Of a DNA stretch of 64,000 nucleotides, positions 1 to 64,000 are shown piece after piece. Position 1 is the stretch's first letter; every line of letters begins with the position of its first letter. Source of the stretch: Haloarcula pelagica. Its GTDB lineage: Archaea > Halobacteriota > Halobacteria > Halobacteriales > Haloarculaceae. The position numbers and the translations under genes are program-made. Under the pieces are notes generated by a model. That model was not told where the DNA came from. It did no database searches and saw only the letters and a list, made by a program, of their open reading frames with translations. The stretch spans positions 2,232,001 to 2,296,000 of the forward strand of contig NZ_CP126161.1 in NCBI RefSeq assembly GCF_030127105.1, written 5' to 3'.

Positions 1-2
1 CG

Positions 3-110
3 ATCATCCCGACGACCTACGACGAGACGACCCTCTCGGAGAAGTCGGTCGGGGACCCCGTCCACCTGGAGGTCGATGTCGTCGCCAAGTACGTCGAACA
101 GCTCGTCTGA
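3..110 (+). CDS. ribE: Riboflavin synthase, C-terminal fragment (cut by window edge)
   Basis: The first 35 codons in frame 3 end at a TGA and match the C-terminal tail of the lumazine-binding type riboflavin synthase alpha chain, including the stretch VGDPVHLEVDVVAKYVEQLV. In this family the corresponding segment closes the second barrel and carries the trimerisation helix. The enzyme dismutates two 6,7-dimethyl-8-ribityllumazine molecules to riboflavin in the cytoplasm. Only the tail is visible, so the catalytic N-terminal part cannot be checked. The start lies outside the window. Confidence 0.75.
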   Translation: MIPTTYDETTLSEKSVGDPVHLEVDVVAKYVEQLV

Positions 111-125
111 ACGGCAGCCGCGTCG

Positions 126-410
126 CTACTCGACCTGCGGTGCGGACTCGTCGGTCCGACCGGGCAGTTCCAGTTCCAGTTCGAGCTCCGGGTCGTCGAC
201 GCCGTCGAAGTCCACTTGCAGTTCGACGGGCTCGCCGAAGGCGAAGGGAAGCTCCCACTCGTCGGTCGTGAGGGTGAGCTCGTCGTCCTGCTGGAGCTGT
301 TCGCCCAGGTCGACGAGAAACGCGCCCGCCTCGCTCGCGTCGAGGCGAAACGTCTGTTCGAACTCGCGGCCGGTGCGGATCGTCGTCCGTTCGGATGTAT
401 CGTCCGACAT
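126..410 (-). CDS. Amphi-Trp domain-containing protein
   Basis: A 94-residue acidic protein that resembles the small haloarchaeal and bacterial amphi-Trp family. It shows an N-terminal Ser/Thr-rich segment, an amphipathic stretch with the single Trp in TTDEWELPFAFGEP, then an alternating acidic beta-strand region (VELQVDFDGVDDPELELELE). No catalytic residues are visible and the family has no established biochemical role. It converges on the riboflavin synthase tail with a 15-base gap. The start is the ATG at 410; a longer overlapping frame on the same strand lacks family resemblance. Confidence 0.7.
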   Translation of the reverse strand: MSDDTSERTTIRTGREFEQTFRLDASEAGAFLVDLGEQLQQDDELTLTTDEWELPFAFGEPVELQVDFDGVDDPELELELELPGRTDESAPQVE

Positions 411-462
411 CGTCGTGGCCCTTCCCGCTGGAGACAGCTAAGCCCACCGCTTGCGCCCGCCT

Positions 463-1497
463 TCAGGGCTCGAACTCGGTCTGTTCGGCCCGGTGGTGTG
501 AACCGTCGTCGGTGTCGTGCGCCCGGGAGTACGCCTGTCGGTACGCCCGTAGCTTCCGCACCAAGACGAGCGCGAACACCGAGTCGTAGACGACCACGAA
601 CCCGAAGAAAGCGACGAGGTAGTTGACGTTGTACACCTCCGAGAGGACGATGGTTACCGGGCTCGCCAGCGTGTTGTACGTCGCGTGGATGAGCGCCGCG
701 ATGAGCAGGCCCTTGACCACGATCGGCCCGGCGTCCTCGGGGTTGAACTTCGCCAGCCCGAGGTAGTAGCCGGCGAACGCCGAATAGATGACGTGGCCCG
801 GCCCCGCCAGCGCCCGGATCGCGGTGATCCCGCTCGTCTCGCCGATCGTCCGGAGCGTCCCGCTGACGATCTCGGTGTTCTGGGTGATATACAGCGCGTT
901 CTCGATGGTCGCAAAGCCCAGTCCCGCCGCGGCGCCGTACACCGCGCCGTCGATGACCGCGTCGAAGCGGTCGTCACGGAACGCGTAGAGGCGCACCGCG
1001 AGCAGTTTCACGCTCTCCTCGACGGGACCGACAACCAGGAAGAAAAAGAAGAACTGGCCGGCCGGCGGGAAGAGCCCGAAACCCGAGCCGATCGCCTGGA
1101 CCGGGCCGCCGATGAAGACGTTGAGAAGCCCGGCGAAGCCGGCGAACAGCACCCCGAGCAGGAAGGTCCCGACCAGCAGCGTCAGGGGCTCTTGGGTCGT
1201 CACGTCGGCGTACCAGATGTAGGCCGCGAGCGCCAGGGCCGGCACCGCCGACAGCAGCGCCATCCCGGCGACGACGGGTTGGTCGCCGATCGCGCCCAGG
1301 CTCCCGAACGCGATCTGGAGCCCGAGGATGACGATCGCCAGCAGGACCGTCAGCCATCGGATCGTCCGCAGGGAGACGTGGTAGAACCAGTGGGCGAACC
1401 GGTCGAGCACCGAGCGGGGCTCCCAGTCCGCGATCTCGTAGAGATCCTCGGATGGATCGGCGTTCGCTTCGACCGGGTCCCGCCGTCGCCGTGCCAT
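463..1497 (-). CDS. PrsW family intramembrane metalloprotease
   Basis: A 344-residue polytopic membrane protein with about eight hydrophobic helices from residue 44 onward. The PrsW hallmark EESVK lies at about residues 160-164, inside a phenylalanine-rich helix, and later helices contain HVIYSAFAGYY and ALIHATYN, which supply the conserved His residues. In bacteria PrsW is a site-1 protease that cleaves anti-sigma factors. Archaea lack such sigma circuits, so the substrate here is unknown. The basic MARRRR start is cytosolic. The gene is monocistronic and diverges from pdxT. Confidence 0.85.
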   Translation of the reverse strand: MARRRRDPVEANADPSEDLYEIADWEPRSVLDRFAHWFYHVSLRTIRWLTVLLAIVILGLQIAFGSLGAIGDQPVVAGMALLSAVPALALAAYIWYADVTTQEPLTLLVGTFLLGVLFAGFAGLLNVFIGGPVQAIGSGFGLFPPAGQFFFFFLVVGPVEESVKLLAVRLYAFRDDRFDAVIDGAVYGAAAGLGFATIENALYITQNTEIVSGTLRTIGETSGITAIRALAGPGHVIYSAFAGYYLGLAKFNPEDAGPIVVKGLLIAALIHATYNTLASPVTIVLSEVYNVNYLVAFFGFVVVYDSVFALVLVRKLRAYRQAYSRAHDTDDGSHHRAEQTEFEP

Positions 1498-1584
1498 ACG
1501 CCCGTTCAGACCGCGCGCTACCTAACGGTTTGGCACTGTCACCGAGACGAGAGGGTTTTGACCCCCGCTCCCGTACCGCGTGAT

Positions 1585-2169
1585 ATGACTCTTCGGGCGG
1601 GTGTACTCGCTGTCCAGGGCGATGTCTCGGAGCACGCGGCGGCGATCGAACGGGCCGCCACAGCCCACGACGAGGCGGCCGAGGTCGTCGAGATCCGCGA
1701 GGCGGGGCTCGTCCCCGACTGTGATGTCTTGCTCATGCCGGGCGGCGAGTCGACGACCATCTCGCGGCACATCCACCGTATCGGCATCGACGAGGAGATC
1801 GAGGCCCACGTCGCGGCCGGCAAGCCCGTGCTCGCGACCTGTGCGGGGCTCATCGTCGCCGCCAGCGACGCCCACGACGACCGGGTAGACACGCTGAACC
1901 TCCTCGATGTCACCGTCGAACGCAACGCCTTCGGCCGCCAGAGAGACAGCTTCGAGGCCGCACTCGACGTGGACGGGCTGGGCGAGCCGTTCCCGGCCGT
2001 GTTCATCCGGGCGCCGCTGATCGACTACGTCGGCGACGACGTTGACGTGCTGGCGACCTGGGACGACCGCGTGGTGGCGGTCCGGGACGGCCCCGTCGTC
2101 GGGACCTCCTTCCACCCGGAACTGACAGAGGACCCGCGGATCCACGATCTGGCCTTCTTCGAGGCGTAG
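1585..2169 (+). CDS. pdxT: Pyridoxal 5'-phosphate synthase glutaminase subunit PdxT
   Basis: A 194-residue class I glutamine amidotransferase of the PdxT/SNO family. It hydrolyses glutamine and passes ammonia to PdxS, which makes pyridoxal 5'-phosphate. Diagnostic motifs are MPGGEST near residue 52, the catalytic Cys in ATCAGL near residue 85, and the His/Glu pair in SFHPE near residue 177. The start is the ATG at 1585, because MTLRAGVLAVQGD is the typical family N-terminus; upstream in-frame codons are non-homologous. pdxS is not in the window. Confidence 0.93.
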   Translation: MTLRAGVLAVQGDVSEHAAAIERAATAHDEAAEVVEIREAGLVPDCDVLLMPGGESTTISRHIHRIGIDEEIEAHVAAGKPVLATCAGLIVAASDAHDDRVDTLNLLDVTVERNAFGRQRDSFEAALDVDGLGEPFPAVFIRAPLIDYVGDDVDVLATWDDRVVAVRDGPVVGTSFHPELTEDPRIHDLAFFEA

Positions 2170-2205
2170 CGACGGGTTGAAACGCTCGCCCGCCGACGAT
2201 CGGAC

Positions 2206-2520
2206 ATGAGCGACAGCGACGCCGACGCCCCCGCGGATGCCGATATCGTCCGGGAACTGTTCGCGGTCATCGAGGACCGCAAGGAGACGCTGCCCGAGGA
2301 CTCCTACACCGCCTCGCTGTTCACCCACGAGAAGGGGGACAACGCCGTCCTGGAGAAACTCGGCGAGGAGACGACCGAACTCGTGTTGGCCGCCAAGGAC
2401 GACGACCGCGAGGAGATCGCCCACGAGGCCGCCGACATCGTCTACCACCTGCTCGTCGTGCTGTCGATGAAGGGGATGGATGTCGAGGAGCTACTGGACG
2501 AACTGGCCGAGCGGCGGTAG
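2206..2520 (+). CDS. hisE: Phosphoribosyl-ATP pyrophosphatase HisE
   Basis: A 104-residue all-alpha MazG-like pyrophosphatase. It converts phosphoribosyl-ATP to phosphoribosyl-AMP plus pyrophosphate in histidine synthesis. The family pattern is clear: GDNAVLEKLGEETTEL, then EEIAHEAADIVYHLLV, which supplies the metal-binding Glu/Glu and Glu/Asp pairs. The acidic N-terminal extension (SDSDADAPADAD) is typical of halophiles. It lies 36 bases downstream of pdxT on the same strand. No other his gene is adjacent, which fits the scattered his genes of haloarchaea. Confidence 0.93.
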   Translation: MSDSDADAPADADIVRELFAVIEDRKETLPEDSYTASLFTHEKGDNAVLEKLGEETTELVLAAKDDDREEIAHEAADIVYHLLVVLSMKGMDVEELLDELAERR

Positions 2521-2546
2521 ACGCGTCGGCCCCGACAGCGGTGCGG

Positions 2547-2867
2547 TCACTCGTCGCCGACGGGTTCGAACCGGTGGCGCACGACCTCGCTGTCGTCGTC
2601 CCACTCGAAGGAGTCGTGGACGCGGGCGAGGCGTTCGCGGTAGGCGTCGAGGTCCTCGGACCCCTCGCGGCGCGCGTCCTCGTCGGTCAGGTCGCCCAGC
2701 GTCCGCTCGGTCACGTCGGTCACCTCGAAGCGGGTCCCGTCGATCTCGAAGGTGTCGCCTTCCTCGGCGTAGGCGTGGCCGCGGTGGAGCTGTGTGACCC
2801 GCCCCTCGGCGGCCATCCGCTGGACGTGCTCGTTCGGCAGGATCTCGCCGGCGTCGACGTGTGCCAT
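2547..2867 (-). CDS. ASCH domain-like small protein
   Basis: A 106-residue acidic protein beginning MAHVDAGEILPNEHVQRM. Its pattern of short beta strands (FEIDGTRFEVTDVTERTLGDLTDEDARREG) followed by an alpha-helical region resembles ASCH/PUA-like proteins, which often bind RNA or nucleotides. The assignment is by general resemblance only. I chose the ATG at 2867 because the upstream 25 in-frame codons overlap the promoter region of the divergent GTPase gene and look non-coding. The specific substrate is unknown. Confidence 0.6.
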   Translation of the reverse strand: MAHVDAGEILPNEHVQRMAAEGRVTQLHRGHAYAEEGDTFEIDGTRFEVTDVTERTLGDLTDEDARREGSEDLDAYRERLARVHDSFEWDDDSEVVRHRFEPVGDE

Positions 2868-2994
2868 ACCGGACCCCAGGGCGCGAGGGACAAAAGCGGT
2901 CGGGGGCGCGACGATCTGGCGGGTCGTGACCACCGCTCGCACGGTTATCGTCGAGTGGACGCGCTTTTACCCCGTCACCGTCTACCCGGTGTCA

Positions 2995-3996
2995 ATGAGC
3001 CATCCCTTCGAAGATCTACCGACGACGCCGACATCCGAGGAGATTCTGGACAAGGCGTTCTCGCGGGCGACCCGGGCCGGCGGCGCCAAAGACGGCGTCG
3101 AGGCCCAGCAGTCGATGCTGATGACCGCCTCGAACATCGTCTCGGACAACCTCGAAAACGTCGCCCAGTCCTGGCCGACCATCGACGACCTGAACCCGTT
3201 CTACGTGGAACTGGCCGACGCCATCGTCAGCGACGCCGCCGAGAGCGACGAGCAACGGGGCATCGACGAACTGAAACAGCACCTCTCGCGGGTCTCCTGG
3301 GCCGGCCGGAAGGCCACGGAGATCCGCCAGGAGTACGAGGGTCGGCTGGTCCGCGGGGACAAAGACACCGCCCGCAAACTCCGCAAGCAGGCCTTCGCCC
3401 GCATGGCCGATGTCGTCGAACAGGTCGCGGACGACCTGGCTGCCGTCTCGACCGCGCGTGACGCGCTGAAAGTGCTCCCCGACATCCGGCCCGACGAGCC
3501 GACGATCGTCGTCGCCGGCTACCCCAACGTCGGGAAGTCCTCCTTCGTCAACCGCGTCACCCGGGCGGACAACGAGATCGCCGCGTACCCGTTCACGACG
3601 ACCCGGATCCGGGTCGGTCACTTCGAGGACGGTCGCATCCGCTACCAGCTCGTCGACACGCCGGGTCTGCTCGACCGGCCCCCGGAGGAACGCAACGAGA
3701 TCGAGTCCCAGGCCGTCAGCGCGCTGGAACACGCCGCCGACGCCGTCCTGGTCCTGCTGGACCCGACCGGCAACTGTGGCTACCCGCTGGACCAGCAACT
3801 CGAACTCCGGGACGCCATCGCCGAGCGGTTCGACGTTCCCGTCCTCACGGTCGCCAACAAGAGCGACCTCTCGACGGATGTCGAGGCCGACCACTACATG
3901 AGCGTCACCGAGGGCGACAACGTCGAGGGCGTCCTCGACGCCGCCGTCGAGGCCGTCGACTACGAACTCGAACTCCCCTTCGACGAGGAGTCCTAA
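2995..3996 (+). CDS. NOG1-type GTPase
   Basis: A 333-residue protein with an N-terminal helical region of about 165 residues followed by a TRAFAC GTPase domain. The G-motifs are GYPNVGKSS (G1, near residue 175), a threonine-rich switch I (FTTTRIRVG), DTPGLLD (G3) and NKSD (G4). The helical N-terminus plus this GTPase domain is the NOG1 arrangement, a family involved in large-ribosomal-subunit assembly in eukaryotes. An archaeal role in ribosome maturation is inference. The start at 2995 gives MSHPFEDLPTTPTSEEIL. Its stop overlaps the stop of the convergent exchanger gene by four bases. Confidence 0.85.
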   Translation: MSHPFEDLPTTPTSEEILDKAFSRATRAGGAKDGVEAQQSMLMTASNIVSDNLENVAQSWPTIDDLNPFYVELADAIVSDAAESDEQRGIDELKQHLSRVSWAGRKATEIRQEYEGRLVRGDKDTARKLRKQAFARMADVVEQVADDLAAVSTARDALKVLPDIRPDEPTIVVAGYPNVGKSSFVNRVTRADNEIAAYPFTTTRIRVGHFEDGRIRYQLVDTPGLLDRPPEERNEIESQAVSALEHAADAVLVLLDPTGNCGYPLDQQLELRDAIAERFDVPVLTVANKSDLSTDVEADHYMSVTEGDNVEGVLDAAVEAVDYELELPFDEES

Positions 3997-4960
3997 CCCA
4001 GCAGTCCCAGCGCCCACCGGACCAGCTCTGAGGCCGTGAACAGCGCACCCTCCAGGCGGGACAGCACGCGCCCGGTCCACAGTGCCGCGACCATGGCGAC
4101 CGAGACCCCTCCCAGCCACAGCACTGTCTCCGTCGCCGTCCCGCTGACCGCGAGCGGGCGGACGAGCGCCGCCACGCCGACGATCGCCGTGCTGTTGTAG
4201 ATGTTGCTGCCGACGACGTTGCCGACGGAGACGCCGACGCTCCCGCGCCGGATCGCCACCAGCGAGACGGCGAACTCCGGGGTCGACGTGCCGGCGGCGA
4301 CGATCGTGCCACCGATGACCCACTCGGAGATCCCGGCGCCACGGGCCAGCGCCGACGCCGCAAGCACCATGTAGTCCCCGCTGACGAGGACGAGCGCCAG
4401 CCGGCGACCAGCAACAGGGCGTCACGGCCGCGGAACGACACCCGCTCGGTGACCGCCCGTGTCACCGCGTCCGCGGGGTCGGCGCCCGCGGAGCCGTCCG
4501 CTGTCGTGGTCCGGAGGAGATACGTCGTGTACGCCAGAAACGATCCCACCAGGACGGCGCCCTCCATCCGGGTCACGGCGCCGTCGATCAGGACGCCGCC
4601 GCCGAGGAGGACACTCCCCAGCAGGGCGACGCCGTCCCGGCGGACGAGCCCCTCGGTGACCGGGAGCACCCGTATCAGCGAGACGACACCGAGGATGAAC
4701 GCCAGGTTGTAGATGTTCGAGCCGAGGACGTTCGCGACGGCGATGTCGCCCAACCCCTTCAGGGCGCTGTCGACCGAGACGGCTAGCTCCGGTGTCGAGG
4801 TCCCGGCCGCGACGATCGTCAGTCCGATCGTGAGGTCCGACAGCCCGAACCGGCGGGCGAGCCGGACCACAGCGTCCACGAGGAGTCTCGCGCCCGCCCA
4901 GAGGCCGAGCACGGAGACAGCGATCACACCGAGTTGGACGACGGGGCCGCCTGCGACCAT
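3993..4960 (-). pseudogene. Na+/Ca2+ exchanger (CaCA family) broken by a one-base frameshift
   Basis: The N-terminal half, from ATG at 4960, shows the first alpha repeat (TIVAAGTSTPELAVS, then NVLGSNIYNLAFILG). The second alpha repeat (GGTIVAAGTSTPEFAVS, NVVGSNIYNSTAIVG) sits in a different frame ending at 3993. The reading frame is lost near position 4400. One extra base there would restore a continuous family-like helix running from LLLVAG to LALVLVSGDYMVLAAS. Intact members are about 310-320 residues with ten helices, and the two pieces together give that length. It is either a recent pseudogene or a sequencing error in GC-rich DNA. Confidence 0.8.
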
Positions 4961-5024
4961 TGTCTACCGGTCTCTCACTGGCGGCTGGAAAATGAACGTT
5001 CGCCCCGATCGCTCGGAACTGGCG

Positions 5025-5732
5025 TCAGTCCAGTCCGTAGGTCACCTGGACCGACGCGTCGACAGTGATCGTCGTCGGTTCGATGGTCGTCCGCCCGCCC
5101 GCGTCGGCCGTCGCGGCCTCGGCGTAGACGACGTAGTCGTTGCGCTGGCTCGTCTGGATCGTCGCGACTTCACCGACCGAGCGGCCCGCCGCGTCGGCGA
5201 CCGTGTCCGCGTCCGCACGGGCGCGGTCCATCGCCGTCCGCAGGGCGTCCTCGCGGGCGTCCTGCCGGGTCTGTTCGTTCAGTTCGTACCGGATTCCCTC
5301 GATGCGGTCGGCGCCGGCGTCGACGGCCGCGTCGACGAGCGTCCCGGTCGTGTTCACGTCGCCCGTCTCTGCCTCGATGGTGTGGACCGCGATGTAGCCG
5401 ACCTGTTCACGGCCGGTCTCGGTGCGCTCGTACTCTGGTTCGATCCGGAACTGCGAGGAGGTCACCGTCGCGCCCTCGTCTCTGAGCGCCTCCTGGATCG
5501 ACTGGGCGTCGCCGCTGAGGGCGTTGCGCGCTGCCTCGGCGGTGTCACCCCGTCCGACGGCCGCGACGGTCACGACCGCCCGGTCGGGCGTCCGCTCGAC
5601 CTCGGCGGTCGCGCTGACGCTGACCGTCGCGTTGTCAGGTGACGCCGTCTGGGTGTCGCCGACCGTCAGGCCGACCGCACCGACCGCGAGCAGTACCACT
5701 GCACCGCCGACCGCGAGTAGTTTCGCGTCCAT
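5025..5732 (-). CDS. SIMPL (DUF541) domain secreted protein
   Basis: A 235-residue protein with an N-terminal hydrophobic segment (LLAVGGAVVLLAVGAVGLTVG), so probably exported or membrane-anchored, followed by a SIMPL/DUF541 domain. Signature stretches are VSVSATAEVERTPDRAVVTV and VDAAVDAGADRIEGIRYEL, then a helix with DALRTAMDRARADADTVADA. The family occurs in bacteria and archaea as periplasmic or surface proteins of poorly defined function. It lies downstream of the DUF389 gene on the same strand with a gap of about 60 bases, but probably has its own start of transcription. Confidence 0.8.
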   Translation of the reverse strand: MDAKLLAVGGAVVLLAVGAVGLTVGDTQTASPDNATVSVSATAEVERTPDRAVVTVAAVGRGDTAEAARNALSGDAQSIQEALRDEGATVTSSQFRIEPEYERTETGREQVGYIAVHTIEAETGDVNTTGTLVDAAVDAGADRIEGIRYELNEQTRQDAREDALRTAMDRARADADTVADAAGRSVGEVATIQTSQRNDYVVYAEAATADAGGRTTIEPTTITVDASVQVTYGLD

Positions 5733-5793
5733 AACTGGGGGAACGCTCCCAGTCGTATTTATGTCATCGCACGCTCAAAACAGAGCTTGACCG

Positions 5794-7080
5794 TTAGCCG
5801 GCGCGTTCGACGGTGACGTAGTGGACCTCTGTCTCGACGTTCCGGCCGGCGGCCCGGTCGGCGACGGTGTCGAACTCCTCGGCCAGTCCTGGGGGCGCCC
5901 CGTTCGCGCCGGGCGGGAGGCCGACGGTGACCACGACCTGCTGGGGCTGCTGGAAGATGGCCGTGTTCGTGTACTCGACCTCGACGCCGAGCACCTCGGT
6001 GCGGCCGTCGACGCTCGACTCGATCCCCGTTCGGATCTCCTCCTCGGTCGTCGCGCGGTTGAACGAATCGAACGTCACGCCGCCCAGAAACGCCGACAGC
6101 ACGAGGATCGACAGGACGAGGACGCCGATGCGCTGGAGCGTCGCCGAGCGGGCGTCGCCCTCCCGGAACCAGTGTTCGGGCCGGTACCCCTGGTACCACA
6201 GGCCCACGAGCACGGCGAGGTTGATCGAGAGGACGTTCACGAGCACCAACACGCCCGATCCCAGGCTCACGAGCGGTTGGCCCCACGCGATCCCGATGCC
6301 GACCGTCGCCGCCGGCGGGATCAACGCGACGGCGATCATCACGCCCACCAGCGCCGTCGAGACGCCGCTGGTGAGACTGAGCACCCCCGCGGCACCGGCG
6401 CCCAGCGCGACGACGAGCGAGAGGAAGTCCGGCGCGACCCGCTCGCGGACCTGACCGACCGAGGTCACGTCGGCCAGCGGCGGGATGACGTTGGCATAGC
6501 GCACCAGCGTCGCGAACGCGGTCGCGCTGGCGATCGCCACGAGCAGGCCGATCGCCTGGAGTTTGACCCCGCGGACGAACAGGTCGTGATCGTCGACGAC
6601 GGTGCCGACGTTCGCGGTCATCGCCGGCCCGATCAGCGGCGCGATCACCATCGAGCCGACGACGACCGCCGGCGAGTCGAGCAGGAGGCCGGCGGTGGCG
6701 ATGACCGCGCTGATGACGGTCATGATCACGTAGATGGGCAGCGACGGCGCCAGGTCGCGGGCCTTGGCGGTCAGTTCCTCACGGGCGATCCGGTCCTCGT
6801 CCTCCTCCTCGGCGTACCGGTCTTCCAGCTCCTCGAACCGCTCGGAGATGACCGTGTTGGCGTCCAGAACGACGGTGTAGGCGTCGTCGTCGATGCCGAC
6901 CGCCCGGAGCTGTTCGAGGACCGGTTCGACGGCGTTCGTCGGCAACGGGAAGGAGACGACGGCGGTGAACTCCCGGCCGCTCGTCTCGTCGTTGAGGACG
7001 TAGTCGATCCCCTCGGTTTCGAGGACATCGAGCACCGCGTCCCGCTTGCCCGTCGGAATCGTGATCTGGACCAGCCGCAC
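5794..7080 (-). CDS. TIGR00341/DUF389 family membrane protein
   Basis: A 428-residue protein. The first ~110 residues form a soluble ferredoxin-like domain (VRLVQITIPTGKRDAVLDVL, then GREFTAVVSFPLP). A DUF389 membrane domain of about six helices follows, with the conserved stretch GSMVIAPLIGPAMTANVGTV and a later IPPAATVGIGIAWG, and then a C-terminal soluble tail. I place the start at the GTG at 7080, where homologues begin, not at a longer upstream frame that crosses the engB promoter. Its biochemical role is unknown. It is divergent from engB. Confidence 0.85.
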   Translation of the reverse strand: MRLVQITIPTGKRDAVLDVLETEGIDYVLNDETSGREFTAVVSFPLPTNAVEPVLEQLRAVGIDDDAYTVVLDANTVISERFEELEDRYAEEEDEDRIAREELTAKARDLAPSLPIYVIMTVISAVIATAGLLLDSPAVVVGSMVIAPLIGPAMTANVGTVVDDHDLFVRGVKLQAIGLLVAIASATAFATLVRYANVIPPLADVTSVGQVRERVAPDFLSLVVALGAGAAGVLSLTSGVSTALVGVMIAVALIPPAATVGIGIAWGQPLVSLGSGVLVLVNVLSINLAVLVGLWYQGYRPEHWFREGDARSATLQRIGVLVLSILVLSAFLGGVTFDSFNRATTEEEIRTGIESSVDGRTEVLGVEVEYTNTAIFQQPQQVVVTVGLPPGANGAPPGLAEEFDTVADRAAGRNVETEVHYVTVERAG

Positions 7081-7172
7081 GGCTGTCGGTCCGCTCTCCG
7101 GAGGTAAAAAGGCGCCTGTCGGGACCACGCGGAAACTGACGCGCTTTTCCCGGTCGGCGGAGTAGACGGGGT

Positions 7173-7790
7173 ATGTTCGAGTCACGCCCCGACCGCGGCA
7201 GCGAGGTGGTACTGGTCGGCCGCTCCAATGTCGGCAAGTCGACGCTGATGCGAGAGTTGACCGGCCACACGTTCGACACCGGCCAGAACCCCGGCGTCAC
7301 CCGCAGCCCGAACCACTACGACTGGACCGGTCCCGACTTCGTACTGACCGACCTGCCCGGCTTCGGCTTCATGAAGGGCGTCCCCGACGAGGTCCGCGAA
7401 CAGATCAAGACCGATGTCGTCCGGTACGTCGAGCGCCACGCCGAGGAGATCATCGTGGGCGTCCTCGTCGTCGACGGCAAAGCGGCGGTCGACATCATCG
7501 ACCGTCACTCCGGCCCCGACGAGATCCCCCACGATGTCGAACTGTTTCACTTCCTCCGGGAGGTCGGCGTCGAACCGGTCGTCGCCGTCAACAAGATGGA
7601 CAAGGTCGACGACGAGGACGAACGGCTGAACGACCTCTGTGACCGCCTGGGACTGCACCCGCCCTGGCAGCAGTGGCAGGAGACGATCGCGCCGATCAGC
7701 GCCAAACGGGGGAACATCGACGCCCTGAGCGAGGCGGTCCGGACCCACCTCCACGACGCCCAGCGGGACGACCTCTTCCAGTTCTTCTGA
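7173..7790 (+). CDS. engB: Ribosome-associated GTP-binding protein EngB (YihA)
   Basis: A 205-residue small GTPase of the EngB/YihA family. Motifs: GRSNVGKST (G1, residues 15-23), [11 protein letters not shown] (switch I), [10 protein letters not shown] (G3), NKMDKVDD (G4) and SAKRGN (G5). In bacteria the protein acts in late 50S assembly. Archaeal orthologues are common but less studied. The ATG at 7173 is preceded by an AT-rich stretch about 28 bases upstream (near 7144), as expected for a leaderless haloarchaeal transcript. It ends 70 bases before the next membrane protein gene. Confidence 0.92.
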
Positions 7791-7859
7791 GGCGCTGTCG
7801 CCGATCTCCCGACACAGCCACCGATCGACTTTTTGTGGCCGGCGGCAGTGCTCGGGAAC

Positions 7860-8279
7860 ATGGTCCAACTGCCCTCCCGCCACAGTGCCGGCGCCATCTC
7901 CACGGCGTGTGGCATCGTCTACGCCGTCGTCGTCCTCGCCTGGCTCTTCTCGTCGGGTGTGTCCTTCGCCGACGACTCGCTGCCGACCGTCGTCGTCGGG
8001 TTCCTCTTTGCCGGCGGCGGGATGTTCCTGACCGGCGCCGTTCCGGTGTATCTGCTGCTCAGACTGTCGTTGGTCACGCCAGCGCTGATGACGCTGTGGA
8101 TACTGGGCGAGACGGTCTGGCAGTGGCGCTACGGCACGCACCTCCACCCGCTCTCGTCGTATCTGACCGTCTGGCCGCTGTTGCTGGGTGTCGCCGTCGG
8201 CGTCGGGATGGCCGAAGCCCTCGTCCGAACCGGGGCCGACCACTGGCTCGGTCGCTTCGGCCTGTGGACGCTGCGCTGA
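7860..8279 (+). CDS. Small polytopic membrane protein, unknown function
   Basis: A 139-residue protein with four predicted transmembrane helices (AISTACGIVYAVVVLAWLF, TVVVGFLFAGGGMFLTGAV, LLLRLSLVTPALMTLWIL, LTVWPLLLGVAVGVGMAEA). A T-rich element (ctttttg, near 7829) lies about 27-30 bases before the ATG at 7860 and fits a leaderless promoter, which decided this start over an upstream GTG. I recognise no family. It sits between engB and a convergent histidine kinase. Confidence 0.65.
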   Translation: MVQLPSRHSAGAISTACGIVYAVVVLAWLFSSGVSFADDSLPTVVVGFLFAGGGMFLTGAVPVYLLLRLSLVTPALMTLWILGETVWQWRYGTHLHPLSSYLTVWPLLLGVAVGVGMAEALVRTGADHWLGRFGLWTLR

Positions 8280-8313
8280 TCGGGCGTCGTCTCCGACCGC
8301 ACCTGGCCGCCGC

Positions 8314-9393
8314 TCAGGCGCTCGGGAGATCCACGACGAACACTATCCCGTCGTCCTCGTCCCAGTCGGGCGCGCCCAGTCCGTCGTATTCGGGCCGGGG
8401 CACCGCCCAGACCTCGCCGTCGTAGGCCGCGACGAGGCGATCGACGATGCTCAACCCGCTCGCCGCCCCCGAGGAATCGTCGAACAACGCCCGGGCGGTC
8501 GCTTCGTCGATGCCCGGACCGTCGTCCGCGACGGCCAGGCGGACGGTCTCGTCGGTCTGCGTGACGGCGACGTGGACTCGCGGCTCTGTTCCCTCGGCGT
8601 GTTCGACGGCGTTCTCGACGAGGTTGTCGACGATGGAGCGGAGCCCCCGGTTGGCCCGAACCGTCGCCGTCTCCGGACAGTCGGTCGTCACCGTCGCCAG
8701 CGTCGTCTCGCGGGTCTGTGCGGCGACTTCCTCGATCGGGACCGTCAGATCTACGGGTTCTAAGGCGCCGTCGCCGGTCACGGTCTCGACGATCGATCGG
8801 CTGGTCTCGATGCGCTCGGTCGCCTCGTCCGTCTTCCTGCTGATCGTCTCGACGCTTTCCGGTCGGTGGCCCTCTGCGAGGACATCCGCGTGCCCACGGA
8901 TGGTGGTGAGATCGTTCAGGAGGTCGTGCCTGATGACGCTGTTGACGAACGAGAGCGCGTCGGTCAGGACTGCGGCACGCCGCGCGTCCCGCTGTGCCCG
9001 CGCGTTGAAGTAGCCAGCGACGGCGCCGGCGACGCCGCCCACCCCGAGGCTCGTCAACAGCGGAAACACCGGTTCGACGAGCGGTCGGCCCTCGTAGGCG
9101 CGAACCGCGAGCGTCCCACCGATGACGAGGCCGCCGGCGACGCTCCCGACGACCGTCCAGGTGGAGACCGTCCAGCGCTCCGCTGGATTGAGCGACGACT
9201 GCCAGAGCCGATACCCGGCGAGGACGAGCACTACCGCCGGCGTCCCGTCGAGAAGCAGCGCCAGCGCCGGTCCGACAGGGTTGTCAAGCAGGAGCAACTC
9301 GTCGACGTGATGGAACACCGCCGCAAAGAGCAACAGCCCGCCAAACAGCATCACACCGGCCGGCGACTCCTCGGCGACCCGAGCGCTCTCCAT
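8314..9393 (-). CDS. Membrane sensor histidine kinase
   Basis: A 359-residue kinase with four or five N-terminal transmembrane helices (residues 13-35, 42-62, 80-97, 110-127). No PAS domain is seen. The phospho-acceptor H-box is RHDLLND with His at about residue 156, in the haloarchaeal style. A HATPase_c domain follows with N-box DNLVENAVEHAEG and G1 box DDGPGID, then SSGAASGLSIVDRL. The signal is probably perceived within or close to the membrane. No response regulator gene is adjacent, so the partner is unknown. The gene stands alone. Confidence 0.87.
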   Translation of the reverse strand: MESARVAEESPAGVMLFGGLLLFAAVFHHVDELLLLDNPVGPALALLLDGTPAVVLVLAGYRLWQSSLNPAERWTVSTWTVVGSVAGGLVIGGTLAVRAYEGRPLVEPVFPLLTSLGVGGVAGAVAGYFNARAQRDARRAAVLTDALSFVNSVIRHDLLNDLTTIRGHADVLAEGHRPESVETISRKTDEATERIETSRSIVETVTGDGALEPVDLTVPIEEVAAQTRETTLATVTTDCPETATVRANRGLRSIVDNLVENAVEHAEGTEPRVHVAVTQTDETVRLAVADDGPGIDEATARALFDDSSGAASGLSIVDRLVAAYDGEVWAVPRPEYDGLGAPDWDEDDGIVFVVDLPSA

Positions 9394-9482
9394 ACCTGTG
9401 TGGCGTGATCCACGGTGAAAAACGTTCTTGGGTCGTTGCCACTGGGGGGTCGGTCACGAACCGCAGAAGGGAAGTCTGGTGA

Positions 9483-9800
<318 letters not shown>

Positions 9801-9830
9801 CTATTAAACACTGTCGGGGGAAACCGAGGC

Positions 9831-12026
9831 TTACCGCTCGGAGACGACCTCGTCGGCGAGTTCGACGGCCTCGTCGGCGATCGTCTCGTCGACCACGCCG
9901 CCGTAGCGCGTTCGCTCGCGCAGCCGTGCCAGTCGACGGATTCGCGGGTCGGCGTCGACGGCGTCGAGATAGGCCCGCACCGTCTCGCCGTCCCGCCGTG
10001 GCCGCTCCTCCCGGCCGAGGACGTACAGCACACGCTGGAACGCCCGTTCGATGTCGGTCTCGGGATCGACCCGGCGCTGATACCTGACCCACACCGCCCG
10101 GTAGAGCCGCTCGGAGAGCCCGCTCCGGCGAGCGCCCGCGGCGACACCGAGCAGGGCGACGAGGCCAAGCGTCGTCTCCTCCCGGGAGGGGAGGTCGATG
10201 TCGCTGGCGAACCCTCCGCTGTCGGTGGTGATACCGCTCGGTCCCGACGGCGTCCTACCGCCGGGCTGTAGCGGCGTCGGCGTCGGCCCCGTCTCCGTGG
10301 TGTTGTTCTGTGGCGTCTCGGTCAGCGGCGGTGGCGTCGGCGTCGGTGTCGGACTGAACTCCTCGCCGCCGGTCTGACCGGTGTCGACGTTGGGCACCGA
10401 GGCGCCCCGCGCGTCCTGGAGCTGGCTCTGCTCGGCCTGCTCGCGCGGACCGCTGGGCGTCGGGTCGAACCGGACCCACCCCTGCTCGGGGAAGTACGCC
10501 TCGACCCAGGCGTGGGAGTTCAGCCCGCGGACGACCCAGCGCTCCTCGTCGACCCGCTCGCCGGGCGTGTAGCCGACCGTCAGCCGGGCCGGGATGCCCC
10601 GGGTGCGGAGCATGACGACCATCGTCGTCGCGAAGTACACGCAGTAGCCCCGGTCCATCTCGAACAGGAAGGTGTCGGCCACGTCCCGGTCTGGCTGGTC
10701 GACCTCGAGGGAGTACTCCCGGTTGTTCGAGAGCCACTGCTCGACGACCAGTGCCGTCTCGTAGGGGTTCTCGGCGTTCGCCGTCAGCGTCGCCGTCCGC
10801 TCGCCGACCCGCTCGGGCGTGCTGTCGGGCAACTGGAGGTAGCGCTCGCGGACCTGGTCCGGGTAGTCGGTCCCCGCCTCCCGGAGTTGCTGTGGGGTCG
10901 CCACCAGGACCTCGGAGGTGACCTCGTAGCTGTCGCCGGCCGACAGCCCCGCGCTGGGCTGGAATCCACCGTGGGCCGTCACCTCGAAGCCGGGGTCCCC
11001 GCGGTAGCGAACGGGTTTCCAGGCGCCCGGGACGGTCGCGACCGCGGACTCGGCCTCGAAGGACTGGCGCAGCGTCCGGCTGTCACCTGCCGGTCCCGAC
11101 AGCCGGCCGCCGCCGTACGAGCGGTTGCTGCCGGTCCGGACCCAGCCGTCGCCGGTGTAGCGGTCGTAGGCCGCCACCCGCCAGTAGCGGGGTTCGTCGC
11201 TCTCGACGGTGAACCGCACGGTCGGCGTCAGCGAGATGTCGCCTTGGACCGACAGCGTCTCGTCCGCGTTGATCAGGCTCGTCTCGATGGTCGGGCCGTC
11301 CGTGTCGTCGGTAAAGGACAGCGAACTCCCGGCGACGGAGGGGATCGTCGAGGCGATCGACGGGACGATGATCACCGCCGCGAGCTGTTCCAGCACCGCC
11401 CGGCGGCTGGCGTCGATGCCGTCAGCGGAGTCGCTGTCGTCGCTCTCGACGACGGTCTCGGCGGTCCTGTCGATCACGTCCAGGTTCCCGAAGCCGAGCG
11501 TCGCGACGGCACCGACCACGCCCAAAAGCGTCGTCACCAGGCCGGCGTCGGTCGTCAGGACGAAGAAGGCAAGCGTCGTCCCGGCGCTGACTGTCGCGGT
11601 GACGTACCACCGCCGCAGCGCGAAGTACCACGTCAGGAAGACGGGCGCGGGCGCGAACGACAGCACCCACAGCCTGACGTTGGCGATCTGGAGCAGCGAC
11701 CGACCCGTGACCAGCGCGACGGTGTCCCGGACCAGCGCGGCCAGTTCGGGGTCGGTCGAGAGGTTCGTCACGTACCACGCGATGCCGGCCCCGAACAGCG
11801 CGACGCCGATGACGATGGCGAAGCCGGGCCGCAACACTCGGGCGAGCAGGGTCGCACACAGCAGTGCCAGCGCCACCAGCACGAGAAACAGCGTCGGTGA
11901 CCCGACGACATCGATGAGGTGGTACATCGTCCGCAGGGGCGCACCGAGGACCAGCGCGACCGACAACAGCGCGAACAGGCGGGGCTCGTCGGGCAGGCGC
12001 TCCCGGAGCCGACTCGTCGCGCTCAC
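9831..12026 (-). CDS. Transglutaminase-like membrane protein (TgpA/DUF3488 type)
   Basis: A 731-residue protein. About six transmembrane helices fill residues 20-190 (DUF3488-like). A large extracytoplasmic part then contains a transglutaminase-like thiol protease core with catalytic Cys in RGYCVYFA (about 459), His in NSHAWVEAYF (about 500) and Asp in RFDPTPSG (about 518). A Pro/Thr-rich linker follows, then another helix and a DUF4129-like cytoplasmic tail. Its start overlaps the DUF58 gene stop by four bases, so it is the last gene of the MoxR-DUF58-transglutaminase operon. The substrate is unknown. Confidence 0.87.
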   Translation of the reverse strand: MSATSRLRERLPDEPRLFALLSVALVLGAPLRTMYHLIDVVGSPTLFLVLVALALLCATLLARVLRPGFAIVIGVALFGAGIAWYVTNLSTDPELAALVRDTVALVTGRSLLQIANVRLWVLSFAPAPVFLTWYFALRRWYVTATVSAGTTLAFFVLTTDAGLVTTLLGVVGAVATLGFGNLDVIDRTAETVVESDDSDSADGIDASRRAVLEQLAAVIIVPSIASTIPSVAGSSLSFTDDTDGPTIETSLINADETLSVQGDISLTPTVRFTVESDEPRYWRVAAYDRYTGDGWVRTGSNRSYGGGRLSGPAGDSRTLRQSFEAESAVATVPGAWKPVRYRGDPGFEVTAHGGFQPSAGLSAGDSYEVTSEVLVATPQQLREAGTDYPDQVRERYLQLPDSTPERVGERTATLTANAENPYETALVVEQWLSNNREYSLEVDQPDRDVADTFLFEMDRGYCVYFATTMVVMLRTRGIPARLTVGYTPGERVDEERWVVRGLNSHAWVEAYFPEQGWVRFDPTPSGPREQAEQSQLQDARGASVPNVDTGQTGGEEFSPTPTPTPPPLTETPQNNTTETGPTPTPLQPGGRTPSGPSGITTDSGGFASDIDLPSREETTLGLVALLGVAAGARRSGLSERLYRAVWVRYQRRVDPETDIERAFQRVLYVLGREERPRRDGETVRAYLDAVDADPRIRRLARLRERTRYGGVVDETIADEAVELADEVVSER

Positions 12027-12990
12027 GCTTCCCCTCCGACCAGCGGGTTCTCACGGCTTGTCGTCACGTCCGCGAAGCGGTGGCGGCGTCCCTCGACGGT
12101 GACGGTGACGCCGTCGTCGCGGGCACGCACGAGGATGTCGGCCGCGTCCGCACGGCCGGTCTCGCCGGCGCCGGTCCGGGCCAGCGTCTCCAGCAACCGG
12201 GTCCGGTGGGTGTCGCCGTACCCCTTCGGGACGGTTCCGCCGGGGACCGATAGCTCGACGGTCAGCCCCGCCTCCAGCGCGCCCATCGCGACCGTCGCCG
12301 TGGCGGCGGCCATCTCGTCGTCGCAGCCGTCGTCGGCCTCCCCGACGACGAGTAGTCCCTGGTCGCTGTGGTGGTCGGCGAACTCCTTGACGAGCATGTC
12401 GTCCCGTTTGGCGCTGGATTTCCAGTGCACGTCGCGCAGCGAGTCCCCGGGGACGTACTCGCGCAGGCGGTCGAACGCCTGGCGGTCCTCGGCGTCGGGT
12501 GCCAGCGTCCGCGAGAACGCTTCCGGGCCGCCCATCCGGTACACCGGCGGGTAGACGAGCGTCTCGGTCGTCGCATCGACCGTGAACCGCCGGCGGACGA
12601 GCCCCAGCGGGTCGGTGACAACGGCCTCGATCGGGCCGAACTGCTGTGTGCCGCGGTCGGTGTAGGTCACGTCGTACCGGACCGTCGCGGGCAGCGAGCG
12701 GGTGACGCGCCCGTCGCCGTCGACGCCGTCTGGCACGCCGTCGATCAGCCGCGCGATCCCGCTCCCGTCTGCACTGAACGCGACGGTCCGCTCGTCCCCG
12801 GGGTACCCCCGTCGGGGTTTCTCACGGTCGACGGTCGGCGGGCCGGCCCACAGCACCTGGCCCGTCGCCGCGAGGACGAGCACGACCGCGGGGCCGGCGA
12901 CGGCGTTGAGCCCCGGCTGTCCGTAGCGGGTCCCCATCGCGAACGCGCCGGCCGCCACGAGCAGGACGGCCAGTCCCCGGCGTGTCGGTC

Positions 12991-12994
<4 letters not shown>
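12023..12994 (-). CDS. DUF58 domain-containing membrane protein
   Basis: A 323-residue protein with two N-terminal helices (residues 7-27 and 30-50) and a DUF58 domain marked by YVPGDSLRDVHWKSSAKRDD near residue 180. DUF58 proteins are regularly encoded between a MoxR AAA+ ATPase and a transglutaminase, and the module is thought to act as a chaperone or assembly system at the membrane. Here it overlaps both neighbours by four bases (ATGA), so the three genes are almost certainly translated together. Confidence 0.9.
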
Positions 12995-13950
<956 letters not shown>

Positions 13951-14115
13951 GTTGGTGTGGCCCGCGCGACGAACACCGGGGACGGGAGGGCATACGGGGC
14001 GACGATCGGATCGCCGCAGGTGTTCGCCCACTCCATGCGCGGTTCCAGTGTGCTCACGTCTTCGGCGTGAGTACACGTAACTCTGATGGATGCGCACCTA
14101 CCGCACACACTCGGC

Positions 14116-14424
14116 TTACCACGCTTTGCACGCCGAACAGACGAGCGCGCCGTCCTGCTCCCAGCGGCGCTCGACGACCTCGTCACAGGCCGAACAGACC
14201 GCCCCGTCGCCGGTCCAGGCGTAGGTCGTCGTCGCGGGCTCGACACCGCTGGAGTCCTCGCTCTCGGCCACGCCCTCGCTCGTGGAGTCCGTCTCTACCG
14301 ACTCCCCGCCGGCCGACACCTCGTCGGCCGGGTCCGTGTCGGCTGGTTCCTCGTCGGCCGCCGACTCCACAGTGTCGTCGTCCTCGCCGTCCAGAAACTC
14401 GTCCAGCGAAGCGTCCTCGGCCAT
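14116..14424 (-). CDS. Small zinc-ribbon protein (DUF7573-like)
   Basis: A 102-residue protein. It begins MAEDASLDEFLDGE, has a long acidic Ser/Thr-rich middle of low complexity, and ends in a compact zinc ribbon with two Cys pairs (CSACDEV near residue 77 and CSACKAW at the very C-terminus). The N-terminal SLDEFL motif plus C-terminal zinc ribbon matches a small haloarchaeal family annotated as DUF7573; I rely on resemblance. The function is unknown. The ATG at 14424 was preferred to an upstream frame with no family features. Confidence 0.65.
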   Translation of the reverse strand: MAEDASLDEFLDGEDDDTVESAADEEPADTDPADEVSAGGESVETDSTSEGVAESEDSSGVEPATTTYAWTGDGAVCSACDEVVERRWEQDGALVCSACKAW

Positions 14425-14506
14425 ACCCGACGTTCTCGGGCCAGCGGCAAATAGCTGACTCGCCACGAACGGAAACACAAAGTGGGGCCACCGCTAACGG
14501 CCGGGT

Positions 14507-14725
14507 ATGCAAAGTCTCCCCACGCAGCTCGTCCAGAGCATCATCGACATGCCCGGAAAGTTCATCGACATCGCGCTGGCCGACCCCATCTCGGCTATCC
14601 TGATCCTCATCGGCGCGACGCTCGTCGGGCTCTCCTCGGCGGTGTTTGGCTACCTCTCGCTCGGTGCCTTCCTCTCGCTGTTCAGCGGCGCTGGCGGTCG
14701 ACAACCGCCCCAAGCAGGTCGATAG
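14507..14725 (+). CDS. Small membrane protein, unknown function
   Basis: A 72-residue protein with an amphipathic N-terminus (MQSLPTQLVQSIIDMPGKF) and two closely spaced hydrophobic helices (PISAILILIGATLVGLSSAV and GYLSLGAFLSLFSGA). The last 44 bases overlap the 3' end of the convergent mer gene. Hydrophobicity and a clean start favour a real gene, but I recognise no family. Confidence 0.6.
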   Translation: MQSLPTQLVQSIIDMPGKFIDIALADPISAILILIGATLVGLSSAVFGYLSLGAFLSLFSGAGGRQPPQAGR

Positions 14726-15656
14726 CCGCCTCGATATCCGGCCCAAGCGGCGACGCGAACACCACGCTGTCGGCGGACTCGCGCAGTTTCTCGGTCCGCT
14801 CGGCGACGGTTTCGGGCGTCCCGGCGACACAGAACGCCTCCAGCATCGGCTCGGTCACCAGGTCGAACGCCCGCTCGAACTCGCCGGCCGAGATGGCGTC
14901 GCCGATCTCGTCTGCGGTCTCGTGGTCGATGCCGTGGCGGTCCAGCACGGGCGGGGGCGAGCCGCTGGCGACGAACGCGACCGGGGGGCGCGCTGCCTCG
15001 CGGGCGGCGTCGGCGTCCTCGGCGATCGAGACGCTGGCGTAGGCGGCCAGGTCGAACTCCCCCTCGGCGACGCGGTCGTCGGCCATCTCCTCGACCTGCT
15101 CGCGGGCCCAGGCCAGGTCCTTCGGGTGTGACCCGTTGTACAGCGCGCCGTCGGCGTGTTTCGCCGCCATCCGTGTCATGTGTGGCCCCTGTGCGCCGAC
15201 GTAGACCGGGATCTCGCCGGCGTCGTAGTTGAGGCCGGCGTCGACGGCCTCGAAGGTGCCGTCGTGGTCGACGCGCTCGCCGTCCCACAGCCGTTGGGCG
15301 ACCTTGAACGTCTCCAGGACCCGCCGGAGCGCGTCGTCGTGGTCGAACCCGAGGTTCCTGATCGTCGATTTGTCGCCGGGGCCGACGCCGAACAGTGCCC
15401 GCCCGTCGCTCATCTCGGAGAGGGTCGCCACCCGCGAGGCCAGCGTCACGGGGTGGGTCTCGTAGGGGTTGGCGATGCCGGGTCCCAGCAGCACCTCGTC
15501 GGTGCGAGCGGCCATCTGTGCCAGCGTCATGAACTGATCGCGGTTGTTGTAGTGGTGGCTGGCGAAGACGGCGTCGAAGCCCTCCTGTTCGGCCTGCGTG
15601 GCGAAGTCTGCGAGCTGTGCGACCGGGTGTTCCGGGGTGAGTTCGATGGCGTACAT
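14682..15656 (-). CDS. mer: F420-dependent methylene-tetrahydromethanopterin reductase-like luciferase-family enzyme
   Basis: A 324-residue TIM-barrel oxidoreductase of the F420-dependent bacterial-luciferase-like family. Features include MYAIELTPEHPV at the start, FASHHYNNRDQFMTLAQMA, LLGPGIANPYETHPV, FGVGPGDKSTIRNLGFD and PVYVGAQGPHM. The closest match by eye is Mer, which reduces methylene-H4MPT with reduced F420. Haloarchaea do not make methane, so a folate-type C1 carrier is more likely the substrate. The ATG at 15656 shares one base with the cofE stop (TAATG), so the two genes are translationally coupled. Confidence 0.82.
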   Translation of the reverse strand: MYAIELTPEHPVAQLADFATQAEQEGFDAVFASHHYNNRDQFMTLAQMAARTDEVLLGPGIANPYETHPVTLASRVATLSEMSDGRALFGVGPGDKSTIRNLGFDHDDALRRVLETFKVAQRLWDGERVDHDGTFEAVDAGLNYDAGEIPVYVGAQGPHMTRMAAKHADGALYNGSHPKDLAWAREQVEEMADDRVAEGEFDLAAYASVSIAEDADAAREAARPPVAFVASGSPPPVLDRHGIDHETADEIGDAISAGEFERAFDLVTEPMLEAFCVAGTPETVAERTEKLRESADSVVFASPLGPDIEAAIDLLGAVVDRQRR

Positions 15657-16420
15657 TACAGTGACCACTCCCTGAGCGCCTCGCGGACGATGTCGCTGTC
15701 TTCCTCGCGGTAGAGGCTGTCGCTGCCGGCGTGGTCGCCGAAGTCGAAGCCCCGGACGACCGCGACCGGCGTCCCGCCGGCCCCCTCGCCGGTGACGAGG
15801 TTGCCCGCGGCGGCGAGTTCGTCGACGACCGCCTGGACGGTGGCGCTCAACTCCCGTCCCTCGCGGTCGTGTTCGCCCCGCCAGTCCCGGGCGGCCGGGA
15901 TGCCCGCCCAGCCCAGCGCGACGCCGCGCTGGCCCAGCCGGAACGGCCGCCCCGAGGTGTCCGTGACGATCACCGCCACGTCGGCACCTGTCTGCTCGCG
16001 GATGTCGGCCCGCAACCGCTCGGCGCTTCCGGTCGGGTCCTCGGGCAACAACAGCAGGTCCGCGCCGGGGACGTTCGAGCGGTCGATGCCCGCGTTGACC
16101 GTGATGTGACCGAAGCGGGTGACCGCGAGGACGAACGGCGCCTCGGTGAGGACCTCCTCGCTCTCGTCGATGACCGCCTGCGCGAACCGGGGGTCCTTGC
16201 GCTCGCCGGCGACCGCTTCGATGGCCTCGGCGATCCGCCGGGCCTGCTCGCCGGCCGTGTACTCGTCGAGGTCCGCCTGCCGGCCCGCCGCCTTCGAGAC
16301 GACGGTGCTTGCGACACAGAGCACGTCGCCGTCACGCAGGTCCGCTCGCTCGGCGACGAGTCCGGCCACGTCGTCGCCGGGCCGCACTTCGGGCAGTCCC
16401 TCGACCGCGAAGACCTCCAT
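15656..16420 (-). CDS. cofE: Coenzyme F420-0:L-glutamate ligase CofE
   Basis: A 254-residue enzyme that adds one or two glutamates to F420-0 with GTP, completing coenzyme F420. Family features are MEVFAVEGLPEVRPGDDVAG, VASTVVSKAAGR, a substrate stretch ITVNAGIDRSNVPGAD with LLPEDPTGSAERL, and VIVTDTSGRPFRLGQRGVALG. The start at 16420 matches the usual N-terminus; the longer frame runs into the upstream intergenic region. It forms an operon with the downstream mer gene, so cofactor synthesis and a cofactor-using enzyme are co-expressed. Confidence 0.92.
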   Translation of the reverse strand: MEVFAVEGLPEVRPGDDVAGLVAERADLRDGDVLCVASTVVSKAAGRQADLDEYTAGEQARRIAEAIEAVAGERKDPRFAQAVIDESEEVLTEAPFVLAVTRFGHITVNAGIDRSNVPGADLLLLPEDPTGSAERLRADIREQTGADVAVIVTDTSGRPFRLGQRGVALGWAGIPAARDWRGEHDREGRELSATVQAVVDELAAAGNLVTGEGAGGTPVAVVRGFDFGDHAGSDSLYREEDSDIVREALREWSL

Positions 16421-16534
16421 ACTCCCGCTGGGGTCGCTGTCGGAAAAAGGACGCCGGTAGGTGCAAGGGCGCCCGACGACGGCAACCGCTGCCGGTACCG
16501 GGGCAGGTGTCCCCGCCAGTCCCACAGGGCCGGT

Positions 16535-16858
16535 ATGGACTCCCGGCTCGCGGCGTTCGTGGTGTTGCACGCGATGGGCTCGACCGCCGGACTGCTGCTG
16601 GCCTTCCACACCGTCAGGACCGTCACCGGCGGTGTGGCGACCACCGCCGTCCGACGGGACTACGGGATCGGTGGGCTGTTCGTCGTCGTCGGCCTCGGAC
16701 TGCGATTCCTGCTCGTCCCGACGGCGACGGCACCCGCGGCGATCACCCGACTCCCGGGCACCGTCCTCCGCCCGGTCGGGACCGTCCTGGCTGCCGTCGG
16801 CGGTGTCGTCTGCCTGTGGGCGCTGGCCCGGCTCGCGCGGAACCGAAAGAGCCGATAG
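16535..16858 (+). CDS. Small three-helix membrane protein
   Basis: A 107-residue protein with three hydrophobic helices (FVVLHAMGSTAGLLLAFHTV, IGGLFVVVGLGLRFLLV, PVGTVLAAVGGVVCLWALAR) and a basic C-terminus. The ATG at 16535 is the start. I recognise no domain. It is divergent from cofE and followed after 22 bases by the inositol phosphatase family gene on the same strand. Confidence 0.6.
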   Translation: MDSRLAAFVVLHAMGSTAGLLLAFHTVRTVTGGVATTAVRRDYGIGGLFVVVGLGLRFLLVPTATAPAAITRLPGTVLRPVGTVLAAVGGVVCLWALARLARNRKSR

Positions 16859-16880
16859 CGTCCCCGTCGAGGCCTCCGTC

Positions 16881-17669
16881 GTGTCGACCGAACTCGCAGC
16901 CGTCGCACGGACCGCCGCCGAGGAGGCCGGGGCCTATCTCCGCGAGCGGTTCGCCGACGGGACGACCGACGCCGAGTACGGGACTACCGACGTGAAAGCC
17001 CACGCCGACCACGAGGCCGAACGCCGCGTCGTCGACCACCTCCGGGCCGAGTTCCCGACCCACGCCGTCACCGCCGAGGAGTCCGGCCACCACGACGGCG
17101 ACGGGGACTACCGCTGGGTGGTCGACGCGCTCGACGGCACGAACAACTTCGCCGCGGGCATCCCGACCTTCGGCGTCGCCGTCGCGGCCGTCGACGCTGC
17201 GACCGACGACCCCGTCGCCGCGGCGGTCGTCCTGCCGGCGCTCGCCGACACCTACGTCGCCGCCCGGGGGAGGGTGACCTACAACGGGACCGCCGTCTCG
17301 GTCACCGACGGCGAGACGCCGCCGCTGGCGACCGGGACCGTGGCGTTCGTCATCGGTGACCCGGTCGTCTACGACGGACCGGGCCGGAAGAACGCCGACG
17401 AGATCCGCTGGGAACTGGGCCAGACCGCAAAACGGTGTATCCAGACGTGGGCGCCGGTCGTCCACTGGGCGCTGCTGTCTCGGGGCGCGCTGGACGGATT
17501 CGTCTGTCTCCACCCCGACGAACGCGAACAGCTGCCCGGCGAACTACTGGCGACGGAGGCCGGCTGTGTTCGCCGCGCCGAGGGACCGCTCTCGGCCTTC
17601 GCCCCGACCGGCGACGCCGCCGGCGAACTGCTGGAGACGGCTCTCAGTGTTCGTGAACCGTTAGACTGA
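16881..17669 (+). CDS. Inositol monophosphatase / fructose-1,6-bisphosphatase family protein
   Basis: A 262-residue Mg2+-dependent phosphatase of the IMPase superfamily. Visible motifs are the metal ligand pair in VTAEESGHH and the signature VVDALDGTNNFAAGIPTFGV (DxxDGTxNF). A C-terminal GDAAGELL remnant replaces the usual WDxAAG region: the expected WD motif is weak here (SRGALDGFV), so activity on inositol phosphate is not certain. The start is the GTG at 16881, giving VSTELAAVARTAAEEAG. The 3' end overlaps the convergent phosphoesterase by 26 bases. Confidence 0.83.
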   Translation: MSTELAAVARTAAEEAGAYLRERFADGTTDAEYGTTDVKAHADHEAERRVVDHLRAEFPTHAVTAEESGHHDGDGDYRWVVDALDGTNNFAAGIPTFGVAVAAVDAATDDPVAAAVVLPALADTYVAARGRVTYNGTAVSVTDGETPPLATGTVAFVIGDPVVYDGPGRKNADEIRWELGQTAKRCIQTWAPVVHWALLSRGALDGFVCLHPDEREQLPGELLATEAGCVRRAEGPLSAFAPTGDAAGELLETALSVREPLD

Positions 17670-18132
17670 GTTCGCCGTCGCTCACGTCGGCAGTCAGCAT
17701 CGTCGCCCGGTCGGCCGGCGACGCGCCCGTCGCGCTACCCGGGTTCAGGAGCCGAACGCCGCCGTGGACCGTGTCGAGCAGTTCGTGGGTGTGGCCCGCG
17801 ATCCCGACGGCGTCGGCCCCGACCTCGCGCCGGACGATCTCGGCGACGCGGTCCTCGTAGCCCCGGCGTGACCCCGTCCCGTGGGTGACGACGAAGGTCA
17901 CGCCGCCGAGTTCGACGGTCGCCACCGCCGGGAGTCCGATCCGCGGATCGGTGTTCCCCGCGACGGCGGTCAGCCGGGCCGCCATCGCCCGGACGTTCGA
18001 CAGCGCCCCCTCGCTGTCGAAATCGCCGGCGTGGACGACGTGATCGGCTGCCTCGATGCGTTCCCGGAACGGCGCGGGAATCTCGCTGGCCCGGGACGGG
18101 ATGTGCGTGTCGCTGACGATGGCGACGTTCAT
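17644..18132 (-). CDS. Metallophosphoesterase (YfcE/MJ0936 type)
   Basis: A 162-residue calcineurin-like phosphoesterase. Metal-binding motifs run in order: SDTHIPSR (DxH), HAGDFDS (GD), AGNTD (GN), VTHGTGSR and AGHTHE (GHTH), then LLNPGSAT. This matches the small YfcE/MJ0936 phosphodiesterases, which hydrolyse model diesters with Mn2+ or Ni2+; the physiological substrate is unknown. The length is normal. It is a single gene, convergent with the IMPase-family gene. Confidence 0.9.
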   Translation of the reverse strand: MNVAIVSDTHIPSRASEIPAPFRERIEAADHVVHAGDFDSEGALSNVRAMAARLTAVAGNTDPRIGLPAVATVELGGVTFVVTHGTGSRRGYEDRVAEIVRREVGADAVGIAGHTHELLDTVHGGVRLLNPGSATGASPADRATMLTADVSDGELSLTVHEH

Positions 18133-18163
18133 ACCGTGACGTAGGTGGCCGCCCGAGAAATGG

Positions 18164-18481
18164 CTACTGCCCGCGCTCGGCGGTTTCGGCCGGCGCGAGA
18201 CCCCGCAATTCGGTCAGTTGTGCGACGAGGTCGTCGATCCCCTCGTTGATGACCGCGAGTCGTTCGTCGATGTCGTCGGCGGGGATCGCGCCCTGTGGCG
18301 TCGGTTCTACCAGTTCGTCGTCTTCGAGCATCCGCAGCGAGTAGCGTACCTTGTGCTCGGGGATGTCGGTCTCCTCCGCGAGCCGGACGATCCCGATCGG
18401 CCCCTCCTCGATGACGACTTCGAGGATGGCCAGGTCACGGCTCTCCTTGTCGACCTGATCTGTCAGTCGGTCCAGTCCCAT
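18164..18481 (-). CDS. Small winged-helix regulator-like protein
   Basis: A 105-residue protein, MGLDRLTDQVDKESRDLAILEVV at the start, then a winged-helix segment (GIVRLAEETDIPEHKVRYSLRMLEDDELVEPTPQG) in which the DIPEHKVRYSL helix looks like a recognition helix. A C-terminal amphipathic helix suggests dimerisation. It is probably a haloarchaeal transcription regulator, but I cannot name the target. The ATG at 18481 follows an AT-rich element (gtttatgtat, about 18510-18520 on this strand). Confidence 0.65.
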   Translation of the reverse strand: MGLDRLTDQVDKESRDLAILEVVIEEGPIGIVRLAEETDIPEHKVRYSLRMLEDDELVEPTPQGAIPADDIDERLAVINEGIDDLVAQLTELRGLAPAETAERGQ

Positions 18482-18589
18482 TGAGAATCTTGTTCCCACG
18501 TATTCGGCGACGATACATAAACGCCACAGTTCCTGTATACAAGTTCACGAAATCCGACACGAGCGCCGCTGGACGCCGCCGACGGCCGG

Positions 18590-19243
18590 TCACTCGTCGT
18601 TGACCGGTGTCCGCCGCAGTTCGTCCAACTGGTCCCGGAGCTTCGACAGTTCCGTCTCCAGTTCCTCGCGCCTGTCGATGAGCGCGCTCAACTCCTCGGT
18701 GTTGACGGAGTAGTCGTTCTCCAGGGCCACGTCTAAGGCGTCGGTCGTCGCCGCCGCCAGGTCCGTCGAGACGCCCAGGAGTTCACTCGGGGTTCCGCTG
18801 GACTCGTACAGCTCCACGTCGCCCGAGCGGGGCCGGTAGGTCACCATCGGCGACTCGACGGCGTGGTGGTAGGTCACCGTGTAGCTCGTGTCCGTCACGG
18901 GGTTGTGTCGGTCCTCCGCGATCTCCGTGCGAACGATGTTGAACGGCTCGGCCAGCGAGGGGAACGTCTCGGCGATGTCCCGGAGTCGGTCGGCAGCGGT
19001 CACGTCCAGTTGGGCCTCCACGTCGCCGAAGAACTGCCGGGAGTTCGTCAGGCTGAACGCGACCGTGTAGAACACCGACTCGTTGTTCTGTGCGAGGTCC
19101 CGCACCCGCTCGCGGACCTCCTCGTGGCGCCCCTCGACGGCGAGTCGTTCGAGTTCCCGCAACAGCGCCCTGGCTCCCTCCTCGCGTTCGAGGAACGGCT
19201 CGACGATCGCCCCTGGCATCTCCTCGCCGTCCACGTCGTCCAT
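18590..19243 (-). CDS. Hypothetical protein with C-terminal coiled coil
   Basis: A 217-residue acidic cytoplasmic protein. The N-terminal half is helical (EREEGARALLRELERLAVEG). The middle is mixed alpha/beta with a Tyr-rich strand (VTDTSYTVTYHHAVESPMVTY). The last 35 residues form a heptad-like coiled coil (LIDRREELETELSKLRDQLD). I recognise no catalytic motif and no family name. The ATG at 19243 was chosen because upstream in-frame sequence is arginine-rich noise. Confidence 0.62.
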   Translation of the reverse strand: MDDVDGEEMPGAIVEPFLEREEGARALLRELERLAVEGRHEEVRERVRDLAQNNESVFYTVAFSLTNSRQFFGDVEAQLDVTAADRLRDIAETFPSLAEPFNIVRTEIAEDRHNPVTDTSYTVTYHHAVESPMVTYRPRSGDVELYESSGTPSELLGVSTDLAAATTDALDVALENDYSVNTEELSALIDRREELETELSKLRDQLDELRRTPVNDE

Positions 19244-19390
19244 GCCCACAGTTGGAACGGGCCGCCTAAACAGTCTGTCGGCGCGGCGGGAGGAAGACAC
19301 CGGGACGGTGTCGCGTGAGATACGTCCGCCTCCCGGGACCGACGACAGTGAACGGAGGACCGTACGCGTCGGCCGCTTCCCCGGCCTGTC

Positions 19391-20044
19391 TCACACCGAG
19401 ACTACAGAGGTATCCGATAGCGTCTCCGGGACCACAACGCGGAGTTCCGTCGTCCCGCCGGATTGGGTGTTCAGTCGAAACGTCGCCGTCTCTCCCTCTT
19501 CGAAGCCCCACGCGTTGCCGTTGTTCTTCTGTCCGGCGCGGGCGTCGTCGACATCGACCACGATGGTCGCTCGGTCTTCGGGGTCGTTGAGAACGTAGCT
19601 GTCACTGATGGAGTCGTCGTCGTCCTGGACCTTGTCCACGGCAAAATGGGTGTTGTTCGGTGCGTCGGTGAGCCCGCCCCGCTCGCCGTGGAGGAAGTCG
19701 TACGACCCGGAGGTGTGTACCATCTGGATCGTGGTCTCTCCGAGGTCGATGTTCCCCGCACCCGGAACTTTCCGGACCGTGATCTCGATTTCGGAGACCG
19801 ACGGCCTGACGTTGTAACTGATCTTGGTCCCGACGGTGCTGACGACGTTCAGCCGGTTGGTCACTTGGTCGCTGCTCTGCTGTCCGGTCTCCTCGGCGCT
19901 GCTCTGGAGAAATCCGGCGGTGTTGACGAGCACGCCCGCAGCGATTGCGGCCACGAGCACCATCGCGATGAACACGATCAGCGTGCCGATACCCACCTGT
20001 CCCCGGTCTCTCCCCTTGTGTGTCGATTGGCGGCTCCTGCTCAT
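19391..20044 (-). CDS. Archaellin (archaeal flagellin), orphan
   Basis: A 217-residue prearchaellin. The N-terminus has a short basic class III signal peptide ending in RDRG, then [18 protein letters not shown], the strongly conserved archaellin helix; the prearchaellin peptidase should cut after Gly15. The rest is a beta-rich outer domain ([40 protein letters not shown]). The archaellum filament is built from such subunits and drives swimming. No other archaellum gene (flaD/E, G, H, I, J) is present in the window, so this copy is isolated. The start at 20044 gives the normal short leader. Confidence 0.87.
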
Positions 20045-20200
20045 CGGATCTCTCTTGTCACATACTCGGAAGATGCCGTACAAAACGGCACCCCTCTGAT
20101 TTTCAACATCTGTAACGGTCGCGGGTTCCGCTCTCGTCTGTGCGGCGGTTCTCCGAACTCGCTGGCGCTCGAAGACGAGACTTCTCGCTGGGGAATCGAG

Positions 20201-20343
20201 TTCGAGAGACGGACGCCCGGAGCGGGAGTGAGCGAACGCCGAGCGTTCGCGAACGTCGAGAGACACACCACGTCTCTCGAAATTTGAACCGGAGGAAGAC
20301 TCGCTACGCTCGTCTTCCAGGGTTCAAATCCCTTGCAGTCGCA
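20201..20343. repeat. Nested inverted repeats and a tRNA-3'-end-like stretch
   Basis: The 362 bases between the archaellin start and tRNA-Asp hold no convincing gene. They do contain a perfect 11-base inverted repeat (20201-20211 with 20271-20281, ttcgagagacg/cgtctctcgaa). Inside the right flank is a second hairpin, 20282-20329. Its outer arms atttgaac/gttcaaat and inner arms ggaagac/gtcttcc surround the loop tcgctacgctc. Bases 20318-20343 resemble a tRNA T-arm and acceptor end (gggttcaaatccc then ttgcagtcgca), but no 5' half of a tRNA is present. Confidence 0.55.
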
Positions 20344-20406
20344 CAGCGAAATAGAGCGGTCACGACGCGATGAAACGCGTCGCTTGGGGAGCTAATTTCG
20401 AAGAAG

Positions 20407-20479
20407 CGCCCGGAGCGGGATTTGAACCCGCGTCACGACCGTGACAGGGTCGTATGATGGGCCACTACACCATCCGGGC
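20407..20479 (-). tRNA. tRNA-Asp (GTC)
   Basis: Read on the minus strand, 73 bases fold as a complete tRNA. The acceptor GCCCGGA pairs with TCCGGGC and is followed by discriminator G. The anticodon loop is CTGTCAC, giving anticodon GTC (Asp). The T-arm is GCGGGTTCAAATCCCGC. CCA is not encoded, as usual in archaea. It is divergent from the RNA polymerase operon. Confidence 0.96.
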
Positions 20480-20517
20480 ACGCTGCCTTGCTGCACTTCT
20501 TCGTATCCCGGTGGGAG

Positions 20518-20524
20518 TATTAAG
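20518..20524 (-). promoter_or_regulatory. TATA box candidate for tRNA-Asp
   Basis: The minus-strand sequence cttaata lies 39-45 bases upstream of the mature tRNA-Asp 5' end, a plausible distance for an archaeal TATA box plus a short 5' leader removed by RNase P. Confidence 0.5.
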
Positions 20525-20672
20525 ACTTTCCAAAGAGCGGCGCCCTGTGATGGTGACGCGTGACGGGACCCAAACTTCTATATCTGCGCTGGCCGAACCG
20601 ATGCGTGAGCGCTTCTCACGGTCCGTGTGTGGACCGGGGTCCGATAGCCGCTGCCGGCCGAGTTGGCAAGCG

Positions 20673-20678
20673 TTATAT
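20673..20678 (+). promoter_or_regulatory. TATA box candidate for the rpoH-B-A-nusA operon
   Basis: ttatat at 20673-20678 predicts transcription starting near 20700-20705 and a leader of about 55 bases before rpoH. A second TATA-like element (tctatatct, 20577-20585) about 95 bases further upstream could serve a longer transcript. Both lie in the otherwise empty 277-base gap between tRNA-Asp and rpoH. Confidence 0.5.
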
Positions 20679-20756
20679 GCGTCCCGACGATACGTGCCTG
20701 TAGTATCTCGTGACAGCCACCTTCTCCAGTAGCAGGCCCCACGCACACGCACACAC

Positions 20757-20984
20757 ATGGTAGATGTAAGTCAACACGACCTCGTCCCCGACCACAGCGT
20801 CGTCGACGAGGACGACCTCGAAGCAGTGCTCGACGAGTACGATATCAAGAAGACCGACCTCCCGAAGATCAAACGCGCCGACCCGGGACTCCCGGACGAC
20901 GCCGAGGTCGGTGATGTCATCCGTATCGTCCGCGACTCGCGAACCACCGACGAAGCAGTCGTATACCGACTGGTGGTGGAATAA
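20757..20984 (+). CDS. rpoH: DNA-directed RNA polymerase subunit H (Rpo5)
   Basis: A 75-residue archaeal RNA polymerase subunit H, equivalent to the C-terminal domain of eukaryotic RPB5. Diagnostic stretches are [32 protein letters not shown] and [20 protein letters not shown]. It binds at the jaw of the enzyme. It is the first gene of the polymerase operon, and its stop shares one base with the rpoB'' start (TAATG), so the two are translationally coupled. Confidence 0.96.
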
Positions 20985-22549
20985 TGGACACACAGGACCG
21001 TCGCAAAATCTCACGCGAATACTTCGGCAAGGAACGGCTCGCAGAACACCACTTCCGCTCGTTCAACGCCTTTCTCGACCGCGGCATGCAACAGGTCGTC
21101 GACGAGAAAGAGACCATCGAGACCGACATCGGTGACAAGGAAGGGCAGGAACCGGTGTGGGTCGAACTCGGCGACGTTCGCGTCGTCACCCCCCGCGTCC
21201 GCGAGGCCGACGGGAGCGAGGAACTGCTCTACCCACAGGAGGCCCGGCTGCGAAACATCACCTACTCCGCGCCGGTGTTCATGGAGATGGCCATCGTCCG
21301 CGGCGGCGAGGAGGAACCAGAGGAAGTCGTCGACCGGACCGAGACCAAGATCGGTCGGATGCCGATCATGGTCGGCTCGAACAAGTGTAACATCGTCGGC
21401 TTCTCCGACGAGGAACTGATCGACATCGGCGAGGACCCCGCCGACCCCGGTGGCTACTTCTGTGTCAACGGCTCCGAGCGGGTGCTGATGACCAGCGAGG
21501 ACCTCGCCCCGAACAAGATCCTCGCGGAATACGACACCAAGTACGGCGACGAGGTCCAGGTCGCGAAGACCTTCTCCCAGCGCCGTGGCTACCGGGCCCT
21601 GGTGCTGTGTGAACGGACCCGCGACGGACTGCTGGAGGTCTCGTTCCCGTCTGTCTCGGGCAGCATCGACTTCGTGACGCTCGTGCGCGCGCTCGGCCTG
21701 GAATCCGACGAGGAGATCGTCCACCGCGTCTCGGAAGACCCCGAGATCGTGAAGTTCATGCTCGAAAACCTGGAGGAAGCGGAAGTCCAGACCACCGAGG
21801 GTGCCATCGAGACGCTGGGCCAGCGCGTCGCCTCCGGCCAGGGCAAGAACTACCAGCTCAAACGGGCCAACTACGTCATCGACCGGTACCTCCTGCCACA
21901 CCTCCACGAGGAGGGCGTCGACGAGGAGGAGGTCCGGATCAACAAGGCCTACTACCTCTGCCGGATGGCCGAGGCGTGTTTCGAACTCGCGCTCGGTCGT
22001 CGGGAATCCGACGACAAGGACCACTACGCCAACAAGCGCCTGAAGGTCAGCGGCGACCTGATGACCGACCTGTTCCGGACCGCGCTGAACAAGCTCGCCC
22101 GGGACGTGAAATACCAGCTCGAACGCGCCAACATGCGTAACCGCCAGCTCTCTGTCTCGACGGTCGTTCGTTCGGACGTGCTGACCGAACGGCTCGAACA
22201 CCCGATCGCGACGGGCAACTGGGTCGGGGGCCGCTCGGGCGTGAGCCAGCTCGTCGACCGGACCGACTTCATGGGTGTGCTCTCACACCTCCGGCGCCTG
22301 CGCTCGCCACTCAGCCGCTCGCAACCCCACTTCGAGGCGCGTGACCTGCACGCGACCCAGTGGGGTCGTATCTGTCCCTCGGAGACGCCCGAGGGACCCA
22401 ACTGTGGCCTGGTGAAGAACTTCGCGCAGGCGATGGAGCTCTCACAGGATGTCGAGGAGCCACAGGAACTGAAACAGGAACTCGCCGAGATGGGGGTCCA
22501 GGGCATCCCCGGCATCGAATCGATCGAACAGACGCCCGCGGACGATTAA
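20984..22549 (+). CDS. rpoB2: DNA-directed RNA polymerase subunit B'' (N-terminal half of beta)
   Basis: A 521-residue subunit equal to the N-terminal part of RPB2/beta, including protrusion, lobe and fork regions (SRRGY-like stretch [29 protein letters not shown], then [22 protein letters not shown] and [20 protein letters not shown]). Splitting of the B subunit into B'' and B' occurs in haloarchaea and many other euryarchaea. It ends one base before rpoB'. The length is typical and there is no intein. Confidence 0.97.
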
Positions 22550-22550
22550 C

Positions 22551-24377
22551 ATGAGTCAGGGACGCGAAGCCAAAGTATACGTCAACGGTAGCTTGGTCGG
22601 GACACACCCCGACCCCGAACAGCTCGCACAACAGGTCCGACAGGCCCGCCGACGGGGAGATGTCTCCCAGATGGTCAACGTCTCGGTCAAGGACCGCACG
22701 GACGAGGTCATCATCAACGCCGACGCCGGCCGCGCCCGGCGCCCGCTGTTGATCGTCGAGAACGGTGACCCGCTCATCTCCGAGGAGGAGGTCGAGCAGG
22801 TCAAATCCGGGGAGCTGGGCTTCGACGAACTCGTCGATCGCGGTCTCGTCGAGTTCATCGACGCCGAGGAGGAAGAGGACATCCTGGTCGGGGTCGACGA
22901 GGACGAACTCACCGAGAACCACACACACCTCGAAGTCGACCCGCAGCTGATGTTCGGGATCGGTGCGGGGATGATTCCCTACCCCGAGCACAACGCCAGC
23001 CCGCGGATCACGATGGGCTCGGGGATGATCAAACAGTCCCTGGGCCTCCCGAGCGCGAACTACCGGATCCGGCCGGACACGCGCCAGCACCTGCTGCACT
23101 ACCCGCAGCTCTCGATGGTCAAGACCCAGACCACCGAGCAGATCGGCTACGACGACCGCCCGGCGGCACAGAACTTCGTCGTCGCCGTCATGAGCTACGA
23201 GGGGTTCAACATCGAAGACGCACTCGTGATGAACCAGGGGTCGGTCGACCGGGGCCTCTCCCGGTCGCACTTCTTCCGGACCTACGAGGGCGAGGAACGC
23301 CGGTACCCCGGTGGTCAGGAGGACCGATTCGAGATCCCCGACGACGAGGTTCGGGGCGCTCGCGGCGAGGAGGCCTACACCCACCTGGACGACGACGGGC
23401 TGGTCAACCCCGAGACACAGGTCGGCGAGAACGCCGTCCTGCTGGGCAAGACCTCCCCGCCGCGGTTCCTCGAAGAACCGGACGACATGGGCGGGCTCTC
23501 CCCGCAGAAGCGCCGCGAGACGAGCGTCACGATGCGCTCGGGCGAATCCGGCGTCGTCGACACCGTCACCCTGATGGAGGGTGAGGACGGCTCGAAACTC
23601 TCGAAGGTCTCGGTGCGTGACGAGCGCATCCCGGAACTGGGCGACAAGTTCGCCTCCCGGCACGGCCAGAAGGGTGTCGTCGGCCACATCGCACCCCAGG
23701 AGGACATGCCCTTCACCGAGGAGGGCGTGGTGCCGGACCTCATTATCAACCCGCACGCGCTGCCCTCGCGGATGACCGTCGGCCACATCTTAGAGATGAT
23801 CGGCGGCAAGGTCGGCGCGCTCGAAGGCCGCCGTGTCGACGGCACCGCCTTCACCGGGGAAGACGAGGAGGAACTCCGTGGCTCTCTGGAGGACCACGGC
23901 TTCGACTCCAGCGGCAAGGAGACCATGTACTCCGGTGTCACCGGCGAGAAGATCGAGGCCGAGATCTTCGTCGGGGACATCTTCTACCAGAAGCTGTACC
24001 ACATGGTCTCGAACAAGCTCCACGCCCGCTCGCGCGGGCCGGTGCAGGTCCTGACCCGCCAGCCCACCGAGGGGCGCGCCCGCGAGGGTGGCCTCCGTGT
24101 CGGGGAGATGGAACGGGACGTGCTCATCGGGCACGGCGCGGCGATGGCGCTCAAGGAGCGCCTGCTCGACGAGTCCGACCGCGAGTGGATCAACGTCTGT
24201 GGGCAGTGTGGGATGACCGCCGTCGAGAACGTCGAGCAACGGCGGGTGTACTGCCCCAACTGCGAGGAGGAGACCGACATCCACGAGGTCGAGATGTCCT
24301 ACGCGTTCAAGCTCCTCCTCGACGAGATGAAGGCGCTCGGTATCGCTCCGCGAATCGAACTGGAGGACGCAGTCTAA
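22551..24377 (+). CDS. rpoB1: DNA-directed RNA polymerase subunit B' (C-terminal half of beta)
   Basis: A 608-residue subunit with the catalytic-side half of RPB2. Motifs include [20 protein letters not shown], the conserved [15 protein letters not shown] that contacts the active site, and a C-terminal zinc site ([22 protein letters not shown], shown as two Cys pairs near residues 545 and 563). The start follows the B'' stop after a single base. The length and motifs are standard. Confidence 0.97.
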
Positions 24378-24378
24378 G

Positions 24379-27288
24379 ATGAGTTCCCAACAGACACCCA
24401 AAGAGATCGGGCAGATCAGCTTCGGGCTGATGGACCCCGAGGAGTACCGGGACATGTCGGCCACGAAAGTGATCACGGCCGACACCTACGACGACGACGG
24501 TTTCCCCATCGACATGGGGCTGATGGACCCCCGGCTCGGGGTCATCGACCCCGGCCTGGAGTGTAAGACCTGCGGGAAACACAGCGGGTCCTGTAACGGC
24601 CACTTCGGCCACATCGAACTGGCCGCGCCGGTGATCCACGTCGGGTTCGCGAAGCTCATCCGCCGGCTCCTGCGCGGGACCTGCCGGGAGTGTTCGCGGC
24701 TCTGTCTCGACGAGAGCGAACGCGAGGAGTTCGGCGACCAGCTCCAGCGCACACGCGACCTGGGTCGGGACCTAAACGACGTGACCAAGGCGGCGATCCG
24801 CCAGGCACGAAAGAAAGACCGCTGTCCGTTCTGCGGCGAGAAGCAGTACGACATCAAACACGAGAAGCCAACGACCTACTACGAGGTCCAGCAGGTGCTG
24901 GCCGCGGAGTACCCCGAGCGGATCGCCGAGGCGATGGAGGAGGCAGACGACCCCATCTCGCCGGGCGAACTGGCCGAGGAGACCGGCATCGACAGCGGCC
25001 GCGTCCAGCAGATCCTCAGCGGCGAGTTCCGTCCCCGGCAGGAGGACCGCCGGGCCTTAGAGAAGGCGCTGAACGTCGACCTGACCGAGGAGGACATGAA
25101 CAAGCTGATGCCAAGCGACATCCGGGACTGGTTCGAGGACATCCCGGACGAGGACATCGAGGTCCTGGGGATGAACCCCGCCCGCTCCCGACCGGAGTGG
25201 ATGATCCTCACCGTGCTGCCGGTGCCGCCGGTCACCGCTCGTCCCTCCATCACGCTGGACAACGGCCAGCGTAGCGAGGACGACCTCACGCACAAACTGG
25301 TCGACATCATCCGCATCAACCAGCGGTTCATGGAGAACCGCGAGGCCGGCGCGCCACAGCTGATCATTGAGGACCTCTGGGAACTGCTACAGTACCACGT
25401 CACCACGTTCATGGACAACGAGATCAGCGGGACGCCGCCGGCGCGACACCGCTCCGGGCGCCCCCTCAAGACGCTCTCCCAGCGACTGAAGGGCAAGGAG
25501 GGGCGCTTCCGTGGCTCGCTGTCCGGGAAGCGCGTGAACTTCTCCGCCCGGACCGTGATCTCGCCGGACCCGACGCTGTCGCTCAACGAGGTCGGCGTCC
25601 CCGAACGGGTCGCTCGTGAGATGACCCAGACGATGAACGTCAACGAGCGCAACCTCGCGGACGCCCGCCGCTACGTCTCGAACGGCCCGGAGGGCCACCC
25701 CGGCGCCAACTACGTCCGGCGCGAGGACGGCCGCCGGCTGAAGGTCACCGAGAAGAACTGCGAGGAACTCGCCGAGAAGGTCGAACCCGGCTGGGAAGTG
25801 TCCCGGCACCTGACCGACGGCGACATCATCATCTTCAACCGCCAGCCGTCGCTGCACCGGATGTCGATCATGGCCCACGAGGTGGTCGTGATGCCGTACA
25901 AGACGTTCCGGCTGAACACCACCGTCTGTCCGCCGTACAACGCCGACTTCGACGGCGACGAGATGAACATGCACGCCCTCCAGAACGAGGAGGCCCGCGC
26001 CGAAGCGCGCGTCCTCATGCGCGTGCAGGAACAGATGCTCTCGCCCCGGTTCGGCGAGAACATCATCGGCGCCATCCAGGACCACATCAGCGGGACCTAC
26101 CTGCTGACCCACACCAACCCGCAGTTCAACGAGACGCAGGCGCTCGACCTGCTGCGGGCGACCCGGATCGACGAACTGCCGGAACCGGACGGCGTCGACG
26201 ACGCCGGCGAGGCGTACTGGACCGGTCGGTCGCTGTTCTCGGAACTGCTGCCCGACGACCTCGAACTCGAGTTTACCTCCTCGGCGGGCGACACCGTCAC
26301 GATCGAGGAGGGGCAGATGACCTCCGGGACGATCGACGAGGACGCCGTCGGCGCTTTCGGCGGCGAGGTCGTCGACACCATCGCCAAGGACTACTCCAAG
26401 ACCCGCGCCCGCATCCTCGTCAACGAGGTCTCGGCGCTGGCGATGCGCTCGATCATGCACTTCGGGTTCTCGATCGGGATCGACGACGAGTCTATCCCCG
26501 GCGAGGCCGAAGAGCAGATCAACGACGCCATCGACAACGCCTACGACCGCGTCGAGGAACTCATCGAGACCTACGAGCGGGGCGACCTCGAATCGCTGCC
26601 CGGTCGGACCGTCGACGAGACCCTCGAGATGAAGATCATGCAGACGCTGGGCAAGGCGCGTGACTCCGCCGGCGACATCGCCGAGGACCACTTCGGCGAC
26701 GACAACCCGGCGGTCGTGATGGCCGAGTCCGGCGCCCGTGGGTCGATGCTGAACCTGACCCAGATGGCCGGCTGTGTCGGCCAGCAGGCAGTCCGTGGCG
26801 AGCGGATCAACCGCGGTTACGAGAACCGCACCCTCTCGCACTTCGAGGAGGGCGACCTCTCGGCGGACGCCCACGGCTTCGTCGAGGCCTCCTACCGGTC
26901 GGGGCTCTCCCCGAAGGAGTTCTTCTTCCACGCGATGGGTGGCCGCGAGGGCCTGGTCGACACGGCCGTTCGTACGTCCAAGTCCGGCTACCTCCAGCGC
27001 CGGCTGATCAACGCCCTCTCCGAACTCGAAACGCAGTACGACGGCACGGTCCGGGACACCTCGGACACGATCGTCCAGTTCGAGTTCGGCGAGGACGGCA
27101 CCTCGCCGGTCACCGTCTCCTCCAGTCAGGACGAGGCGGCGGTCGATGTCGAGGAGATCGCCGACGGCGTCCTCAACGAGGAGTTCGAAACCGAAGAGGA
27201 GAAACAGAGCTTCCTGGGACAGCGCACCGAACGCACCAACCTCTCGGAACACGCCGACGACTGGTGGATGGCCGAGGGGGACGACTAA
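24379..27288 (+). CDS. rpoA1: DNA-directed RNA polymerase subunit A' (N-terminal part of beta')
   Basis: A 969-residue largest subunit. The clamp zinc site is [17 protein letters not shown] near residues 58-74. The catalytic Mg2+ loop [12 protein letters not shown] lies near residue 521. The bridge-helix region [19 protein letters not shown] follows near residue 850. A' carries the active-site aspartates and the clamp. The start lies one base after the rpoB' stop. No intein interrupts the NADFDGD site, a frequent intein location. Confidence 0.97.
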
Positions 27289-27289
27289 C

Positions 27290-28465
27290 ATGGTATCCGA
27301 AGACATCGAGGCCGTCGTCGAGGACACGGACCTCCCGCGACGCCTGAAAGACGAGGTGTACAGCACCATCGAAGAGCGCGGTGTCGGCGTCGAGGACGCC
27401 GACCGGATCGCCAAGGCCGTCGAGTCGAAGTACCAGACCACTCGCGTCGACCCGCTGGACCCGGTCGGGACCGTCTCGGCGCAGTCGATCGGCGAACCCG
27501 GAACGCAGATGACGATGAACACGTTCCACTACGCCGGCGTCGCCGAGATCGACGTGACACAGGGGCTCCCGCGGCTCATCGAGCTGGTCGACGCCCGCAA
27601 GACCCCGGACACGCCGATGATGACGGTCCACCTCGACGACGAGTACGCGAGCGACCGGGGGCGGGCTCACGAGGTCGTCTGGAAGATCGAGGCCACGCGC
27701 ATCCTGGCGCTGGGTGACATCTCGACGAACGTCGCCGACATGCTCGTCGAGATCGACCTCAACGACGAGACGCTGCTGGAGCGGTGGCCGACCGTCGACG
27801 ATGTCGACGCCATCGCCGAGGAGATCGCCGGCACCATCGAGTCCAACCTGGGGGTCCAGGCCCGGCAGGTCGGGACCGTCATCGAGTTCGGGCCGGAGGA
27901 ACCCAGCTACCGGGACCTCCTCCAGCTCGTCGAGGAACTGCGCGACATCGTCTTCAAGGGCATCGAGGACATCTCCCGCGTCGTCATCCGCAAGGAAGAC
28001 ACCGACAACGGCGAGGAGTTCGTCCTCTACACCGAGGGATCGGACTTCGGTGAAGTCCTGGGAATCGAGGGGGTCGACGCCTCGCGGACGACGTGTAACA
28101 ACATCCACGAGATCTACCGCGAACTCGGCGTCGAGGCCGCCCGCGAGACGCTGATCAACGAGACGATGAACACGCTCGAAGAGCAGGGGCTCGACGACGT
28201 GAACGTCCGTCACCTGATGCTGGTCGCCGACATCATGACCAACGAGGGGACCATCGAGTCGATCGGTCGCCACGGGATCAGCGGGTCGAAAGACTCCGTG
28301 CTCGCTCGGGCGGCCTTCGAGGTGACGGTCAACCACCTGCTCGACGCCGCGATCCACGGCGAGATCGACGAACTCGACGGTGTCACCGAGAACGTCATCG
28401 TCGGCAAGCCGATCAAGCTCGGGACCGGCGATGTCGACCTCCGGATGGGTGCGAGTCAGGACTGA
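27290..28465 (+). CDS. rpoA2: DNA-directed RNA polymerase subunit A'' (C-terminal part of beta')
   Basis: A 391-residue subunit with the trigger-loop and cleft region of beta'. Signature segments are [29 protein letters not shown] (trigger loop region) and GITLPRL-equivalent [18 protein letters not shown], then [26 protein letters not shown]. The ATG at 27290, one base after the A' stop, fixes the start. The stop shares a base with the nusA start (TGATG). Confidence 0.97.
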
Positions 28466-28890
28466 TGCGCGTCGAGCTCTCGGACGACGCGCGACAGCTG
28501 GTCGCCCTCTTCGAGGACGAGGCAGCCGTCACCGTCCGGGACTGCGTGATCGACGAGACCCACGATCAGGTCGTCTATCTGGTCAAACGCGGCGAGATGG
28601 CCGACGCTATCGGACCGGGTGGTGAGACCGTCGCGAACGTCGAGGAACGGCTCGGCCGGCCCGTGAAACTGGTCGAGGACGCCGACACCCCCGAGGACTT
28701 CGTCGCCAACGCGCTGGCGCCGGCCGCGGTGTACAACGTCACTGTCTCGGAGAACGGTGACACGATCGCCTACGTCGAGGTCGCACAGGAGGACCGCGGC
28801 GCCGCCATCGGGCGCGACGGGCGCAACATCGACGCCGCTCGACGGCTCGCGAAACGCCACTACGACATCGACGGTATCGAACTGACCTGA
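28465..28890 (+). CDS. nusA: NusA-like transcription termination/elongation factor
   Basis: A 141-residue archaeal NusA made of two KH domains only (GPGGETVANVEERLGRPV and IGRDGRNIDAARRLAKRHYD carry the GxxG loops). It lacks the bacterial N-terminal and S1 domains. It is encoded directly after rpoA'' with a one-base overlap, the conserved archaeal order. It binds RNA and probably influences elongation. In many archaea rpsL follows directly, but here an opposite-strand transducer gene intervenes. Confidence 0.95.
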   Translation: MRVELSDDARQLVALFEDEAAVTVRDCVIDETHDQVVYLVKRGEMADAIGPGGETVANVEERLGRPVKLVEDADTPEDFVANALAPAAVYNVTVSENGDTIAYVEVAQEDRGAAIGRDGRNIDAARRLAKRHYDIDGIELT

Positions 28891-28938
28891 CCGCGCCCGC
28901 GTTTTCCACGTTCGACCGACCGTCCACGAGCCACCGCG

Positions 28939-31335
28939 TCAGTCGTCGTCGGCAGCGGCTTCGTCGGTACCGGGATCGTACACGTCGGTTCCGCTGGTGC
29001 GCTGGTCGGTCTCGACATCGAACTGTCCCAGCAGCGACCGGAGGTTGGTCGCCTGGCCGGCCAGCGAGTCGATGCTGCTGTTTACTTCGTTGATCGTCGC
29101 GGTCTGCTCTTCGGCGGAGGCGGCGACGTTCTCGGCCTGACTGGCGGTCTCCTCGCTGATCGACCCGATCTCGTCGACCATCGAGACGGTCTGTTCGGTG
29201 GCCGTGGCCTGCTCGTCGGTGGCGTCGTTGATCGACTGCATCCCCTCGTTGACCGCCTCGACGCGGTCGACGATGGCCTCCAGGGACTCGATGGCGCCGT
29301 CGACGGTCTCGATCCCCTCCGAGACGCTGTCGCCCATCGAACGGATATCGGTCACCGCGTCGCCGGTCGAGGACTGGACCTCCGAGATGACCGCCGAGAT
29401 CTCCTCGGTCGCCTCGCCGGTCTCCTCGGCGAGTTGTTTGATCTCGTCGGCGACGACGGCGAAGCCGTTGCCGGCCTCGCCCGCGCGGGCCGCCTCGATC
29501 GAGGCGTTGAGCGCGAGCATGTTGGTCTGCTCGGCGATGTCGTCGATGAGGTCGACGATCTCGCCGATGCGGGCCATCTCCTCGTCCAGTGACTCGACGC
29601 GGTCGATGGTCGTCTCGGCCCGGCGCTCGATGTCGTTCATCACGTCGACGGCGTCGGTCGCCCGGGTGCGGCCGGTTTCGCCGATCTCGGCGGCCTCACG
29701 GGAGGTCGTGGCGACCTCGTCGGCCTGTGCGGCGACCTCCTCGATGGTCGCAGAGAGGTTCGACATCTCGTCGGAGGCCTGCTGGATGTGTTCGTGTTGC
29801 TGATCGGCGCCGGCGGCGATCTCCTGGACGGACTGACTGACCCCCTCGCTCGCGTTCTGGACCTCCGTCGCGCTGGCGCTGATCTGTTCGGCCGAGTCCT
29901 CCACGTCGGCGGCAAACTCCCGGATGTGGACGACCGTCTGGCCCAACTGGGCGATCATCTCGTTGAACGCCGTCGCGATCTCGCGCATCGCGTCGTTGTC
30001 GGTGTCGGCGTCGAGCCGCTGGGAGAGGTCGCCGTCCGCGGCGGCCTGCATCACGGTCGAGAACTCCTCGGCCTGGCGTTCCAGGGACTCCGCGAGTTCC
30101 TCGGCCTCCTGTTGGGCCTGCTCGGCGTCTGTCTTTGCCTGTTCGATCTCCTCGATGAACCCTTCGAGATCGACCCGCATCGCCGCCAGCGACTCGCCGA
30201 GACGGCCGGGCACGTCCCGGTCGAGGACGGGGTCGTCGAACTCCTGCTGGGCGAGCGCGTCTGCCTGGTCGGCGACCGTCTGGAGATAGCTGGCGATGTC
30301 GCCGAAGGCGTCCTCGACCTGGCCGATCTCGTCCATCCGTTCGGTGTCGGCGGTGTCGTCGTCGATCCGGCCCGCGGCGAGCGCGTCGGCTCTGTCGGTG
30401 ACAGCCGCGAGCGACCGCCGGATGTCCCGGCCGACGAACGCGCCGAAGGCGACGAACCCGACGAGCGCGAGCCCCAGCAGGGTGAAGAGATACTGTTCGA
30501 CCTGGTCCCGGACCGCGAAGGCGTTCTCGACCGGGACTCGCTTGACGACGAGCCAGTTCGTCTCGTCGCTCTCGGTGTAGGCGAACAGTTCACCGCTCCC
30601 CTGGACCGTGCCGTTCGTGGTGTTACGGCTGGCCCGGACCACCTCGCTCTCGGTCCCGTCGGCGTACCGGGTCAGGATCTTCGACTCGTTCTCGGCGATC
30701 TGGACCTCGCCGTTGGCCGCGAGCACCTGGGTCTTCCCGCCCTCGATGGAGCTCCGGAACTGCGAGCCGCGCGTGCTGACATCGTAGGTGAACACGACCG
30801 CCCGCGTCCGGTCGGGGACCTTGCTGGCGAAGGCGATGTGGTAGTCGCCGTCCCACAGGAACACCTTCGAGCGGGCGACATCGTTCCGGCTGTCGAAGAC
30901 GAGTGTCCCGCGGTCCCAGGCGATCGCCATCTCCGAGAGCGTCGTCCCGACCATCGACTCGTTCGAACTCCGGTCGATCTCCCCGGTCGCGAGGTTCACC
31001 AGGTGGATCTCGTCGACGGTCCGGTTGCGCCGCTCCCGTTCGTTCTTGATCGTCGCCTCGATCCGCGTGTCCGTGGCGCCGCTGATGTAGTAGTGGTTCG
31101 AGAGGAGCCTGGTCGCCTCGCGCTGTTCGCTGACCCACTGGTCCAGTGCCGCCGCCTCTTGCTCCGTTGTCGTCAACAGCTCGCCGGTCCGCTGTGTGGT
31201 CAGTTCCGTCGCGATGGCGCCCTCCGCGACCAGCCCCGCGCTGAGGACGACGACGGCGATGAGACCGACTGCGAGCGCGAACTTCCGTAAGTAGCTTTTC
31301 CGGACTGCTGCCGGGAGTAGTGACGTTGCTTTCAT
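28939..31335 (-). CDS. Methyl-accepting chemotaxis transducer (Htr family)
   Basis: A 798-residue transmembrane transducer. TM1 spans about 19-41. An extracellular sensor of about 240 residues (dCache-like, start [17 protein letters not shown]) follows, with TM2 at about 283-305 and a HAMP segment after it ([15 protein letters not shown]). The long cytoplasmic methylation helices hold the signalling tip [20 protein letters not shown] near residue 608. It relays an unidentified extracellular signal to CheA. It is inserted, antisense, between nusA and rpsL. No che genes are nearby, and the ligand cannot be inferred. Confidence 0.93.
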
Positions 31336-31495
31336 TCCTGTCCCGAGTCGTTTCCCGATGGTTCCGTGAGACCGGTAGTAAATCCACCCCCCCGGTTATC
31401 AGGAGTGAATACGACTGGCTGTCACGGGGCGGATGTAGTGGATTCGTACGCTAGCCTACGACACACGCGCCCTGGCGCGGCTGCGAAAGAGGAGT

Positions 31496-31501
31496 CTTAA
31501 G
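31496..31501 (+). promoter_or_regulatory. TATA box candidate for rpsL-rpsG
   Basis: cttaag at 31496-31501 sits 28-33 bases before the rpsL ATG, fitting a leaderless or nearly leaderless transcript. It gives the two ribosomal genes their own promoter, as expected now that they are cut off from the rpo operon. Confidence 0.5.
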
Positions 31502-31528
31502 TACCTCCGTTGGATACGGATTCGTACT

Positions 31529-31957
31529 ATGACGAACGGCAAATACGCCGCCCGCAAACTCAAAAAGGACCGCCAGAAGCACCGGTGGTCCGACTCGGAT
31601 TACGCGCGACGAGAGCGCGGGCTCGGCAAGAAGTCCGACCCGCTCGAGGGTGCCCCTCAGGGTCGTGGCATCGTCCTCGAAAAGGTCGGCATCGAAGCGA
31701 AACAGCCCAACTCTGCGATCCGGAAGTGCGTGCGGGTCCAGCTGATCAAGAACGGCAAGCAGGTCACCGCCTTCTGCCCCGGTGACGGCGCTATCTCCTT
31801 CATCGACGAGCACGACGAGGTCACGATCGCCGGGATCGGTGGCGCGAAGGGTCGTGCCATGGGCGACCTCTCCGGTGTCAACTACAAGGTCGAGAAGGTC
31901 AACGGTGTCTCGCTGATCGAACTCGTCCGCGGTAACGCGGAGAAACCCGTCCGATAA
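31529..31957 (+). CDS. rpsL: 30S ribosomal protein S12 (uS12)
   Basis: A 142-residue archaeal uS12. It shows the conserved decoding-centre stretches [20 protein letters not shown] and [15 protein letters not shown], the latter near the streptomycin-resistance region, and [14 protein letters not shown]. The N-terminal extension [18 protein letters not shown] is archaeal. It is two bases upstream of rpsG and evidently co-transcribed with it. Confidence 0.97.
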
Positions 31958-31959
31958 CC

Positions 31960-32574
31960 ATGAGCGAAGAAGATTCCCCCGAGCCGGACGCACCCGGCAC
32001 CGACGAGGAGGAGACCGCCCGCGCGAAGCTGTTCGACGAGTGGGAGATCACCAACATCGAGTACTCCGACCCGTCGACCGAGCGCTACATCACCGTTACG
32101 CCCATCGCCCACACGATGGGGCGCCACGCCGACAAGCAGTTCAAGAAAAGCGAGATCAGCGTCGTCGAGCGGCTGATCAACCGGCTGATGCAGACCGACG
32201 AGAACACGGGCAAGAAACAGCTCGCCACCTCGATCGTCCAGGACGCCTTCGAGATCGTCCACGAGCGCACCGAGGAGAACCCGGTGCAGGTGCTCGTCAG
32301 CGCGGTCGAGAACAGCGCCCCGCGTGAGGAGACTGTCCGCCTGAAGTACGGTGGCATCTCCGTCCCGAAGGCCGTCGATGTCGCACCCCAGCGCCGCGTC
32401 GACCAGGCGCTGAAGTTCCTCTCGGAGGGTGTCTACGGCAGCACGTACAAGACGACGACCAGTGCTTCTGAGGCCCTGGCCCAGCAGCTGATCGGCGCCG
32501 CCGACAACGACGTGCAGGCCTACGCCGTCAACCAGAAAGAGGAAAAAGAGCGCGTCGCCGCCGCCGCACGGTAA
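31960..32574 (+). CDS. rpsG: 30S ribosomal protein S7 (uS7)
   Basis: A 204-residue uS7 with an acidic N-terminal extension of about 25 residues typical of halophiles. The core contains IAHTMGRHADKQFKKSEISV, ERLINRLMQTDENTGKKQ and VDVAPQRRVDQALKFLSEG. It binds the 3' domain of 16S rRNA and nucleates head assembly. It follows rpsL closely. EF-2, usually next in the archaeal order, is 3.1 kb further on. Confidence 0.97.
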   Translation: MSEEDSPEPDAPGTDEEETARAKLFDEWEITNIEYSDPSTERYITVTPIAHTMGRHADKQFKKSEISVVERLINRLMQTDENTGKKQLATSIVQDAFEIVHERTEENPVQVLVSAVENSAPREETVRLKYGGISVPKAVDVAPQRRVDQALKFLSEGVYGSTYKTTTSASEALAQQLIGAADNDVQAYAVNQKEEKERVAAAAR

Positions 32575-32671
32575 CGCAGTCTCCCGATTTTGCCCGCAGC
32601 GGGCCGTTCTTTCTCCCTCGACTGTCTGGTAAACCGTCGGCTATATCTTGGTTGACGAGCGACAGTCTCCC

Positions 32672-33286
32672 ATGTCACAGGAACACGACTCCGTCGAACT
32701 CGTGGGTGACGAGACGGTCAGACACATCTCGCTCGCCGCGGTGCTCGCGGCGCTGACGGCCGCGTTCGCGTACGTCTCGATCCCGATTCCCGGCCTCCCG
32801 GCGCCGGTTTCCTTCCAGGTGTTTGGCGTCTACTTCGCCGGCCTCCTGCTGGGGCCACGCTGGGGCGGGTTCTCGATCGCGCTGTACCTGCTCGTGGGGA
32901 TCGCCGGCGCGCCGGTGTTCTCGAACGGGGGCGCGGGCCTGGGGTACGTCCTCGGACCGACGGGGGGCTACCTGATCGGCTTCCTCGTGGCGGCGGTCCT
33001 CATCGGTGCGATCGTCCACCGCACCCTCGGTGGGATCGCCGACCGTGGCTCGGGACTGCGGCCGCTCTCGGAGGTGTCGGTCGCCGTCCAGGCCGGGGCG
33101 CTCGTGGCCGGGCTGGTCGTCATCTACGCCGTCGGTGTCCCGTGGCTCGCTACCATGGCCGGACTCCCGCTGGTCGAGGCCGCGACGGTCGGTGCCGCGG
33201 TGTTTCTCCCCGGTGACGCCATCAAGATCGCCGCGACGCTGGCGCTGGTCCGGGCTGGCGCTCTCGCCCGACAACAGGCCGTATGA
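32672..33286 (+). CDS. bioY: Biotin transporter substrate-binding component BioY
   Basis: A 204-residue S-component of an ECF importer with about six helices. BioY features include AALTAAFAYVSIPIPGLPAP, VSFQVFGVYFAGLLLGPRWG, LYLLVGIAGAPVFSNGGAG and GPTGGYLIGFLVAA, the last being the biotin-pocket region. The ATG at 32672 is preceded by tatatc at 32642-32647, 25-30 bases upstream, so the transcript is probably leaderless. The stop overlaps bioM by four bases. Confidence 0.92.
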   Translation: MSQEHDSVELVGDETVRHISLAAVLAALTAAFAYVSIPIPGLPAPVSFQVFGVYFAGLLLGPRWGGFSIALYLLVGIAGAPVFSNGGAGLGYVLGPTGGYLIGFLVAAVLIGAIVHRTLGGIADRGSGLRPLSEVSVAVQAGALVAGLVVIYAVGVPWLATMAGLPLVEAATVGAAVFLPGDAIKIAATLALVRAGALARQQAV

Positions 33287-33984
33287 TCACCGTCAGCGAC
33301 CTCACACACCGGTTCGGGGAGGCCGTCGCGCTCGATAGCGTCTCGCTTTCGATCGCGGACGGGGAGTTTCTCCTACTGGTCGGCCCGAACGGCAGCGGGA
33401 AGACGACGCTCGTCCGGCACTGCAACGCCCTGCTCGAACCCGATTCGGGCACCGTCACCGTCGACGGCGTCGACGTGACCGAAGACCCGGTCGCGGCGCG
33501 CACGAGCGTCGGGATGGTGTTCCAACACCCCCGCGATCAGCTGGTGGCCGCGACCGTCGGTGCCGACGTGGCCTTCGGCCCGGAGAACCTGGGTCTCCCC
33601 CGTCCGGAGATCGACCGCCACGTCGAGGCGGCGCTGGCGGCCGTCGACATGGGCGGGATGGAGGACGCGCGCATCGACGAACTCTCCGGGGGACAGCAGG
33701 CTCGGGTCGCTATCGCCGGGGCGCTGGCGATGGAGCCGACGCATCTCGTCCTCGACGAACCGTTCGCCGGCCTGGACCTGCGTGCGCGCCGATCGGTGCT
33801 TGCTCGGCTCGACGAACTGGCCGCCGACGGGACCAGCGTCGTCGTCGTCACACACGATCTGCGGGACCTCCGCGAGCGGGCGGATCGGATCGTCGCGCTC
33901 GCCGACGGGCGGGTGGTCGCCGACGGCGACCCCGCCGCGGTCGTCCCGGACCTGGAGCCACTCGGTGTCGACGCCGGATGTTGA
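33283..33984 (+). CDS. bioM: ECF transporter ATPase BioM (biotin)
   Basis: A 233-residue ABC ATPase of the CbiO/EcfA type. Walker A is GPNGSGKTT (residues 35-43), the Q-loop lies in MVFQHPRDQL, the signature is LSGGQQARVAIAGAL, Walker B is LVLDEPFAGLD, and the H-loop is VVTHD. Context between bioY and an EcfT-like gene shows it energises biotin uptake. It overlaps both neighbours (4 and 7 bases), indicating a tightly coupled operon. Confidence 0.93.
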   Translation: MITVSDLTHRFGEAVALDSVSLSIADGEFLLLVGPNGSGKTTLVRHCNALLEPDSGTVTVDGVDVTEDPVAARTSVGMVFQHPRDQLVAATVGADVAFGPENLGLPRPEIDRHVEAALAAVDMGGMEDARIDELSGGQQARVAIAGALAMEPTHLVLDEPFAGLDLRARRSVLARLDELAADGTSVVVVTHDLRDLRERADRIVALADGRVVADGDPAAVVPDLEPLGVDAGC

Positions 33985-34688
33985 CCTACGAGCCGGGCGC
34001 GACGTTCGCTCACCGACTCGACGCACGAGCGAAACTCGCCTTCCAGATCGGGTTCGCCGTCGCCGTCTTCTCCCGGCCGACGCCGGTACGGCTCGCCGGG
34101 CTCGCCATCCTCGCTGGGGTCGGGCTGGCGGCGGGACGGCTCTCGCCGGTGACGGTCCTCCGGAACTACTGGTTCGTCGTCGCCGTGCTGGCGCTCGGCC
34201 CGCTCTCGGCGACGGTCGTCCTCGGACCGCCCTGGCTGGCGCCCGACCGCGCGCTGGCGCCGACACTCGCGGTCGGCCGAGTCCTCCTGGTGCTGTTCGT
34301 CAGCGCCGTCTACGTCCGGACGACGCCGGTCCGGGCGACCCGGGCGGCCATCCAGCGCCACGTCCCGGGCCGGTTCGGACAGGCCCTGGGCGTCGGCGTC
34401 GCGATCACGTTCCGGTTTCTCCCGGTGCTCCGGCGGGACCTCCTGTCGGTCCGGGACGCGATCAGGGCCCGGGGCGGCCAGCGCCGGTCCGTCGTCGACC
34501 GCGCACAGCGGATCGCTCTCGTCGGTCTGGGGCGGGCGCTGGGGCGGGCCGACCGGCTCTCGGTCGCCCTCCGGGCCCGTTGTTTCGCCTGGAACCCGAC
34601 CCCGCCGGCGATGGCCTTCGAGCGGCGGGACTACCCGGTAGTCGCCGTCGGCTTCCTGCTGGCGCTCTCGCCGCTGGTGTCGGTGTAG
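33978..34688 (+). CDS. bioN: ECF transporter transmembrane component BioN (EcfT-like)
   Basis: A 236-residue membrane protein with about five helices. The EcfT coupling motif appears as RRDLLSVRDAIRARGGQR (A-R-G type box), with a second ARG-like box near SVALRARCFAWNPT. In ECF importers this subunit links the S component to the ATPases. It begins within bioM and ends one base before the convergent stop of the next gene. The start LTYEPGATFAHRLDARAK resembles CbiQ/EcfT N-termini. Confidence 0.9.
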   Translation: MLTYEPGATFAHRLDARAKLAFQIGFAVAVFSRPTPVRLAGLAILAGVGLAAGRLSPVTVLRNYWFVVAVLALGPLSATVVLGPPWLAPDRALAPTLAVGRVLLVLFVSAVYVRTTPVRATRAAIQRHVPGRFGQALGVGVAITFRFLPVLRRDLLSVRDAIRARGGQRRSVVDRAQRIALVGLGRALGRADRLSVALRARCFAWNPTPPAMAFERRDYPVVAVGFLLALSPLVSV

Positions 34689-34689
34689 G

Positions 34690-35487
34690 TCAGTCGGCCG
34701 CCTGCGGGCCGCTGCCGGCGTAGGCGCGGGTCACGTCGACCAGTGCCTTCCGGAACTCCGAGGCGTCGGGATCCGGCGACAGCGAGGCGAAGTGGCGCTT
34801 GAACTCCGCGAGGCTGATGCCCTCGGCGTCGGCGGCGGCCGCGTGCGCGAGGTCGTACAGCCGGTGGTCGTCGTCGACGAGGTCGTGGCGCTCGACGAGT
34901 GCGAGCGCGAACGCCGCGTTGACCGCGGTGATCTCGGGGTCGGCGGCCGGCGTCAGCCTGGCGGTCGGTTCGTCCGGTCCCCGTCCACGCGGTGCGATCG
35001 GCGTCACGTGGTCCCAGGCCGGCGGGTCCGACGGCCGGTCCGCGACCGCGGCGGCCAGGCTCGCCTCCAGGAAGGGCACGAGTTTGTCGCCCGGCGCCAT
35101 CGCCATCCAGACATCGTCGGCGTACACGTCGCGCATGTGGTTCGCGATCTGGTAGCAGTGTGTGAGCTTCCGGCGCTCGACCGACCGGCCGGCAAGCGCC
35201 AGGTAGATCGCCTCCTCGGTCGACTGGGTGTGGGAGGGGTGGCCCCGCTCGTGGTGGTGCATGTGTGCGAACTCGTGGAGCGCGAGTTCCCGGGCCATCG
35301 CGCTGGTCGCGGCCTGTCGGGAGATCGTCAGCAGGTGGCGGTCCTCGCTGTGGCTCACGCGGGTCCGCTCGTCGGGGTCCTCGCGGACCCGGACCGTCAC
35401 CGGCCGATCGAGGTCGTACTCCGTCGAGAAGAGGTCGCTTGCGCCCAGAAACGGTTCGGCCGGCCCGCCCTGTACGTGTAGTTCCAT
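34690..35487 (-). CDS. HExxH-containing protein (DUF5781-like)
   Basis: A 265-residue soluble acidic protein. It contains HEFAHMHHH at about residues 71-79, an HExxH zinc-protease-type motif, followed by ERGHPSHTQSTEEAIYLAL with a Glu that could be the third ligand. The C-terminal half is helical (LFALALVERHDLVDDDHRLY-like). It resembles a haloarchaeal family annotated DUF5781. Peptidase activity is an inference from the motif. It is convergent with bioN and divergent from EF-2. Confidence 0.72.
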   Translation of the reverse strand: MELHVQGGPAEPFLGASDLFSTEYDLDRPVTVRVREDPDERTRVSHSEDRHLLTISRQAATSAMARELALHEFAHMHHHERGHPSHTQSTEEAIYLALAGRSVERRKLTHCYQIANHMRDVYADDVWMAMAPGDKLVPFLEASLAAAVADRPSDPPAWDHVTPIAPRGRGPDEPTARLTPAADPEITAVNAAFALALVERHDLVDDDHRLYDLAHAAAADAEGISLAEFKRHFASLSPDPDASEFRKALVDVTRAYAGSGPQAAD

Positions 35488-35723
35488 GTGTGTCGTTCAC
35501 AGGTGTCGAGATACCATTAATCCACGGCCGTTCCGCCGTCGTCCGCCGGGAAGAAACCCGAGCGGGCGGTCCGCCCGTACTCTCTCCCGCTCTGTCGATG
35601 GCTGCCGTGCGAGCCGTCAGCAGACAGAATGTGTGGTAGTAGCACGCGCAGCGGCCGGAATCGCCCGTCCGGTCGTGGCGAAACACTATCCTTTTGACCC
35701 TCCTGTTGATACCCTTCTGTATA

Positions 35724-37910
35724 ATGGGCCGACGTAAGAAAATCGTTCAGGAATGTGAGACACTGATGGACGATCCGGAGTACATCCGGAACATCGCCAT
35801 CGCCGCTCACGTCGACCACGGGAAGACGACGCTGACGGACAACCTGCTGGCCGGTGCGGGGATGATCTCCGACGACACCGCGGGCGAACAGCTCGCGATG
35901 GACACCGAAGAAGACGAGCAGGAACGTGGGATCACCATCGACGCCGCGAACGTCTCGATGACTCACGAGTACGAGGACCAGAACCACCTCATCAACCTCA
36001 TCGACACGCCGGGCCACGTCGACTTCGGCGGAGACGTGACCCGTGCGATGCGCGCCGTCGACGGCGCGCTCGTGGTCGTCGACGCCGTCGAGGGCGCCAT
36101 GCCCCAGACCGAGACGGTGCTCCGGCAGGCGCTCCGCGAGGGTGTCAAGCCGACGCTGTTCATCAACAAGGTCGACCGCCTCATCTCGGAGCTTCAGGAA
36201 GGCCCCGAGGAGATGCAGGAGCGCCTGCTCGCGGTCATCCGCGATGTCAACGAACTCATCCGCGGCATGACCGAGGAGATGGACGACATCGAGGACTGGA
36301 CCGTCTCCGTCGAGGAGGGGACCGTCGGCTTCGGGTCGGCGCTGTACAAGTGGGGCGTCTCGATGCCCTCGATGCAGCGCACCGGCATGGACTTCGGCGA
36401 GATCATGGAGCTCGAACGCAGCGACAAGCGCCAGGAGCTCCACGAGCGCACGCCGCTGTCGGATGTCGTGCTCGACATGGTCTGTGAGCACTTCCCGAAC
36501 CCGATCGACGCCCAGCCCCGTCGTATCCCGCGCATCTGGCGTGGCGACGCCGAGTCGGAGCTCGCAGAGGGGATGCGCCTGGTCGACGAGGACGGCGAAG
36601 TCGTCCTGATGGTCACCGACATCGGTGTCGACCCCCACGCCGGCGAGATCGCCGCCGGACGTGTCTTCTCCGGCACGCTGGAGAAGGGCCAAGAGCTGTA
36701 CGTCTCCGGGACCGCCGGCAAGAACCGCATCCAGAGCGTCGGGATCTACATGGGCGGCGAGCGCGAGGAGGTCGAACACGTCCCCGCAGGGAACATCGCC
36801 GCCGTCACCGGCCTCAAGGACGCCATCGCCGGCTCGACCGTCTCCTCGGTCGAGATGACTCCCTTCGAGTCCATCGAACACATCTCGGAGCCGGTCATCA
36901 CCAAGAGCGTGGAGGCACAGAACATGGACGACCTGCCGAAGCTCATCGAGACGCTCCAGCAGGTCGCGAAAGAGGACCCGACCATCCAGGTCGAGATCAA
37001 CGAGGACACCGGCGAACACCTCATCTCCGGCCAGGGTGAGCTCCACCTGGAGGTCATCGGCCAGCGGATCGAGCGCAACCAGGGCATCCCGATCAACACC
37101 GGGGAGCCGATCGTCGTCTACCGCGAGGCCCCCCAGTCCAGTTCCCGCGAGGTCGAGGGACGCTCGCCGAACAACCACAACCGGTTCTACATCACCATCG
37201 AACCGCTCGGCGAGGACATCGTCGAGACGATCAAGCTCGGCGAAGCGTCGATGGACATGCCCGAACTGGAGCGCCGTGAAGCCCTCCAGGAGGCCGGCAT
37301 GGACAAGGACACGTCCCAGAACGTCGAGCACATCCACGGGACCAACGTCCTCATCGACGACACGAAGGGGATCCAGCACCTCAACGAGACGATGGAACTG
37401 GTCATCGAGGGGCTCGAAGAGGCCCTCGACGACGGCCCTCTCGCCGCGGAACCGGTCCAGGGCTCGCTCATCCGTCTCCACGACGCGCGCCTCCACGAGG
37501 ACGCCATCCACCGCGGTCCGGCACAGGTCATCCCGGCAGTCCGCGAGGCCGTTCACAACGCCCTGATCGACGCCGACATCAAGCTGCTGGAGCCGATCCA
37601 GCAGGTCCGTATCGACGTGCCCAACGACCACATGGGCGCCGCGAGCGGCGAGATCCAGGGCCGTCGTGGCCGCGTCGACGACATGTACCAGGAAGGCGAC
37701 CTCATGGTCGTCGAGGGTGTCGCCCCGGTCGACGAGATGATCGGCTTCTCCAGTGACATCCGCAGTGCGACGGAGGGTCGTGCCTCCTGGAACACCGAGA
37801 ACGCCGGTTTCCAGGTCATGGCCGACAACCTCCAGCCCGAGAAGATCACCGAGATCCGCGAGCGCAAGGGGATGAAGACGGAACTGCCCCAGGCCATCGA
37901 CTACTTCTAG
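35724..37910 (+). CDS. fusA: Elongation factor 2 (aEF-2)
   Basis: A 728-residue translocation GTPase. G1 is [10 protein letters not shown]2 falls in [15 protein letters not shown]3 is [10 protein letters not shown] and G4 is NKVDRL. The C-terminal domain IV ends with the diphthamide loop [11 protein letters not shown], with the modifiable His near residue 595. The start at 35724 ([15 protein letters not shown]) is the standard one. The TATA-like element ttttg near 35692 lies about 30 bases upstream. It is separated from rpsG by the biotin importer and a DUF5781-like gene. Confidence 0.97.
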
Positions 37911-37928
37911 ACCACCGTTTTCTGCCTC

Positions 37929-38037
37929 TGGTGGCCTCACTGCGTTCGGCCACCACTCCGTGAAAAACGTGGGCGAGAAAGGGCGGGACCTCGCTACGCT
38001 CGGTCCCGTGAAACCGCGCTCACGATGTTCGCGCGGT
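37929..38037. repeat. Three consecutive hairpins with similar loops downstream of EF-2
   Basis: Within the 249-base gap after EF-2 are three perfect stem-loops: tggtggcc/ggccacca (37929-37955), cgggacc/ggtcccg (37984-38008) and accgcgc/gcgcggt (38013-38037). Stems are unrelated, but loops are alike: tcactgcgttc, tcgctacgctc and tcacgatgttc. No gene is visible here. They could serve as terminators or mRNA 3'-end processing sites, but no T-tract follows the stems. Confidence 0.6.
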
Positions 38038-38159
38038 CTGCTTGTACCGCACTCTGACGACCCAGATGGAAAACCCGAACTCGTGCCGACGGTGTGAGTC
38101 TGGGACGATACACTCCTCTCTTCCCATACGTTTAGGCCCCTCAGGGGCCAACTCCCGGT

Positions 38160-38378
38160 ATGAGCCGACTCTATCAGGTCGTGGACCTGCTGATCGCGGC
38201 GTTGATCGCCGGCACCTCGACGTTCATCTGGCAGTCAGTGCTCGGGCCGGCGGTCGCGCTGTGGCTCTCGACGCTGTTCGCGGCGATCTACTACTTCTCG
38301 CGGAACCCCTGGGGGTCCCCGCGGGGCGAGCAGTTCAACGAGTGGATCGACGACATCTACGACGAGTTTCTCCCCTGA
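38160..38378 (+). CDS. Small membrane protein, unknown function
   Basis: A 72-residue protein with two hydrophobic helices (VVDLLIAALIAGTSTFIW and GPAVALWLSTLFAAIYYF) and an acidic C-terminus containing NEWIDDIYDEFLP. A TATA-like tttagg and a perfect inverted repeat (ggcccc-tca-ggggcc, 38135-38149) precede the ATG, supporting a real transcribed gene. I recognise no family. Its last 22 bases overlap the 3' end of the convergent ABC ATPase gene. Confidence 0.65.
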   Translation: MSRLYQVVDLLIAALIAGTSTFIWQSVLGPAVALWLSTLFAAIYYFSRNPWGSPRGEQFNEWIDDIYDEFLP

Positions 38379-39037
38379 TCGAGTACCGAGCGGTACTGTT
38401 CGTGAGCGCCCACGTCGGCGTCGACGGACCCGTCGTACCGGACTTCGCCGTGATCGAAGACGGTGAGTCGGTCGAGCAGGCCGTCGAAGGCCGCGACGTG
38501 GTGGGTGACCGCCAGCACGGTCCGGTCGTCGGTACAGTACTCCGCCAGGAACGCCCGGAGGCGACGCTGTGACACGTCGTCCAGATCGTTGAACGGCTCG
38601 TCGAGGACAGCGTAGGTCGGCCGTTTGAGGAAGCCAAGCGCCAGGTCGAGTTTCTGCTGCCAGCCGCCCGAGAGCGTGCCGGCCGGTCGGTGGGCGACCC
38701 GGTCGAGTCCCAGCACGTCGACCAACCGTTCGCGCCACTCCGGTCCCGGACAGCCCGAGAGGCGGCCGAACACGTCGAGGTTCTCCGCGACGGTCAACCC
38801 CGGATAGAACGTCGGCGACTGGAAGCTACAGCCAAGGGAGACGGCGGGCACGTCGACGGTGCCGCTCGTCGGCCGGGTCAACCCCAGCAGGAGGTCAAGC
38901 AGCGTCGTCTTCCCGCTGCCGTTGGGGCCGACGAGACAGTGACACTGCCCGGGCCGGATCGTCAGGTCGACCGATTCCAGGGCGGTGACTGCGCCGTAGC
39001 GCTTGCTGACCGCCTCGAAACGGATCGGCTCAGGCAC
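38357..39037 (-). CDS. ABC transporter ATP-binding protein
   Basis: A 226-residue ABC ATPase: Walker A GPNGSGKTT (about 37-45), signature LSGGWQQKLDLALGFL, Walker B YAVLDEPFNDLDD, H-loop AVTHHVAAFD. It starts at the GTG at 39037, which overlaps the permease stop by eight bases, and the upstream longer frame is noise. With the ABC-2-like permease and the lipoprotein encoded upstream it forms a three-gene operon that most likely exports a substrate. The substrate is unknown. Confidence 0.88.
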   Translation of the reverse strand: MPEPIRFEAVSKRYGAVTALESVDLTIRPGQCHCLVGPNGSGKTTLLDLLLGLTRPTSGTVDVPAVSLGCSFQSPTFYPGLTVAENLDVFGRLSGCPGPEWRERLVDVLGLDRVAHRPAGTLSGGWQQKLDLALGFLKRPTYAVLDEPFNDLDDVSQRRLRAFLAEYCTDDRTVLAVTHHVAAFDGLLDRLTVFDHGEVRYDGSVDADVGAHEQYRSVLDQGRNSS

Positions 39038-40112
39038 GGTACCCTCCGCGGTCGTAGTAGGCGACCGTTCCGGCCAGGAGGACGAACGCCAGGACGGTGA
39101 CGCCACAGAGTGCGAGCAGGTAGTCGGCGTATAACGCGGCCGACTGCCCCTTCAGCGAGACGCCCCGCTGGACGACCATCGAGTAGTGCAGGGGGTTCGC
39201 CTTGGCGATCTCGCGCCGGAGCGGCGAGAAGAAGCCGGCCGGATACACCAGGTTCGAGAACGCGAGGCCCCCGAACAGTATCGCCACGTTCGCCATCCGG
39301 CCGACGGTCCGAAAGCGGGTGAGAAACATCACGCTCAGGCTCACCGCGGTACAGTAGCCAAACGTCAGCAGCGTCACGGCCACCGCACCCGGCGAGAGCA
39401 GGGCGACCGAGAAGTCCAGATACGCCGCGACCCCTTGGAACGCGAGCAGGGGGACCAGCAACAGCGGCGTCAACACGAGGAACTTCCCGGCCAGCAGTTC
39501 CCACAGCGACGATTCGACCCTGATCCGGCGGAACACCCGCTGTTCGTCGGCGAGGACGTACGGGACGTACGCGAACGCGAAGAGGAGCGTCACGAGCATC
39601 GCGCCGACGCTGACCAGGTACTCCGAGAGCGTGCGGTCCTGGCCGACGGCGATCCGCTCGACGCCCACGTCGGCGGGAAAGACACTGCTCGCGCGGCCCC
39701 GGAGGATACTCGCGATGGCGAGCGACGGCTGTTCGTAGGGGACCATCTCCTCTTCGACGTACATCTCGACGGTGACCTGGGCGTTCCGGTCCAGGACACC
39801 CTGCGGGACGACGAACACCGCGTACACCTCTTCGCGGGTCAGGGCCCGCATCGCCCGGTCGCGTTCGTCGGCCGCGTAGCTGTGGGGCTCGGAGAACACC
39901 GTCGTCACGCCCCGCATCGCGGTCATCTCGTCGTCGGTGACATCCTCGTCGGCGGGGACGAGCGCGACCGGCGTGTCACGGGGGATCACCTGCTGGAAGG
40001 CGACGGTCCCGAGCGCGACGATCGACGGCAGGACGATCAGGACGAGCACGACTGTCGACAGGTTGTGGCGGAGCCACCGGACCTCCTTGTACAGCAGGGA
40101 GCGAAGCGCCAT
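39030..40112 (-). CDS. ABC-2-type transporter permease
   Basis: A 360-residue permease with the ABC-2 layout: one N-terminal helix (LSTVVLVLIVLPSIVALGTV, residues 19-38), an extracytoplasmic domain of about 120 residues, then five or six helices from about residue 165 to the end (LVSVGAMLVTLLFAFAYVPY, LLVPLLAFQGVAAYLDFSV, LAFSNLVYPAGFF). This organisation is common in exporters. It lies 9 bases after the lipoprotein gene and overlaps the ATPase gene. Confidence 0.85.
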   Translation of the reverse strand: MALRSLLYKEVRWLRHNLSTVVLVLIVLPSIVALGTVAFQQVIPRDTPVALVPADEDVTDDEMTAMRGVTTVFSEPHSYAADERDRAMRALTREEVYAVFVVPQGVLDRNAQVTVEMYVEEEMVPYEQPSLAIASILRGRASSVFPADVGVERIAVGQDRTLSEYLVSVGAMLVTLLFAFAYVPYVLADEQRVFRRIRVESSLWELLAGKFLVLTPLLLVPLLAFQGVAAYLDFSVALLSPGAVAVTLLTFGYCTAVSLSVMFLTRFRTVGRMANVAILFGGLAFSNLVYPAGFFSPLRREIAKANPLHYSMVVQRGVSLKGQSAALYADYLLALCGVTVLAFVLLAGTVAYYDRGGYRA

Positions 40113-40121
40113 TCGGCGCTG

Positions 40122-41138
40122 TTAGCCTTCGTAGAGGTACCGCAGGACAGCCTGGAGCGTATCGACCGAGTCCTCGTAGGTGACGGTGACGGTCGAGCCG
40201 TCCTGGGTCACCTCGATGTTGCGCAGCGCCTCCTTGGCGGTCTCGTTTTGCGTGTAGCCCGAGGCGAGCGACGCGGCGCCGTCGGTGACTTCGCTGACAT
40301 CGGTCGCGCTGCTCTCGCTGGCCGTGAGCATCTGCATCTCCATGCCGGCGGAGTTCGAGGACGTGTAGTAGACGCCGGTGACGATCTCGACGTTCCGGTA
40401 GGCGCCCGTATCGACCTGTCCGCCGCTGCTCTCGGGGATCTGCTCCTGGGGAACCGTCGTCGCGAACGTCACCAGCCCGTCCCGGGTCCCGTCGTAGGCC
40501 GAGCGGAGGTCGCCGCCGAAGGCCTCGCCGTCACCGGCGGTGACATCGATCGTGTCCTTGACCGCGGCCTCGCTGCCGAAGACGAACTGTCCGTCACCCA
40601 ACACGGCGAACCAGTCCGCGCTGCCGAAACCGGATGCTTCGGTGGGTCTGTAGACGGTCTGGCCGTTGTAGCTCGTCTCCTCGTACTCGGCCTGGCTGTC
40701 GTTTCGGAACGACTCGACGGCCGCGTCGGTCTCCCAGTTCGCGTGGAGGATGACGCCGGCGTACTCGGTCGTCTGGAGGTTTCCGGACTCACTCCGCCGC
40801 TGGAAGAAGACCATCTCCTCGGCCTGCTGTGGGTCCAGTCCCGTCTCGGACTGGAACTGGTCGCGGGCCTCACTGACGTTCTCGGGCTGGCTCGGCGCGG
40901 TCGCCGAGGCGCTCTCGGCGCCGGCCTCGACGATGGCCTGGGTCGTCGCGTCGTCGGTGATCGCCATGTCGACGTGCACGACGGCGTTGATGTCGGCGGG
41001 CACCTGATCGGTCGCCGGCGGCGTGGAGCCACCGCCGCCGCCGAGGCCGAACGTCCCACCGCTACAGCCGGCAAGCGTGAGCATCCCGGCCAGCGACACG
41101 ACCACGAACAGTTTCCGGAGCGAAGTCTCGTGAATCAT
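40122..41138 (-). CDS. Predicted lipoprotein of ABC exporter operon
   Basis: A 338-residue exported protein with a lipobox LTLAGC (Cys at residue 25) followed by a Gly-rich linker. A large extracellular domain follows, beginning VPADINAVVHVDMAITDDAT and ending LQAVLRYLYEG. The repeated pattern of beta strands and helices is not one I can name. The start is the ATG at 41138, giving a short basic n-region. As first gene of the operon with the permease and ATPase, it may be a substrate-capturing or surface partner of the transporter. Confidence 0.8.
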   Translation of the reverse strand: MIHETSLRKLFVVVSLAGMLTLAGCSGGTFGLGGGGGSTPPATDQVPADINAVVHVDMAITDDATTQAIVEAGAESASATAPSQPENVSEARDQFQSETGLDPQQAEEMVFFQRRSESGNLQTTEYAGVILHANWETDAAVESFRNDSQAEYEETSYNGQTVYRPTEASGFGSADWFAVLGDGQFVFGSEAAVKDTIDVTAGDGEAFGGDLRSAYDGTRDGLVTFATTVPQEQIPESSGGQVDTGAYRNVEIVTGVYYTSSNSAGMEMQMLTASESSATDVSEVTDGAASLASGYTQNETAKEALRNIEVTQDGSTVTVTYEDSVDTLQAVLRYLYEG

Positions 41139-41239
41139 AAGCAACTACCTGTTAGTTTACACCCGCCACTAAAGGTGTGTTGGTTCCTCCAAGTACACGC
41201 TCGGAAAATTCCTTCCGGCTCGGACGAAACGCTGGGATT

Positions 41240-41245
41240 CTTATA
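41240..41245 (+). promoter_or_regulatory. TATA box for the leader peptide/ACT/hom transcript
   Basis: ttatag at 41240-41245 lies 25-30 bases before the ATG at 41270 and about 60-65 before the ACT gene start. In haloarchaea this spacing predicts transcription starting at or next to 41270, so the mRNA would begin with the 12-codon leader frame. Confidence 0.6.
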
Positions 41246-41269
41246 GTTACCCCCTCTGAGTCACCCACA

Positions 41270-41308
41270 ATGAGCGGCGATATTCCACAGGAGGTGAGCG
41301 GGCGATGA
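41270..41308 (+). CDS. Twelve-codon leader peptide upstream of ACT protein gene
   Basis: The frame MSGDIPQEVSGR starts exactly where a leaderless transcript would start. Its stop TGA overlaps the ATG of the ACT gene (ATGA at 41305-41308). The frame also contains a ribosome-binding sequence ggaggtg at 41290-41296, about 8 bases before the downstream ATG. This layout suggests translational coupling or attenuation-type control rather than a functional peptide. The peptide has no run of Thr or Met codons, so classical amino-acid attenuation is not obvious. Too short to prove by sequence alone. Confidence 0.45.
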   Translation: MSGDIPQEVSGR

Positions 41309-41838
41309 GCGACTCGACCGACGAGGTTCGGTCCTACACAGTTCGGCTCGAACTGGTCGACGAACCGGGCGAACTGCTGCGGGCGCTCGAACCCATCGCC
41401 GACAACGGCGGGAACCTCCTCTCTATCTTCCACGAGCGGGGCAACGTCACGCCCCGCGGCCACATTCCCGTGGAGGTCGACATGGAGGCGACTCCCGAAC
41501 GGTTCGACGGGATCGTCGACGCGTTGCGCGACGCGGGGATCAACGTCATCCAGGCCGGCGCGGAGCGCTACAGCGAGACGCTGACGGTCGTCCTCACGGG
41601 CCATCTCATCAACACGGACCTCTCGGATACGCTCTCGCGCATCCAAGAGCGAACGGACGCGACGGTGACCGACCTCTCGCTGTCGGCTCCCGAAGGGACC
41701 GAAGACGCCTCCAGCGCCCGCATCCGGCTGGCGACCGAACAGAACGCCACCGAGTCGGTGATGGGGACGATCAGGGACCTCGCCGAGGAGAAGGAACTGC
41801 GTGTCATCGAACCGCTGGCTGCCGGAGGGGAACTATGA
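41305..41838 (+). CDS. ACT domain amino-acid-binding protein
   Basis: A 177-residue protein with an N-terminal ACT domain (SYTVRLELVDEPGELLRALEPIADNGGN) and a second ACT-like fold from about residue 92 (ETLTVVLTGHLINTDLSDTL). ACT domains bind amino acids and regulate enzymes. The four-base overlap with homoserine dehydrogenase suggests that it confers feedback control on threonine/methionine synthesis, since the dehydrogenase itself lacks a C-terminal ACT domain. That regulatory role is inference from context. Confidence 0.85.
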   Translation: MSDSTDEVRSYTVRLELVDEPGELLRALEPIADNGGNLLSIFHERGNVTPRGHIPVEVDMEATPERFDGIVDALRDAGINVIQAGAERYSETLTVVLTGHLINTDLSDTLSRIQERTDATVTDLSLSAPEGTEDASSARIRLATEQNATESVMGTIRDLAEEKELRVIEPLAAGGEL

Positions 41839-42785
41839 GACTGGCCGTGATGGGTGCCGGCGCGGTCGGTGGCTCGGTCGTCGAACTCGCGGCCGACTAC
41901 GGCCACACCGTCACCGCCTTCGCCGACTCACAGAGCGCCGCGGTCGACGCGGACGGCCTCGACGCTGCGGCCGTCCTCGACCGGAAAGAACAGGACGGAA
42001 CCGTCGGCGACGAGCGCCCGGAAGACGCCCTGACGGCGCCCTACGACGTGCTAGTCGAAGCCACGCCGACGACGCTTGGCGACGCAGAACCCGGGTTCGG
42101 ACACCTCCGGACCGCGCTCGAACGCGACCGTCACGTCGTCCTCGCGAACAAAGGGCCGGTCGCAGAGCGATACGCCGACGTTCGGGCGCTCGAACGGGAG
42201 AGCGAGGGGACGGTCCTGTTCGAGGCGACTGTCGGCGGCGCGATGCCGGTGCTCTCGACGGTCGACGACTTCGACCCCGAACACATCACTGCGGTCCGTG
42301 GCGTCCTCAACGGCACGGCGAACTTCATCCTCTCGCGGATGGGCGCCGAGGGGCTGGGCTACGAACACGTCCTCGCGGAGGCACAGGACCTCGGTGTGGC
42401 CGAAGCCGACCCGACCTTCGACGTTGACGGGACCGACGCCGCGCTGAAAGGCGTCATCGTCGCCAACGTCCTCGCCGACAACGGGACCGAGTACACGCTC
42501 GAAGACGCCGATGTCGAGGGGATCCAGGACATCGCCGGGAGCGCGATCGAACTCGCCCAGGAGGAGGGACGGACCGTCCGTCTCATCGCCGAGGTGGCCG
42601 AGGGCGAGGTCCGGGTCGGGCCGCGACTCGTCCCGGCGAACGCGCCGCTCGCGCCCACGGGGACCCGCAACATCGTCCAACTGGAGACCGAGCACGCCGG
42701 CCGGCTCAACATCTCCGGCCGCGGTGCCGGCGGCCCCGAAACCGCCAGTGCCGTGCTCGCGGATGTCGGTCGACTCGACCAGTAA
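41835..42785 (+). CDS. hom: Homoserine dehydrogenase
   Basis: A 316-residue enzyme that reduces aspartate semialdehyde to homoserine with NAD(P)H. The N-terminal Rossmann motif is MGAGAVGGSVV (residues 6-16). Further signatures are ANKGPVAERY, GGAMPVLSTV, VLNGTANFILSRM and FDVDGTDAALK, the last with the catalytic Asp/Lys pair. It is short because the regulatory ACT tail of many bacterial homologues is missing. The overlapping upstream gene encodes a separate ACT protein. Confidence 0.94.
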   Translation: MRLAVMGAGAVGGSVVELAADYGHTVTAFADSQSAAVDADGLDAAAVLDRKEQDGTVGDERPEDALTAPYDVLVEATPTTLGDAEPGFGHLRTALERDRHVVLANKGPVAERYADVRALERESEGTVLFEATVGGAMPVLSTVDDFDPEHITAVRGVLNGTANFILSRMGAEGLGYEHVLAEAQDLGVAEADPTFDVDGTDAALKGVIVANVLADNGTEYTLEDADVEGIQDIAGSAIELAQEEGRTVRLIAEVAEGEVRVGPRLVPANAPLAPTGTRNIVQLETEHAGRLNISGRGAGGPETASAVLADVGRLDQ

Positions 42786-42945
42786 CTGTGTACTGACGGT
42801 TTCCGTCCGCTAATTCTTTCCCGAACCCGGCACCGTCCCGTGATTTCTGCCTTCGGGGTACACCGACTAAGCGGCCACTTCTCGAGTTTTAACGCTCGTC
42901 CGAGAGGGGGAAATTATTATGTATGCTGGCATAGATTCCGAACGT

Positions 42946-43341
42946 ATGGCGACGCAATCAGATACGGTGGTGCCTGGTGCGGGAGCCGACGACGCAGTGT
43001 TCGGGCTCTCGGCGAACATCGCGGCCGCGATCGGGTACGTCCTGCCGATCGTCGCGCTGATCTTCCTCCTGGTGGAGGAAGAGGGGAACGAGTTCCTGCG
43101 GTTCAACGCGGCACAGGCCGTCGCCTTCGGCTTTGGCTTGTTCGTCATCCGGTTCGGAGTGGGCCTCGTGATCGGATTTCTGCCGGGGATACTCGCGACG
43201 CTGGCCGGGCTGGTCATGTCGCTGCTCAACCTGGTCATCTTCGGGGCGTTCCTCTTCCTGGCGTACAAAGCGTACTCCGAGGAGACTGTCGAACTGCCGG
43301 TGTTCGCCGACATCGCGCGCTCCATCGAGGACGCGCTGTAG
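42946..43341 (+). CDS. DUF4870 (Tic20-like) membrane protein
   Basis: A 131-residue protein with three or four helices (IAAAIGYVLPIVALIFLLV, QAVAFGFGLFVIRFGVGLVI, LLNLVIFGAFLFLAYKAY) and the family stretch EEEGNEFLRFNAAQAVAFG, which matches DUF4870/Tic20-like proteins. The function is unknown. An AT-rich element (ttattat, 42914-42920) sits 26-32 bases before the ATG at 42946, supporting that start instead of the upstream in-frame ATG at 42919. It stands alone between hom and EF-1alpha. Confidence 0.82.
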   Translation: MATQSDTVVPGAGADDAVFGLSANIAAAIGYVLPIVALIFLLVEEEGNEFLRFNAAQAVAFGFGLFVIRFGVGLVIGFLPGILATLAGLVMSLLNLVIFGAFLFLAYKAYSEETVELPVFADIARSIEDAL

Positions 43342-43673
43342 TCGGTCGTAGCCCCGTTCGCTGGTGGTGCCGAATGCCCTTGCGCCGGGATTTCTCGAGT
43401 GTGTCGTCGACGACGTGACCGTTCGGTGCCGACCGAGGCGGCCCTCACCGTTCTCTCCGTTTCACCAGGCACGTAGGCACGGGAGACACGATCGTCGATC
43501 CGTCGCCAGCAGCCCCGTCCGGTGCCCACAGTCACGTCTGCCCGTGTTCGGACTGGTCGGTACCGAGCAGTCAGCGCGCCCGTCATGTCACGCCATGCCG
43601 AACCGCACGATGGCGGCAGGATGACGCCCGCTCGCTTTCGAAATCATTTTATGAACCACCGGCTAAAGACTCC
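43342..43673. other. Intergenic stretch without a visible gene
   Basis: About 330 bases between the DUF4870 gene and the EF-1alpha promoter. Possible frames here have poor composition and no family resemblance. I see no repeat, tRNA or strong hairpin. Confidence 0.5.
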
Positions 43674-43680
43674 GATATAG
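43674..43680 (+). promoter_or_regulatory. TATA box candidate for EF-1alpha-rpsJ
   Basis: gatatag at 43674-43680 lies 25-31 bases before the EF-1alpha ATG, matching a leaderless haloarchaeal promoter. A second AT-rich element (attttatg) lies about 27 bases further upstream. Confidence 0.5.
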
Positions 43681-43704
43681 CGCCCCTGCGCGTGAGATTC
43701 AACA

Positions 43705-44970
43705 ATGAGCGACGAACAACACCAGAACCTGGCCATCATCGGCCACGTTGACCACGGGAAGAGTACGCTCGTCGGCCGCCTCCTGTACGAGACAGGATCG
43801 GTACCCGAGCACGTCATCGAACAGCACAAAGAAGAGGCAGAGGAGAAGGGCAAGGGCGGCTTCGAGTTCGCCTACGTCATGGACAACCTCGCCGAGGAGC
43901 GAGAGCGTGGTGTCACCATCGACATCGCCCACCAGGAGTTCAGCACGGACGCCTACGACTTCACCATCGTCGACTGTCCCGGCCACCGTGACTTCGTGAA
44001 GAACATGATCACGGGCGCGAGCCAGGCCGACAACGCCGTGCTCGTCGTCGCCGCCGACGACGGTGTCCAGCCCCAGACCCAGGAACACGTCTTCCTGGCC
44101 CGGACGCTGGGCATCGGCGAACTCATCGTCGCCGTCAACAAGATGGACCTCGTCGACTACGGCGAGTCCGAGTACAAGCAGGTCGTCGAGGAGGTCAAGG
44201 ACCTCCTGAACCAGGTCCGCTTCGACACGGAGAACGCGAAGTTCATCCCCGTCTCGGCGTTCGAGGGCGACAACATCGCCGACGAGTCCGAGCACACGGG
44301 CTGGTACGACGGCGAGATCCTCATCGAGGCGCTCAACGAACTGCCGGCACCGGAGCCGCCGACGGACGCGCCGCTCCGACTGCCGATCCAGGACGTGTAC
44401 ACCATCTCCGGTATCGGGACGGTCCCGGTGGGCCGTGTCGAGACCGGGATCCTGAACACGGGCGACAACGTCTCGTTCCAGCCCTCGGATGTCGGCGGCG
44501 AGGTCAAGACCGTCGAGATGCACCACGAGGAAGTCCCGAAGGCAGAACCCGGTGACAACGTCGGGTTCAACGTCCGCGGGATCGGTAAGGACGATATCCG
44601 CCGTGGCGACGTGTGTGGTCCGGCAGAGGACCCGCCGTCGGTCGCCGAGACGTTCCAGGCCCAGATCGTCGTGATGCAGCACCCCTCGGTCATCACCGAA
44701 GGGTACACGCCGGTCTTCCACGCCCACACGGCACAGGTCGCCTGTACCATCGAGTCCCTGGACCAGAAGATCGACCCCGCCTCCGGCGAGGTCGCCGAGG
44801 AGAACCCCGACTTCATCCAGAACGGCGACGCTGCGGTCGTCACGGTTCGCCCGCAGAAGCCGCTCAGCATCGAGCCGTCCGGCGAGATTCCGGAACTCGG
44901 CTCCTTCGCCATCCGCGACATGGGTCAGACCATCGCTGCTGGCAAGGTCCTCAGCGTCAACGAGCGATAA
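43705..44970 (+). CDS. tuf: Elongation factor 1-alpha (aEF-1A)
   Basis: A 421-residue GTPase that delivers aminoacyl-tRNA to the ribosome. G1 is [10 protein letters not shown]2 is [13 protein letters not shown]3 is DCPGHRDF and G4 is NKMDL. Domain II contains [13 protein letters not shown] and domain III ends [19 protein letters not shown]. Length and motifs are standard for archaea. It is followed after three bases by rpsJ, the conserved order. In many archaea it follows EF-2 directly, but here 5.8 kb separates them. Confidence 0.97.
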
Positions 44971-44973
44971 TAC

Positions 44974-45285
44974 ATGTCCCAGCAGGCACGCGTTCGGCTC
45001 GCAGGCACGAGCCCCGACGACCTCGACGACATCTGCGACGACGTGCGGGAGATCGCCGAGAAGACCGGTGTCGAGCTGTCGGGGCCCGTCCCGCTCCCCA
45101 CGAAGACGCTGGAAGTCCCCACGCGCAAGTCCCCCGACGGTGAGGGGACCGCGACGTGGGAACACTGGGAGATGCGGGTCCACAAGCGGCTGATCGACAT
45201 CGACGCCGACGAACGGGCGCTGCGCCAGCTGATGCGCATCCAGGTGCCCAACGACGTTTCGATCGAGATCGTCCTCGAAGACTGA
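44974..45285 (+). CDS. rpsJ: 30S ribosomal protein S10 (uS10)
   Basis: A 103-residue uS10. Conserved stretches are [39 protein letters not shown] and [20 protein letters not shown]. It belongs to the 30S head. It is co-transcribed with EF-1alpha with a three-base gap. The next gene downstream is tRNA-Ala. Confidence 0.97.
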
Positions 45286-45395
45286 GACCGATCGTCGGCT
45301 CCGATCCCGTCTCCGGACGGGCCGCACCGAACCGCAGGCCGGGACACGTCCACAGGCTGTGTGAATCGCTATCGAAGGTCGCCCTCACGCGCAGG

Positions 45396-45401
45396 GTTTT
45401 T
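45396..45401 (+). promoter_or_regulatory. TATA box candidate for tRNA-Ala
   Basis: ttttta (45396-45401) lies 30-35 bases upstream of the mature tRNA-Ala 5' end, a plausible distance for a tRNA promoter with a short leader. Confidence 0.45.
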
Positions 45402-45430
45402 ACGACCCGGCGTTCGAGAGGCAAACGCGC

Positions 45431-45502
45431 GGGCTCGTAGATCAGTGGCAGATCGCTTCCTTCGCAAGGAAGAGGCCCCGGGTTCAAATCCCGGCGAGTC
45501 CA
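45431..45502 (+). tRNA. tRNA-Ala (CGC)
   Basis: The 72 bases fold completely. Acceptor GGGCTCG pairs with CGAGTCC, with one G-T pair. The D-stem is GATC/GATC, the anticodon arm is CTTCC-TTCGCAA-GGAAG with anticodon CGC (Ala, codon GCG), and the T-arm is CCGGG-TTCAAAT-CCCGG. The discriminator is A and CCA is not encoded. Its 3' end is repeated downstream at 46210 and, imperfectly, at 47053, marking it as an integration site. Confidence 0.96.
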
Positions 45503-45503
45503 T
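45487..45503 (+). repeat. att-like core, copy A (inside tRNA-Ala 3' end)
   Basis: The 17-base sequence aatcccggcgagtccat, covering the T-arm and acceptor 3' strand plus one base, recurs exactly at 46210-46226. The identity extends to 19 bases (to 45505). Roughly three quarters of the next 80 bases also match the sequence after copy B. Integration of archaeal elements into tRNA 3' ends produces exactly such direct repeats. Confidence 0.8.
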
Positions 45504-45617
45504 ATACGGCGTATCACGATTCTCAGCTCTTCTACCGCCGTCTAATCGCACCCATGATGGACGCTCCTAGATTCGTTGTGGACTAGACGTACACCCGTTT
45601 CGACCACGGCCGAACCC

Positions 45618-45632
45618 TTATCTGATATTCAG
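45618..45632 (+). promoter_or_regulatory. Promoter and possible operator of hicBA
   Basis: ttat at 45618-45621 lies 26-29 bases before the hicB ATG. Immediately next to it is the inverted repeat ctga-tat-tcag (45622-45632). A palindrome placed on the TATA side fits autorepression by the antitoxin complex, a common property of TA operons; binding is not shown. Confidence 0.4.
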
Positions 45633-45646
45633 GCGTATCGTGCCGT

Positions 45647-45853
45647 ATGAGCACCGGACGCGAGATTCGCCTCATCGAAGAGGACGATGGCTGGTGGTCG
45701 GCAGTAGACGAGGAAACCGGTGTTGCCAGTCAGGGACCGTCACGGACGGCGGCGCTCGAAAACCTCGACGAAGCTGTCGAGCTCACCAAGGAAGCGAGAG
45801 CCGAGGATACGGCGGCTCCCGAACCCGACGCGCCGTGGTTTGAGGACTCGTGA
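45647..45853 (+). CDS. hicB: HicB family antitoxin
   Basis: A 68-residue protein with the partial RNase H-like HicB fold: REIRLIEEDDGWWSAVDEET followed by GVASQGPSRTAALENLDEAVEL, then a short acidic tail ending APEPDAPWFEDS. It lacks a separate C-terminal DNA-binding domain. It should bind and neutralise the HicA toxin encoded by the next frame (stop at 45853, hicA ATG at 45854). Here the antitoxin gene precedes the toxin gene, the reverse of the classical hicAB order. Confidence 0.85.
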   Translation: MSTGREIRLIEEDDGWWSAVDEETGVASQGPSRTAALENLDEAVELTKEARAEDTAAPEPDAPWFEDS

Positions 45854-46099
45854 ATGGTCACGAGGGACTTTTCGGGCAGCGAGATCGTCACCGTCCTCCG
45901 GAAGTTCGGCTATCGCCACGATCGGACACGTGGTGACCACGCGATTCTCAAATACACCCATCCGGAGACTGGCGAGAAACGGACCGTTACCGTGCCGCTC
46001 CACGACCGAGTCCGCGTCGGAACACTGCAGCGGATTGCCGACCAGTGTGGTGCGAACGATTTCCACGCGTGGTGTGAGTGGATCGACGAGCATCGCTGA
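45854..46099 (+). CDS. hicA: HicA family toxin (mRNA interferase)
   Basis: An 81-residue double-stranded-RNA-binding-fold toxin. Signature: FSGSEIVTVLRKFGYRHDRT, then RGDHAILKYTHPETGEKRTV with the catalytic-type His in GDHAILKY, then VPLHDRVRVGTLQRIADQCG. HicA proteins cleave mRNA when not bound by HicB. The gene starts directly at the hicB stop. The reading frame is intact, so the pair is likely functional. Confidence 0.87.
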   Translation: MVTRDFSGSEIVTVLRKFGYRHDRTRGDHAILKYTHPETGEKRTVTVPLHDRVRVGTLQRIADQCGANDFHAWCEWIDEHR

Positions 46100-46467
46100 T
46101 CGGTGTCGAGGGTAGAACGGAATCCGGACTCACGAGTTGTTCGATGCGGCAGGCCCTGAACCGCACGACAGCGTCGAGATTAATACGGATCTTTCACACG
46201 GCGTGACGGAATCCCGGCGAGTCCATATCCGGTTTATCTTCGTTTTCAGGCCTTCTACCGATGTCTAGTCGCACCCATGACGAACTCTCCTGGAATCCGT
46301 CGTGATTCGTGTCGGGAACGCTACCGGCTCGATTCGTGTATCGGAATCTGTCTGTCTCGGCCCGACTCAATCGGCCATTTTCCGTGCGTAATCTCTACAG
46401 CGCCCATCGCAGGTCGAACCGAGGTCGCAGCAAGGTTTACGTATATACGAGGGTAAAGCATTCGTAT
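46100..46467. other. Junction between TA cassettes 1 and 2
   Basis: This 368-base gap has no gene. It holds the conserved cassette 3' flank (46168-46209), att-like copy B (46210-46226), about 80 bases resembling the tRNA-Ala downstream sequence, and the promoter/operator of the next toxin-antitoxin pair. Confidence 0.6.
46210..46226 (+). repeat. att-like core, copy B
   Basis: aatcccggcgagtccat, identical over 17 bases to the tRNA-Ala 3' end at 45487-45503. The rest of the tRNA is absent. The sequence before it (46168-46209) matches the sequence before copy C, and the sequence after it resembles that after copy A, including the exact stretch cgcacccatga/cgcacccatga-like. Confidence 0.8.
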
Positions 46468-46470
46468 ATG
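46440..46470 (+). promoter_or_regulatory. Palindromic operator/promoter of the RHH-RelE pair
   Basis: The perfect palindrome cgtatatacg (46440-46449) covers the TATA position, 19-28 bases before the ATG at 46468. Its half-site recurs as cgtatatg across the start codon (46463-46470). Repeated half-sites spanning promoter and start are typical of ribbon-helix-helix autorepressors. Binding is inferred. Confidence 0.5.
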
Positions 46471-46764
46471 TCCGATGCAGACACGAGCACGGCAGACGAC
46501 GGCCCCGAGATGGTGCAGATCAACCTTCGGCTCAGCCAAGCGTTTCTGGACGATATCGATTCGACGTGGAAGGAGCAGGGATTCAATTCTCGCAGCGAGT
46601 TCCTGCGGTACGCAGCACGGGACGCCGTGAAACACCCCGAATTCTCCCGTGAAGGATGGAAACAGATTGCGGCGAGCGAACACGACCTTCGCTCGGGTAA
46701 CGCTGCACTCGTGTCGCGCGAAGAAGTCGTCGAGATGATGGGTCGGGACGAGGATGCCGAGTGA
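46468..46764 (+). CDS. Ribbon-helix-helix antitoxin (CopG/RelB-like)
   Basis: A 98-residue protein. After a short acidic start it shows an RHH domain: MVQINLRLSQAFLDDIDSTW (beta strand and helix 1), then GFNSRSEFLRYAARDAVK (turn and helix 2). The C-terminal tail (LVSREEVVEMMGRDEDAE) would wrap the toxin. RHH proteins bind DNA as dimers and usually repress their own operon. The toxin gene starts four bases after its stop. Confidence 0.85.
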   Translation: MSDADTSTADDGPEMVQINLRLSQAFLDDIDSTWKEQGFNSRSEFLRYAARDAVKHPEFSREGWKQIAASEHDLRSGNAALVSREEVVEMMGRDEDAE

Positions 46765-46767
46765 CGA

Positions 46768-46986
46768 GTGGACGTGGAAAACCGCATTGTCTCCAAACTG
46801 GACGAGGTCGTCGAGTCGGAGTGGCGCGACCCGGATGAGTTCCTGGAACCGCTCACTGGCGGACCGTTTTCGAAACTCCGTGTCGGGCAGTACCGACTCG
46901 CCTGCACGCTCGAGCGGAGCGGGTCGGTGCTAGAAGTTCATCGTATCGAACATCGAAGCGGGGCCTACACCGCTGACGACGACTGA
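46768..46986 (+). CDS. RelE/ParE family toxin
   Basis: A 72-residue protein with GTG start, four bases after the antitoxin stop. The core SKLRVGQYRLACTLERSG-VLEVHRIEHRSGAY matches RelE/ParE toxins (RVGxYR, then HRxxHR and a terminal Tyr). It is shorter than most RelE members at the N-terminus, but the beta-sheet core and its basic residues are intact. RelE-type toxins cleave mRNA on the ribosome. Confidence 0.82.
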   Translation: MDVENRIVSKLDEVVESEWRDPDEFLEPLTGGPFSKLRVGQYRLACTLERSGSVLEVHRIEHRSGAYTADDD

Positions 46987-47052
46987 TCGGTTCGGGTTTC
47001 TAGTCACGAGACAGCATCGAGATTAGTACGATTTTTTCATGCAGTGTGGCGA

Positions 47053-47069
47053 AACCCCGGCGAATCCAT
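47053..47069 (+). repeat. att-like core, copy C (degenerate)
   Basis: aaccccggcgaatccat matches the tRNA-Ala 3' end at 15 of 17 positions. The 42 bases before it match those before copy B at about 31 positions (acagc-tcgagatta-tacg pattern). It could be the oldest integration scar or the displaced original tRNA end. Confidence 0.6.
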
Positions 47070-47245
47070 CACGGTTCTCTGCCGGTGCCCGTTCGAGTCG
47101 CTTGCTCGTCTCACATGACCGTTCGAGCGCTGCGACTGTCCCGCAGCAGCCGACGGGCCACTCTCTGACAGCGATGGCGGCTACTCGGCCGAGGCGATAC
47201 CAGCGACTCACAGAACTGATCGTCGAATCCGTTCGACAAGCGCCG

Positions 47246-47383
47246 TTACTGGGGATCGGCTTCGGGGTTGTGTTTGCGGCGGTACGATCCCACCATCTTC
47301 CAGAGGGTGTCGTTGAAGTCGTCGCCGTTCGCTTCGTCCTCGATCTGGCGGTACAGGCTCTCCGGGACTTCGATGCGAGGCAT
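47246..47383 (-). CDS. Small antitoxin-like protein (DUF7557-like)
   Basis: A 45-residue protein, MPRIEVPESLYRQIEDEANG then DDFNDTLWKMVGSYRRKHNP. The start (MPRIxVPExLYxxIE) and the TLWKMVGSYRR helix resemble VapB-like antitoxins and a small haloarchaeal family annotated DUF7557. No toxin gene is adjacent on this strand. It lies just beyond att-like copy C, so it may be the remnant of a third TA cassette. The length is below the usual gene-finding threshold. Confidence 0.55.
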   Translation of the reverse strand: MPRIEVPESLYRQIEDEANGDDFNDTLWKMVGSYRRKHNPEADPQ

Positions 47384-47459
47384 CGAGTGAGTGTACTCCG
47401 GGAGGCATAATAAAATCCGTCTGACACGGAATCGAGTAAACCCTTCCACCGTCGGGCGG

Positions 47460-47651
47460 TTAGGTGTCGAATCCGTAGAGCCACTTCGCCCCGAAGAAGA
47501 CGAACCACGCCATCCAGACACAGAAGATCGTCAGCCACGCGGCGTACTGGACGGTCGGGCTGGGGGCGAGGACGTACGCCACCACCAGCAGACAACCGAC
47601 GCTCGCGGCCGCGGCGGCGTCGTAGCGATCCAGCGGCGGTGGCGAGCCCAT
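47460..47651 (-). CDS. Small two-helix membrane protein
   Basis: A 63-residue protein with two hydrophobic helices (AAAASVGCLLVVAYVLAP and AAWLTIFCVWMAWFVFFGA) and a basic-aromatic end KWLYGFDT. It sits six bases after the stop of the aldo/keto reductase gene on the same strand. I recognise no named family. Composition supports a real gene. Confidence 0.55.
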   Translation of the reverse strand: MGSPPPLDRYDAAAAASVGCLLVVAYVLAPSPTVQYAAWLTIFCVWMAWFVFFGAKWLYGFDT

Positions 47652-47657
47652 CGATCC

Positions 47658-48497
47658 CTACTGTGAGATCCCGTAGGTGTCGTCGGTCCAGTCCCGGGCG
47701 GGGTGGTCGTAGACGGGCTCCTCGCGGTCGATGTCGTCGATACGTTCGTGGTCGGCATCGTCCAGTTCCCAGCCGAACAGCTCGCGGTTGGCCCGGACGT
47801 GGTCGGGTGAGCTGGACTTGGGCAGGACCACCACGTCGTTCTCGACGGCCCACCTGAGGACGATCTGGGCCGGCGCGCGGTCGTACTCCTCGGCGAGGTC
47901 CTGGATCACCGGGTCGTCGAAGACCGCGGTGCGGGCCAGCGGGGCAGCGGCCTCGACGACGGTCCCGGACTCGCGGCAGTACTCGACGACATCCGGTTGG
48001 GTGTTCCAGGGGTGGTACTCGATCTGGTTGACGGCGATGGGAACGGGCGAGACGTGGTGGGCCGCCGAGAGCTGGTAGGCGCTGAAGTTCGAGACGCCGA
48101 CGTTCCGGACCAGCCCTTCCTCGTGGAGGCGAGCCATCGCCCGCAGCGTCTCCCGCAGCGAGATGGCCGGGTTGGGCCAGTGGATCAGGTAGAGATCGAG
48201 GTAGTCCGTTCCGAGTCGGTCCAGCGAGGCCTCACAGGACTCGATCACGGACTCGTAGTCGAGGTGTTTGGCCAGGACCTTCGAGGTGAGAAAGAGCTCT
48301 TCGCGGTCGTAGTCGGCCAGCGCCTCGCCGATGGCGGCCTCGTTGCGGTAGCCTTCGGCGGTGTCGACGTGGCCGTAGCCGGCGTCGAGGCCCGCACGCA
48401 CGGACCGTTCGGCGGTGTCGCCCTGGAGTTGCCAGGTGCCGACGCCGACCATCGGGAGTTCGTCGCCGCTGGGAAGTGTCTTGGTGGGGGGTGTCAC
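47658..48497 (-). CDS. Aldo/keto reductase
   Basis: A 279-residue NADPH-dependent reductase with a TIM barrel. The catalytic tetrad is visible: Asp and Tyr in HVDTAEGYRNE, Lys in FLTSKVLAKH, and His in LYLIHWPNP. The coenzyme-binding end is VVLPKSSSPDHVRANRELFG. The family motif GVGTWQLQGD is near the start. I take the GTG at 48497 as start (VTPPTKTLPSGDELPMVG), since upstream frame sequence is basic noise. The physiological carbonyl substrate is unknown. Confidence 0.92.
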   Translation of the reverse strand: MTPPTKTLPSGDELPMVGVGTWQLQGDTAERSVRAGLDAGYGHVDTAEGYRNEAAIGEALADYDREELFLTSKVLAKHLDYESVIESCEASLDRLGTDYLDLYLIHWPNPAISLRETLRAMARLHEEGLVRNVGVSNFSAYQLSAAHHVSPVPIAVNQIEYHPWNTQPDVVEYCRESGTVVEAAAPLARTAVFDDPVIQDLAEEYDRAPAQIVLRWAVENDVVVLPKSSSPDHVRANRELFGWELDDADHERIDDIDREEPVYDHPARDWTDDTYGISQ

Positions 48498-48561
48498 AGG
48501 CGATATCTCGGCCGCGGCCGGCAAAACCGTTGGGCCGTCTGTCACTTCGGTGACCCGACGG

Positions 48562-49545
48562 TCACGTCGTCGGGGCCACGTCGACCGGTGCGCCCCGGTC
48601 GGCGCTGCGAGCCAGGGCGTCGATGGCACGCATGTTGCCCAGCGTCTCGGCGCGGTCGACGGGTGGGGCCGCCCCGCTCGTGGCGGCCTCGGCGAAGGCC
48701 TCGACCTGGAGGCGGTACTGGTCGACCGGCTCGAACGTCTCGGTCACCTCGCGGCCGTCGACGGCGTAGGTCAGCGAGACCGACTGATCCGGTTCGGGGC
48801 CGAAACAGTCCCGCGCTTCGAGCCAGCCGTCGGTGGTCTCGACCCGGTAGCGCTCGACGTGTGGGGAGTCGAACCCGCAGGCGACCTGGGCGACGCAGCC
48901 GTCGTCGTAAGCGAGCGTCCCGGCGAAAGTCGTGTCGACACCCGCATCGCGGCCGTCACTGGCCACGGCGAACGCCCGGTCCGGCTCGCCGAGGAACCCG
49001 CGGACGGCGCTGACGGCGTAACACCCCACGTCCATCAGACTCCCGCCGGCCAGTTCCGGGTCGAGGCGGATGTCGTCCGCCCGGTCCAGCCGGAACTTGA
49101 ACGACGCCTCGACCGCGCGAACGTCGCCCAGCTCCTCGCGGACGACCTCGCGGGCGCGGTGGGTTCTGGGGTGGAACTGGTACATGAACGCCTCCATCAG
49201 TGTCACGTCCCGGTCGGCGCAGTACTCGAAGAGGTCGACCGCTTCGGCGCTGTCGACGGTCAGGGGCTTCTCACAGAGGACGTGGTGGCCGTAGTCGGCG
49301 GCCCGCTGGCTCCACCGGGCGTGGAGGGCGTTGGGAAGTGGGTTGTACACCGCGTCGATGTCTGCCTCGGCCAGCAGCGTCTCGTAGTCGCCGTAGGCCT
49401 CGGGGATGCCCAGGTCGGCGGCGACGCGGCGTGCTCGCTCGCCATCGCGGGAGCCGATCGCCGCGACAGTGTGCTCGCTGGCCTGGATCGCCGGGATCAC
49501 GTCCTCGCGTCCGATCTTCGCCGTCGAAAGGATGCCAAATCGCAT
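48562..49545 (-). CDS. Gfo/Idh/MocA family oxidoreductase
   Basis: A 327-residue NAD(P)-dependent dehydrogenase. Rossmann domain: FGILSTAKIGREDVIPAI and VYNPLPNALHARW. The catalytic-type EKP is in HHVLCEKPLT. The C-terminal domain begins after FMYQFHPRTHRAREVV and has GGSLMDVGCYAVSAVRGFLG. By eye it is close to haloarchaeal sugar (for example xylose) dehydrogenases of this family, but the substrate cannot be fixed from sequence. It lies 64 bases upstream of the aldo/keto reductase on the same strand. Confidence 0.88.
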   Translation of the reverse strand: MRFGILSTAKIGREDVIPAIQASEHTVAAIGSRDGERARRVAADLGIPEAYGDYETLLAEADIDAVYNPLPNALHARWSQRAADYGHHVLCEKPLTVDSAEAVDLFEYCADRDVTLMEAFMYQFHPRTHRAREVVREELGDVRAVEASFKFRLDRADDIRLDPELAGGSLMDVGCYAVSAVRGFLGEPDRAFAVASDGRDAGVDTTFAGTLAYDDGCVAQVACGFDSPHVERYRVETTDGWLEARDCFGPEPDQSVSLTYAVDGREVTETFEPVDQYRLQVEAFAEAATSGAAPPVDRAETLGNMRAIDALARSADRGAPVDVAPTT

Positions 49546-49570
49546 ACCTGGGCGGACGCGACCCGCCCTC

Positions 49571-50878
49571 CTAAACCTCCGTGTCGGAGGCGCCCCGGTC
49601 GGCGTCGAGTCGGGCGACCCGCTCGGCGACCGACGCCATGTCCTCGGTCGTCCGGTCCCGGCGGTCGGGGACGAGTTCCGCCGCCACCTCGTGGGCGCGC
49701 TCGAAGTGGTCCCGTGCCTCGCGTAACGCGGCGCGGGCGCCCTCCTCGTCGCCGCTCTTGGCGAGCCAGTCGCTCAGGTCCAGTCGGTCCTGTGCCACTC
49801 GCCGCCGGGCGTCGACGACGGCGGTCGCGGTGTCGGTGACGGCGGTCCGCAACTGCTCGGGGTCGCCGTCGAACCGTCGGTCCCGGCCCCAGTCGAGCGC
49901 CAACGCCGTCCGGTACCGTTCGAGCGCGGTCTCCCAGTGCTCGATCGTGGCCTGCTCGTCGTCGGCCGCACGGGCGGCGTCGGCGGCCTCGCGTGCCCGC
50001 TCGATCGGTGCCCGGGCGAGTTGCTCACACTCCCCGTCGACGGTCGCGAGCCGCTCCTCTAGCGGGAGATCGGACACGCCCAGGGAACGCGCCCGCTGGT
50101 AGGCCTCGCGGGCCCGTTCGTACGCGTCGTATGCAGCGGCGTACTCGCCGTCGTCCCAGGCCGTGCGGGCGCTCTCGTGGGCTCTGGCGCCCCGGGTCGC
50201 GGCGAGTCGACCGCGGGTGTCGGCCGCGTCGTGCTCGATGTCGTCGGCGGCAGCGGTCCCGCGTGCCACCGCACCCGGCCCCAGTTCGCCGAGGTGGTCC
50301 CGTGCGTCGGCGAGGTGTGTCTCGGCAGCGTCGAGGGCCTCCACAGCGGTGTCCAGTCGCCCGTCCTCGACGGCGTTGCGGGCCTCGCACACCCGGTCGT
50401 CGGCCCGGTCGAACAGCGTCTCGGCCCGGGTCCAGCACTGGACGGCCTCGTCGACGTACCCCGCGACCGGGTCGAGGTCGCCACGGCAGGCGAACTGCCA
50501 GCGCTGTTTTCCCTCGGCGACGAGTTCCAGCGTCGAGGCGAGGAAGTTCGCGGTCGTCTCGACGGTCAGCACGTCGCTGTAGGGCAACGAGAAGACGCGG
50601 TCGCCGTCACTGCCGTCCCCACCGACGACGAACAGGAGTCGGGTGTCCGTGGCGACGGCGAAGGCCCGATAGCTCCCACTGGGGGTGTAGGTGTCGGGAC
50701 CGCCGTGGATACAGGTCACGCCCCGCTTCTTGTTCCAGGCGACGTATCGCGCCCGTTCGGTCTCGCGGAGGTGTGTCGACAGCGGCGAACACAACAGGGA
50801 CCGCCCGAGAACACCGTCGCTCTCCGTTCGGTCGAGAACCGCCCCGTCGGTCGCCGTGCGATCGATCACCCGGTCCAT
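49571..50878 (-). CDS. PH-like domain plus helical-repeat protein
   Basis: A 435-residue soluble acidic protein. The N-terminal ~140 residues look like a bacterial-type PH/YokE-like fold (VTCIHGGPDTYTPSGSYRAF, ATDTRLLFVVGGDG, FSLPYSDVLTVETT). The rest is almost wholly alpha-helical, with repeated Ala-rich helices (AVEALDAAETHLADARDHL, EYAAAYDAYERAREAYQRA) reminiscent of TPR-like repeats. This arrangement suggests a membrane-proximal scaffold, but I do not recognise the family. The start is the ATG at 50878. The zinc-ribbon membrane protein gene lies 71 bases upstream in the same direction. Confidence 0.72.
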   Translation of the reverse strand: MDRVIDRTATDGAVLDRTESDGVLGRSLLCSPLSTHLRETERARYVAWNKKRGVTCIHGGPDTYTPSGSYRAFAVATDTRLLFVVGGDGSDGDRVFSLPYSDVLTVETTANFLASTLELVAEGKQRWQFACRGDLDPVAGYVDEAVQCWTRAETLFDRADDRVCEARNAVEDGRLDTAVEALDAAETHLADARDHLGELGPGAVARGTAAADDIEHDAADTRGRLAATRGARAHESARTAWDDGEYAAAYDAYERAREAYQRARSLGVSDLPLEERLATVDGECEQLARAPIERAREAADAARAADDEQATIEHWETALERYRTALALDWGRDRRFDGDPEQLRTAVTDTATAVVDARRRVAQDRLDLSDWLAKSGDEEGARAALREARDHFERAHEVAAELVPDRRDRTTEDMASVAERVARLDADRGASDTEV

Positions 50879-50949
50879 CCGGCCACCCTGGCGATACGTG
50901 CCACTCGTGTTGTTTTGTTGCCATCCCGAGATAAGCGCTTCGTCGCCGG

Positions 50950-51231
50950 TCAGTGTGGATGGCTCCCACCGGTCGGTTGGCGCCGCGGCGGCCGTTTCGA
51001 GAGGTCGGCGACACAGGTCCGACAGAACCGGTAACTGGGGTCGTTCGTCGTGCCACACTGGGGGCAGTTGACCCGCTCGTCGCTGGCCTCCAGGGGCCGG
51101 TCGGGTTCGGCCTCGGACTGGGTCGCGGCCGTGGCGACTTCGTCGCGACTGCGGTAGGCGTACAGCATCGTCAGTACGTGGATGCCCACCAGCAGTGCGA
51201 TGGCGCCGTACAGCCACTCGGTCCCCATCAT
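50950..51231 (-). CDS. Membrane-anchored zinc-ribbon protein
   Basis: A 93-residue protein. One N-terminal helix (LYGAIALLVGIHVLTMLYAY) is followed by an acidic linker and a C-terminal zinc ribbon with two Cys pairs (VNCPQCGTTNDPSYRFCRTC). Small haloarchaeal proteins with this layout are usually annotated DUF7577-like. Its likely operon partner is the downstream PH-like/helical protein. Confidence 0.7.
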   Translation of the reverse strand: MMGTEWLYGAIALLVGIHVLTMLYAYRSRDEVATAATQSEAEPDRPLEASDERVNCPQCGTTNDPSYRFCRTCVADLSKRPPRRQPTGGSHPH

Positions 51232-51452
51232 GTTCGATACTACGACGAGCCGACACTTGAGGGTTGTGGGTAGTTACCACACCGGTCGGCAGGTCGACTT
51301 CGAGGAAGCGATCCGGAACCCGACCACCGCTGACGCGGTGCTCGTAGGCCTATCGCCTGCACGATGGCGACCACTGCAACTGGCCGTGGGCGGTCCGACA
51401 TCTCAGTCATCGAAACAAAGTCTTACCATGGTAGTCCGTCTACGTCCGGATA

Positions 51453-52847
51453 ATGGACTCCGACGAGGGGCCGGCGCCCCCGGTGCTTCTCGACCAGGTA
51501 CTCGACAAGGTCGTCCTCGTCGACGCCGACGGCGACTACCTGTACGCGAACGCCGCGGTCGGGCGCATCCTCGGATTCGAGCCCGAGACACTGGTCGGGG
51601 ACAACGCCTTCGACTACATCCACCCCGCCGACCGGGACGCGACACGGGCCACCTTCGAGACGGTCATCGCTACCCAGGAGGCGACCGCGGAGACGGTTTC
51701 GTACCGGCACCGGGACAGTACCGGAGGGTGGGTCTGGCTTGAGAGCCAGTTCTCGAACCGGACGGACGAGAAACTCGACGGGTACGTCGTCAGTTCCCGG
51801 GAGATCACACGTCGGCGGGAGGCCGAACGCGAACGCGCGGCCGTCGAGGAGCAACTGCTCGACCTCTCGCAGGCGGCCGACGACGTGCTCTGGCTGTTCG
51901 AGGGCGACTGGAGCGAACTCCTGTTTGTCAACTCCGCCTACGAGACGGTCTACGGACAGTCCCCGGACACCGTCCGGGCGGACCCGATGGCGTTTCTCGA
52001 CGCGGTCCATCCCGACGATGTCGACCTGGTCGTCGACGCGCTGGACCGACTCGCCGCCGGCGAGTCCGTCGACATCGAGTACCGCGTCAACCCGCGTCGG
52101 GACTACGGCGTCTGGGTCTGGGTCCGAGGAACCCCGATCGTCAGGGACGGGACGGTCGACCGTATCGCCGGGTTCACCCGCGACATCTCGGACCGCCGGC
52201 GACGGGAGCGCCATCTCGTCGTGATGGGCAACATCCTCCGGCACAACCTGCGCAACGACATGACGACGATCGTCGGGAACGCCGACCTGATCGCCGACCG
52301 GGGCGGCGACGAGGTGGCGCCGTTCGTCGAGACGATCGTCCGCGTCGGCGAGGCGCTGCTGGACGACGCCGAGACCCAGCGGCGGATCATCGACCTGCTC
52401 ACCGACCACGGGGGGCCGGACACCCGTGATATCGCCGCCACCGTCGAGGACGCGGTCGAGACGCTCCGGGAGACCTATCCCGACGCCGTCGTCGAGACCG
52501 ACATCCCGGAGACGGCCGACGCCCGGGCGCTGCCGGAGATCGGTGCCGCCGTGGCGGAACTGCTCGACAACGCCGTGATCCACGCCGAAGTCGAGGCGCC
52601 GACCGTGGCGGTATCGGTCCGGACCGACGAGGAGTGGGTGGTGATCGAGGTGTGTGACGACTGTCCGTCGATCCCCGCCGAGGAGTTCGGCGTGCTCACG
52701 GGCGACCTGCCGATGGACGAAGTCACGCACACCACCGGGCTCGGGCTCTGGCTGGTCTTCTGGTGTGTCGATCTCTCGGGCGGACGGATCGCGTTCGACG
52801 AGGCCACCGACGGGAACCGCATCACGGTGTCGCTGCCGGCCGAGTGA
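51453..52847 (+). CDS. PAS-domain sensor histidine kinase
   Basis: A 464-residue cytoplasmic kinase without transmembrane helices. Two PAS domains lie at about residues 9-130 (KVVLVDADGDYLYANAAVGR, with PAC-like WVWLESQFSNRTDEKLDG) and 132-255 (AADDVLWLFEGDWSELLFVN, VWVWVRGTPIVRDGTVDRI). The H-box RHNLRND has its His near residue 264. The HATPase domain has N-box ELLDNAVIHA and a short G1-like CDDCPSIP. PAS ligands cannot be inferred. No receiver-domain gene is adjacent. Confidence 0.9.
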   Translation: MDSDEGPAPPVLLDQVLDKVVLVDADGDYLYANAAVGRILGFEPETLVGDNAFDYIHPADRDATRATFETVIATQEATAETVSYRHRDSTGGWVWLESQFSNRTDEKLDGYVVSSREITRRREAERERAAVEEQLLDLSQAADDVLWLFEGDWSELLFVNSAYETVYGQSPDTVRADPMAFLDAVHPDDVDLVVDALDRLAAGESVDIEYRVNPRRDYGVWVWVRGTPIVRDGTVDRIAGFTRDISDRRRRERHLVVMGNILRHNLRNDMTTIVGNADLIADRGGDEVAPFVETIVRVGEALLDDAETQRRIIDLLTDHGGPDTRDIAATVEDAVETLRETYPDAVVETDIPETADARALPEIGAAVAELLDNAVIHAEVEAPTVAVSVRTDEEWVVIEVCDDCPSIPAEEFGVLTGDLPMDEVTHTTGLGLWLVFWCVDLSGGRIAFDEATDGNRITVSLPAE

Positions 52848-52916
52848 CCCGACTTTCAAGTAGGGTGACGGGGCCAGAGCCCACAGGATGCGATCACCGA
52901 CAGTCCGGAGGCGCTG

Positions 52917-53345
52917 ATGGGTCGTCGCACGCTCGTCGTCCGACCGATATCCCACGGTCGCGTCGCCGTCCGCGTCGCACATTGGGGCGTCGGCGCCGAT
53001 CCGGTCGCACAGTCCCGGCCGCTTGCGACAGACCGGGCGGCCAGCGCTGTCTGGACCGACCTCGACGCCACGTACGACCGAGTGGTCGTCGTCGACGGGG
53101 GCGTCCGGAGCTACTGTGTCTGCTGGCTCGACCCGACGCTTGCGGACCCCGGCGACGTTGCGCTTGCGACGACGGCCGACCTCGATGCCCTGCGTGCGTG
53201 GTGGGTCGAGACCAAGAGCCGTGCCTGTCGGGACCGACGACGCTCCCCCAGTGTCGTCCGTTCCGGCCTGCTTCGTGCGCTGGACCGGCGGGCGCGGACC
53301 GCCCTCCCGCCCGACGACACGCCATTTTTATCGAGGGACCGCTAA
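52917..53345 (+). CDS. Hypothetical haloarchaeal protein (DUF6735-like)
   Basis: A 142-residue protein starting MGRRTLVVRPISHGRVAVRVAHWG. It has alternating beta strands and helices and a basic Arg-rich C-terminus. The start resembles small haloarchaeal proteins annotated DUF6735, though I am unsure. A Shine-Dalgarno-like ggagg lies about 7 bases before the ATG. It is followed after 9 bases by nucS, so the two may be co-transcribed, but nucS also appears to have its own promoter. Confidence 0.6.
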   Translation: MGRRTLVVRPISHGRVAVRVAHWGVGADPVAQSRPLATDRAASAVWTDLDATYDRVVVVDGGVRSYCVCWLDPTLADPGDVALATTADLDALRAWWVETKSRACRDRRRSPSVVRSGLLRALDRRARTALPPDDTPFLSRDR

Positions 53346-53354
53346 CCGACAGCC

Positions 53355-54083
53355 GTGACCGCCGAGAGTGCCGTCGAGACGCTGAGCTATCCGGCGCCCG
53401 ACACCGCCCGTGACCTCGTCCAGCGGGGGATCGACCGGGGCGCGATGGTGACCCTGTTCGGGCGGTGCGCCGTCGAGTACGAGGGGCGAGCAGCGAGTTC
53501 GCTCGCCCCCGGGGATCGACATATCACGCTCAAGCCCGACGGCGCTGCGCTGGTCCACACCGACGAGGGCCAACAGCCCGTGAACTGGCAACCGCCGGGG
53601 TGTGACCACGCGGTCGCCGTCACCGACGCGGGACTGGTCGTCCGGTCGACCCGGGAGACACCCGCCGAGGAACTGGAGATCACGTTCGAGCGGGTGGCTC
53701 ACGCCGCCGCCTTCGACGTGAGCGACCCCGAGGACCTGGCGCTGACCGGGACCGAGGCGGACCTCAAAGAACGCATCCTCGACGCGCCGGCCCTCGTCGA
53801 GGACGGCCTCACGCCGCTCGCGACCGAGCGCGAGACGCCCGCCGGCGCGGTCGACATCTACGCCGAAGACGCTGCCGGCCGCACCGTCGTCCTCGAACTG
53901 AAACGGCGCCGGGTCGGCCCCGACGCGGTCGGCCAACTCGACCGCTACGTCGACGCGCTCGCGCGGGAGCTCCACACGGAGACCGAAGTCCGCGGAATCC
54001 TGGTCGCGCCGTCGCTGACCGACCGCGCGCGACAACTGCTGGCAGAGAAGGGCCTGGAGTTCGTCGCGCTCGAACCGCCCTAG
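53355..54083 (+). CDS. nucS: Endonuclease NucS (EndoMS)
   Basis: A 242-residue nuclease. The N-terminal half is the beta-sandwich dimer/DNA-binding domain (MVTLFGRCAVEYEGRAASSL, GDRHITLKPDGAALVH, VNWQPPG). The C-terminal half is a RecB-like nuclease with catalytic residues in GAVDIYAEDAAGRTVVLELK (Asp, then ExK) and VGPDAVGQLDRYVDAL (Gln/Tyr). NucS cuts mismatched or branched DNA and mediates non-MutSL mismatch repair in some archaea and actinobacteria. The start is the GTG at 53355, with a T-rich TATA-like element (53325-53330) about 27 bases upstream. Confidence 0.94.
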   Translation: MTAESAVETLSYPAPDTARDLVQRGIDRGAMVTLFGRCAVEYEGRAASSLAPGDRHITLKPDGAALVHTDEGQQPVNWQPPGCDHAVAVTDAGLVVRSTRETPAEELEITFERVAHAAAFDVSDPEDLALTGTEADLKERILDAPALVEDGLTPLATERETPAGAVDIYAEDAAGRTVVLELKRRRVGPDAVGQLDRYVDALARELHTETEVRGILVAPSLTDRARQLLAEKGLEFVALEPP

Positions 54084-54352
54084 CGCTCGTACACGGTGAC
54101 ACGCTCGTCGGTGACGACGATTCGGTACCCCCGGTAACTGAACGCGAGGTGTTCGACCGCGGATTCGCCGTCGAACAGCGACGCCAGGGCGTCGGTGTCG
54201 ACCGCGTCGTTCAGCGGCGGGAGCGCGTCGACTGGGACGCCGTCGACCGCGGCCACCGTCCGGACGACGTGGTGTGGCACCGGCTCGTGCCCGTCGCTGT
54301 GGGACTCGGTCAGCGGCCGTTTGTCCCGGACATGCCGTGGCTGGGAAACCAT
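54080..54352 (-). CDS. HalOD1 output-domain protein 1
   Basis: A 90-residue protein consisting essentially of one HalOD1 domain: VVRTVAAVDGVPVDALPPLN, then DTDALASLFDGES and AFSYRGYRIVVTDERVTVYE. HalOD1 is a haloarchaeal domain found alone or fused to sensory proteins, and its biochemical output is not known. The last four bases overlap the 3' end of nucS (convergent). A paralogue lies 105 bases upstream on the same strand. Confidence 0.85.
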   Translation of the reverse strand: MVSQPRHVRDKRPLTESHSDGHEPVPHHVVRTVAAVDGVPVDALPPLNDAVDTDALASLFDGESAVEHLAFSYRGYRIVVTDERVTVYER

Positions 54353-54457
54353 ACACTTCGTTGCCGTTTCGACGGTAAGTTATGTATGCCTAACAAGATA
54401 GGCAGAGTGACACTCTCGGCGGAGCGATACGGGCCGCTGTGAAGGAGAACGCTATGC

Positions 54458-54748
54458 CTACTCGTGTATCGTGACGGTGCCGTCGAAGTCGACGCACACA
54501 CGATAGCCGGCGTACTCGAACGTGATCCGGCCGTCGGTCGTCGAGGACGTGACGAACGCGGCGAGACCGTCCGTATCGACGGCCGCTCCGAGTGGGGGTA
54601 GTTTCGTCACCGGTCGGCCGTCCACGGCTGCGACCGCCTGAACGACCGTCTCGACGACGCCCCGGTTCTCGACCTGTGTCTCGGTCAACGGCGGAGGGTG
54701 TTCTGGCACGAGTTTCTGGCTCCGTCCCTGGATACGACTGCCACACAC
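54458..54748 (-). CDS. HalOD1 output-domain protein 2
   Basis: A 96-residue protein, paralogous to the neighbour at 54080-54352: VVQAVAAVDGRPVTKLPPLG, DTDGLAAFVTSS, ITFEYAGYRVCVDFDGTVTIHE. No in-frame ATG exists, so the GTG at 54748 is the likely start, though the first 15 residues are uncertain. The two genes form a small tandem array and may have arisen by duplication. Confidence 0.82.
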   Translation of the reverse strand: MCGSRIQGRSQKLVPEHPPPLTETQVENRGVVETVVQAVAAVDGRPVTKLPPLGAAVDTDGLAAFVTSSTTDGRITFEYAGYRVCVDFDGTVTIHE

Positions 54749-54831
54749 AAGGGGTGTGTGGCTAGCTGTTTAACCACCGCTTACCCGCGGTCGGACGAAC
54801 ATACTTGTCGCCTGGTGTGGTAGTAACGGGC

Positions 54832-55539
54832 ATGGATTCCCACGGTGGTGACGAACGTGGTGCGACGCGCCTGGAGTTCGATCTCTCGGCCAGTACGTAC
54901 CCGTTCGTCCTCGCGTCGGGACATGCGTCGTGTACGATCTCGCTGCAGCAGTGTCTCCCGAGCGGTGACGGGCTGTACACCGAGTTTTTCACCGTAGAGG
55001 GGGCCGACCCGGAGCGGTTCGTGGGGTTCGTGGAGGACGGGCGAGGAGAGGCCCGGGTCCTGAACCGAACCGACGACGGTGGACTCGTCGAGGTCGCCGT
55101 CGGGGAGCACTGCCCGGTCGTGACGCTCGCCGACGCCGGCGCGGTCCCGCGGACGGCCAGAGGGGCGGACGGAAACGGCGCGATCGTCGCCGACGTGCCG
55201 ACGGCGACCGACACCGCCGTCGTGATCGAGTCGTTCCTCGACGCTCATCCGGCGGCCGAGCTGGCGGCGAAACAACAGCGCGAGTCGATCGCCCCGCTGT
55301 TCGGGTTCCGGGACTACGCGGCTCTCACGGACACGCTGACCGACCGCCAGCGCGACGTGCTGGCGACGGCACACGAGGCCGGATACTACGAGTGGCCCCG
55401 TGAGACTACCGCCGAGGAGTTAGCGAGCAGACTGGACATCTCCGCGCCGACGCTGCACAAGCACCTCCGGATGGCCGAACGGAAGCTCGCCGCCGCGCTG
55501 CTTGCCTGTCCACACGAGGAGTCGGCGCTCGACGACTGA
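54832..55539 (+). CDS. Bat-type HTH-10 transcription regulator
   Basis: A 235-residue regulator. The N-terminal region (TRLEFDLSASTYPFVLASGH) resembles the bacterioopsin-activator sensor half. The C-terminal HTH-10 domain is unmistakable: LTDRQRDVLATAHEAGYYEW, PRETTAEELASRLDISAPTL, HKHLRMAERKLAAALL. The target genes are unknown. A TATA-like atactt about 27-32 bases upstream supports the ATG at 54832. Its stop is directly adjacent to the convergent mutS stop. Confidence 0.9.
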   Translation: MDSHGGDERGATRLEFDLSASTYPFVLASGHASCTISLQQCLPSGDGLYTEFFTVEGADPERFVGFVEDGRGEARVLNRTDDGGLVEVAVGEHCPVVTLADAGAVPRTARGADGNGAIVADVPTATDTAVVIESFLDAHPAAELAAKQQRESIAPLFGFRDYAALTDTLTDRQRDVLATAHEAGYYEWPRETTAEELASRLDISAPTLHKHLRMAERKLAAALLACPHEESALDD

Positions 55540-58221
55540 CTACTCGATCCGGTCCGCCAGCGTCGCCAGCGTGTTCATCGCCTCCAGGGGCGTCATCGTC
55601 GCCACGTCGGTCTCCCGAAGCGTCTCCCGGACCGACGCCGGGAGGGTCCCGTCCGCCGTGTCGGGGTCGTCCACCGCTCCGTGGCCGTCCTGCTCGGGAT
55701 CGCCGGTCGAGTGCTCGTCTGATCTCCCCGGCCGGTCCCGGTCTAACAGCGCCCGTGAGCGTTCGACGACGGCATCGGGTACGCCGGCCATCTCGGCCAC
55801 CTCGACGCCGTAGGAGGCCCCGGCCGGCCCGGCCGCGAGTTCGTGGTCGAAGACGACCTCGTCGCCGGGACTGGTCTCGAAGTGGCGGTTGACGACGCCG
55901 GGCAGGTCGGCCGCCGCGTCGGTCAGATCGTGGTGGTGGGTCGCAAACAGCGTGTAGGCGCCGACCTCGTCGTGGAGGTACTCCGTGACAGCCCGTGCGA
56001 TCGCCAGCCCGTCGGCCGTCGAGGTCCCGCGCCCGACCTCGTCCAGCAGGACCAGCGAGTCCGTCGTCGCCGACTGGAGGATCGTCGCGAGTTCGCTCAT
56101 CTCGATCATGAACGTCGAGCGCCCGCCGGCGATGTCGTCGCTGGCGCCGACCCGCGTGAACACCCGGTCCAGGATCGGGACGGACGCGGACTCGGCAGGG
56201 ACGAAACTCCCGGCCTGGGCCAGCAGGCAGAGACAGGCGACCTGGCGCATGTAGGTCGACTTCCCGCTCATGTTGGGGCCAGTGATGACCGCGAAGTGGG
56301 GCGAGTCCTCGTCGCCGGCGTGGTCGCCGACGGCGCCCAGGTGCGTGTCGTTGGGGACGAAGGCGTCCTCGGCCCGCTCGACGACTGGATGGCGACCCGC
56401 CGTGATGTCGATGCCGTCGGCACCCACGGCCGGCCGGACGTAGTCGTGCCGGGCGGCGACGGTCCCGAACGAGACCAGCACGTCCAACCGCGCGAGCCGG
56501 TCGGCGAGCGCCTGGACCCGCTCGGCCTCGTCGGCGACCGTCTCCCGGACCGCCCGGAAGAGGTCGTACTCCAGGTCGTCGGCGGCCGTCTCGGCCCGCA
56601 TGATCTCCTCCTCGCGGGCCTTCAGTTCCGGCGTGTAGAACCGCTCGCTGTTTTTCAGCGTCTGGCGGCGCTGGTAGTCCTCGGGCACCGCGTCGAGGTT
56701 GGCGTTTGTCACCTCGATGTAGTAGCCGTGGACGCTGTTGTGGCCGACCTTCAGCGAGTCGATGCCGGTCCGCTCGCGTTCCGTCGATTCGAGGTCGTCG
56801 ATCCACTGTTTGCCCGATCGCTCGGTCGAGCGCAACTCGTCCAGTTCGTCGTCGTACCCCTCCCTGATGACCCCGCCCTCGGTGATCTCCTGGGGCGGAT
56901 CGGGCCGGATCGCGGCCTCGATCTCCTCGCGCACGTCGCTCAGCGGGTCGAGTGTGGCGTGCAGGTCCGCGAGCAGCCGCGCGTCGGCGTCGGCCACCTG
57001 CTCGCGGATGTCGGGGACGACCCCGAGTGTCGCGGCCAGCGACCGCAGGTCCCGGGCGTTCGCCCGGCCCCGCGAGACCCGCGAGATCAGCCGTTCGAGG
57101 TCGTACACCTCGCTCAGCAGTTCGTGCAGTCGCTCCCGAGTGGCGGGGTCCCGTTTCAGCGCCCCGACGGCCTCGTGACGGCCGGCGATACGGTCCTCGT
57201 CCAGCAGCGGCCGCCGGAGCCAGTCGGTCAGCTCCCGCCGGCCGAGCGCACACGCCGTCTCGTCGACGGTGTCGACCAGTGTCCGGTTCTCGTGGCCCCG
57301 CACCGACCGGCGCTCGAACAGCTCCAGGCTCTCGACGGCGACGGCGTCCAGCAGCATGTACTGGCGCGGGTCGTACCGCGTGAGGTGGTTGAGATACCCC
57401 AGTGTCTCCGTGGGGTCGTCCTCGCCGGTCGGCTCCCCGTCCGGGCCGACCGCGCCGCTGTTGCCCCGCGTGTACTCCGCGTAGGCCAGCAGGGCGCCAC
57501 AGGCCTGGATCTCGCTGTCGCCGGCCAGCAGCCGTTCGGGCGGGCCGAAGTACCGCCCGACGAGGTCGGCGGCCGCCTCACGCTCGAAGACCGACGGGTC
57601 GTACGCCGAGACGAGACACGAGGGGCCAAAGACAGCCTCCTCGTCGATGTCGACACCGGGACCGACGATAGCCTCGGCGGGGCCGAAGCGGCTCAGCTCG
57701 TCCGTGACGGCCGTCTCCGAGCCGACGCTGGTCGCGTAGCAGTCGCCGGTCGAGACATCCAGCAGCGCCAGCCCGTACTCGTCGCCGCGGGCCAGCGCCG
57801 CGACGTAGTTGTTGTCCGCACCCCCCAGCAGTTCGGCTTCGGTCAGGGTGCCGGGCGTGACGATCCGGGTCACCGCCCGCTCGACGACGCCGGTGACCGC
57901 GTCCGGGTCTTCGACCTGATCGGCGATGGCGACCCGGTAGCCCGCGTCCAGCAGCGTCTCGACGTACGATTCGGCGTTGTCGATGGGGATGCCGGCCATC
58001 GGGTACTCGCCGGTGGAGTCGGTCCGCTGTGTCAGCGTGATCTCACAGAGCCGTGCGACCCGCTCGGCCGCCTCACAGAAGGCCTCGTAGAAGTCCCCGA
58101 CCTGGAAGAGCACGAGCGCGTCGTCGTACTGCCGACACAGCTCGAAGTACTGGGCCATCATCGGCGTCAGCTCGTCGTCCAGCTCGGCCATCTTCTCGGG
58201 TGGGCCAAGCGCAGCGTCCAT
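55540..58221 (-). CDS. mutS: DNA mismatch repair protein MutS
   Basis: An 893-residue MutS1. Domain I has the mismatch-reading loop in [20 protein letters not shown] (FxE type, F-Y-E). The core and clamp follow. The ATPase has Walker [10 protein letters not shown] near residue 648, Walker B/D-loop region [20 protein letters not shown] and [11 protein letters not shown]. An acidic insert ([18 protein letters not shown]) precedes the C-terminus. The start at 58221 ([20 protein letters not shown]) removes a basic upstream frame. No mutL follows, unlike many genomes. Confidence 0.95.
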
Positions 58222-58268
58222 GCACGACCCGGGGAGTCGGGCGGGCAAATACCCCACGGTCGGCCGGC

Positions 58269-59462
58269 TCAGGCGTCGCCGTCGGGGTGTGGCTCGTCGG
58301 ATCGGTGGCCGTCGGGTCGCTCCCCGTCCGTCGGGTCCCCCTCGCCGTCGGCGTCCGTATCCAGTGGATCGACCCCCGCCGCGTCCTCGTCCAGCGGCTC
58401 CTCGGGGGCGTCGTAGCGGAACCACTGCTCGCGCCCGAGCACGAGACAGACCCTCCTGTCGAGGTCCTCGATGACCCTGTTGTCAGTGTCGATGGCCACG
58501 TCGACGAGGCCTTCGAGGGAGTCGACGGTCACCGTCGGCGGCTCGTCGGCCCGCCTGGGCACCCGACCGGTGGTGATCCACTCGTCGAACTCCGCGCGCG
58601 TCTCCCGGTACGCGAGCCACTGGCGCTCGGCCTCGGAGACCGTCAGCCGGCCGGTGCGCCGCGCGGCGACGAGGCCGACCAGCCCACACAGCCCGACACC
58701 GAGAGCCAGGGGGCCGCCGAGACGACGGATCGGGCCGTATTCGGCCGGCACGGTGATACGCTCGCTCTGGCTGTCGGACGCGACGGCCGGTTCCGAGTCC
58801 TCGACGCGGAAGACGCTCCCGTCGGCCGTGATGCGCAGCCGGTTCGTCCTGGTGGCGTCGACCGGCTGGCCGTTCCGGGTCCCCGAGACGTTCGTCCGGG
58901 CGACCAGGGCGACTTCGAGCGTCCCGGGGGACCCGCCGAGTCGCTCCTCGATCCGCCGGGCCTCCGTGACGGCCGCCGTGGCGTTCACCGAGAACGGCAC
59001 GCTCGTCCGTTCGTTCGGCGAGAGCGAGTCGACGGTCGTCTCCGCGACCGGTCGTTCGACCGACCAGTAGACGGAGCCGTTCTCGCCCTCGCCCGTATCG
59101 ACCGAGCGAAAGACCAGTGCGATCGTCGTGGTCGCGTTCAGAGCGCCCCCGTCGCTCGCCGCGTAGGCGTAGGTCGCCGACCCGTTCAACCGCGGGCTGA
59201 CCCGCTGGAAGTAGACGCTCCGGTTCCGGAGCACCGTTCCCTCGGCGAAGGCCTCGCTCCCGTTGACGACACGCGCCCGATGCGAGAAATCGAGCGTGGA
59301 TCGCCAGGAGGAGGCCTCACGGGTCTCCGTCGTCGTCCCCGGTTCGACGTGGGTCGCGTAGGTGACGTAGCCACCGACGGCCCCGACGAGCAGGAGGACG
59401 GCGACGAGTACGGCGTAGTTGTCAGCGACGAGCGTCCGCAGGCGACGGCTCCGACGGGTCAT
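58269..59462 (-). CDS. DUF5305 membrane protein
   Basis: A 397-residue protein with an N-terminal helix ([20 protein letters not shown], residues 16-35), a beta-rich extracytoplasmic domain of about 210 residues containing [20 protein letters not shown] and [20 protein letters not shown], a second helix near 245-268, and a cytoplasmic tail ending in a highly acidic, Asp/Gly-rich stretch. This matches haloarchaeal DUF5305 proteins, commonly found next to signal peptidase I and DUF1102 genes. It lies 48 bases after the signal peptidase gene. Confidence 0.82.
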
Positions 59463-59510
59463 TCCATTTGGGATACTGGTTACTCTGTGGTAATCTCTTG
59501 GATTGTAACA

Positions 59511-60659
59511 CTACCTGAACCGGGAACGGAGTCGATCGAGCGAGGATGGGGCGTCCCGCGACCGCGAGCGCACCCGACCGGTGTCGACGAGCGCGGCCCC
59601 GAGCACGTAGAACGACCCCGCAAGCAGCGCGTCGATAGTGACGATCGGCGCCCACGGGTGGATCCGGTAGAGGCTCCGGATCGTCGACTGCGGCAGGAGG
59701 TGGAGATAGCGGTGCTCGACGACGAAGTAGCGGTAGTAGCCGGTGTCTTCCGGAGCCGTGATACTGAGCGTGGCGTTGACCGTCGACCGCGCCGGCACCA
59801 CCGTCTCTCGGGGTTCGAACGTGACGCCCTCGGTCACGGGTTCAACGTACGTGACCATCGGGACGAACCCGCCGTTGCCCAGCACGTACCGGGTCGATTC
59901 GGTCGTCCCCTGCTCGATGACACGGAGCCCCGGGGAGTCGCTCTCGGAGCTGATGACGCCGAACTCCTGTGGGCCGGCCGGGCCGACCATCGCGGCTGTC
60001 GCCGACAGCACGACCGCTCCCGCCAGGACGAGCAGGATCAGCCGGGCGCTCACGCCGGTCTGCCGGGACGTGTCCCGCCCCTCGCGGTTCCGGTCCCCGC
60101 CGACCAGGAGATCGACGACGTAGGCCGCGACCGAGAGCGCGACGAGCAGGTACGCGACCCCCTGTGTCCCGAGCAGCGACCGTGTCCCGGCGAGTTGTGC
60201 CAGCCGTTGCTGGACCGCTCCCAGTGTCTCCTGTGTCCCCGTCACGAGAACGCCGACGCCAGGGACGGAGACGACCGTCCCCCCCGGTTGCCAGACGACG
60301 GCGACGATCTGTGCGTCCGTCACCGGGGGTTCGCCGCCGTCCTGGTCGGTAAACGGGTTGTTGTCCCCGCGGGTGACGTAGCCCCGGTCGGTCCGGTCGA
60401 CGACCCGGTGGGTCGTCAGCCCGCCGCCCTGGATCTCCTCGGCCCGGAACGTGACGACATCGCCCTCGTCGACCGGACCCGCCAGCGCCGCCGGAATCGC
60501 GACGAACCCGTCGCCCGGGTCCAGCGTCGGCTGCATACTCCCCGTCGTGACGTAGCCCAGCAGGACCGGCTGTCCGAGGAGCTGTCCGACGACCATCGAC
60601 ACGAGGAACAGGACGACAACCACCTCTAGCAGTGTCTCGACCCAACTCCACACCCTCAT
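59511..60659 (-). CDS. Archaeal signal peptidase I (S26B, SipW-like) with C-terminal beta domain
   Basis: A 382-residue membrane protease. TM1 (8-27) is followed by the active-site Ser41 in TTGSMQPTLDPGD and a general-base His84 in GLTTHRVVD; His in place of Lys marks the ER/SipW (S26B) type. The region VTRGDNNPFTDQD completes the peptidase core. Unlike plain signal peptidases, it continues through two more helices (about 150-175, 192-214) into a beta-rich extracellular domain (VIEQGTTESTRYVLGNGGFV, PRETVVPARSTVNATLSI) and a last helix. The ATG at 60659 lies 23-28 bases after tttata, which decides the start. Confidence 0.88.
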   Translation of the reverse strand: MRVWSWVETLLEVVVVLFLVSMVVGQLLGQPVLLGYVTTGSMQPTLDPGDGFVAIPAALAGPVDEGDVVTFRAEEIQGGGLTTHRVVDRTDRGYVTRGDNNPFTDQDGGEPPVTDAQIVAVVWQPGGTVVSVPGVGVLVTGTQETLGAVQQRLAQLAGTRSLLGTQGVAYLLVALSVAAYVVDLLVGGDRNREGRDTSRQTGVSARLILLVLAGAVVLSATAAMVGPAGPQEFGVISSESDSPGLRVIEQGTTESTRYVLGNGGFVPMVTYVEPVTEGVTFEPRETVVPARSTVNATLSITAPEDTGYYRYFVVEHRYLHLLPQSTIRSLYRIHPWAPIVTIDALLAGSFYVLGAALVDTGRVRSRSRDAPSSLDRLRSRFR

Positions 60660-60681
60660 CGCCAGCGATTGGTCCTCCACG

Positions 60682-60687
60682 TATAAA
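60682..60687 (-). promoter_or_regulatory. TATA box of the signal peptidase gene
   Basis: The minus-strand tttata (plus-strand tataaa, 60682-60687) is a near-consensus TATA element 23-28 bases before the ATG at 60659. It implies a leaderless mRNA and rules against the GTG at 60680. Confidence 0.6.
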
Positions 60688-60720
60688 TTCCTGCTGGCCT
60701 GACAGGAACTCGCGACCGGT

Positions 60721-61650
60721 TCACGCCGACAGCCGCTCCTCGATCGACACCAGCGTGAACGACCCGATAAAGCCCAGCGCGTACCCGACGAGGTGGACGT
60801 ACAGGTTCAACACGCCGTCCCCGACGATCGGGTCGATGGGGAACGTGACGAACGGAACGGCGAGGAACAGGCCGGTCGCGAGGACGAACAACTCGAAGTG
60901 GCCGGGCCGGGTCGTCGTCGTGCGAAGCGCTGTCGTGAGTGCCGTGACGTGGTCGCGTACCGCCAGCGTGTACAGCACCAGCACCAGCGTGAGCGCTGCA
61001 ACGAGGCCGATCAGCGACGCGACCAGCACCGAGGTGACCGGGACGGTGACACCGCGGACCGGCACGCTCACCCGGTTGGTGGCGACGGCGCCCAGCGTCA
61101 GTACCGTGATGAGCTGGAGACCGAGAAAGAACAGCAGCGGCGCGGTCGCGTGCGTCGGGGCCACGTCGAACCGCCGGTCCAGATGCGCGGCGATCGCCAG
61201 CGGGAGGTACCCGAACAGCGCCATCGCCACGCCCGAAAACCCGACGCTGACGCCCTCGCGGACGATCGCCAGGTTCAGGTACGACAGCGCCGGCGGACAG
61301 ACGAGGACCAGCGAGACGAACACGACCCGGAACCGTTGCCGGTGGCCGCTCGCGACGCTCAGGGCGTAGCCGGTCGGCGCGAGGACGCCGTACGCGAGGA
61401 GGTTCCGTTGCAGATGCGACCCGTCCAGGTGGACGAACGGCGAGGCGATCGCCGTCCCGACCGACGGGGCGGCGTACTCGAAGACGAGCGCCCGGCGAAC
61501 GGGGAGCGGCAGCGACGCGACCGCGAGCAACACCGCGGGCACCGCGAGCAGGAGCGCGACATCGACGACGGTAGCGCGGTCGAACAGCCGGCTCACCGTC
61601 CGCGCCGTGACCGTCCGATCGGCAGCAGACTGCTCGCCCGGTCCGTTCAT
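60721..61650 (-). CDS. Rhomboid-like intramembrane serine protease
   Basis: A 309-residue protein with about seven hydrophobic helices. It carries the three rhomboid hallmarks: SHLQRNLLAYG (HxxxN, His79 and Asn83), the GxSx catalytic serine in VGFSGVAMALFGYLP (Ser139), and the catalytic-type His286 in YVHLVGYALGF in the last helices. A longer loop between the Ser and His helices is unusual. The ATG overlaps the stop of the upstream DUF1102 gene by four bases, so the two proteins are made together. The substrate is unknown. Confidence 0.8.
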   Translation of the reverse strand: MNGPGEQSAADRTVTARTVSRLFDRATVVDVALLLAVPAVLLAVASLPLPVRRALVFEYAAPSVGTAIASPFVHLDGSHLQRNLLAYGVLAPTGYALSVASGHRQRFRVVFVSLVLVCPPALSYLNLAIVREGVSVGFSGVAMALFGYLPLAIAAHLDRRFDVAPTHATAPLLFFLGLQLITVLTLGAVATNRVSVPVRGVTVPVTSVLVASLIGLVAALTLVLVLYTLAVRDHVTALTTALRTTTTRPGHFELFVLATGLFLAVPFVTFPIDPIVGDGVLNLYVHLVGYALGFIGSFTLVSIEERLSA

Positions 61651-62702
61651 TCCGGTTCGATGTCGTCCCCCCGGCGTTCGGCGGCCCGGCGCAGGAGATA
61701 CGCGAGCAGGAGCAGTGCGAGGAGCCCCCCCAGGACGACTCCCGGACGCTGTGCGAACCCGCCCAGTTCCGTCGGCTGCCCGCCGGCGGAGCCACCGTCT
61801 ACGGCCCCACCGGCGGCCGTCGTCTGGTTCCGCGTCGGCGTCGCGGTCCCGCCGTCTGTCCCGCCCACCGACGAGGAGACGCGGCCGTCGGTCGTCGGGG
61901 TCGGCGTGCCGGTTGCCTGGGGGGTCGGTGTCGACCCGTCGCCGTCGTCTCCGTTTTCGCTCGGTCGGCTGGGGGTCGCGATCGGCGTCGAGTCGTCCGA
62001 CGGATCGGGCGTCGCGGTCGGCGTCGGTTCCCGACGGTCGGTCCGGTCCGTGTCGTCGTCATCGTCGTCGACCCGTTCGGGCACCGACGTTGGGACCGGC
62101 GTCGGTTCCGGAGTCGCCGTCGGCTCCGGCGTAGGGATCGGCTCGGGCGTCGCCGTCTCCGTCGGCGGCGGCGTCGATCCGTCGGGGGTCTCGGCGTGGA
62201 CGGTGAACGAGTCGGCTTGGTCGACATCGTGTTCTCCGCGGGTGTCGATCCGCAACCCGACGTGGACCGTCATGTTCGGTCCGAGCACGACCGCGTTCGC
62301 CTCCCGTTCGAGGGAGCCGGCCGCCCCGCCGCTCCGGTAGAACCGGACATCCTCGGCGTCGTCCGTCAGCCACACCTTGGCCTGGTCGGAGCCCGTGTAC
62401 GTGATCGTGAATACGTTGCCGATTCGGGTCGTCGCGTCCTCTTTGACGCCGTCCGCGTCGGCGTAGGGGTTCGACTCACTCAACAGGAGTTCTATTTCGC
62501 CCTCCTCGTTGAGCACCGCGTACTTGCCGTTGTCGCCTTCCGCTGGCGCGAGGTGTACCTCGTCGTTGATGGCGTCGGTGCCCGACTGGGTGAACGGCGC
62601 CGCACCCGTCGGCACGAGCATCACTACCGATGCCAGTGCGAGTGCGGCGACGAGGGCGAGTGCGCGTCGGGACACGGTGGTCTCACCGGGTGTTGTAGTC
62701 AC
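61647..62702 (-). CDS. DUF1102-like secreted protein with Thr/Pro-rich stalk and C-terminal anchor
   Basis: A 351-residue protein. An N-terminal signal sequence (RRALALVAALALASVVMLVP) precedes a DUF1102/TasA-like beta domain (DEVHLAPAEGDNGKYAVLNE, FTITYTGSDQAKVWLTDDAE, VVLGPNMTVHVGLRIDTRGE) of about 140 residues. A Thr/Pro/Glu-rich low-complexity stalk fills about residues 165-310 and is probably glycosylated. One C-terminal helix (VVLGGLLALLLLAYLL) with a basic end anchors it. The start is GTG at 62702 or a GTG nine codons later. It overlaps the rhomboid gene. Confidence 0.78.
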   Translation of the reverse strand: MTTTPGETTVSRRALALVAALALASVVMLVPTGAAPFTQSGTDAINDEVHLAPAEGDNGKYAVLNEEGEIELLLSESNPYADADGVKEDATTRIGNVFTITYTGSDQAKVWLTDDAEDVRFYRSGGAAGSLEREANAVVLGPNMTVHVGLRIDTRGEHDVDQADSFTVHAETPDGSTPPPTETATPEPIPTPEPTATPEPTPVPTSVPERVDDDDDDTDRTDRREPTPTATPDPSDDSTPIATPSRPSENGDDGDGSTPTPQATGTPTPTTDGRVSSSVGGTDGGTATPTRNQTTAAGGAVDGGSAGGQPTELGGFAQRPGVVLGGLLALLLLAYLLRRAAERRGDDIEPE

Positions 62703-63010
62703 TACGATTTTGTATTTCTCTCTATGCGGGGGCGAAAAGACTGTTAGACGGTGTTTCGAAACCCTGTCAAACGCTGTCTAGATCGCTGACCACGCCGAAA
62801 CCGCGGACCAGAACTGCAAATACTCTGATTCCCTTCCAATGAGGAGGACGCTACTGGATATGGTGATAGCTGGGTGTACCGCCAGAAAGTCTGCCTCCTC
62901 CAACTCGACTCGCCAGACCGACGTATGGATCGTTGCTACGATGGAATCCCTATCTGTCAGAACGAGGGCAAAATACGGAACCGATGACGTGGACTCAGGC
63001 GGCCGTCTTC
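62703..63010. other. Intergenic region between the two DUF1102-type genes
   Basis: This 308-base region is clearly lower in GC than its surroundings. It contains the likely promoter of the anchored DUF1102 protein (AT-rich run near 62709-62720 read on the minus strand). I see no convincing gene; short open frames on the plus strand lack family resemblance. Confidence 0.5.
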
Positions 63011-63604
63011 TTAGAGGACATCGGACAGCATATCTCGGTTTCCACCGGTGGCAGCATGGATCGTCAGCGTTCCACCAGCGTCGTTGTCGGTCGAGCCCTT
63101 CGTTTCGATTGTCGCTTCGACATCGACACCGTCGGGCTGCACGAGCTTCGGGATATTGTCGACATCGCTGTAGTCATCGACACGTAGCGAAGTGCCCGCA
63201 GAAATTGCGACCGCCTCTTCACCGGACGCGGTCAGTTCGAGCGATTCGAGATTGAAACCGCTCGCTTCGATGACCACTCGCATATCTCCCGTGCCAGAAA
63301 TGTTACTGATGCGGAACAGCTCCCCGAAATTGTACGTCGAGTCGGGGTTGAGCCCTTCCGCATCACCGGGGAAGATACCGAGGTCGCTGTCCGAGTTGAA
63401 ATCGAGTTCGAGTTGTCCGTCGCTGGTGCCGGAGGCGTACGTGTCGTTGAGTGCCTGGATCTCGACGAACCCACTCGAGTCCGCGGCGACGTTCACTTCG
63501 GCAGTTCTTTCTGCTTCCGCTGTCTCGAAGGCGCCGGTACCCATTGCGGCCGCCGAACCGGCCGCGAGCGATCCCATTCCGATCAGGAATTTGCGTCGTT
63601 GCAT
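63011..63604 (-). CDS. DUF1102 exported protein (TasA/camelysin-like fibre subunit candidate)
   Basis: A 197-residue protein. A twin-arginine-type signal (QRRKFLIGMGSLAAGSAAAM) runs into the DUF1102 signature GTGAFETAEAERTAEVNVAA. A compact beta-sandwich follows (GFVEIQALNDTYASGTSDGQ, FGELFRISNISGTGDMRVVI, VAISAGTSLRVDD). The region around the signal end resembles SipW-processed TasA/camelysin precursors. No C-terminal anchor is present, so it is released or polymerises. A Shine-Dalgarno-like aaggaga lies shortly before the ATG at 63604, unlike the leaderless neighbours. Confidence 0.82.
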   Translation of the reverse strand: MQRRKFLIGMGSLAAGSAAAMGTGAFETAEAERTAEVNVAADSSGFVEIQALNDTYASGTSDGQLELDFNSDSDLGIFPGDAEGLNPDSTYNFGELFRISNISGTGDMRVVIEASGFNLESLELTASGEEAVAISAGTSLRVDDYSDVDNIPKLVQPDGVDVEATIETKGSTDNDAGGTLTIHAATGGNRDMLSDVL

Positions 63605-64000
63605 TGGTAGTCTCCTTTATGGCACCCACCCCCACAGGGTCGGTGCGCTATCGGATACAAGAGACGCCACGGGGATTGTAGTCCGCTCTTTGAGTCAGAT
63701 AACAGACCGATTGAGCGGCGGTATACTGACTTTGAACCGGACTGGCAACCCGGTTTGACCAACTTCACGCAGGCGACCTTGGTCCGGGCCACCTTCGAAA
63801 GAACTGTTGCGGAGCGGTACGCTCTTGCAGTGAGGCGCTGGCTCGGATGGACTCCCCGACACAATAATTGTAACCGTGGTTCGGAAGTCTGTCGCCCTCG
63901 ACACGGTTGTCTACGTTCAGAACGCACCCCCGACTGGATTAGTGGGGGAGAGTTGCCCTACGACTGGCTCCCGCTCCCGTAGGGTCCGTCCGCGTCCGTG
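63605..64000. other. Terminal region with no convincing gene; two small hairpins
   Basis: The last 396 bases have lower GC and no frame with recognisable family features on either strand. Two inverted repeats are visible near the end: ccccc/ggggg (63927-63931 with 63944-63948) and ccctac/gtaggg (63956-63961 with 63979-63984). They could belong to the end of a mobile element or to a terminator; the window edge prevents a decision. Confidence 0.4.

Follow-up and report, generated by a model that had tools for sequence, protein, structure and literature searches.

Amino-acid attenuation through leader peptides is textbook bacterial regulation, and in enterobacteria a Thr/Ile-rich leader peptide, thrL, comes before homoserine dehydrogenase. 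Among the titles and abstract openings retrieved from the open literature, we found no amino-acid leader-peptide attenuation in archaea; haloarchaeal ribosome-profiling and small-protein papers may list the frames described below.

Work on Haloferax volcanii bears on our subject in other respects. All nine of nine overlapping gene pairs are reported to be strictly coupled in this archaeon (Huber 2019, PMC6728339), where Shine–Dalgarno (SD) motifs are described as serving reinitiation, not de novo initiation (PMC6728339; Kramer 2014 cited in PMC7531240). Upstream open reading frames are also on record, 16 cases of 97, of 15-31 aa and in UTRs of 150-250 nt (Babski 2016, PMC4983044); a search of that paper's main text turned up neither homoserine nor threonine. 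Mycobacteria are reported to have 'coupled' leaderless small ORFs in which the TGA shares an RTGA with the downstream start (Shell 2015, PMC4633059), and polycysteine leaderless ORFs are described as attenuators (Canestrari 2020, described in PMC9031893 and PMC9094748).

Here we describe a 12-codon frame in front of an ACT-domain gene and homoserine dehydrogenase (hom) in Haloarcula pelagica, along with its counterparts across the haloarchaea. On balance, the sequence points to this frame being a leader cistron from which ribosomes would reach ACT-hom by termination-reinitiation.

Anatomy of the leader and its operon

The window, by which we mean the whole 64,000-nucleotide stretch of DNA analysed, contains the following features.

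41241..41246, + strand: TATA element TTATAG of the ACT-hom promoter, read from the sequence, 29 nt 5' of the leader ATG
41270..41308, + strand: leader ORF MSGDIPQEVSGR, 12 codons and stop, predicted to be leaderless (ATG 41270-41272, TGA 41306-41308)
41290..41297, + strand: Shine–Dalgarno sequence ggaggtga within the leader, serving the ACT start, nearly fixed in sequence across the genus
41305..41308, + strand: ATGA, in which the leader stop overlaps the ACT start (ACT ATG 41305-41307)
41305..41838, + strand: ACT-domain protein (Pfam ACT), 177 aa
41835..42785, + strand: homoserine dehydrogenase, hom (PF00742, E 1.9e-50)

A first-pass annotation had picked out the TATA-to-ATG spacing, the 12-codon frame, the SD in its body and the overlap of its stop with the ACT start, and all of these coordinates check base by base; 7 nt lie between the last base of ggaggtga and the ACT ATG. 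The ATGA at 41305-41308 is an RTGA of the kind by which Shell 2015 recognized coupled ORFs, and the haloarchaeal hallmark of termination-reinitiation, an overlap with an SD before the downstream start, is found at ACT too. A second ATGA overlap, at 41835-41838, joins ACT to hom.

The ACT protein aligns with the Pfam ACT model at E 8.8e-06 and 25.8 bits, slightly below the 27-bit cut-off. In NCBIfam it matches only threonine ammonia-lyases, in their C-terminal part and far below cut-off; these matches are in keeping with a threonine or isoleucine ligand and no proof of one. The leader itself encodes one Ile and no Thr. Its RNA in the window has no special or stable fold (z 0.37), and the covariance models of Rfam 15 gave no matches at E<=0.1 across 8 loci.

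Downstream of ACT, hom is present in 253 of 268 loci (13 are without hom and 2 are too short), a count in which some genomes are repeated and which joins 235 scripted cases to 18 added by hand (gap 0, direct ATGA overlap). Short-leader ACT copies with no hom behind them, their leader ORF retained, occur in Halobellus, Halocatena and one Haloferax. Loci lacking hom carry the handles L053-L056, L059, L062, L081, L083, L128 and L204; at those viewed in Halobellus and Haloferax, the neighbour is a convergent gene that, on our own reading, resembles 3-dehydroquinate dehydratase.

The arrangement across the class

ACT loci were fetched from the genus, from 65 named haloarchaeal loci and from 115 loci in 115 genomes spread over the class, and it is these last, plus the window, that make up the 116 loci counted here. 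Eight listed matches lie outside the 116, seven of which came in later (L316-L322) for the survey of groups f2 and f4 only and one of which was left unfetched; one further search covered 80 of the 92 genomes first listed. At 32 loci (15 + 17) the ACT start was set by eye before counting. Our strict rule took an ATG 26-32 nt past a TATA-like hexamer and no more than 230 nt from ACT, opening a frame with its end between -12 and +24 of the ACT start.

By that rule the leaderless upstream frame predicted in the first-pass annotation, with its stop over the next start, recurs at 86 of the 116 loci and in 67 of 82 genera. Local shuffles, run 200 times, let a mean of 1.09 loci of the 116 pass and at most 5. 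The 30 loci that fail the rule include several that have a frame behind a weaker TATA and others that are truly free of a leaderless ORF. In 464 kb of the window's own genome, two of 355 genes have a TATA-positioned overlapping frame (the ACT leader and L220:4374), and the same TATA rule finds such leaders in 0 of 30 genomes each at trpE, ilvB and thrC. The arrangement therefore belongs with ACT, and its anatomy is not chance.

Seen in one genome, the same anatomy would permit something plainer, namely an ACT gene with a 35-nt 5'-UTR and an SD, the ATG at the start site being incidental and the leader never translated. An ATG at start-site distance combined with an overlapping stop in 67 of 82 genera, where shuffling would yield 1.09 of 116 loci, argues against this, as do the single-codon steps in leader length within the genus. 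We regard the plain 5'-UTR as extremely improbable.

The position of the leader ATG is regular. It stands 27-31 nt from the TATA at most positive loci, and TTATA-to-ATG distances over the 464 kb of the window's own genome peak at 27-30 nt, with 15 cases in that range and 7 at 29 itself, the background being mostly 0-2 per distance and its highest value outside the peak 4, at 37. The 29 nt of the window is thus the expected position for a leaderless start. As a side observation from the same sample, the second case there, L220:4374-4462, is a 31-aa frame before a small protein starting VPECDYCGTSFNDEDDYLSHLENVH.

At its other end, the leader overlaps the ACT start, by ATGA or ATGAnTGA, in 81 of the 86 positive loci, and 4 more abut. 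TATA-positioned ATGs up to 130 nt upstream of ACT tell the same story: 77 of 82 lead into a reading frame other than that of ACT whose stop falls over the ACT start, and just one extends ACT in frame. These stops bear on a different reading, in which the leader represses. The SD lies within the leader, so ribosomes that start at the 5' AUG must cover it as they cross, and they might compete with direct 30S initiation and lower ACT output; the rare Thr codons of the long leaders would slow them further. Against this, a stop on the ACT start is the geometry of coupling, not of by-passing, and direct SD initiation at 5'-UTRs is reported to be inactive in H. volcanii (Kramer 2014 cited in PMC7531240). 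A repressing leader strikes us as very improbable.

What stays constant over the class is the promoter distance, the ATG, an open frame that is not in phase with ACT, and a stop codon lying on the ACT start. Length ranges from 6 to 70 codons, and the peptide differs between families. The arrangement is widespread among haloarchaea and is probably ancestral. Two genera (L179/L292 and L180/L308) have no leader, and ACT itself starts about 29-30 nt past the TATA. Evidently the leader is unnecessary merely for ACT to be expressed.

Codon content of short and long leaders

Thirty-one of 32 genomes in the window's genus have the ACT locus, and at all 31 loci viewed the leader is 11 or 12 codons long, so that lengths differ by exactly one codon. 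Codons 3-6 vary, and the SD and the junction hardly change. Conservation among close relatives, on which the first-pass annotation had laid weight, is borne out: overlap and length are kept across the genus, and the arrangement reaches far beyond it. Leaders of the wider family are also short, mostly 9-16 codons.

Of 19 distinct leaders in the genus, 14 have Thr 5' of the SD. It accounts for 22 of the 92 codons there, versus 2 of 73 and 4 of 73 for the two other frames; these sequences are closely related, and the pattern is suggestive only. The window's strain has Ile where most relatives carry Thr, its codon 5 being ATT, one base off the ACT codon of its nearest relative, L004. Across the window's family there is no genus-level excess of Thr (4 genera above, 6 below and 5 ties, n=15), and the short leaders outside Natrialbaceae, taken together, have 13 Thr in 116 codons versus 14.1 expected. 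In Natrialbaceae-type leaders (group f3), frame 0 is richer in Thr than the other two frames on average in 18 of 21 genera, with 2 below and 1 tie. At the Natrialbaceae-type loci L098-L127 the leaders have 14-18 codons and often read MTT(C/R)GRP; Cys in leaders of this type takes 14 of 163 inner codons versus 2.4 expected from base composition.

The long leaders belong to groups f4 and f2, which we assign to Haloferacaceae and Halobacteriaceae from their named loci. They run mostly to 34-69 codons, examples being MQTGTTPPRRTATEPPSDRSTPGTGTC... (from the largest genus), MPSGTTHGRRDGCERATQPRTPITIIGSTTTPP..., MPSGTTTGSRRVGTETPRGPSPSPITIIASTGRAAGVTA and MHAGRRVTRGIGTERQRSRSQPTTIRAPSAPGWSP. In seven named Haloferax genomes ACT is present twice, once behind a short leader and once behind MRKGTSLDSWRDDAKPRPNRASRTTASGRPTGVGR or a near variant. 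The 134 f2/f4 loci divide into 114 with overlapping or abutting leaders, 14 without a TATA-positioned ATG and 6 with frames ending elsewhere, under a lenient classing that accepts a start codon up to 12 nt from the stop. Two long leaders, L142 and L315, have lost the frame of their relatives and run beyond the ACT start, through either sequencing error or real loss.

The long leaders have a strong coding bias. Thr takes 482 of 2708 inner codons in frame versus 171 and 213 in the other frames, and Ile 108 of 2708 versus 15 and 25, in a comparison of 81 leaders with distinct first 16 residues that are kin and hence not independent. Of the 21 f4 genera, 18 have more Thr in frame 0 than the other frames average, and 3 have less. 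The codons chosen are rare ones: ACA makes up 194 of 659 Thr codons in the leaders, and ATT 55 of 142 Ile codons; in the ACT genes that these leaders precede, the figures are 23 of 890 and 64 of 719. The long peptides as such are under no strong purifying selection, with, for example, 501 synonymous versus 888 non-synonymous one-base codon differences.

We looked for RNA structure in the long leaders as well. Immediately 5' of the ACA codons, a hairpin is paired in 75.2% of cells and has 56 double changes versus 29.5 in shuffles. The alignment behind these figures comprises 74 sequences, after removal of 8 outliers from 84 leaders and merging of identical stretches. Support for the hairpin is moderate because one slid control has as many double changes (57, with 45.6% paired). 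RNAalifold predicted no structure from the long-leader alignments, the hairpin region included, and we found no terminator hairpin. Models of SD sequestration, with a crude stall model and SDs chosen by a loose pattern, gave no consistent result.

Other biosynthetic genes served as controls. Thr richness by amino-acid counts alone was rejected as proof, ilvB leaders being equally rich by base composition. In these, Thr takes 86 of 393 codons in frame and 85 in another frame, so only the frame-specific comparison was kept. The idea of a general amino-acid attenuation system was also dropped, given the 0 of 30 TATA-positioned leaders at each of trpE, ilvB and thrC. Short ORFs that run into the ilvB start through an ATGA do occur, in 25 of 30 genomes versus 4.7 when shuffled (loci L353-L382, the window's own genome being L361), but not at TATA distance, and these short frames have almost no Ile, Val or Leu codons. 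Farther upstream of ilvB, many genomes have a motif like tattgtaggggc..tagcccc.

The first-pass annotation had envisaged a switch for threonine and methionine synthesis, and this part of it survives in a narrower form. Coding bias is strong for Thr, together with Ile, in Haloferacaceae and Halobacteriaceae, and for Thr in Natrialbaceae; the window's own family lacks it at genus level, and there is no methionine signal.

Codon content also bears on whether the leader does anything beyond delivering ribosomes. On the view that haloarchaea load ribosomes at 5'-terminal AUGs and use SDs mainly for reinitiation, a leader might constitutively bring ribosomes to an SD-assisted start, its peptide and codons being irrelevant. 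The lack of conserved sequence and length between families would fit, as would the window's family, which shows no Thr bias by genus, and the ilvB leaders, which keep the overlap without cognate codons. Such indifference sits badly with the frame-specific Thr/Ile and rare-codon bias of the long leaders, with the Thr that 14 of the 19 distinct leaders in the window's genus retain, and with the two genera in which ACT is leaderless and has no leader ORF. We think pure delivery somewhat unlikely.

A proposed mechanism and its known relatives

Promoter spacing and conservation suggest that the ACT-hom operon has the leader as its first cistron, with the 5' end of the mRNA at or beside the leader AUG, where ribosomes would load. 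They would then terminate within the start codon of ACT and begin anew there, helped by the SD within the leader; the overlap and the coupling published for H. volcanii lead us to this step, and termination-reinitiation is our best inference for the hand-over. ACT would in turn be coupled onward to hom through the second ATGA. Leader translation would thus gate the whole operon. That the frame acts as a coupling leader seems to us likely, and in the window's family coupling is the part that the sequences support best.

A fourth step, the sensing of threonine, is suggested by codon content and would apply to groups f2, f4 and f3 only. In the long leaders, rare Thr codons (ACA) and Ile codons (ATT) cluster ahead of the hand-over, so that leader transit should report charged threonyl-tRNA. 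In the short leader, a ribosome stalled at codon 5 would probably mask the SD and so lower output under starvation, the opposite of the derepression of a classical attenuator; in the long leaders the Thr cluster lies farther upstream and could leave the SD free. The case for a threonine response in the long-leader lineages is evenly poised, and in the window's own strain such a response is quite unlikely.

The broadest statement we would entertain is that haloarchaeal threonine synthesis is controlled by a class-wide and ancient leaderless leader peptide, the counterpart of bacterial thr attenuation, in which transit over rare Thr/Ile codons sets the ATGA hand-over and terminator hairpins play no part. 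The 12-codon form of the window would be a reduced descendant, with one Thr/Ile codon before the SD. This is possible, if somewhat short of an even chance. If true, it would provide a role for very short leaderless frames, and account for an SD-led gene at the first position in an operon where the SD reportedly serves mainly reinitiation. A leaderless leader coded for Thr and Ile stands before ACT-hom in the genetically tractable Haloferax too, which makes the question testable by standard reporters.

How, then, does the leader compare with what is known? The uORFs of H. volcanii are likewise short frames before a normal haloarchaeal gene, but are described in long 5'-UTRs (PMC4983044). The termination-reinitiation pairs reported from the same organism share the ATGA overlap and the SD inside the upstream frame (PMC6728339); there the upstream partner is a normal gene, whereas here a 12-codon leader takes that place, right at the 5' end. 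Coupled ORFs of mycobacteria, as described, are also short leaderless frames that share an RTGA, some with codons for their pathway's own amino acid. The frames described here differ in being archaeal, in having a TATA promoter, in featuring threonine and isoleucine rather than cysteine, and in standing class-wide before one gene pair.

The last comparison is with thrL. The haloarchaeal frames differ from it in their leaderless start, in a stop that overlaps the next gene and in that no terminator hairpin was found, and we claim no sequence kinship. What the long-leader lineages have in common with thrL is a leader rich in Thr and Ile ahead of homoserine dehydrogenase, and by this analogy their leaders resemble a thrL-like threonine attenuator.

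Follow-up and report, generated by a model that had tools for sequence, protein, structure and literature searches.

At one end of the window (the whole analysed stretch of 64,000 nt from the 4.46 Mb genome of the haloarchaeon Haloarcula pelagica), five minus-strand open reading frames follow one another, as an earlier note on this DNA had described. Four of them, covering 58269 to 62702, are spaced as in an operon, with a 4-base overlap followed by gaps of approximately 40 and 48 bases. The locus reaches past the window end (region L002; window position = L002 position + 51999) and includes a second pilin with a Tat signal and, in the opposite direction, a divergent DUF7344 gene and a TafC-like gene. 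The features are as follows:

63958..64000, minus strand: 3′ end of pilin 2 (206 aa; full gene L002:11959-12579, window 63958 to approximately 64578), matched by TafE and TafA models
63011..63604, minus strand: pilin 1, predicted to be Tat-exported, TafA/TafE type (197 aa); Pfam DUF1102 5e-6, sub-cut-off TafA/TafE scores, 9p0a by profile and by fold
63593..63598, minus strand: twin arginines of the pilin 1 Tat signal (MQ-RR-KFLIG), invariant R3 and R4
63527..63529, minus strand: predicted mature N-terminus of pilin 1, F26 after GTGA, by analogy with 9p0a
63482..63508, minus strand: predicted donor strand of pilin 1, RTAEVNVAA; strand 34-41 of the model, with the R-x-V-x-V pattern, unaligned to filament structures
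61647..62702, minus strand: membrane-anchored stalk in the TafF position (351 aa), with a pilin-like head, Thr/Pro linker and C-terminal helix, from profile alignment, model and helix prediction
61752..61769, minus strand: candidate C-terminal processing motif of the stalk, ELGGFA (residues 312-317), common to rhomboid-linked stalks
61674..61748, minus strand: predicted C-terminal transmembrane helix of the stalk (residues 319-343), with basic residues at its end
60721..61650, minus strand: rhomboid protease associated with tafi (309 aa), with S139 (in GFSG) and H286 as its catalytic residues; Pfam Rhomboid 2.6e-4 and conserved residues
59511..60680, minus strand: S26 signal peptidase of the SipW/ER type (389 aa), Ser48/His91, with an extra C-terminal region; Pfam Peptidase_S26 8e-4, TIGR02228 and SipW models; inferred TafD position
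58269..59462, minus strand: DUF5305 membrane protein (397 aa); Pfam 1e-54; inferred TafG position

The letters TafB, TafD and TafG for the regulator, the peptidase and the DUF5305 protein were assigned from gene order. The DUF5305 gene is present as a single copy in the genome. A PADLOC search returned no match to a defence function for the locus. The adjoining mutS gene (55540-58425) was rejected as a member of the set, being found beside DUF5305 in one of 81 loci. A BAT/HTH_10 regulator gene on the plus strand (54805-55539) adjoins mutS and is unlinked to the tafi-type locus. A bacterial-type promoter scan yielded two matches to the consensus, to which little meaning can be attached in an archaeon.

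Both pilins carry the twin-arginine motif MQRRKFLIG, of which R3 and R4 are invariant across 52 homologues of pilin 1. The earlier note had proposed an exported DUF1102 subunit; the family holds and the signal predicts export, but the note overlooked that the signal is of the twin-arginine type. Pilin 1 scores 56.9 bits against the NCBIfam TafA model and 49.2 bits against TafE, which is significant and below the equivalog cut-offs of 190 and 155 bits, respectively; orthologue status was thus rejected. Pilin 2 (TafE 57.6 bits, TafA 38.5 bits) also falls below both cut-offs. The profile of the pilin family finds the solved Tafi pilus of Natrinema sp. J7-2 (PDB code: 9p0a) by sequence with an E value of 2.3e-33.

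The AlphaFold2 model of pilin 1, calculated from the 52 homologues, is all-beta and of medium confidence (pLDDT 73, pTM 0.66). Its top structural match in VIA-align is again 9p0a (Z 9.0, rmsd 3.1 over 126 residues), followed by the bundling pili of Pyrobaculum (7ueg, Z 8.5), one unrelated domain and the threads of Sulfolobus (7pnb, Z 8.0), with self-complemented FimA lower (Z 7.2), although several unrelated beta-sandwiches also reach Z values of 7-8. This comparison had been set down beforehand as one that could refute the proposal, and it did not do so; it gives the modelled subunit the fold of donor-strand archaeal pilins and bears out the suggested link to archaeal bundling pili; Pyrobaculum and Sulfolobus are distant archaea, and their likeness is drawn from the fold alone. 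Together, the profile and structural matches to 9p0a place the subunit in the tafi-type pilin superfamily. Alignments to the archaeal filaments start at model residue 43-44 and omit strand 34-41, whereas those to self-complemented FimA start at residues 28-34, which suggests that this strand is the donor strand. An R-x-V-x-V strand follows the signal in 195 of 215 pilins across the surveyed loci. In 9p0a, 188 of 215 residues are resolved, which by residue count puts its start at F28 after GTGA; by analogy, mature pilin 1 is expected to start at F26.

Tafi are described as haloarchaeal fimbriae with Tat-exported subunits (Galeva et al., 2025, iScience 28:111793, in the wording of its citation in PMC12687288). 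Tat-type DUF1102-like pilins, a TafC-like protein, a DUF7344 (HTH) regulator, an S26 peptidase, an anchored stalk and a DUF5305 protein occur here together, as in tafi, and we consider the locus to be a divergent tafi (Tat-fimbria) locus with a probability of approximately 0.8. It differs in that its pilins lie far below the TafA and TafE cut-offs, the gene order is changed, a stalk with a Thr/Pro linker and single C-terminal helix replaces TafF, and an intact rhomboid accompanies a matching tail motif. Other genomes of the genus have a true tafi; in L122, TafA (246 bits), TafE (223 bits), TafC (552 bits) and TafF (563 bits) are encoded alongside a rhomboid, a DUF5305 protein, a regulator and an S26 peptidase. 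The host carries only the divergent version. The kind of system is therefore already known, and the locus, which had been offered as a new candidate, is a divergent relative of one described since 2025.

The S26 peptidase scores 52.1 bits against TIGR02228 (cut-off 51.85; E value 6.5e-14), and its S48, H91 and D106 are invariant in 20 sequences. The assignment to Ser/His S26 enzymes stands, but the SipW label proposed before misses the NCBIfam cut-off (NF046067, 38.9 of 190 bits). A long extracytoplasmic C-terminal region (approximately residues 236-335), which looks Ig-like on visual inspection and is accompanied by additional membrane helices, lies outside the part that signal peptidase models cover.

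The neighbourhood was first characterized in 81 loci around DUF5305 genes, 80 from other genomes' contigs and the host locus, which contain an S26 peptidase in 77, a Taf-family protein in 76, DUF7344 in 63 and a rhomboid in 26. A further collection of 80 named loci, obtained with the S26 alignment as query (Haloarcula, Halorubrum, Halobacterium, Halorientalis and others), shows the same gene order in most. Across 151 distinct loci, the recurring order is pilins, anchored stalk, rhomboid (where present), S26 peptidase and DUF5305. Of 145 genomes surveyed within the order, 93 contain DUF5305 and 89 a TafE-type protein; 86 have both, 49 neither and 10 only one (7 and 3, respectively). The co-occurrence survey had been named in advance as a possible refutation, and its outcome did not refute the proposal. 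The analysis supports a functional set that joins the fibre subunits and the anchored base or cap with an S26 peptidase of their own and a DUF5305 partner.

The stalk has no Pfam match and no match to TafF (NF052523) at an E value of 1. In a profile-profile alignment (hhalign), its head belongs to the same family as the pilin subunit (99.7%, E value 4e-26), and the best structural match of its model is likewise 9p0a (Z 9.4). Helices are predicted at residues 11-28 and 319-343. An anchored base or cap with a Thr/Pro stalk had been proposed; the pilin-family head and the anchor agree with this, but the anchor is a membrane helix and not the wall. The RTAEVNVA strand is absent from the region of the head that aligns to the pilins. 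Among 29 stalks with a locatable signal end, one has an R-x-V-x-V strand, and this protein (L158) proved to be a pilin that had been wrongly taken for a stalk. A pilin head with a groove and no donor strand would end a donor-strand fibre, and the membrane helix would put it at the cell end of the filament. The stalk is thus likely the terminus or base of the filament.

Directly downstream of the stalk lies the rhomboid, whose S139, G140 and H286 are invariant in 14 sequences; with the GxSG serine and the histidine, it is predicted to be a rhomboid protease. The earlier note had listed this gene among the maturation proteases, and the gene is indeed there, but the note did not single it out as what distinguishes the locus. 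Membership of the rhombosortase family was rejected on score (TIGR03902, 17.4 bits; cut-off 84). A rhomboid precedes the S26 gene in 58 of the 151 loci and is absent from 93, counts that are not independent since the loci share descent. Rhomboid-linked stalks end in a short E-P/L-x-G-F/I motif, a transmembrane helix and an Arg pair. Of the 58 rhomboid loci, 53 have a transmembrane-tailed stalk, which carries the strict pattern ahead of the helix, E-x(1-2)-[GA]-[FIV]-[GDASE], in 47 and a looser form in six (TELAGLG, LGGFGI, EPAGGS, EPSGTD, EPGSIG and EPSGLG). Among the 93 loci lacking a rhomboid, 69 also lack a transmembrane-tailed stalk and 24 have one, with the strict pattern in eight. Five of these eight matches (L087, L096, L100, L102 and L105) lie well upstream of the helix and were counted as ambiguous; one (L079) adjoins a rhomboid that is spread over different frames. 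The remaining two (L112 and L179) are genuine motif stalks, and in their genomes (G094 and G057) the rhomboid is encoded at another site (2e-79 and 3e-77). A search of the genomes with other or ambiguous tails found no match to this rhomboid in G063, G130, G005, G056, G070, G093, G131, G023, G064 or G033, weak matches in G015, G039 and G055 (9e-30 to 2e-25) and an intermediate one in G135 (2e-48). In G071, the tafi stalk ends in PGF, and the rhomboid lies 52 bases beyond another stalk, whose tail consists of REQSGFD, a helix and RRR. The motif is short and was defined after the tails had been inspected; the displaced rhomboids and G071 were examined later and agreed with it.

The co-distribution of rhomboid and tail motif, including the two displaced copies, suggests that the rhomboid and the motif-tailed stalk are a rhombosortase-like enzyme-substrate pair, a protease distributed with a tripartite C-terminal tail, subject to the relatedness of the loci and the shortness of the motif. 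Haft and Varghese proposed rhombosortase by the same logic, with adjacency in single-substrate genomes (PMC3237569). Like the GlyGly-CTERM system (PMC3237569), the rhomboid adjoins a single protein tailed by a motif, a transmembrane helix and a basic cluster; unlike it, the enzyme scores far below the model, the motif is E-P/L-x-G-F/I and not Gly/Ser-rich, and the host is archaeal. A general quality-control or regulatory protease that sits in the operon by chance, and does not process the stalk, would fit the many tafi-type loci that have no rhomboid and the influence of haloarchaeal rhomboids, perhaps indirect, on motility, adhesion and pilin levels (PMC11985538). We consider this unlikely, given the tight linkage of the gene to the stalk, the genome-wide association of motif and rhomboid, and four other rhomboid genes in the host for general duties. 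The rhomboid is decayed or missing in several tafi loci of the genus, which we read as recurrent loss: it was not found near other tafi clusters of the genus, and beside two (L054 in G138 and L056 in G012) it is broken into fragments of 81-102 aa with an internal stop.

Very long proteins with Taf-like domains (1437 and 2193 aa) adjoin this rhomboid subfamily elsewhere (L118:17-4330 and L230:140-6721) and are possibly large adhesins on the same system. Such proteins, and a locus known from sequence and models in place of microscopy, would also suit Taf-like proteins that are coat components or secreted adhesins sharing a peptidase. The homology to the pilin of a solved filament and the conserved donor strand make this reading very unlikely. 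A TasA/TapA biofilm fibre in the strict sense is the least probable of all: the Ser/His peptidase of the SipW kind (NF046067, 6e-10) dedicated to an all-beta sandwich subunit and the predicted start after G-A and before F, where mature TasA also starts, recall Bacillus, but the invariant twin-arginine signal, the weak match to TasA (8aur, Foldseek E value 0.48, rank 28) behind the Tafi, bundling-pilus and thread structures, and the additional rhomboid, DUF5305 protein and regulator do not. From the earlier proposal of a TasA-like fibre with its own signal peptidase, the kind of system survives, but its nearest relative is the Tat-exported tafi.

From the conserved gene order, the homologies and fold, the association of motif and rhomboid, the missing donor strand of the stalk and the decoupling of pilin from processing genes described below, we infer the following scheme for the divergent tafi locus. 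Pilins 1 and 2 would be exported folded through the Tat pathway, and the S26 peptidase of the locus would cleave after GTGA to free the N-terminal strand RTAEVNVA. The filament would grow as each pilin places its donor strand in the open groove of the next. The stalk head would accept a strand and give none; held at the cell end by the Thr/Pro linker and membrane helix, the stalk would form the base or terminator. The rhomboid might then cut the stalk at or near ELGGFA, just ahead of the helix, so that the filament base is released or passed to another anchor, as rhombosortase does with GlyGly-CTERM proteins. DUF5305 would be a membrane assembly partner, and the divergent DUF7344 protein would probably act as regulator.

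The natural substrates of haloarchaeal rhomboids have been named as future work (PMC11985538), and the locus supplies a defined candidate for an enzyme and its substrate, in which both the motif and the catalytic residues can be mutated. For tafi, it further suggests a terminal subunit, with a groove and no donor strand. The rhomboid-stalk pair, this terminal subunit and the exchange of pilin cassettes may be new here. We see an even chance that they form an undescribed haloarchaeal C-terminal sorting system, in which the rhomboid cuts the E-P/L-x-G-F/I-tailed terminal fimbria subunit from its helix to release or re-anchor the filament, and pilins are traded between genera as cassettes on a conserved chassis.

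The pilins and the processing genes have different nearest relatives. By processing genes, the closest locus is L131 of Halomicroarcula rubra (S26 78%, rhomboid 60% identity), whose pilins share only 36% and 47% identity with those of the host over partial length. Pilin 2 instead shares 83% identity with a protein of Salinibaculum litoreum and 79% with one of Halorubellus salinus, the S26 identities there being 51-52%. Pilin 1 shares 70% with a Halorubrum xinjiangense protein, at an S26 identity of 55%. Over 11,325 locus pairs, a pilin pair with at least 65% identity occurs in approximately 0.5-1.5% wherever the S26 identity is 50-89%, and reaches 15% only above 90%. The GC3 is 0.68 and 0.76 in the pilin genes and 0.84-0.92 in the four processing (chassis) genes. 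The overall GC content drops from approximately 70% to 55-60% across the stretch of pilin genes and spacers (L002:10500-13250; window 62499 onwards), which matches an exchange of this region. These identities and GC3 values suggest that pilin genes have passed between genera without the processing genes, which would be a clear case of surface subunits moving where the enzymes do not and would fit pressure from viruses or cell-cell recognition. Halomicroarcula rubra F13 itself contains two such loci of different architecture (L131 and L134), one with a rhomboid and one lacking it.
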